The notes beneath the pieces are model-generated. The model was given only the letters and a program-made list of their open reading frames with translations, was not told the DNA's origin and searched no databases. DNA of 26,131 nt, from assembly GCA_020060485.1 (NCBI GenBank), contig JAGVAB010000123.1, positions 1 to 26,131 of the forward strand, given 5' to 3'. Positions 1 through 26,131 of this stretch are shown one piece after another (the stretch's first letter is position 1; every line of letters begins with the position of its first letter). Made by a program: the position numbers and the translations under genes. This DNA is from Anaerolineales bacterium. Its GTDB lineage: Bacteria; Chloroflexota; Anaerolineae; Anaerolineales; Anaerolineaceae.

Positions 1-83
1 CTTGTTTCAATAAGCGCCAACTTCTCAAACAGCGTTTCCCCAATTATCAGGCTCATGTTTTTCAGTTCATATAAGCCCATCAT
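1..83 (-). CDS. N-terminal fragment of an unrecognised protein (cut by window edge)
   Basis: An open minus-strand frame starts with two consecutive ATG codons at 83 and 80 and runs off the left edge. It encodes about 27 residues beginning MMGLYELKNMSLIIGETLF. A GGGAG stretch lies about 8 bases upstream of the ATG pair, which is acceptable as a ribosome site. The residues have ordinary amphipathic character but too little is present to name a family. It would be transcribed away from the acyl-CoA synthetase gene, so the 97 bases between them would hold divergent promoters. I did not find a convincing -35/-10 pair there. The fragment is short enough that it could be chance. Confidence 0.4.
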   Translation of the reverse strand, partial: MMGLYELKNMSLIIGETLFEKLALIET

Positions 84-180
84 TTAGCCACTCCCGGCGT
101 TTTCTTCTGGTGTATTATCATCAAGCTTGCGGTAAAATTAGTTCCAATGCCTTCCATCCATCTACCCCGGAGGTAAATGA

Positions 181-2286
181 ATGCAGTCTGACCTTGCCCC
201 CTTTTTCTCTCCCCGTGGCGTTGCAATTATTGGCGCCTCCTCAAATCCCAATAAATTAAGTTACGGCATTTTCAAAAATTTAACATCCTATGGCTTTCAA
301 GGCCAGGTTTACCCGGTCAACCCAAATGCAGGACAAATACTCGGGTTGACGTGTTATCCAGATATTGCCAGTGTGCCCGACCCGGTGGATCTCGCAGTCA
401 TCGCACTTCCTGCTCCGCTGGTCAAGGAAGTCATCAAGGACATCGGTCAACGCGGCATCAAAGCTGCCATCATCATTTCCGGTGGATTCAAGGAAGTTGG
501 TGGCGAAGGTGTCAGCCTTGAAAACGAAATCCTTGAAATCGCACAGCATTTTGGTATGCGTTTGATCGGCCCAAATTGTGTCGGTACAGTGGATTTATTT
601 ACTGGCCTTAACACCACCTTCATCGATGGTATGCCTCAAAAAGGTGGCATCGGGTTCCTCTCTCAATCTGGTGCGGTATTGGGCGGCGTTGTCAGCCTTT
701 TTATCGACAAGAAAGTTGGCTTTTCGCATCTGGTCAGTCTCGGCAACGAAGCGGACGTGACAGAAACGGATGTCATAGCCTACCTCGCCGACGATCCCAA
801 TGTGAATGTGATTGCCGCCTACGTTGAAGCAATTCGCGACGGCCAAAAATTCATCGAGGTTGCCCGCCAGGTGTCACGCAAGAAGCCCATCGTGCTCCTC
901 AAAGCTGGACGTACCGATGCCGGGGCACGCGCTGTTTCTTCCCATACCGGTTCCATTGCTGGCAGCATGGCCGCCTATAATGCCGCTTTTTCCCAAACCG
1001 GGATCATCGAAGCCAACTCGCTGGCCGAACTATTCGAAATCGCCATCGCCCTAGATTATCAGCCCGCCCCTCAAGGCCGCAGAACAGTATTGCTGACCAA
1101 CTCCGGCGGACCTGCCGCCCTGGCCTCTGACGCGCTGGCTTTCAATGGTCTGGCACTGGAAGACCTCGCTGCCGATACAAAGGCAGCCTTGCGCAAGCAG
1201 CTTAATCCCAGCGCCCAGGTGAGCAACCCTGTAGACATGCTCGGCGGAGCGGCACCTGAAGATTATGGCATGGCACTTAAACAATTGCTGGCCGACGACC
1301 AGGTCGACAGCGTAATTACCATCCTGGTGCCTACTTCGCTGATTGACCCTGCCGATATCGCCAACCAGATCGTGCAAGCATCCCGGAATGTGACCAAACC
1401 CGTCTTAACCTGCTTCATTGGTGACCAGGTAGTCTCAGAGGCGCGCAAAGTGCTGCATGATCACCTCATCCCCATGTACACCTACCCTGAAAGTGCAGCC
1501 CGGGTGATGAGCGCCATGTATCATTACCAGCATTGGCGGTTAAACGAAGAGTTCGATGAAACCAGTCCTGTGCAGGTTGACTACCAAACAGCGGCCAGTG
1601 TCCTGACACAGAACAAACACCAATCCGCTCTGGGAGAAGCCCAAACTCGTCCACTCCTGAAAGCGTATGGCATTTCCATCATACAAGGTCAGGTGGTGCA
1701 TTCGGCCGCCGAAGCCGCCGATGCCGCCGCAATGATTGGGAAACCGGTTGTACTCAAGATCGTCTCCCCTGACATTTTGCACAAATCTGATGTGGGTGGT
1801 ATCACCCTGAATTTGAACACGCCAGCAGAAGCTGCATTGGCTTATGAAGCTATGCTTTCAAAGATCAAAGCCAACCTGCCCGAGGCAAAACTGGAGGGCG
1901 CATTGATCGAGGAGATGGCCCCCAAAGGCAGCGAAGTCATTATCGGTATGCGCCGCGACCCTAATTTCGGCCCGTTAATGATGTTCGGCATGGGCGGGAT
2001 TTATGTGGAGTTGTTCAAGGACGTTGCCTTCCGGGTGGCACCCTTTGGCCGCTCCCAGGCCCGCAGCATGATCTCGGAAACCAAAGCCGGCACCCTGCTT
2101 TCTGGTTATCGCGGCCAACCCAAAGCAGACTTGGAAGCCGTAGTAGATGTCATCCTCAGATTGAGCCAGCTTGCCCTCGATTTTCCTGAGATTCAGGAAA
2201 TCGAGATTAACCCCCTCTCCATCGGCCTGGAAGGCCAGGGTGCTGTGGCCCTGGATGGCCGCGTGATCCTTGAAGAAAAGGAATGA
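181..2286 (+). CDS. Acetate/acyl-CoA ligase, ADP-forming, fused alpha-beta subunits
   Basis: This enzyme makes ATP from acyl-CoA, ADP and phosphate, releasing the free acid and CoA (substrate-level phosphorylation in the cytoplasm). The 701 residues fit the single-chain alpha-beta form. The N-terminal CoA-binding Rossmann region (about 10-130) has GASSNPNKLSYG near 18 and GPNCVGTVD near 130. A succinyl-CoA-ligase-like domain follows, with SQSGAVLGG near 161 and the phospho-histidine loop SSHTGSIAGS (His255). The C-terminal ATP-grasp domain (about 485-700) has ILHKSDVGG (His534, the second relay histidine) and EIEINPLS near 673. The start is fixed by GGAGGT at 169-174, six bases before the ATG. 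The iorA start lies two bases after the stop, so it is the first gene of an operon with iorAB. That context suggests aryl-acetyl-CoA as substrate (inference); acetyl-CoA or branched acyl-CoA are alternatives. Confidence 0.93.
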   Translation: MQSDLAPFFSPRGVAIIGASSNPNKLSYGIFKNLTSYGFQGQVYPVNPNAGQILGLTCYPDIASVPDPVDLAVIALPAPLVKEVIKDIGQRGIKAAIIISGGFKEVGGEGVSLENEILEIAQHFGMRLIGPNCVGTVDLFTGLNTTFIDGMPQKGGIGFLSQSGAVLGGVVSLFIDKKVGFSHLVSLGNEADVTETDVIAYLADDPNVNVIAAYVEAIRDGQKFIEVARQVSRKKPIVLLKAGRTDAGARAVSSHTGSIAGSMAAYNAAFSQTGIIEANSLAELFEIAIALDYQPAPQGRRTVLLTNSGGPAALASDALAFNGLALEDLAADTKAALRKQLNPSAQVSNPVDMLGGAAPEDYGMALKQLLADDQVDSVITILVPTSLIDPADIANQIVQASRNVTKPVLTCFIGDQVVSEARKVLHDHLIPMYTYPESAARVMSAMYHYQHWRLNEEFDETSPVQVDYQTAASVLTQNKHQSALGEAQTRPLLKAYGISIIQGQVVHSAAEAADAAAMIGKPVVLKIVSPDILHKSDVGGITLNLNTPAEAALAYEAMLSKIKANLPEAKLEGALIEEMAPKGSEVIIGMRRDPNFGPLMMFGMGGIYVELFKDVAFRVAPFGRSQARSMISETKAGTLLSGYRGQPKADLEAVVDVILRLSQLALDFPEIQEIEINPLSIGLEGQGAVALDGRVILEEKE

Positions 2287-2288
2287 AC

Positions 2289-4145
2289 ATGAAAAGACTG
2301 CTCTCTGGCAATGAAGCTGTGGCCCAAGGGGCTTGGGAGGCCAGTGTCAAGGTCGCATCAGCCTATCCCGGCACACCCAGCACCGAGATATTGGAAACGC
2401 TGGCACCATATCCTCACGTGTACGCAGAATGGGCGCCCAATGAAAAAGTTGCCCTGGATACCGCCATCGGCGCAGCCTACGCTGGTCGCCGGGCGCTTTC
2501 AACCATGAAGCATGTCGGGGTTAATGTGGCTGCCGATTCACTTTTCTACGCCGCCATGACTGGCATTGAAGCCGGACTGGTGATCGTTTCTGCCGATGAC
2601 CCTTCCATGCATTCCTCGCAAAACGAACAGGACAACCGTCAGTTCGCCCGCTTTACCCGTATTCCCTGCCTGGACCCCGCCGACAGTCAGGAAGCAAAAG
2701 ACATGACCATAGCCGCCTTTACCCTGAGCGAACAATTTGATACACCTGTCATGCTGCGCATGACCACCCGCGTCTGCCACACCAGCAGTCCGGTGGAAGT
2801 CTCTCCCGACCAGCAGCCCCATCCAGCCATACCTGAAACCTATCCCCGCAATCCCGCCAAATACGTGATGATCCCGGCCAATGCCCGCGTTCACCACCCA
2901 ATCATTGAGGAGCGCATCCGCAAGCTTGCCGAGTACGCCGAAACTTCGCCTCTTAACCAGATTGAAATGCGATCCCCCACTCTGGGCATCATCACCGCCG
3001 GAATAGCCTACCAATATGCACGGGAAGTCTTCCCTGAAGCATCAATCCTGAAATTGGGGATGGTATACCCGTTGCCCCAAAAACTGATCCAGGAATTTGC
3101 CAGCCAGGTCAAAACGCTCATTGTTCTTGAAGAATTGGATCCATTCATCGAAGAACAAGTGCGTTTGATGGGTATTTCGATTTTTTCTCCGGCTGAACAG
3201 GACAAGCCCTACTACTCAGGCGCCAAGACAATCTTTCCCCTATGTGGAGAACTTGACCCGCTGGTTGTGCGCCAAGCCGCGGTCTCAGCAGGTCTCCTGC
3301 AGCCATCCCTTGGTGAGCTTCGCTCTCCTGCGCAGCTCGAAATGCCCAACCGGCCGCCTGTTCTCTGCCCGGGCTGCCCGCATCGGGCCATCTTTTACAA
3401 CCTGCACAAATTGAAATGGCCGGTAGCCGGAGACATTGGCTGCTACACTCTGGGGGTTGTTCCTCCGCTGAGTTCAATTCACACCTGCGGCTGCATGGGC
3501 GCCGGAATTGCTGTGGCTCATGGCGCTGCTGTTGCTGGTGATAGCGAGCAGCACGTGGCGGTGATTGGCGACTCAACTTTCTTTCACACCGGCATTCCCG
3601 CTCTGATGAATGTAGCCTACAACCAGAGCAACGTCATCACCATCATCATGGACAACCGCATCACCGGCATGACCGGTCACCAGCACAACCCCGGTACCGG
3701 CAAAACCCTTCAACAAAAAGACACTATCGAAGTGGATATCGAGGCTATGGTGCGCGCCATGGGCATCCGGGAAGTGAAAACCGTCAGCGCCTTTGAAGTC
3801 AAGGAAATCTCCCAAACTCTCAAAGCCTGGAAAGATTTGGGAAGGCCTGCCGTTCTCATTACCAAAGGCGATTGTGCCTTGCTGCCGGATGCCCGCAAAC
3901 GCTGGATGCCCTTGCGCGTCGACAGCGACAAATGCATCGGCTGCGACATTTGCATCCGCACCGGCTGCCCAGCCTTGCGCAAATCCGACAAACAACACGA
4001 AAAAACCGGCCGTCGCTTGACCGAGATTGACCGGTTGCAATGCACTGGCTGTGAAGTCTGCGCCCAGGTCTGCCCACAAAACGCCATATTATTTCGCAAG
4101 CAAATCCTTGCCGAAGGCAACCCGGAACAGGAGGTTACACTGTGA
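2289..4145 (+). CDS. iorA: Indolepyruvate:ferredoxin oxidoreductase, alpha subunit
   Basis: This is the large, catalytic subunit of the oxygen-sensitive enzyme that oxidatively decarboxylates aryl-pyruvates (from Trp, Phe, Tyr) to aryl-acetyl-CoA while reducing ferredoxin. The order of parts is typical: an N-terminal pyrimidine-binding domain starting MKRLLSGNEAVAQGAWEA with AYPGTPSTE; a CPGCPHR motif mid-protein; a TPP/Mg domain with GDSTFFHTG followed by DNRITGMTGHQ. The C-terminus carries two ferredoxin clusters, CIGCDICIRTGCP (Cys549, 552, 555, 560) and CTGCEVCAQVCP (Cys585, 588, 591, 595). An in-frame ATG at 2283 overlaps the upstream stop. The ATG at 2289 is preferred because AAGGA (2278-2282) sits six bases before it and the family normally begins MKRLLSGNEA. 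At 618 residues it is full length. Confidence 0.95.
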   Translation: MKRLLSGNEAVAQGAWEASVKVASAYPGTPSTEILETLAPYPHVYAEWAPNEKVALDTAIGAAYAGRRALSTMKHVGVNVAADSLFYAAMTGIEAGLVIVSADDPSMHSSQNEQDNRQFARFTRIPCLDPADSQEAKDMTIAAFTLSEQFDTPVMLRMTTRVCHTSSPVEVSPDQQPHPAIPETYPRNPAKYVMIPANARVHHPIIEERIRKLAEYAETSPLNQIEMRSPTLGIITAGIAYQYAREVFPEASILKLGMVYPLPQKLIQEFASQVKTLIVLEELDPFIEEQVRLMGISIFSPAEQDKPYYSGAKTIFPLCGELDPLVVRQAAVSAGLLQPSLGELRSPAQLEMPNRPPVLCPGCPHRAIFYNLHKLKWPVAGDIGCYTLGVVPPLSSIHTCGCMGAGIAVAHGAAVAGDSEQHVAVIGDSTFFHTGIPALMNVAYNQSNVITIIMDNRITGMTGHQHNPGTGKTLQQKDTIEVDIEAMVRAMGIREVKTVSAFEVKEISQTLKAWKDLGRPAVLITKGDCALLPDARKRWMPLRVDSDKCIGCDICIRTGCPALRKSDKQHEKTGRRLTEIDRLQCTGCEVCAQVCPQNAILFRKQILAEGNPEQEVTL

Positions 4146-4765
4146 TGCAGCCCCATGCAGCTTTTATAAACCCTTCAGCCCTCAATTTTCTTCTGGTAGG
4201 TGTCGGTGGTCAGGGAACCATCCTGGCCAGCAATGTGCTCGCCGAAGTGGGCATGAACCTGGGTTTTGATGTTAAACAAGCCGAAGTGCACGGCATGTCC
4301 CAGCGCGGCGGGAGTGTCACATCCCAGGTACGCTGGGCGGAACAAGTTTTCTCTCCCATGATCTCCCGGGGCGAGGCCGATGTTTTGCTGGCCTTTGAAA
4401 TGTCCGAAGCAGTGCGCTTCATTCACCATGTCAAATCCTCCGGCTTGGTGCTGGTCAACAACCACGCCATCGTGCCGGTGACCGTCACTTCCGGAGCAAG
4501 CAGCTATCCCACGCAAGAAGACATCAACCAGACACTCTCTGGCTACACGAAACATTTGATCTGGCTTGACGGAGTTTCCATTGCCAGAGAAGCTGGAAAT
4601 GCCAAAGCCAGTAATGTGGTCATGCTGGGCGCTCTCTCAACCTGTTTTTCCTACCCCGCCGAGATCTGGCGTGAAACACTGGAGAAACGTGTTCCCGCCC
4701 GGCTGCTTGAGATCAACCTGAAAGCATTTGAGTCCGGTCGTGCAGCGATGGCCAGGCAGGATTAA
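4142..4765 (+). CDS. iorB: Indolepyruvate:ferredoxin oxidoreductase, beta subunit
   Basis: This is the small (gamma-domain type) subunit that pairs with IorA. The 207 residues open with a Rossmann-like glycine loop, LLVGVGGQGTILASNVLAE. The family signature VHGMSQRGGSVTSQVR follows, then GEADVLLAFEMSEAVR. Length matches IorB. Translation begins at GTG 4142, which overlaps the iorA stop, or at ATG 4145 directly after it; AGGAGG at 4129-4134 is 7 or 10 bases away, so either is possible. The overlap implies translational coupling and 1:1 production with IorA. With the upstream ADP-forming ligase this completes a peptide-fermentation route. Substrate specificity is inferred from family, not from residues. 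Confidence 0.93.
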   Translation: MMQPHAAFINPSALNFLLVGVGGQGTILASNVLAEVGMNLGFDVKQAEVHGMSQRGGSVTSQVRWAEQVFSPMISRGEADVLLAFEMSEAVRFIHHVKSSGLVLVNNHAIVPVTVTSGASSYPTQEDINQTLSGYTKHLIWLDGVSIAREAGNAKASNVVMLGALSTCFSYPAEIWRETLEKRVPARLLEINLKAFESGRAAMARQD

Positions 4766-4791
4766 CTACTTAACAACATGCCTGGAACGGC

Positions 4792-4796
4792 AAGGA
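4792..4796 (+). promoter_or_regulatory. Ribosome binding site deciding the PAS-protein start
   Basis: AAGGA lies six bases before the ATG at 4803. It is too close (zero spacing) to the in-frame ATG at 4797, so 4803 is the likely start and the much earlier in-frame ATG at 4728, inside iorB, is not used. Confidence 0.6.
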
Positions 4797-4802
4797 ATGA
4801 AA

Positions 4803-5129
4803 ATGAACTGGTCAAAAGAATTGGATGCCGTGATCACTGTATGTGACACACAAGGTATCATCCTTGAAATGAATGACAAATCCATTCTGTACTTTGCGAA
4901 ATACGGCGGAGCAGAACTGATCGGAAAAAACCTTCTGGACTGCCACCCCGAACCGTCAAAATCCATGCTGCGCATGATGATGCAGAAACAGCAAAAAAAC
5001 ACCTACCTTGTTGAAAATAACGGGCTCCAAAAACTCATTTCCCAACAGCCTTGGTTTCAGGATGGCGAATACCGCGGTTTTATTGAAATCCAAATCGAAT
5101 TGGCAGGTCCGATTGCCGTGGAAAAATGA
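4803..5129 (+). CDS. Single-domain PAS protein
   Basis: A 108-residue protein that is essentially one PAS fold with no output domain. Its sequence follows the PAS pattern often fused to DUF438 or hemerythrin-like modules: VCDTQGIILEMND, then GGAELIGKNLLDCHPEPS, then a final strand region ending PWFQDGEYRGFIEIQIEL. No membrane segment or signal peptide is visible. It lies 37 bases after iorB on the same strand, so it is probably read from the same transcript. A redox- or ligand-sensing or protein-docking role linked to amino-acid fermentation is conceivable, but no cofactor-binding residue identifies a ligand. The family assignment is from pattern recognition of the PAS core. Confidence 0.75.
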   Translation: MNWSKELDAVITVCDTQGIILEMNDKSILYFAKYGGAELIGKNLLDCHPEPSKSMLRMMMQKQQKNTYLVENNGLQKLISQQPWFQDGEYRGFIEIQIELAGPIAVEK

Positions 5130-5239
5130 TTTCGATCATTGGCCTCGACCCGCAATAGGCGCACATGACTTTTTACGCTATACTTTTAATGCATACAAAA
5201 CTCGTAACCCGTACACATGGATATCATCTTTTTTTCCTT

Positions 5240-5245
5240 AGGAGG
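5240..5245 (+). promoter_or_regulatory. Ribosome binding site for the HhH membrane protein
   Basis: AGGAGG is four bases from the ATG at 5250. It places the start there rather than at the in-frame ATG at 5217, which has no such site. The 120 bases before it (5130-5249) contain a TATACT at 5179-5184 that could be a -10 element, but no matching -35 was found. Confidence 0.55.
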
Positions 5246-5249
5246 GCCC

Positions 5250-5744
5250 ATGTTTCGAAGATTGAGAAATATCATACTTTTTGGCAGTGGCACCGTGGCT
5301 GCCATACTGGCACTATACCTGCTTAAACAACGAAATCTCCCTCAAAATCAGGCAGCCAGATTGAGTACCGAGATCAAGGTAGATGAGGTCAAGTCTGAAC
5401 CATCCACCCCTCTGGAGAAGGTAAGTCTGCCCCCACAAAGCCATTCACCCCGGAAAAATTCCTCTCCCAACCCAACACTCGCTGTTGAACAAAAAGATGA
5501 CTTGAAAAAAATTGAAGGTATCGGCCCAAAAACAGCCGAAATCCTTGCCCAAGCCGGCATCTCAAGTTTCAAGGCATTGTCATTGAAATCCCCAACCGAG
5601 ATCAAGGGAATCTTGCGCGCAGCTAATGGACGCGGCGTACCCGATACCTGGCCAGAGCAAGCCAGATTGGCAGCTGCCAGTGACTGGCAAGCTCTCGAAC
5701 AACTACAATCCCAACTGAAAGGCGGCTTGAAATCTTCGGCCTGA
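5250..5744 (+). CDS. Membrane-anchored helix-hairpin-helix protein, function unknown
   Basis: The 164 residues begin with MFRRLRN and one hydrophobic helix (about residues 8-27, ILFGSGTVAAILALYLL). A low-complexity charged/proline linker (about 35-85) follows, then a C-terminal helix-hairpin-helix region (about 90-155). The core LKKIEGIGPKTAEILAQAGI is the GxGxxxA-type hairpin seen in DUF4332-like proteins and at the ends of some ribosomal-protein L21 fusions. The helix probably anchors it in the inner membrane with the HhH domain in the cytoplasm, since HhH folds normally touch DNA or other proteins. No enzyme motif is present. It sits just before trmO, 11 bases apart, and may be co-transcribed. 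Confidence 0.7.
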   Translation: MFRRLRNIILFGSGTVAAILALYLLKQRNLPQNQAARLSTEIKVDEVKSEPSTPLEKVSLPPQSHSPRKNSSPNPTLAVEQKDDLKKIEGIGPKTAEILAQAGISSFKALSLKSPTEIKGILRAANGRGVPDTWPEQARLAAASDWQALEQLQSQLKGGLKSSA

Positions 5745-5755
5745 AACCACCATCC

Positions 5756-6187
5756 ATGCAGTTTACCCCTATCGGTTTCATCCACACGCCCTATCTAGAC
5801 AAGGCTCCCCGTCAACCTGTTCCAGACGAACCTGGCAATTTCCACATTGCCATGCTGCCGGAATGGGTAGAAGGGCTGTACCAACTGGACAAACATGCTT
5901 ACATCTACGTATTGTTCTGGCTTGACCGTCAAGATGAACCCATCGATATGCTCGTCACTCCTCATCACGATCAAGCCCAGCCAGTGGGATTCTTTGCCAG
6001 TCGCACTCCCAAGCGCCCTAACCCGATAGGATTAAGTCTTGTTCAACTCAAAAAGGTGGAAGACAATATCCTTTTCATCTCAGGCATCGACGCCCTGGAT
6101 GGCACACCAGTTCTCGATATCAAGCCCTATTTCCAAGGTCTGGATTCCATTTCAGCCAGCATTATCTCCGCCGAGGATTGCGCTTGA
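5756..6187 (+). CDS. trmO: tRNA N6-threonylcarbamoyladenosine-37 methyltransferase (TrmO/TsaA family)
   Basis: TsaA/TrmO (UPF0066) proteins methylate t6A37 of certain tRNAs using S-adenosylmethionine. The 143 residues start MQFTPIGFIHTPY and contain the hallmark FASRTPKRPNPIGLS (around 81-95), then GIDALDGTPVLDIKPY near the end. The protein stops soon after that, so it is the short single-domain form without the extra C-terminal domain of the E. coli protein. Whether short forms share the same tRNA substrate is less certain. Its stop overlaps the next gene's likely TTG start in a TTGA arrangement, pointing to coupled translation with the phosphoesterase-like gene. Confidence 0.85.
   Translation: MQFTPIGFIHTPYLDKAPRQPVPDEPGNFHIAMLPEWVEGLYQLDKHAYIYVLFWLDRQDEPIDMLVTPHHDQAQPVGFFASRTPKRPNPIGLSLVQLKKVEDNILFISGIDALDGTPVLDIKPYFQGLDSISASIISAEDCA
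6173..6177 (+). promoter_or_regulatory. Ribosome binding site supporting a TTG start at 6184
   Basis: GAGGA inside the end of trmO is six bases before TTG 6184 and directly abuts TTG 6178. The spacing favours 6184 as the start of the metallophosphoesterase-like gene. Confidence 0.5.
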
Positions 6188-7350
6188 TCCCCCTCAAAGA
6201 TTTCTCCAAACAAAAACACTTTCCGGGCACGCACGGCAATCCGTTTGATATTGCCCTCCACAAGCTGGAAGAGCTGGACGGTCTGCCCTTCCTGTATTTC
6301 CTCCTGATCGTTGTTCTCATTTCTTTTGGCGGCACACTGCTTTATCTGGTCAAGCGAACCTTCTTGCAAACCGGTTTGCTTCTTCTCTTCATCTTGCTTG
6401 ACTGGCTCTTGATCTTCTGGCTGCCCCACAAGAAACGTTCCTTTGGCCCGGTCAAACCTGCCGTTCTGCAATTAGCGATCGGTCGGAGCATCTTTGCCCT
6501 GGTCCCCCTGCCCCTGTGGGGTTTTCTGGCTCTGCAAACCCTGGGTACTGCGGCCATGGTCTATGGTTTTTGGGTTGAACCCTTCCAGGTGCGGGTAACA
6601 CATATGCAGCTTGCCAGTCCTAAGCTACCAAAAGGCACAGTCCTGAAAGTACTGCATCTCGGCGACCTGCATATGGAACGCCGCACCATCCGCGAAGAAC
6701 GTCTTCTCCTGGCCATTCAGCAACTGCAGCCGGATGTCATCCTCTTTTCGGGCGACATACTCAACCTTTCGTATTTGCATGATCCACTTGCATGGCAAGA
6801 AGCGCGTGCTGTGCTGCGGCAGCTTCATGCCCCGTTGGGCACTTTTTTGGTCAGCGGCAGCCCGGCAGTAGACCTGCCTGAGATCTTGCCTGGCTTGCTG
6901 AAGGACTTGCCTGTACACCTGTTGCACGACGAAATGGTCTTCCTTCCGGTGGGTTCCAGCCAAATCACACTGATTGGCACATACTGTTCCCATCGCCCCT
7001 TTGTAGATGGCCCGATCCTTGAGCAATTATGGGAAACTTTAAACATTCCCGATCAATTCAGCATCCTCCTGCATCATTCGCCAGATATCGCCCCGTTTGC
7101 TGCCAGGCTGGGCTTCGATCTCCAGCTCTCCGGCCACACCCACGGCGGCCAGGTTTGCCTGCCCTGGTACGGAGCGCTGTTCACTGCCTCCCTCTACGGA
7201 AAGCAATTTGAAGCAGGCCCTTATCACCTCAATTCCATGCTGTTGTACATCACCCGCGGCATCGGTCTGGAAGGCGCTGGCGCACCCCGCGTACGATTCC
7301 TCTGCCCGCCGGAGATCATTCTCTGGGAAATCACCTCTAGCGAAAACTAG
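6184..7350 (+). CDS. Membrane-attached metallophosphoesterase-like protein with degenerate active site
   Basis: About 388 residues. The first third has three hydrophobic segments (about 35-55, 62-80 and 101-131); the rest is a calcineurin-like phosphoesterase domain of the YkuE type. Metal-site motifs visible are LHLGDLH (161-163 region), LFSGDILN (190-191), LLHHSPD (about 297) and LSGHTHGGQV (317-321). The central GNHD/E motif expected after the second block is replaced by VSGSPAVD (about 224-230). The asparagine ligand and catalytic histidine are therefore absent, while everything around it is intact. YkuE relatives act on membrane-linked or extracytoplasmic phosphoesters. This one may be inactive, may have altered chemistry, or may belong to a variant subfamily. 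The TTG start at 6184 is chosen from the ribosome site; TTG 6178 is the alternative. Confidence 0.8.
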   Translation: MIPLKDFSKQKHFPGTHGNPFDIALHKLEELDGLPFLYFLLIVVLISFGGTLLYLVKRTFLQTGLLLLFILLDWLLIFWLPHKKRSFGPVKPAVLQLAIGRSIFALVPLPLWGFLALQTLGTAAMVYGFWVEPFQVRVTHMQLASPKLPKGTVLKVLHLGDLHMERRTIREERLLLAIQQLQPDVILFSGDILNLSYLHDPLAWQEARAVLRQLHAPLGTFLVSGSPAVDLPEILPGLLKDLPVHLLHDEMVFLPVGSSQITLIGTYCSHRPFVDGPILEQLWETLNIPDQFSILLHHSPDIAPFAARLGFDLQLSGHTHGGQVCLPWYGALFTASLYGKQFEAGPYHLNSMLLYITRGIGLEGAGAPRVRFLCPPEIILWEITSSEN

Positions 7351-7375
7351 ACTTGCTGCCTTTTCATCATTGAAA

Positions 7376-7405
7376 CAGACACCTGCAAATGGACGCAGGT
7401 GTCTG
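7376..7405. terminator. Hairpin between convergent genes (probable bidirectional terminator)
   Basis: CAGACACCTGC (7376-7386) and GCAGGTGTCTG (7395-7405) form a perfect 11-bp stem with an 8-base loop; an A-T pair outside extends it to 12. It lies between the stop codons of the phosphoesterase-like gene and the oppositely oriented alaS. Short T-containing tracts flank both sides, but no long T-run does. Placement makes shared termination the most likely role. Confidence 0.7.
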
Positions 7406-7435
7406 TGTATTTCATACATAAACATTAATGCAGGT

Positions 7436-10177
7436 TTATGCTTCCAGCCTGGAGCGTATTGAGTGCAAAGCCTGCTCCAGCGCCTCGCCCAATTTCTCCG
7501 CATCCTTGCCGCCAGCCTGGGCCATATTGGGCCGTCCGCCGCCACCGCCACCCACTACGGTCGCTGCGACTTTTACAATCTCACCCGCATGAACTCCACG
7601 GGATACCAGGTCGTCCGAAACAGACACCACAAAGACCGGTTTGCCCTTTTGCACGCTTCCCAAAACAATCACGCCCTCGGCATATCGCTCACGGAATCGG
7701 TCTGTCATTTGCCGCAAGATATCGGCATCCGCTTCTGGCAGGCTGGTCACCAGCACAGGGAATCCGCCAACCATCGGCACATTTTCCAATGAGCCGATGA
7801 AATCTTGCGCTGCCAGTTTCTGCCGCAGTTTGAGCATTTCCTTTCTGGCTTGGTCCTGTTCTTCCAAAACGGCCTCAATTCGGGCCGGCACATCCTCCAG
7901 TGAGGTTCCCAGCAATGCGGCACTCTCTCGTAAAGCCGCCAGCCGCTTGCGCGTGATCTGGTATGCGCCTTGGCCGGTAACCGCCTCAATCCGGCGAATA
8001 CCAGCCGCCACGCTGCTCTCGCTGGTGACCAGGAACAATCCGATCATGCCGGTTTCATCAACATGGGTCCCGCCGCATAACTCATAGGAAAACGGGGTTT
8101 CCTCGCCGATGCTGATCGTGCGCACCGTCTCCCCATACTTCTCGCCAAACAACGCCATTGCCCCACCGGCGATGGCCTCATCCCGTGATTTCGTGGCAAT
8201 ATTCAGATCGTAATTTTTTAAAATCGCCTGATTAACGAATTCTTCAATTTCAGCCAATTGCATCTGGCTTACCGCTTCGGGGTGAGTGAAGTCAAACCGC
8301 AGCCGATCGGGGGCAACCAGAGAACCAGCCTGGCGGGCATGTTCACCCAGCGTCTGGTGCAAGGCGGCATGCAGCAAATGCGTTGCTGTATGGTTACGCA
8401 TGATGGCAAATCGCCGTTCGCTATCCACCGCCGCCAGGGCGATTTCTCCCACTTTGACCGTGCCGCGCACCACCTTGCCCACATGAGAGATCAGTCCATC
8501 GGCTGGTTTGCGCATGTCTTCAACTTCAATTTCCCAATCCGTACCATTCACTCCACGGATCACCCCGTGATCCGATACCTGACCGCCGCTCTCGATGTAA
8601 AAACAGGTCGCTGGCAACAACACATCCACTAACTCCCCTTGGGTGGCCTGCGTGACCGCCTCGCCTTCGCAAACCAATCCTAACACTTCACCTTCCACTT
8701 GCACCTGTGTATAGGGCTGGTAGATGACACCTTCTGCTGTTAACTTGCCATTTTCCACCAATTTCTCAAAGAGCGTGCGGAATACTTCAACATCGTCACC
8801 GCCAGCGCCGCCAAAGTGCTGCCCGCCAGCTCCGGAGGCTATGCGGTGATCCTCCATCGCTTCACGGAAACCACTTTCTTCAACTTCAAGTCCCTGTTCG
8901 CGGGCAATATCCCGGGTAAGCTCGAGTGGCAGGCCATGTGTCGCATACAAATCAAACGCCACCTTTCCGTCCAACACAGGCTGTCCAATCTCGCGCAGCC
9001 CTTCCAGCAGGTCATTCAAGTGGCTTAAGCCTGTTTCCACTGTGCGCTGGAAGCGTTTTTCTTCTCGTGTCAAATTCTCCAGGATCGTCTTGCGATTCTT
9101 GAGCAATTCCGGATAGGCCGCGCCATAATTGCTGATGACCACATCCGCCACCTGGGCCATGAATGGCGCATTCAAACCGATCTTCGAACCAAAACGCGCT
9201 GCCCGCCGGACGATCATGCGACAGATATAGTTCCTGCCAGTATTGCCCGGCACCACGCCATCGGCAATCAGGAAGGCCGCTGCCCGGCTGTGATCGGCAA
9301 TCACCCTGTAAGGCGTCAGGTTGGCTTCTCGTTCCTCCAGGCTATGCCCGGTCATCTCCTGCACTTTGTCCAGCAGCGGCGAAAGCAAATCGGTGCGGTA
9401 ATTAGAGTGAACGCCCTGCATCACAGCCACAATTCGCTCAAAACCCATGCCTGTATCGACATGTGTGGCCGGTAAAGGTTGAAAATCAGCGGCGCTTAAC
9501 CGGTTATATTGGATGAAAACAAGATTCCATAATTCAACAAAACGGCTGCAATCACCATTCACATGGCATTCGTGACCTGATTCGCCTGATTTGTTGCAAA
9601 ATTCAGGCCCCTGATCAAAATGGATTTCGCTGCATGGTCCGCATGGTCCGGTTTCAGCCATTTCCCACAGGTTGTCCTTGCGCCCAAAGTAAAGCACCTG
9701 CTCAGGATTAATCCCCGGCTGACTGCGCCAGATGTCAGCCGCCTCTTCGTCCGTGGGAATATTGCCCTGGTCATCTTTGAAACAGGTCATCCACAAGCGG
9801 CTTTTTTCCAGCCCCCACACGTCGGTCAACAGTTCCCATGCCCAGCTTATGGCCTCCTGCTTGTAGTAATCTCCAAACGACCAGTTGCCCAACATTTCAA
9901 AAAAAGTGTGATGCGTATTGTCGCGGCCAACATCATCCAGATCATTGTGCTTTCCGGCTACACGCATACATTTCTGCGAATCCACCGCACGTGTATAGGA
10001 ACGGCGGTCTGTCCCCAAAAACACGTCCTTGAATTGCACCATGCCTGCATTGGTGAACAACAAGGTCTGGTCTCCGCCTGGCACCAACGATGAAGAAGGC
10101 ACGACCGTGTGCCCGCGCTCTGCGAAAAAATCAATGAATGATTGCCGAATTTCTGCACCCGTTAATGGTTTCTTCAT
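7436..10177 (-). CDS. alaS: Alanyl-tRNA synthetase
   Basis: Charges tRNA-Ala and clears mischarged tRNA. The 913 residues run in the usual order. The class II catalytic core starts MKKPLTGAEIRQ, with FTNAGMVQFKDVFLG and HHTFFEMLGNWSFGDYYK; GMGFERI and the tRNA-binding helical part follow. The editing domain has HTATHLLH (His596, His600) and CGGTHVDETG (Cys701, His705). The C-Ala domain is glycine-rich (VVGGGGGGRPN). ATG 10177 is preferred over the in-frame ATG at 10198 because AGGAG lies five bases upstream and the family begins at this point. An insert around 194-210 carries a Cys/His cluster (CNKSGESGHECHVNGDC). The protein is slightly longer than the common 875 or so residues. Its own promoter is upstream. 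Confidence 0.97.
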   Translation of the reverse strand: MKKPLTGAEIRQSFIDFFAERGHTVVPSSSLVPGGDQTLLFTNAGMVQFKDVFLGTDRRSYTRAVDSQKCMRVAGKHNDLDDVGRDNTHHTFFEMLGNWSFGDYYKQEAISWAWELLTDVWGLEKSRLWMTCFKDDQGNIPTDEEAADIWRSQPGINPEQVLYFGRKDNLWEMAETGPCGPCSEIHFDQGPEFCNKSGESGHECHVNGDCSRFVELWNLVFIQYNRLSAADFQPLPATHVDTGMGFERIVAVMQGVHSNYRTDLLSPLLDKVQEMTGHSLEEREANLTPYRVIADHSRAAAFLIADGVVPGNTGRNYICRMIVRRAARFGSKIGLNAPFMAQVADVVISNYGAAYPELLKNRKTILENLTREEKRFQRTVETGLSHLNDLLEGLREIGQPVLDGKVAFDLYATHGLPLELTRDIAREQGLEVEESGFREAMEDHRIASGAGGQHFGGAGGDDVEVFRTLFEKLVENGKLTAEGVIYQPYTQVQVEGEVLGLVCEGEAVTQATQGELVDVLLPATCFYIESGGQVSDHGVIRGVNGTDWEIEVEDMRKPADGLISHVGKVVRGTVKVGEIALAAVDSERRFAIMRNHTATHLLHAALHQTLGEHARQAGSLVAPDRLRFDFTHPEAVSQMQLAEIEEFVNQAILKNYDLNIATKSRDEAIAGGAMALFGEKYGETVRTISIGEETPFSYELCGGTHVDETGMIGLFLVTSESSVAAGIRRIEAVTGQGAYQITRKRLAALRESAALLGTSLEDVPARIEAVLEEQDQARKEMLKLRQKLAAQDFIGSLENVPMVGGFPVLVTSLPEADADILRQMTDRFRERYAEGVIVLGSVQKGKPVFVVSVSDDLVSRGVHAGEIVKVAATVVGGGGGGRPNMAQAGGKDAEKLGEALEQALHSIRSRLEA

Positions 10178-10220
10178 ACCTGCTCCTGTTTCTATCATGT
10201 AGGTCGTTTTCGATTGATAT

Positions 10221-10242
10221 ACAGACCCGTTTAATGGTCTGT
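10221..10242 (-). promoter_or_regulatory. Hairpin in the alaS leader
   Basis: ACAGACC (10221-10227) and GGTCTGT (10236-10242) form a 7-bp stem with an 8-base loop. It lies about 12 bases after the predicted transcription start of alaS and about 44 bases before the start codon. It could be an operator palindrome or a structured 5' leader. It does not resemble a T-box. Confidence 0.4.
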
Positions 10243-10260
10243 GGTAAAAGCATGCCCTGA

Positions 10261-10289
10261 ATTATATGCGATGAAGGCCGATACAGCAA
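10261..10289 (-). promoter_or_regulatory. Predicted housekeeping promoter of alaS
   Basis: On the minus strand, TTGCTG (10289-10284) and a perfect TATAAT (10266-10261) are separated by exactly 17 bases. The predicted start near 10254 gives a leader of about 77 bases. It also lies downstream of the terminator of the protease operon, so alaS is an independent unit. Confidence 0.65.
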
Positions 10290-10336
10290 TAAAGAAACGC
10301 TGGTATTAATATTTTTTGACTGCTGCAATACTCACT

Positions 10337-10364
10337 AAAAAAGGCACAGCCAATAGGCTGTGCC
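10337..10364 (-). terminator. Intrinsic terminator of the TPR/protease operon
   Basis: Read on the minus strand, GGCACAGCC, a four-base loop TATT, GGCTGTGCC, then six T residues. The 9-bp GC-rich stem is perfect. It begins 23 bases after the stop codon of the C25-like protease gene and ends the long minus-strand block that starts at rpoN. Confidence 0.92.
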
Positions 10365-10387
10365 TGCTGTCGATCAACAACACCCGC

Positions 10388-13087
10388 TCATCTTGACAAA
10401 GCTAACTTGACCATCTTTCCATTTTTATCAAAAGTGACCCGAGCATAATGATGGTGAATTTTCTTGTTACCTTGCACCTGCTTGCTGACGGTAACCACTG
10501 TTCGTCCGGCCTGCCCTTTGGCATACGAAGCCGTTCCCCCATCTAACCCCAACCCTTTGTGTTTCAAATAATCACTGTCAACCTGATATTCCTGACTGAA
10601 GGAAAATTGTGCTCTATCCAGCCCGGGCAGGTAAACCTCAACCACTTGCTTGACCTCTGATACCACATCTTTTTGGCACACCTGGGCACCATCTTCCCTG
10701 ATATCGCATACCATGCGCACATCCATCGGTACCCGCATGCGCGAGAATGATTTGGAGGCCGCTTGTTGGCCTTTGGGCCTTGCCAGAGGATCACCAAACA
10801 GCACAAAAGAGATCATCGTTTTTTGGTCTTCACCATCCAAAAAACCCTGTCGTTTTTCCATATGCTGAATGAAATCGATTTTGGAACGCCACAAAGCCTC
10901 GCCAGCTGTAACTCCCTCTTGCAAATGCTGCCAGAACAAATTGCAGAGCAGGTCAGCTCCAATCAGCGGCAGACTGACCGAACCATAGGCAACACAGGTT
11001 GAAGCAGCCACCGCAGATGTCCCGGCTGAGAGGAACCGCAAAGCCATCGACTCGCTTTCTTTTTTCTGAAATACATGGCCGCCATAACAAGCTTCGCTGA
11101 ACACCACTTGCGGTGATTTTCCATTCTTGACCAGGTCGGAAGGCCGTAATGCCACCGGGTAATCCGGCCCTATGTAGGGCTCGGTGATATCCCGCTGACC
11201 ATACCATTCAGGTGCATCAGACAACCCATGTAAATTGAAATACCCCAGCCCTGAACCCATCACCCGCTTATAATCAAAGCTTTCAGCTGGCTGCGGCGGG
11301 GATACTTCCAGCAGCTGCCCACCGCCGATTGGCCGGAAGACCGCAATGGAAGCTCGGCGCCAAACCGCTGCTGAATAACCGAAACCGTTTTTCTCCAGGT
11401 TCTCCAGAGAAGGCTTTCTGCTGAACAAAGCTGCCAGAAATTCAACAAGCTGCACCAGCAAACTTTTTGCACGCATCGTCTTTTGGTGCGATAATTTATT
11501 TTGATGCTCCTGGATCGCTTTACGTAATTGGGTTAAAAGCAACCCTGGGTCAGATCCTTTTTCATCAGGCATCCTGCCCACCGGCCATTCAGGCACGAAA
11601 TAATTACCATCCAGCGTGGCGTATGGGTTGTCTGAGGGTACGTCGTCATCCAGATCATCTGTCGGGTTGGGAAGGTGATGAAACGGTACCACCTCAGCCC
11701 CGCCCACGATCAACACAGCCCCGATCATCGAGCCTTTCTTTGCCAGCGCTTGATCCAGGTCAGCCAGGGCCAGCTTTAGTGACCAGGGATCAATTTCCTT
11801 GACTATCTCCACCCCAAGTTGGGCGGCACATTCCGTCTCGTCTGGCAAAAACACCAGACCATCCCATTGTGGATATGTGGCCACTGTTGCCGCAAGCCGT
11901 TGCATCTCCTTTTCCAGAATAGCACAGATTTGAGCGCCATATTTCTTCTCCAGGCCGGTTCGCGTTGAAAACACCACGTATACAGGAAACCTGCCGTCAA
12001 TCAAACCCAGCTTGGGGTCGTGATACTTATTGGCCAGTTTTTGAAAGGAACGGTCAATCGCCATCACTTCGAGATCATCAGTCTGATTCCTCCTGAAACT
12101 GGCTTTGCCATGCCCCTGCGTTGCTTTTTGATTTTCTCCCTTGTTGGCAGGACGAGAATCAACACCGGAAAGTTCACTGCCTTCACCAACAGATTCTGCC
12201 TCGGCACCCCTAACTTGCGGTACGTCAGGCATCATCACAGCAGGTTGCAAGTAAACCTCTGGAGCCGATTTTGGTGCATCCAGCAGATTCCATCCAAGCA
12301 CAACGGCCACCTCGGCCGGAACAGCCAGGTCAAACTTCATTCCCATCTTGTCTGGCCAAATTGGCAGAAAGGGGTGCTCGTTACCCCACAACCGACGCGC
12401 CACCTGCCCCGCCGGATCAGCAGCTACGCACGACTGAAACAAGCGCATCGCAGTTGATTCATCTTTAACATGCAGCAGCCCCTGGGCAGTCTGCAAACTG
12501 AATTGCAGGCATTTCGGCCAGCGAACATGATAGACGCGCGAAAAACTGAACAAACCAGCCCGATCCTGTGTGAGTGTCAACAAATGCAAATGCCGGATTG
12601 CCCCTAAAACAACATCCGGGTAATGATTCAGCACCGAATACACCAGGTCTTCAGCGTCTACCAATTCACCAGCCTCAAGTTTTCGTCCTGCCAGATGCAG
12701 CGATTCACTCCAAGGCAGCAATACCTGGTTATGCCCAATTGGTTGCCCCAAAGCATGCAAGCAAGAAACTGCCTGTATCTTTTCCTGGCTCCCATCAGGA
12801 AACAACGCCGCTGCCAACTGCCAGGCGGCTATAAATTCCGGATCCTGTGTACACAATGCTTTTAGATTATCCAAAGCCTGCTCGGGTTCGCCGTCCGCAT
12901 ACAGTGCTGTGGAAAGCATAAGGTTGGCTTCCAGATCACCTGGATACACCTTCAACCATTCCATTGCAGTCCTACTGGTGAAACGGTGTGCACCCGCAGC
13001 TTCTGAAGCCTGCACAAGCATCCTCAGGTCTTTCCGCCTAAAATTTGCCCTGGATATCCTGCTGCCGTCTTCCATGTTGACTGTCAC
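10388..13087 (-). CDS. TPR protein with caspase-fold (peptidase C25/gingipain-like) protease domain
   Basis: 899 residues with no signal peptide or membrane helix, so probably cytoplasmic. Residues about 35-240 contain degenerate TPR helices (for example YPGDLEANLMLSTALYADGEPEQAL). About 285-340 is a polar, likely disordered linker. About 365-770 is a caspase-type domain. PYATLDGNYFVPEWPVGRMP (from 488) matches the conserved pre-catalytic part of C25 peptidases. LGYFNLHG holds the putative catalytic His620, VVFSEACYGG the putative Cys667, and FVLFGDPLARP (761-771) the conserved closing motif. A beta-rich tail of about 130 residues follows. The GTG start overlaps the stop of the TPR gene (GTGA), with GAGG seven bases upstream; ATG 13075 is an alternative. 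CHAT is a related possible label. Adjacent genes suggest a scaffold-controlled protease. Substrate unknown. Confidence 0.82.
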   Translation of the reverse strand: MTVNMEDGSRISRANFRRKDLRMLVQASEAAGAHRFTSRTAMEWLKVYPGDLEANLMLSTALYADGEPEQALDNLKALCTQDPEFIAAWQLAAALFPDGSQEKIQAVSCLHALGQPIGHNQVLLPWSESLHLAGRKLEAGELVDAEDLVYSVLNHYPDVVLGAIRHLHLLTLTQDRAGLFSFSRVYHVRWPKCLQFSLQTAQGLLHVKDESTAMRLFQSCVAADPAGQVARRLWGNEHPFLPIWPDKMGMKFDLAVPAEVAVVLGWNLLDAPKSAPEVYLQPAVMMPDVPQVRGAEAESVGEGSELSGVDSRPANKGENQKATQGHGKASFRRNQTDDLEVMAIDRSFQKLANKYHDPKLGLIDGRFPVYVVFSTRTGLEKKYGAQICAILEKEMQRLAATVATYPQWDGLVFLPDETECAAQLGVEIVKEIDPWSLKLALADLDQALAKKGSMIGAVLIVGGAEVVPFHHLPNPTDDLDDDVPSDNPYATLDGNYFVPEWPVGRMPDEKGSDPGLLLTQLRKAIQEHQNKLSHQKTMRAKSLLVQLVEFLAALFSRKPSLENLEKNGFGYSAAVWRRASIAVFRPIGGGQLLEVSPPQPAESFDYKRVMGSGLGYFNLHGLSDAPEWYGQRDITEPYIGPDYPVALRPSDLVKNGKSPQVVFSEACYGGHVFQKKESESMALRFLSAGTSAVAASTCVAYGSVSLPLIGADLLCNLFWQHLQEGVTAGEALWRSKIDFIQHMEKRQGFLDGEDQKTMISFVLFGDPLARPKGQQAASKSFSRMRVPMDVRMVCDIREDGAQVCQKDVVSEVKQVVEVYLPGLDRAQFSFSQEYQVDSDYLKHKGLGLDGGTASYAKGQAGRTVVTVSKQVQGNKKIHHHYARVTFDKNGKMVKLALSR

Positions 13088-16000
13088 GCTTTCACCTCTT
13101 TAGGATTGTGTACCAGGTTCAATGCAACAATTGCGCCAAGTTGGCGGCGGATGTTCACATCACCCGGTGCCAGTTCGCTTGCCCGGCGCATTAATTCCTC
13201 TGCTCCCACGTAATCCTTTTGTTCCCGCAAAATCACTCCTGCTTTGCTGAACAGACGGTGATCTTCAGGAGCGATTTTCATTGCCTCGCGGAACACCTGC
13301 AGTGCCTGGGTGTTTTCCCGCCGCTCCAGATGGGTCTCACCCAATGCAATATAAGCTTCCAAATCTTGTGGATACTGCCGAACTGCCTCACTGAAATGAT
13401 ACACTGCCTGGTCCAGATGGCCTTCCGCACGTTTCAAACCGCCGATTAGATAATGCAGCCCAGGTTGTTGGGGGTCAAGTTTCAGGGCTCTGCAGGCATT
13501 CATGCCAGCTTCATGCCGCTGACCAAGTTCCATCTGCACTTTGGCCAACATGCCCAACACCTCTGCGTTGTCCGCCTCCGTTTCACTCAATTCAGACAAA
13601 AGCGGAGCGCTGGCTTCTGCGCCTTTCATTTTATGGATCAATTTTGCTCTTTCCAGGAACAACAAGGACGATTTCTTGCCGGCGTTGATGGTTTCCTCAA
13701 CAATGCGCAAGGCTTCATTGAATTTTCCGGCAGCTTTCTGCACTTCACACAAGAACAAAATACTGCCTGGTTCACCCGGCGCCCGTTTTAAGGCAAGGTT
13801 AGCACATTCCATCGCTTTCTTGTGGTTTCCCAACGCAAGTGCAATCTTCCCGCTCTGCAACACTGGCTCTGTCGAGTGCCGGTCCAGGGCGGCAGCCCGT
13901 TCGGCTGCCTGCAATGCATCTTGCCAGGCATGCGCCTGCTGATAACTCCGGGAGAGTAATAACCAAACCTGTGCCCGGTCTTCTGCTTCTTTGCTTGCCT
14001 TTTCCAGCAATTGAATAGCCTGTGGCACATCCCCTTTTTTCAAACGAGCATTTGCCAACGCCAACACATAATCCAGATTCTCGGGCATCAACTGGCAAGC
14101 TTTCTCCCAATGTTCTGCGGCCAAATCAATATCCTGAAGCAATTCTGCCAATTGGGCCGCCCAGGCATGCCATTCGGGTTCATCTTCCCATATCTCCAGC
14201 CCGCCTTCCAGTGCTGCCAATGCCTCCGGGTAGCGGCTTGCTTCCTGCTCCACCAAAGCCAGCCCGGCACACAAAATGGGCTGATGAGGTTGATTGGAGA
14301 TCGCCTGCCGGATGACCTCACCGGCTTTGATCGGCAAGGTTTTTCGAAGGCTTAGGCCGTATTCCAGCAAGACTTCTGGAATTGCAAGATTCTTTTGACT
14401 AATTTGAACCGCCCCGGCATAATTCTCACTTCTTCGCAACGCAGCTACCAAGGCGGTAAGATCACCCGCAGTTTGTGCAGTCTTGGCAAACGAGCGAATT
14501 TTCTCCACCGAAGCATGAAAGATCATGTTGCCCCGCATTGCCCAGCGGTCGATTTCCTCTGATTTACTTAATCTCCTCAGGGTATCGATCAAATCAGCGA
14601 AACTATCCTTACTGACACTAGTAGCGAGGAATGAACCGGGAGCATGTCGTATAGATTTCAATTCACTGTAAAGGGTTTGTGTTTCATACAACCGGACAAT
14701 GACACTGGCAAAATGAAGCAAGCCGCGCGGCTCATAAGGATTTGCGTTTTTGAATTCTTCTGCCAGTCGGAATGCATTTTGCCAATCCCCGGCTTCAAGA
14801 GCGGCTTTCGATAACCGGATTATCGTTGCTGCCAAGGTATCTGGAGTTTGGTCAAACCCGGCAATTTGAACAGTCGGAACTACCTTCCTGTTCCTGGCCT
14901 GCCACAGCCCTTTATCAGCTTCAAGAAAAAATTCCCGCGCCGCCTGCCCATCGCCGTTTAGCGCGAGGCAGCGACTCTTGGCCGCCAGTAGTCCGGAATT
15001 CCCTGCTTCAAATAGCATGCCTTTCTCAAGCATTTTCACTGCCAGGGGCATTGAATTCCCATCCTCGATTTTCTGGTCAATCAACATGCCATATAATGCT
15101 GTCCAGGCAATTTTTTCCTCAACAGGAATAGCGGATATTTTTTCTTCATTCCACTCCAGATTTTCGATGGCTTTCAGCCAAACAATTAGTTTTTCTTTGT
15201 GCAGCAAGGCATCAGCCTGGTCAACAGCCCAATAACGGACCACGGCCGAGTTTGGATTTAATTCAAGCGCCCGTTGCAGATAGCCTAAAGCAGCCTCGCC
15301 ATCCCCCAGCTTGTGAAGCAAAACACCCATCCTGAATTCAAGCGCTTCAGGAGAGAGCAAGCTATGGTGCCAGCTTTCTGGCAGTACGCGCTTGACCAAT
15401 GCGGAATCAAACGGGAACCCTTCTGTTGGCCGGGTTCTCATACTTTCGGCGTGCTGCAAGCTCGCCAGTGCACCCTGAGGCCGATCCAACGCGGCCAACA
15501 GATCTCCCTGGAACAGATACAAACATGCGTTCCCCGGGAAAGCCTGTACCAATTTTCGGGTCAGTTCTTCCGCTGCGGCCAGGTCACCACACTGTGCCTG
15601 AACACAAGCCAGTTCAAATAAAAGCTCTGCAGATGGTTTTTCTTCCAGAGAGGCGGCTCGCAACAAACTGGCAGCGCAAGCTTCCCGATCTCCCCAACTC
15701 AGGTAGAGATTTGCTGCATGTCGCAAATCATTTGTGCATGCCACGTCAAGTTCCAGCATCTTCGCCAGACTGTCCCTTGCTCCTTTTTCATCTTTCAGCC
15801 TGGTTTGCAAGCCAGCGAGCTCAACCCAGAGACCTGGTTGGCCGGCATTGAACTGAGTTGCACAGCGAAGTGCCTCCACTGCTTCCTGAATATACCCGGC
15901 TTGACTGGCGATGCTTGCGTACCAGATCAATTCTTCAACCTGGTCAGGCGCCATGCTGCGTACAGCCTGGGCTGCCTGGAATGCCTCATCACTGAGGTTC

Positions 16001-18531
16001 GCATTCAGATAGGCATTTGCCAACTTTCGCACCACATCCAGACGTTTTGGCGCAGCCTGGGCAGCTTCTTTCAACGAGGCCAGGGCGATGTCCGGCATTC
16101 CCAAAGCATCCGCTGTTACCCCCAGTCCGGCAAATAACCGCCAGCGCCAATCCGGCAGAGTCACGTTGGGTGTTTCCATCAACGGTTTGAACAGTTCCAG
16201 CGCAGCCTGATTCTGACCAAGTGAGCCCAGTACCTCAGCCAGAGCCAACTGTGCAGCAAATGAAAAAGGTTCTTCCTCCAGAACTTCTTGCAACACCCCC
16301 TCAGATTTTTTGAGGTCAGATTCCTGCACAGATCCTGTCTTCGCCAGCAAGGGATTATGACCCGCAAACAAAGCGTCTACGTACTTCATTTTGAGTTCGC
16401 TCGATGCACCTTCTGCCTGGATAGCAACTTCCAAGGCAGGCACTGCACTTGCATAATCACCCTCAGCCAAAGCTGTTTCTGCTGCCAGTGCAGCCAGAGA
16501 AACATCCTGCGGCCATTTTTCCAGTGACTTTCTCAGGAATAATCTGGCTTGGGTTGTCTTTTTCAATGCGAAGAGGTTGGTGCCCAACTCATAAGCCAAT
16601 TCCTGCGAATCAGGGTTCAAGTTAGCGGCTGCCTCAAAGAACGGTAGAGCTTCTTCTGCTTTCCCGCCCCGTAGAAATGCCTGCCCCAAAGAATGGTTGA
16701 TCGCCGCAGAATCAGGCAAAGCCTGGTATGCCGATTGCAATGTTTCCAGGGCCTCGTCCTGTCTGCCCAGTTTCGAATAAGCACCTGCCAGATCAAGCCA
16801 AGTGTCGGCGTGATCTGGCGCAACCTGTACGGAGGTTGTCAAATGAGGAAGTGCATCCGCATCCCGATCCAAATGCCGCAAGGCTCTCCCAATCAATGCA
16901 TTGGCCGCACCATTGCCGGCATCCTTCTCCAGGGCGGATTCGCAGGCTTTTACCGCAATTCGAGGCATCTCTGCTTTGAGCGCACTGCTTCCGAATCCCA
17001 GCCAGTCTTCAACATCGGGGACTTCGTTCAGCCGGATGACCTGCGCCCATGACTCATATGCCTCTTTCCAGCCATGCTGTTTTTCATAAAGGCTGGCAAG
17101 CTTCCGAAATCCCTCCGCCTGTTCTGGTGCAAGGATTGCCGCCATTTGAGCATAGCTGATCGCGTTTTGCAGGTCACCAGACCTCTCCAACCGTTCACTG
17201 ATATTTTGCAGAATTTTTGCGTCATTTGGCCGTTTCTGTTGGATCACAAGCGCAAACTGCAATGCCTCAGCCTCCAGGCCAGCAGCCGCCAGAATATCCA
17301 CCAGCTCCAGTGGATTCCATTCAGCCACAAACCTGGGAGCAAACAAATCCTTTTGACCGCCAACCAATTCGGCAATCTGTTGCACAGCCTCTGCTGCCAC
17401 CCCTTTTGCTCTGGCAGTCTCACCGATGTTCATCAGGCATTCCGCCTTGCGGATCTGCAAGAACGGGTGCAATTCCAGTTGGTCGTCAACCCTTAGAAGA
17501 TTGACCATCACATTAGGCAGAAAACTCGCTTCAGGTTGTGACAGGATTTGTTTCCATTGGTCACCCTGCGCAATTTTTTGATCAAGCTGGGCTGTATCGC
17601 CCATCCGCTTGGACTGGTAGAACTTCTGCAGTTGCAAACCCGTTTGCCAGTTTTTTGCAGCCTGCTCAACTACTCTTAACAGACAAGCAGCGTTGCTGCT
17701 TTGTCCGGCAATCTGATAAACCCCCGCCAGTGTTTGCAGCCTTCCAATATGTGCCAACAACTGCTGGCTGTCCAGCAAGTTCAAATCGCTGGCAGTCATC
17801 TCGTCCAGATTGGAGTACTGTTCCAAAATCGCTTCTGCAAGATCCTCTGCCAGTTCAGAATGCCCTTCAACCACCAGGCCCTGCAAAGAAAAATACGCCT
17901 CCTCCAGAGGCATCCGGGAAAGTAAGGTCAAATAGCGGGACAACCTTTTGTCGGCATTTATCGGGTTGGCAGATACAACATGCACAAGGATTTTCGGAAA
18001 CGCCCCTTTCAGTTCAAGTTCAGATAAGGATTTCAACATGGCCATACCATCTGGAATCATACCAAACAGGCAGACCAGTACGGTTTTCCAGTTCTTTAAT
18101 TCCCCAACTTGCGTTTCAACCATCCCTGAATTTCTAAAAACTTCTTTCCAGCTTTGCGAAAGACGCCATTGTTCCCGCAATGCCAAAGAAATTAAACCTG
18201 CTTCCTGTACATTCAGCAGTTGCCGCCCGGATCTGCCAAATTCCTTGAAAACCCGGTTGGCTTTCCGTTGCAGTTCATCATCCACCAAGAACTGTACTCG
18301 TTCACGCAGTCCCGCATAGGCGTCAGGACAACCCAAAGAGATCAAGGCCAATCGAGCAGGCGAGAGTTCAAAAACATCCTTTACTTTGTTATTCAGAAAG
18401 GCGAGTAGAAGCTGCTCGTCTTCCAAACTTTGCCAGACCAGCGAATCTTGCCGTAATGCTGCCAGAGTAATGGCAGCATCCTCTGCAGTGAATTTGATAC
18501 GCAAGAAAGAAAACAATGCGGAGTTATTCAT
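13084..18531 (-). CDS. Giant tetratricopeptide-repeat protein (1815 residues)
   Basis: A very long, wholly alpha-helical protein with no signal peptide, membrane helix or enzyme motif. The first 260 or so residues are helical but match no repeat I recognise. From about residue 405 to the C-terminus, 34-residue TPR units follow one another (for example LPHLTTSVQVAPDHADTWLD, then AYSKLGRQDEALETL, with the W/Y-G-A-P pattern). The count is on the order of tens. Such superhelices bind peptides or partner proteins and serve as scaffolds or sensors. Its stop overlaps the protease gene's start, so the two are translationally coupled and likely form a complex (inference). A weak GGGGAG lies 12 bases before the ATG. 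It is 42 bases from the upstream small membrane-protein gene and shares the sigma-54 promoter at 18933-18948. Confidence 0.9.
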   Translation of the reverse strand: MNNSALFSFLRIKFTAEDAAITLAALRQDSLVWQSLEDEQLLLAFLNNKVKDVFELSPARLALISLGCPDAYAGLRERVQFLVDDELQRKANRVFKEFGRSGRQLLNVQEAGLISLALREQWRLSQSWKEVFRNSGMVETQVGELKNWKTVLVCLFGMIPDGMAMLKSLSELELKGAFPKILVHVVSANPINADKRLSRYLTLLSRMPLEEAYFSLQGLVVEGHSELAEDLAEAILEQYSNLDEMTASDLNLLDSQQLLAHIGRLQTLAGVYQIAGQSSNAACLLRVVEQAAKNWQTGLQLQKFYQSKRMGDTAQLDQKIAQGDQWKQILSQPEASFLPNVMVNLLRVDDQLELHPFLQIRKAECLMNIGETARAKGVAAEAVQQIAELVGGQKDLFAPRFVAEWNPLELVDILAAAGLEAEALQFALVIQQKRPNDAKILQNISERLERSGDLQNAISYAQMAAILAPEQAEGFRKLASLYEKQHGWKEAYESWAQVIRLNEVPDVEDWLGFGSSALKAEMPRIAVKACESALEKDAGNGAANALIGRALRHLDRDADALPHLTTSVQVAPDHADTWLDLAGAYSKLGRQDEALETLQSAYQALPDSAAINHSLGQAFLRGGKAEEALPFFEAAANLNPDSQELAYELGTNLFALKKTTQARLFLRKSLEKWPQDVSLAALAAETALAEGDYASAVPALEVAIQAEGASSELKMKYVDALFAGHNPLLAKTGSVQESDLKKSEGVLQEVLEEEPFSFAAQLALAEVLGSLGQNQAALELFKPLMETPNVTLPDWRWRLFAGLGVTADALGMPDIALASLKEAAQAAPKRLDVVRKLANAYLNANLSDEAFQAAQAVRSMAPDQVEELIWYASIASQAGYIQEAVEALRCATQFNAGQPGLWVELAGLQTRLKDEKGARDSLAKMLELDVACTNDLRHAANLYLSWGDREACAASLLRAASLEEKPSAELLFELACVQAQCGDLAAAEELTRKLVQAFPGNACLYLFQGDLLAALDRPQGALASLQHAESMRTRPTEGFPFDSALVKRVLPESWHHSLLSPEALEFRMGVLLHKLGDGEAALGYLQRALELNPNSAVVRYWAVDQADALLHKEKLIVWLKAIENLEWNEEKISAIPVEEKIAWTALYGMLIDQKIEDGNSMPLAVKMLEKGMLFEAGNSGLLAAKSRCLALNGDGQAAREFFLEADKGLWQARNRKVVPTVQIAGFDQTPDTLAATIIRLSKAALEAGDWQNAFRLAEEFKNANPYEPRGLLHFASVIVRLYETQTLYSELKSIRHAPGSFLATSVSKDSFADLIDTLRRLSKSEEIDRWAMRGNMIFHASVEKIRSFAKTAQTAGDLTALVAALRRSENYAGAVQISQKNLAIPEVLLEYGLSLRKTLPIKAGEVIRQAISNQPHQPILCAGLALVEQEASRYPEALAALEGGLEIWEDEPEWHAWAAQLAELLQDIDLAAEHWEKACQLMPENLDYVLALANARLKKGDVPQAIQLLEKASKEAEDRAQVWLLLSRSYQQAHAWQDALQAAERAAALDRHSTEPVLQSGKIALALGNHKKAMECANLALKRAPGEPGSILFLCEVQKAAGKFNEALRIVEETINAGKKSSLLFLERAKLIHKMKGAEASAPLLSELSETEADNAEVLGMLAKVQMELGQRHEAGMNACRALKLDPQQPGLHYLIGGLKRAEGHLDQAVYHFSEAVRQYPQDLEAYIALGETHLERRENTQALQVFREAMKIAPEDHRLFSKAGVILREQKDYVGAEELMRRASELAPGDVNIRRQLGAIVALNLVHNPKEVKA

Positions 18532-18573
18532 TGGTGATCCCGTCTCCCCTGTTTCTTGCAGCTAATCTCTGAT

Positions 18574-18888
18574 CTACAATAATTGCAGAGCCAGAATATA
18601 AGCGGCTGCGATCATAACCAGACCAATCAGGAAAAGAAAAACCCCCACTCCGGTCGCTGTCTTCACCAATTGGTTCAAAGCATCGATTAGTTTGGATGCA
18701 TTTCCAACCAACCCGGTGATGTCCTCTGCAAGCCCTTTCTGGGCAAGAAGTGTCGTTTGCTTTGCGATCACCTTTAAATCTCCCCAGACCAGCTTGGTGA
18801 CCAATGTAAATAACCCAACAACCGTTGTTACAGTCCCCAGAACAAAGAGGCTTGCTGCCATTGTGAGAATAAAATCGGGAATAGTCAT
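18574..18888 (-). CDS. Small two-TM membrane protein, function unknown
   Basis: 104 residues with two long hydrophobic segments (about 5-35, LTMAASLFVLGTVTTVVGLF; and about 80-104, GVGVFLFLIGLVMIAAAYIL). They are joined by an amphipathic helical stretch of some 40 residues (KVIAKQTTLLAQKGLAEDIT...LIDALNQLVKTA), which looks like a helical hairpin or short coiled coil. I do not recognise a family. It is the first gene after the sigma-54 promoter and the first of three genes leading to the TPR and protease proteins. It is a plausible membrane docking or effector component of that module (inference). A stop codon directly precedes the ATG, so no longer N-terminus exists in this frame; the ATG at codon 10 is an alternative start. 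Confidence 0.75.
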   Translation of the reverse strand: MTIPDFILTMAASLFVLGTVTTVVGLFTLVTKLVWGDLKVIAKQTTLLAQKGLAEDITGLVGNASKLIDALNQLVKTATGVGVFLFLIGLVMIAAAYILALQLL

Positions 18889-18901
18889 TTAAAAAACAAT
18901 G

Positions 18902-18907
18902 CCTCCT
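18902..18907 (-). promoter_or_regulatory. Unusually spaced ribosome binding site
   Basis: A perfect AGGAGG on the minus strand is 13 bases from the ATG at 18888, longer than the usual 5-9. The intervening bases include a run of six T. Either initiation is weak or the effective spacing is shortened by structure. Confidence 0.55.
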
Positions 18908-18932
18908 GAAAAGTGAATTCAGTAGACATTGT

Positions 18933-18948
18933 TGCAAGGTCTATGCCA
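18933..18948 (-). promoter_or_regulatory. Sigma-54 (-24/-12) promoter of the small-TM/TPR/protease operon
   Basis: On the minus strand the sequence is TGGCATA-GACC-TTGCA. The -24 GG is at 18947-18946 and the -12 GC at 18935-18934, exactly the consensus spacing (TGGCAYR-N4-TTGCW). It begins just after the stop codon of the sigma-54 activator gene. The predicted start near 18922 leaves a leader of about 34 bases that includes the AGGAGG. It differs from the rpoN promoter at only two positions over 18 bases. Confidence 0.82.
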
Positions 18949-18955
18949 ATTGCCT

Positions 18956-20128
18956 TCAGGTAGTGCGTGTCAAATCCGCTGGCAGATGTGCGACATCGAT
19001 CACCGCATCGTCGCAAAACAGCAAAGCCCGCTCAATGGCGTTGCTCAATTCACGCACATTTCCCGGCCAGCGATACGACACCAAAGCCTCCAGACAACGT
19101 TGAGAAATATCAGTAACATTCACTCCCAACCGAAGATTGTTCTTGCGCACAAAAAATCCTGCCATTTCAGGAATATCCTGCCGCCGCTCCCGCAGTGGTG
19201 GCAAATGCAAGTCTACAACTTTCAAACGATAATACAGGTCTTCCCGAAACGCGTTTTCTGCAATCATCGTCGGCAAGTCTCTGTTTGAAGCAGCCAGAAT
19301 CTGCACATCCACATGGATCAAATTCGTACCACCCACTCGGCGAAAGGCATGTTCTTCAATAGCCCGCAGCAATTTTGCCTGGATATCCAGAGGCATGGAT
19401 GAGATTTCATCCAAAAATAAAATACCCCCATCAGCCACTTCCATCAACCCGTGCTTGCGGCGGTCAGCGCCGGTAAAAGCCCCCGCCTCATATCCGAACA
19501 ATTCTGATTCCAGCACAGTCGGCTGGATGGCAGCACAATTCACCGCGATAAAGGGCTTCTCGGACCTCGGCCCTGATTTGTGAATATAATTCGCCAGCAC
19601 CTCTTTGCCGGTTCCGGTTTCCCCGGTGATTAACACGGATACTGAAGCCTGGGCGGCGCGTTTTGCCTGATTCACAACAGCCTTCATTGCCTCGCTCTTA
19701 CCAACAATGAAATGTAGATCTTTTTGCTGGGTTTGACGCAGGTGGGTCAATTCCCTGCGCATGGAAACTGTTTCACACGCCCGGGCCAATGAACTTTCCA
19801 ATCGGGAAAACTCGATCGGCTTGGTCAAAAAATCATGTGCGCCATTCTTCATGGCCTCAACCGCCATTTCAATATCGCCATAGGCGGTGATCAGAATGAC
19901 CGGTGGACGAAACTGCATTCGCTCGGTTTCATACAAAAGACTGGGGCCATAACCATCCGGCAATTGAACGTCCAGCAGGACAATCTCGGCGCCACCCAGA
20001 TCCAAATTCTGCCGCGCTTCTGCCAGGGTGGACACCCCGATCACTTCATAGCCCTTGCCGCCCAGAAATTCTCCGATGTTCTGCCGCGCGTTTTCTTCGT
20101 CATCTACAATCAAGATGGTGTAGCTCAT
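18956..20128 (-). CDS. NtrC-like sigma-54 activator lacking a DNA-binding domain
   Basis: Response regulator that uses ATP to open sigma-54 promoters. The 390 residues comprise a receiver domain (about 1-120; acidic pair Asp9-Asp10, phosphoacceptor Asp53 in LLDVQLPDG, Lys103). An AAA+ domain (about 140-385) has Walker A GETGTGKE (169-176), the sigma-54 contact loop GAFTGA (216-221), Walker B GGILFLDE (234-241) and WPGNVREL (354-361). The chain ends about 30 residues after that, at DLTRTT, where other family members continue into a Fis-type helix-turn-helix. No continuation in other frames is visible, so this is a genuine short form as in FlgR or CtcC. GGGAG sits seven bases before the ATG. 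It is 11 bases after the kinase gene, its evident partner. Confidence 0.95.
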   Translation of the reverse strand: MSYTILIVDDEENARQNIGEFLGGKGYEVIGVSTLAEARQNLDLGGAEIVLLDVQLPDGYGPSLLYETERMQFRPPVILITAYGDIEMAVEAMKNGAHDFLTKPIEFSRLESSLARACETVSMRRELTHLRQTQQKDLHFIVGKSEAMKAVVNQAKRAAQASVSVLITGETGTGKEVLANYIHKSGPRSEKPFIAVNCAAIQPTVLESELFGYEAGAFTGADRRKHGLMEVADGGILFLDEISSMPLDIQAKLLRAIEEHAFRRVGGTNLIHVDVQILAASNRDLPTMIAENAFREDLYYRLKVVDLHLPPLRERRQDIPEMAGFFVRKNNLRLGVNVTDISQRCLEALVSYRWPGNVRELSNAIERALLFCDDAVIDVAHLPADLTRTT

Positions 20129-20139
20129 AATTATTCTCC

Positions 20140-22068
20140 CTAGGTTGCAGCCGGCAGTTCAACATGAAAAACAGTGCCGCCGGGAAAGCTGGTAACATAA
20201 ATTGCACCGCGATGGGTAGTTACAATCTGCTTGGTGATAGCCAGCCCCAAACCAGTCCCTCTGGGTTTTCCGGTAACGAAGGGCTCAAAAATCCGCTCGC
20301 GAAGACTGTCCGGTATGCCAGGCCCGTTGTCGGCCACCGTTACCTCAATCTGCGGCAATTGATTGATTGCTTCCTTCAAACTCACCCGCACCGAAAGTGC
20401 GCCACCTTTCTCGCTCATCACATCAACCGCGTTGCTGATCAAATTTGTAAACACTCTTTCCAAAGAACGCATGTCCCCTTTCACCTGGGGCAGATCCTCA
20501 TCCGCTTTAAAATAGTTCTCAATATTCACCCGCACCATGCGCGGCCGCCAGCGATTCAACACCCGCTGCACCAGATCAGGAATGTTCACGTCCTGAAATT
20601 TTGGTTCTACAGGTCTGGAAAACGCAAGCACCGATTCCATTAGTTCATTGAGCCGCGTGCAATCATTTTGCGCCCGTTCGATCAATTCAAGATTGGCTTC
20701 ACTGTCCTTCGAGCGGCTCGCCAGGAGCTGCAAACCTGTGGAAATATTATTGATCGGGTTACGCACCTCATGAGCGAATACCGCCGTGAACTCGCCCAAC
20801 ATGGCGTGATTTTCCAGTTGCTCCGCCCGGATGCGGATCTTCTCTTCCTCGCTCAGGTCGGTGATCAAAACCAGCATCGCTTGCGGGCGACGGTTCTTGA
20901 CCACCGGCACAACCTGGATCTGGGCCGGCACCGCAATCCCATCCCGGCGATGCAAAGACACTTTGGCAATATTATGGTTCTTTAAACTTTGCAAGCCATC
21001 TTCCAGGGTCTGGATCAAATCCAGCGAACCAATGAGCACATTCTCCACACTTTGACCGCAAACTTCTGCACAGGTATACCCCAAAAGTACCTCGGCCACA
21101 GAATTGATCTCGATCACCTTGAGGTCCGGCGTCAACACCACAATCCCTTCCTCTGTGTGTTCCAGTAAACTGTTTAAAACAGACAGGGAAAAATCCTTTT
21201 TCTGGCTGTCGGTGCGCAGATTATCAATCAATGCAAATTTCTGAAGTTGATCGCTAATAAATACCCGAAAATAGTTCAGGATTTGTTCCGTGTCAAACCC
21301 CGCATCCTTTTTTACATCCCCAACAACCAGCAATCCCAAGGCGGCCTGCTGCTGCCCAATGGGCACAGAAGCTACATATTTCAGGCCGGCCATTTTACTT
21401 AAGCGATGTAGCTCGGAATACACCCGCCGCCCGGGTTTCCAGATCATTCCCTCTGAAAGCCGGATCATATCCGCCGAGGAAAGCACTGGAGGAAATACTT
21501 CGGCAGCGGCTTTCAACGCCACTCGCAGGGCTTGCGGTTGGCTGCTGTCAACGCGATAGATACAGATCAAATCCGTCCCCAGAAACCGGGAGAGCACATC
21601 CATGACCAGAGCATACAATTCATTTTCGCTATGAATCTCATTCTGTTTGACCAGCTTGAGCAATAATTCAAAAGAATCCATTGAGACCTGCAAGGCCCGC
21701 GGGCGTTCAAGCGACTCTTCAACTTTGAGTACCACCCAACCAGCCGCCTCAGCCAGGAACACAGGCTCAACCATCACATCCACAAAACCGGTCAGACGCT
21801 TTTTAAGTCGCAGTGATTGTCTTTGCCCGGCCGCAAGATTGGACAGGGAGAAACCTTCCAGAGCTTCACCACAAGGTTTTCCAATGAGTTCATCCAGGGT
21901 GTAGGTGGAAAGTTCCAGATATTTGCGATTGGCAAAGGCAATTTTCTGGCTTGCAGCATTAAACAACAGCGCTGCTTCAGGGATCAAATTGAAAACAGCG
22001 CTGATTTCAGGCCAGGTCGGGAAGTTTCCCAACAAAAAATCGGGCAGGTCAAAAATTCTTGGCGTCAT
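20140..22068 (-). CDS. Soluble PAS-GAF-PAS histidine kinase (NtrB-like)
   Basis: 642 residues without any membrane helix, so a cytoplasmic sensor. A PAS-like domain (about 20-115) is followed by a GAF domain (about 130-285), a second PAS (about 295-410) and the kinase core. The H-box FAHEVRNPINNIS gives His433 as phosphorylation site. The ATP domain has N-box NLISNAVDVM (near 542), G1 DNGPGIP (580-586) and G2 GTGLGL (604-609). The NtrB-type H-box and the neighbouring NtrC-type regulator make the pair near certain. Its ATG overlaps the rpoN stop (ATGA). The signal is unknown: GAF and PAS folds can bind small molecules, haem or flavin, and no ligand-specific residue is evident. Confidence 0.95.
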   Translation of the reverse strand: MTPRIFDLPDFLLGNFPTWPEISAVFNLIPEAALLFNAASQKIAFANRKYLELSTYTLDELIGKPCGEALEGFSLSNLAAGQRQSLRLKKRLTGFVDVMVEPVFLAEAAGWVVLKVEESLERPRALQVSMDSFELLLKLVKQNEIHSENELYALVMDVLSRFLGTDLICIYRVDSSQPQALRVALKAAAEVFPPVLSSADMIRLSEGMIWKPGRRVYSELHRLSKMAGLKYVASVPIGQQQAALGLLVVGDVKKDAGFDTEQILNYFRVFISDQLQKFALIDNLRTDSQKKDFSLSVLNSLLEHTEEGIVVLTPDLKVIEINSVAEVLLGYTCAEVCGQSVENVLIGSLDLIQTLEDGLQSLKNHNIAKVSLHRRDGIAVPAQIQVVPVVKNRRPQAMLVLITDLSEEEKIRIRAEQLENHAMLGEFTAVFAHEVRNPINNISTGLQLLASRSKDSEANLELIERAQNDCTRLNELMESVLAFSRPVEPKFQDVNIPDLVQRVLNRWRPRMVRVNIENYFKADEDLPQVKGDMRSLERVFTNLISNAVDVMSEKGGALSVRVSLKEAINQLPQIEVTVADNGPGIPDSLRERIFEPFVTGKPRGTGLGLAITKQIVTTHRGAIYVTSFPGGTVFHVELPAAT

Positions 22069-23474
22069 ACCTGTTGGCTAACCGAATTTCGAAGATGCGC
22101 AGGCAAAATGCCTTCCATGGCCCGATACTTCGCCACAGTTCGCCGCGCGACATTAAAACCTTCTTTCGCCAGTAATTTTGCAAGCTCAGAATCGCTCATT
22201 GGCTTGTGCTCCTCAGAGATTAACTGGCAAAGCACCGTGCGGGCGTTCAGGCTACGGTCAAAGAATGAAGCCAGGGGCACGATACGCCCGGTGGGTAATT
22301 GTACCGTCTTACTGGATACTGCGCGGGAAATTGTCGATTCATGCACCTCAAGCTCTACCGCCAGCTCTGCCCGGGTCAATTGCCTAAGATATCGTTCACC
22401 ATGGACGATGGCCTCACGCTGTATGCCGACCACTTTTTGCAGCAAGCGCTGCATGGTATGGTTACGTTGCTGAATGCATTTTACCAGCAAAGATGCCCGC
22501 TCCAGATCGCTTCGCCAGGCATTTTGCTTCTCCGGCTCAACATCGCGCACAGCCCGTCGAAAAAGGGGGTTGACCCGCAACGTGCCATAGAGCGGCATGA
22601 TGATCTCCACCACTAACGGATTATTGACATCTTGATTCAAATAACTGATGATAATATCTGGCTGCCGGTAAACCTGAACAGCCGTTCGTGATGGCTGGCG
22701 CACATCTCCCCAATAAGAGCGCGCCGGATATGGGTTGAGGTTTTCACTGATGAAATGCACCGCCTCCTGAATCTTGCGGGTGGAAGCATTCAATTGATGG
22801 GCCAATTCGGTCAATTGGTGGCGGCTAAGTTTATCCATCCCGCTATTGATGATTTCCACTGTGAATTCGGGGATAAACTGGCTTTCTGCCAACACCTCAA
22901 CTTGTACCACCAACGCCTCCCGAGGCGACCTGGCTCCTACGCCAATCGGGTTTGCCCGTTGAATAAGCGCCAATACCTGTTCCACGCGTGAGGGGGGCAC
23001 ATGGAAAAAGCGAACCACTTCTTCAAGGTCCACGGTCAGCAAACCATCATCATCCAGGTGGGTAAGTAGAAAGGCTGCAATCGATCTATCCTCAATGGCC
23101 AGTTCAGGCGCAATCTGTTGAAACACATACGTAGGCAAATCCGCACCGATTGCAGGTTGATCCACTTCTGGCATCTCTTCTTCCCGCCGATCGGAACGCG
23201 GGGTAAAATCTTCCCGCGGCGAAATAAACACCACCGGCTCGTCTGCATTGTCCGACTTTGGACAACTGCACGTCGGGCAAATGCCGCGTGAAGGCAGTAA
23301 ACGGCTGCATGTTGGGCAGCGGCGCTCCTCGACCATCTCCAGTGCCGGATTGGTAGAGAGTTCCGATTCAATCTCCTGCCGCAGCTCATCGGCCGTCATG
23401 CTTAATAACGTCATGGTTTGCGCCAGGTGAGCTGTGGTTAATGGGCGAAGTGCGTGTGATTGAATTTGAAACAT
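22065..23474 (-). CDS. rpoN: RNA polymerase sigma-54 factor with zinc-ribbon insert
   Basis: Directs RNA polymerase to -24/-12 promoters. The 469 residues show region I (MFQIQSHALRPLTTAHLAQT, with MTLLSM). The acidic region II carries a four-cysteine knuckle, CPTCSRLL then GICPTC (Cys53, 56, 66, 69), not found in the enterobacterial protein. Next are the core-binding region, a helix-turn-helix (LTRAELAVELEVHESTISRAV) and the diagnostic RpoN box ARRTVAKYRA (443-452). The ATG at 23474 is chosen because AAGGGG (23487-23482) is seven bases before it; the ATG at 23480 is too close. First gene of the minus-strand block, overlapped by the kinase gene, and preceded by its own -24/-12 element, implying autoregulation. 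Confidence 0.96.
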   Translation of the reverse strand: MFQIQSHALRPLTTAHLAQTMTLLSMTADELRQEIESELSTNPALEMVEERRCPTCSRLLPSRGICPTCSCPKSDNADEPVVFISPREDFTPRSDRREEEMPEVDQPAIGADLPTYVFQQIAPELAIEDRSIAAFLLTHLDDDGLLTVDLEEVVRFFHVPPSRVEQVLALIQRANPIGVGARSPREALVVQVEVLAESQFIPEFTVEIINSGMDKLSRHQLTELAHQLNASTRKIQEAVHFISENLNPYPARSYWGDVRQPSRTAVQVYRQPDIIISYLNQDVNNPLVVEIIMPLYGTLRVNPLFRRAVRDVEPEKQNAWRSDLERASLLVKCIQQRNHTMQRLLQKVVGIQREAIVHGERYLRQLTRAELAVELEVHESTISRAVSSKTVQLPTGRIVPLASFFDRSLNARTVLCQLISEEHKPMSDSELAKLLAKEGFNVARRTVAKYRAMEGILPAHLRNSVSQQV

Positions 23475-23496
23475 ATCCATACCCCTTACGTGAACT

Positions 23497-23525
23497 AGTA
23501 TAGCCTGTTCCCCACAAGGTTGCAA
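23497..23525 (-). promoter_or_regulatory. Possible sigma-70-type promoter of rpoN overlapping the sigma-54 site
   Basis: TTGCAA (23525-23520) and TATACT (23502-23497) on the minus strand are 17 bases apart. The -35 hexamer is the same TTGCAA that forms the -12 part of the sigma-54 element. A start near 23490 would give a very short leader that just includes the AAGGGG site. The two polymerases could not bind at once. Confidence 0.5.
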
Positions 23526-23536
23526 GTACTATGCCA
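23521..23536 (-). promoter_or_regulatory. Sigma-54 (-24/-12) promoter of rpoN and the kinase/activator genes
   Basis: On the minus strand TGGCATA-GTAC-TTGCA, with consensus spacing between the GG (23535-23534) and the GC (23523-23522). The predicted start near 23510 gives a leader of about 36 bases before the ATG at 23474, like that of the second site at 18933-18948. Confidence 0.8.
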
Positions 23537-23554
23537 CTTTTTTCAGCTCATTTA

Positions 23555-23580
23555 CTGCCACCAGTCCGTGCTGGTGGTAG
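23555..23580. repeat. Inverted repeat between divergent rpoN and trmFO
   Basis: CTGCCACCAG and CTGGTGGTAG flank a six-base loop, giving a 10-position stem with one G-T pair. No T-run follows, so it is not an obvious terminator. It sits about 57 bases upstream of the predicted sigma-54 start of rpoN and 33 bases before the trmFO start. It could be a regulator site or a 5'-leader hairpin of trmFO. Confidence 0.45.
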
Positions 23581-23612
23581 AATCATCAGAAAAATCATCT
23601 CCAGGAAACCAA

Positions 23613-24968
23613 ATGCAAACTTCCATAAGAATCATCGGCGCAGGATTGGCTGGTTGTGAAGCCGCTTGGCAGGCTGCCCAACATGGCATTCCAGTGGAGC
23701 TTTTCGAAATGCGTCCCCTCGTTGCCACTGGCGCACACCAGACCGATCAGCTTGCCGAATTGGTCTGCTCCAACTCGTTAGGCTCCAATTTGCCTGACCG
23801 GGCCTCCGGCTTGCTCAAGCAAGAATTGCGCCTTTTGGGGTCCATGCTGCTTGCGTGCGCCGAGCAAACCGCCGTCCCTGCTGGCGGTGCATTGGCAGTT
23901 GATCGCGAGGAGTTTGCGAACCTGGTAACCAGCCGCATTGCCGCCCACCCCAACATCAACCTCATCCGCCAGGAAGTACAGCAGATTCCCTCCGACAGCC
24001 CGGTCATTGTTGCTTCGGGGCCGTTGACCTCTACCGCCCTCGGTGAAGATATTTGCCGCTGGAGCGGCCAGGACAACCTATTCTTTTTCGATGCCATCGC
24101 ACCCATCGTCTCTGGCGATACGATCAACATGGATATTGCCTTCCGCGCCTCGCGCTATGACCGCGGGCAACAAACCAAAGGGGATTACATCAACGCCCCG
24201 CTTACCAAAGAAGAATATGATCGCTTTATCAAAAGCCTGCTTGCCGCCCCACGTATCGTTCTGCATGAATTTGAAAAAAAACTGGAACAAGGAGTGCGCG
24301 CCGGCCCTGCAGATTTCTTCGAAGGCTGCCTGCCTGTTGAAATCATCGCCAGCCGCGGCCACGATGCCCTGTCCTTTGGCCCTATGCGTCCTGTGGGACT
24401 GATAGACCCTCGCACTGGCAAGCGCCCTTATGCAGTATTGCAGCTGCGTCAAGACAACCTGGCCGCCAGCCTGTTTAACCTGGTTGGATTTCAAACCAAT
24501 CTCACTTATGCTGCCCAAAAAGAAGTGTTCCGCCTCATCCCGGGGTTGGAACGGGCCGAGTTTGTGCGCTTCGGTCAGATGCACCGCAACACCTTTATCG
24601 CTTCTCCATTTCTGCTGCGCCCTACCTTGCAAGCCAAAGACCGCCCGCAGCTTTTGTTTGCCGGGCAGATCACTGGCGTGGAAGGCTACATGGGCAACAT
24701 AGCCACCGGTCTGCTGGCCGGTCTGAATGCAGTCCACATAATGACAGGACAGAAACCCTTTGAACTACCGTCCACTACCATGCTGGGCGCTTTATGCCAG
24801 TATATTACCCATGCCGACCTCAAAGATTTTCAACCCATGAAAGCAAATTTCGGCATCATGCCCCCGCTGGAACAATCTATCAAGGGTAAACGCCAGCGCG
24901 CCGCGGCTTACACTGAGCGCGCCCTGCGAGATCTGGAAGCTTTCCTGACATCAGGCAATCAGCCATGA
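23613..24968 (+). CDS. trmFO: Methylenetetrahydrofolate-tRNA-(uracil-5-)-methyltransferase
   Basis: Folate- and FAD-dependent enzyme that makes 5-methyluridine at position 54 of tRNA. 451 residues, normal for the family. The N-terminal FAD-binding loop is [14 protein letters not shown] (8-20). The conserved [12 protein letters not shown] contains Cys52, and [20 protein letters not shown] contains Cys239, the pair known to be functional in the Bacillus enzyme. [12 protein letters not shown] closes the FAD site. The ATG at 23613 is chosen because AGGA is six bases upstream and the family starts here; an upstream in-frame TTG at 23520 would run through the rpoN promoter. The next gene's ATG overlaps its stop codon. 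Confidence 0.95.
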
Positions 24969-25906
24969 AAAAACCACAAAAACCTGGCCTGCTCATCTTT
25001 TCCGTGTTTCTGCTGATTCTGGTCATTGTGTTTGCTCGATCCTATCTCCCTGGCTTTTTTGCCAGCAATCAAATCAGCAGCCCAACGCCCACCCCTCCTG
25101 CATCTCTGGAATTCGACGGACAGCAAGCCTACCAGCATATCGTTCATCAACTATCGCTGGGGCCTCGCTACCCCGGCAGTGACGGACACCGGGCCATTCG
25201 CGCCTGGATTGTTCAACAATTGACCACCAATGGCTGGCAAGTGGAACAGCAAACCCTGCAAATTCAGGGGCACACTGTTCACAATCTGATCGCCCATCAT
25301 GGACAGCCGCCAGAGGTCATCCTTGGCGCACACTACGACACCCGCCTGTGGGCAGACCGCGACCCCGACCCGTCTATGAGAGGCCAGCCCGTACCCGGTG
25401 CTAACGATGGCGCTTCCGGCGTAGCTGTACTTCTGGAGTTAGCGCGCGTCATGCCTTTGCCAACCCAGGAAACAACCTGGCTGGTCTTCTTTGATGCCGA
25501 GGACCAGGGCAACATCCCCGGCTGGGACTGGATACTAGGTTCGACGGCCTTTGTTCAGGAATTACAGTCAATTCCCCAAGCCGTAGTCATCGTCGATATG
25601 ATCGGCGACAAAGACTTGAACATCTATCTGGAAAAGAATTCAGACGCAGATCTATCCGCAGAAATCTGGGCTCAAGCCGCCGCTCTCAACTACCAGGAAT
25701 ATTTCATCAACGAACCGCGCTACAGCATCCTTGATGACCATACACCCTTTCTAATGGCTGGTATTCCAGCAATTGACATCATCGATTTTGATTATCCCGC
25801 CTGGCACACCACCACTGACGACATTGACCAGGTTTCAGCGCAAAGCCTGCAAATTGTAGGCAACACCCTCCTGGCCTGGCTTGAAAATCGATCCAGACAG
25901 GAATAA
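24965..25906 (+). CDS. Membrane-anchored M28 peptidase / glutaminyl-cyclase-like zinc enzyme
   Basis: 313 residues. One N-terminal hydrophobic helix (about 8-27) after a KKPQKP start acts as signal-anchor, so the catalytic domain is probably outside the membrane. The M28 zinc site is visible: GAHYDTR (His123, Asp125), PGANDGASG (Asp148), FFDAEDQG (Glu179 as general base, Asp180 as ligand), VDMIGD (Asp211) and WHTTTDD (His281). The DAED form and the [11 protein letters not shown] segment resemble bacterial glutaminyl-peptide cyclotransferases as much as aminopeptidases. It could therefore form N-terminal pyroglutamate or trim peptides. The ATG overlaps the trmFO stop (ATGA), though no functional tie between the two is obvious. 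Only a weak 5-bp stem follows, so its terminator is unclear. Confidence 0.85.
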
Positions 25907-26049
25907 GCACGCCATCACTTGATCACTAAAACAAACCCGCCCTGAATGGTTTTCTTGACAATGGCATAAACGCCTCGCATCCTTGTTTGCCAGGTTTCAA
26001 TACCGCAATCCAGTATCAATACAGCCATATTTCAAATTAAGAACTGATG

Positions 26050-26131
26050 TTACGCAGCCTTGAGGGCTTGAAGTTCATCAAAAGCGATGCGGGTAGCCTT
26101 GAGGTACAAACGAGCACGCAGGGCAAAATGA
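26050..26131 (-). CDS. C-terminal fragment of an unrecognised protein (cut by window edge)
   Basis: A minus-strand frame enters from the right edge and ends with TAA at 26052-26050, giving about 26 residues: FALRARLYLKATRIAFDELQ followed by ALKAA. The stretch is strongly helical and basic and has the look of a real coding end, but I do not recognise the family. It converges with the M28 gene. The 143 bases between them (25907-26049) show no convincing feature. Confidence 0.4.
   Translation of the reverse strand, partial: HFALRARLYLKATRIAFDELQALKAA

Follow-up and report, generated by a model that had tools for sequence, protein, structure and literature searches.

The locus

The window (the whole 26,131-nucleotide stretch analysed here) carries on its minus strand, in this order, rpoN, a histidine kinase gene (HK), a response regulator gene (RR), genes for a two-TM protein, a long TPR protein and a TPR-C25 protein, a terminator, and a gene that we take to be alaS. 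The two-TM, TPR and TPR-C25 genes form a single operon closed by the terminator, and we refer to them as the cassette. Its first product, P0013 (18574–18888, ATG at 18888), is a 104-aa protein with two TM segments recognised by eye; it has no family above its cut-off in the profile search, and its conserved core lies around GLVGNA. P0002 (13084–18531) is an 1815-aa protein that the profile search identifies as TPR and that may serve as a scaffold. P0001 (10388–13087), assigned by profile and alignment, is an 899-aa TPR-Peptidase C25 protein with His620 and Cys667. The intrinsic terminator (10342–10365, stem reading from 10365 to 10342) has a 10-bp stem followed by TTTTTA; taken as a class, sites resembling terminators are no more frequent than in shuffles (9 against 10.9).

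Upstream lie an NtrC-like RR of 390 aa without an HTH domain (18956–20128), a PAS/GAF HK (20140–22068) and rpoN, encoding sigma-54 (22065–23480). The listed TTG start of rpoN at 23525 falls within the gene's own promoter, so the real start is probably the ATG at 23480. The window holds two perfect −24/−12 (sigma-54) sites. One, TGGCATAGACCTTGCA, matches all 12 specified positions and precedes the two-TM gene (18933–18948, reading from 18948 to 18933), beginning 7 nt behind the RR stop codon. The other precedes rpoN (23521–23536, reading from 23536 to 23521). The chance figure for the window is a mean of 2.0 sites with at most one mismatch, where four were found. Autoregulation of rpoN through its own site is possible; the −12 box there is also part of TTGCAA-17-TATACT (23525–23497).

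A preliminary description of this DNA had proposed the three-gene unit ending in a terminator, with sigma factor, kinase and activator genes immediately upstream on the same strand (18956–23480), and the gene and terminator assignments bear this out. It did not mention the missing HTH domain of the RR, the −24/−12 site of rpoN itself or the inverted repeat that runs from the cassette promoter to the two-TM ribosome-binding site (RBS).

The C25 domain

Residues 433–770 of P0001 match Pfam PF01364 Peptidase_C25 with 59.1 bits (cut-off 23, E 6e-16), and the N-terminal part is TPR. All 24 aligned members share His620 and Cys667 together with the sequence around them, in agreement with the C25-like protease and residue pair named in the preliminary description; the two would be the catalytic pair. 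The profile and a structure model together support the C25 fold; segment 556–648 of the model, spanning His620, has pLDDT below 50 in the region needed to compare the His/Cys pair with a known active site. The matches listed by a PDB sequence search with the C25 family are TPR or designed repeat proteins and include no peptidase. The VIA-align matches listed for the model include no caspase, CHAT or separase chain, a result that carries no weight against those folds. No CHAT family matches P0001 at E 0.1 or better, and none is among 25 of the 29 families listed for P0002.

Gingipains, which also belong to family C25, are secreted proteins. P0001 differs from them in being fused to TPR and in having no signal peptide evident by eye. 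We consider it probable that the C25 domain is a working protease.

Conservation and distribution

A genome-contig scan gave 226 relative loci, and we fetched the best 80. The 61 readable ones define the counts below; the other 19 show no two-TM match because they extend at most 5.1 kb upstream of the C25 gene, too short to reach it. The two-TM, TPR and C25 genes lie in order on a single strand in 61/61 readable Anaerolineae loci. The full order RpoN-HK-RR-two-TM-TPR-C25, which the preliminary description had proposed looking for in other Chloroflexota, was found in 44 of the 61 (among the best 80 of 226). At L032 and L049 the RR gene is visible with other genes in between. An alaS gene lies within 700 nt past the cassette in only 34 of the 71 loci that reach that far; the flanking genes are therefore not fixed.

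We sampled 121 genomes of the order. C25 family members (E 1e-30 or better) are present in 94 and RpoN, over its cut-off, also in 94: both in 88 genomes, C25 only in 6, RpoN only in 6 and neither in 21 (Fisher p 3.6e-13, a value that ignores kinship and genome completeness). Across 151 genomes of the phylum, the C25 model matches 10, some over the protease domain only, and the two-TM model 7; RpoN is present in 8 of the 10 C25-matching genomes against 46 of the 141 others. C25-family proteins thus occur without RpoN in 2/10 phylum-sample and 6/94 order-sample genomes. Among 37 further genomes with fetched loci, 35 have RpoN, the exceptions being those of L057 and L067. A mobile or defence island was considered and dropped because the cassette is widespread in the order (94/121).

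Regulators and promoters

The RR consists of a receiver and an AAA+ domain and has no C-terminal HTH. All 46 readable RRs end at 387–397 aa, about where the AAA+ lid ends, which makes them HTH-less sigma-54 activators of type Ic. Activators without a DNA-binding domain are known, FlgR of Helicobacter and CtcC of Chlamydia being described in passages of PMC3162934 and PMC7482065. The RR resembles these in being a response-regulator activator of that kind and differs in its targets, here division genes and a protease cassette. In eight genomes examined in full, there is one rpoN copy and one strong sigma-54 activator (215–243 bits) per genome. A second, weaker activator (161–166 bits) occurs in three of the eight, and in the other five the cassette RR is the sole strong activator.

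The promoter position is conserved with the cassette. Within 200 nt of the two-TM start, 40 of 46 RR-linked loci have a 12/12 site and four have an 11/12 site, and 1 of 1220 shuffles reached 11. The −24/−12 promoter that the preliminary description placed ahead of the three-gene unit is thus a GG-N10-GC element at a fixed place, perfect in the window and at 11–12 of 12 in 44/46 RR-linked relatives.

A regulon with division genes

The same eight genomes contain 91 perfect −24/−12 sites, compared to 19 with the reversed pattern. By our own tally, five recurrent targets (rpoN, the two-TM gene, a gene we call A, ftsZ2 and ftsL) account for 33 of the 91, and 58 lie elsewhere. Each genome encodes two FtsZ proteins. 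The first, ftsZ1, closes the dcw cluster; apart from FtsZ, FtsL and the penicillin-binding protein, the genes of this cluster carry presumed names. The second, FtsZ2, has the T7 loop, with Asp changed to His, and its gene forms an operon with A. The mraW-ftsL gap of the dcw cluster has a 12/12 site in seven genomes and an 11/12 site in the eighth; we call the gene ftsL from its place in the cluster and from an FtsL match below the cut-off (E 4e-9). An 11/12 site inside murB in 6/8 dcw clusters probably reflects coding conservation and was left uncounted.

We extended this to 37 further C25-positive genomes, of which 36 have an ftsL-like gene and 36 have gene A. Sites with at least 11/12 matches precede ftsL in 25 of the 30 best-scoring loci (shuffles 4/1500) and gene A, at the head of the A-ftsZ2 operon, in 29 of 30 (shuffles 1/1500). 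The ftsL site is missing at L218, L220, L226, L235 and L242, and the gene A site at L269.

The cassettes that lack a promoter of their own give a second line of evidence. Eight of the 61 loci (L026, L032, L043, L046, L049, L070, L072 and L079) have no site of at least 11/12 before the two-TM gene. Each of the eight has ftsZ2 and some of its small partner genes immediately ahead of the cassette, in the same orientation; six also show gene A there, and the other two loci begin at ftsZ2. All eight genomes have a gene A with its own site of at least 11/12. Six contrast loci without such a loss (L016, L031, L057, L067, L005 and L011) have no such genes. The promoterless cassettes therefore sit behind sigma-54-driven ftsZ2 genes. 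This adjacency ties the protease to FtsZ2 without any appeal to promoter motifs.

Taken by comparison, these data make it very probable that the cassette, rpoN, ftsL and A-ftsZ2 belong to one sigma-54 regulon. For the window's own organism, control of ftsL and A-ftsZ2 would follow from the relatives. A shared regulon with division genes is no proof of a division role for the protease.

An inverted repeat over the ribosome-binding site

Between the cassette promoter and the two-TM gene lies an inverted repeat (18896–18932, minus strand, z 8.2). Its 5' arm (18932–18918) covers −10 to +5 of the start site that we infer at 18922, and its 3' arm (18910–18896) covers the Shine-Dalgarno AGGAGG (18907–18902). 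We collected 54 sequences with both a sigma-54 site and an RBS. The repeat spans about −10 to the two-TM RBS and exceeds z 2 against shuffles in 44 of them; these 44 include L041 (z 2.2), where a 5-bp match lies away from the Shine-Dalgarno. L041 has instead, by eye, a terminator-like repeat just ahead of its promoter. At other sigma-54 promoters with a recognised RBS, a repeat with z>2 occurs at 4/19 ftsL, 3/23 gene A and 1/6 rpoN sites.

The 5' arm mostly begins at −10 or a few bases later, so an RNA begun near +1 would be without most of it. The predicted median energy to open the RBS and start codon is 16.8 kcal in read-through RNA and 6.3 kcal in sigma-54 RNA, and 8.8 kcal when the −10 to −1 block is scrambled. 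A gap of at least 3 kcal is seen in 40 of 45 RR-adjacent sequences, the exceptions being the window, L014, L041, L051 and L064. The nine other sequences have medians of 8.8 and 6.9 kcal, with such a gap in one (L016). The window itself shows a small gap (4.6 against 3.2 kcal) because its Shine-Dalgarno, 13 nt ahead of the ATG, is not covered by the 15 nt over which the energy was computed. Opening energy, computed with in-frame starts, is a different measure from Shine-Dalgarno accessibility. The latter alone, with a simple motif pick that takes a wrong start in the window, showed no significant difference (p 0.16, median 0.00 against 0.21); start-codon accessibility by the same motif-pick measure was 0.06 against 0.55.

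Covariation was assessed on an alignment of 32 of the 54 sequences that we chose ourselves, none with z ≤2; the 22 left out are all ten with z ≤2 and 12 with the repeat, some of them near-copies. A 16-pair structure was read off this alignment by us. On it, 79.5% of cells pair, compared to 42–53% when the structure is slid, and there are 79 double-change cells, where shuffles give 31 and slid controls 18–30; these counts ignore kinship. The covariation score is 0.39 against 0.21. Two of the five measures do not exceed shuffles: the number of pairs in which a double change occurs at all (9 against 8.2, with 167/500 shuffles as high) and further pair types (25 against 26.8, with 452/500 as high). 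Positions −7 to −5 each show three or four pair types.

Presence of the repeat follows the upstream gene. Where a co-directional gene lies close upstream, the repeat occurs in 44 of 46 sequences, L064 and L066 being the exceptions; that gene is the RR in 45 of the 46 and, in L016, a different gene at a distance of 161 nt. None of the 8 other site-bearing sequences has the repeat (six with a divergent upstream gene, one with a co-directional ORF 622 nt away and one with none in the stretch available); the two groups also share descent, and kinship is uncorrected. The hairpin looks like an insulator against read-through from the upstream gene. Folding and covariation together make it quite likely that it acts as an RNA lock, in which the two-TM gene would be translated only from RNA begun at +1.

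A rival that concerns the inverted repeat alone is a DNA operator for a dimeric repressor in place of an RNA lock. The overlap with the predicted start site would suit a repressor. However, the arms vary between loci with compensating changes, many G-U pairs fall on the fixed Shine-Dalgarno side, and presence of the repeat goes with the direction of the upstream gene, so we regard an operator as improbable. An operator for the RR itself was dropped because the RR has no HTH.

A comparable RNA arrangement is known from phage T4. Passages of PMC2988022 describe I-TevI, soc and e, whose RBS is hidden in RNA from upstream promoters, and state for I-TevI that its own late promoter gives an RNA too short for the hairpin. 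By prediction, the cassette hairpin shares the hidden RBS in upstream-promoter RNA and has its own start inside the 5' arm. It differs in being chromosomal, in its sigma-54 promoter and in its covariation among bacterial relatives. No Rfam family reaches its gathering cut-off anywhere in the window, and none matches at E 1 around the hairpin.

Interpretation

We favor, with a probability of roughly 0.55, a doubly locked, sigma-54-switched protease module that would form the proteolytic arm of an Anaerolineales division or cytoskeleton programme. The PAS/GAF kinase would phosphorylate the NtrC-like regulator, which, lacking DNA binding, would act from solution on sigma-54 RNA polymerase. Activated sigma-54 would then turn on rpoN, the dcw cluster from ftsL, the A-ftsZ2 operon and the cassette. 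Since transcription of the regulator genes runs on into the cassette, the RBS-hiding hairpin would serve to stop translation of read-through RNA; only RNA begun at the sigma-54 start, without most of the 5' arm, would be translated. Together, the two-TM protein and the very long TPR protein may then bring the C25 protease to the membrane, there to cut a division or envelope protein. The division target is suggested by the regulon partners and by analogy to HetF (below), and we give a role in division or the cytoskeleton even odds.

A bolder version is sigma-54-switched septation: a caspase-fold protease, made alongside the dcw proteins and a second FtsZ that is probably impaired in hydrolysis, would be a division checkpoint, HetF- or separase-like in function and independent in origin, held by a promoter-straddling RNA lock. 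We regard this as tentative and less likely than not.

Among the alternatives, the one that survives best is an envelope-stress or quality system, in which a membrane-anchored TPR scaffold would deliver envelope or septal proteins that are damaged to the protease, with co-induction of the division genes for repair. The two-TM protein, the association of sigma-54 with envelope genes and the murein-synthesis genes (labels in part presumed) that follow ftsL would fit. The portion of survey PMC3162934 that ties sigma-54 to the bacterial exterior agrees. The most constant partners, however, are ftsZ2/A and ftsL rather than chaperones or repair genes, and we consider this reading possible and clearly weaker than a division programme.

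The preliminary description instead read the locus as a conflict or programmed-death system, with a protease silent until attack or stress and then destroying cell proteins or a membrane partner. Two silencing layers would suit a harmful product, and a caspase-like fold with TPR is present. However, PADLOC matches none of P0001, P0013, HK and RpoN; P0002 scores 34.6 bits against PDC-M71B, though none of its stretches passes alone, and the RR matches RtcR-type entries through the shared AAA+ domain. With no defence profile on either putative effector, P0001 or P0013, the cassette does not group with known anti-phage defence. It is also not patchy like defence genes, being present in 94/121 genomes of the order, and it has promoters and operons in common with division genes. 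The sigma-54 unit of that description stands, its silencing is probable, and its attack-triggered role is unlikely.

Least probable is a non-proteolytic scaffold, in which the C25 domain would be a binding fold and FtsZ2 or the septum would be arranged by the TPR complex: the long TPR protein does dominate the cassette, but the invariance of His620, Cys667 and their surroundings in 24/24 members speaks against it.

Relation to known systems

The TPR-CHAT protein found with the type III-E CRISPR effector also joins TPR to a caspase-fold protease. The likeness ends there: P0001 has no CHAT family match and no PADLOC match, and no CRISPR effector is among the scanned proteins, which places the cassette outside that system.

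HetF of filamentous Anabaena is presented in passages of PMC8406250 as a CHAT-TM-TPR divisome protein that acts through FtsI. Like the cassette, it combines a caspase-type domain with TPR and membrane parts. The cassette has C25 in place of CHAT, spreads over three proteins rather than one and, by the CHAT results for P0001 and P0002 given above, is not a HetF member. Sigma-54 is absent from the 29 Cyanobacteria examined in PMC3162934.

Our literature search, which covered few subscription journals, turned up no publication in which sigma-54 controls division genes and, by title and abstract, none on an Anaerolineae or Chloroflexota sigma-54 and C25-TPR system. In the part of survey PMC3162934 concerned, the cell-division category carries minus signs for sigma-54, activators and promoters, and the main text of the regulon survey PMC12316311 contains none of the strings Chloroflex-, Anaerolin- and dcw. 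The parts of the module are of known kinds and their assembly has no described match in the literature searched, as the preliminary description had supposed of the exact composition.

Sigma-54 sites before ftsL and a second ftsZ across a bacterial order, together with a caspase-fold protease, matter in two ways. If our reading is true, how these Chloroflexota control septation becomes directly testable, as does the role of bacterial caspase-like proteases outside immunity. These Chloroflexota are filamentous. The hairpin suggests a simple rule for a leak-proof operon, namely an anti-Shine-Dalgarno placed between −10 and +1.

Sigma-54 promoter of rpoN

The rpoN promoter appears to be a hybrid, both in the window (23536-23497, minus strand) and at five loci from related genomes (L118, L119, L121, L188 and L189). 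The TTGC of its -12 box also serves as a -35 element, with TATACT exactly 17 nt further on, in 6/6 promoters read, a count that leaves out L190, L120 and L116, where the motif used gave no rpoN start. Sigma-54 and sigma-70 may compete at rpoN, sigma-54's own gene. The TTG that starts the longest rpoN reading frame (window 23525) is part of this promoter; the true start is probably the ATG at 23480, and automatic gene calls may misplace it.

At the cassette itself, the inverted repeat running from about -10 to the ribosome-binding site of the two-TM gene is, by eye, followed by a T run in several loci (L040, L045, L069 and L017), where it could additionally terminate read-through RNA.

Products of the gene A-ftsZ2 operon

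We compared FtsZ2 genes from five related loci (L114:5178-6332, L116:8350-9525, L207:5333-6550, L111:4146-5294 and L112:4960-6129). FtsZ2 retains GGGTGTG, which binds GTP, and its C-terminal peptide is also preserved. Its T7 loop reads NVDFAH or NVDFSH (5/5), in contrast to NLDFAD in the two FtsZ1 sequences compared. The Asp replaced by His is the second catalytic Asp, so hydrolysis by FtsZ2 is probably impaired.

Gene A (L116:6997-8337, and relatives) encodes about 450 aa with no Pfam family at E 0.01. Its predicted model is a TIM barrel (pLDDT 72) resembling glycoside hydrolases (Foldseek E 2e-6), yet no signal peptide is evident by eye.

Other recurrent sites

An additional sigma-54 site recurs in three genomes (L125, L128 and L184) upstream of a roughly 730-800-aa protein. 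Judged by eye, this protein carries a single TM segment and seems to combine a phosphatase-like part with a propeller. Within murB, a -24/-12-like site matching 11/12 specified positions is almost constant in sequence in six of eight dcw clusters (L209-L212, L215 and L216), probably reflecting coding conservation.
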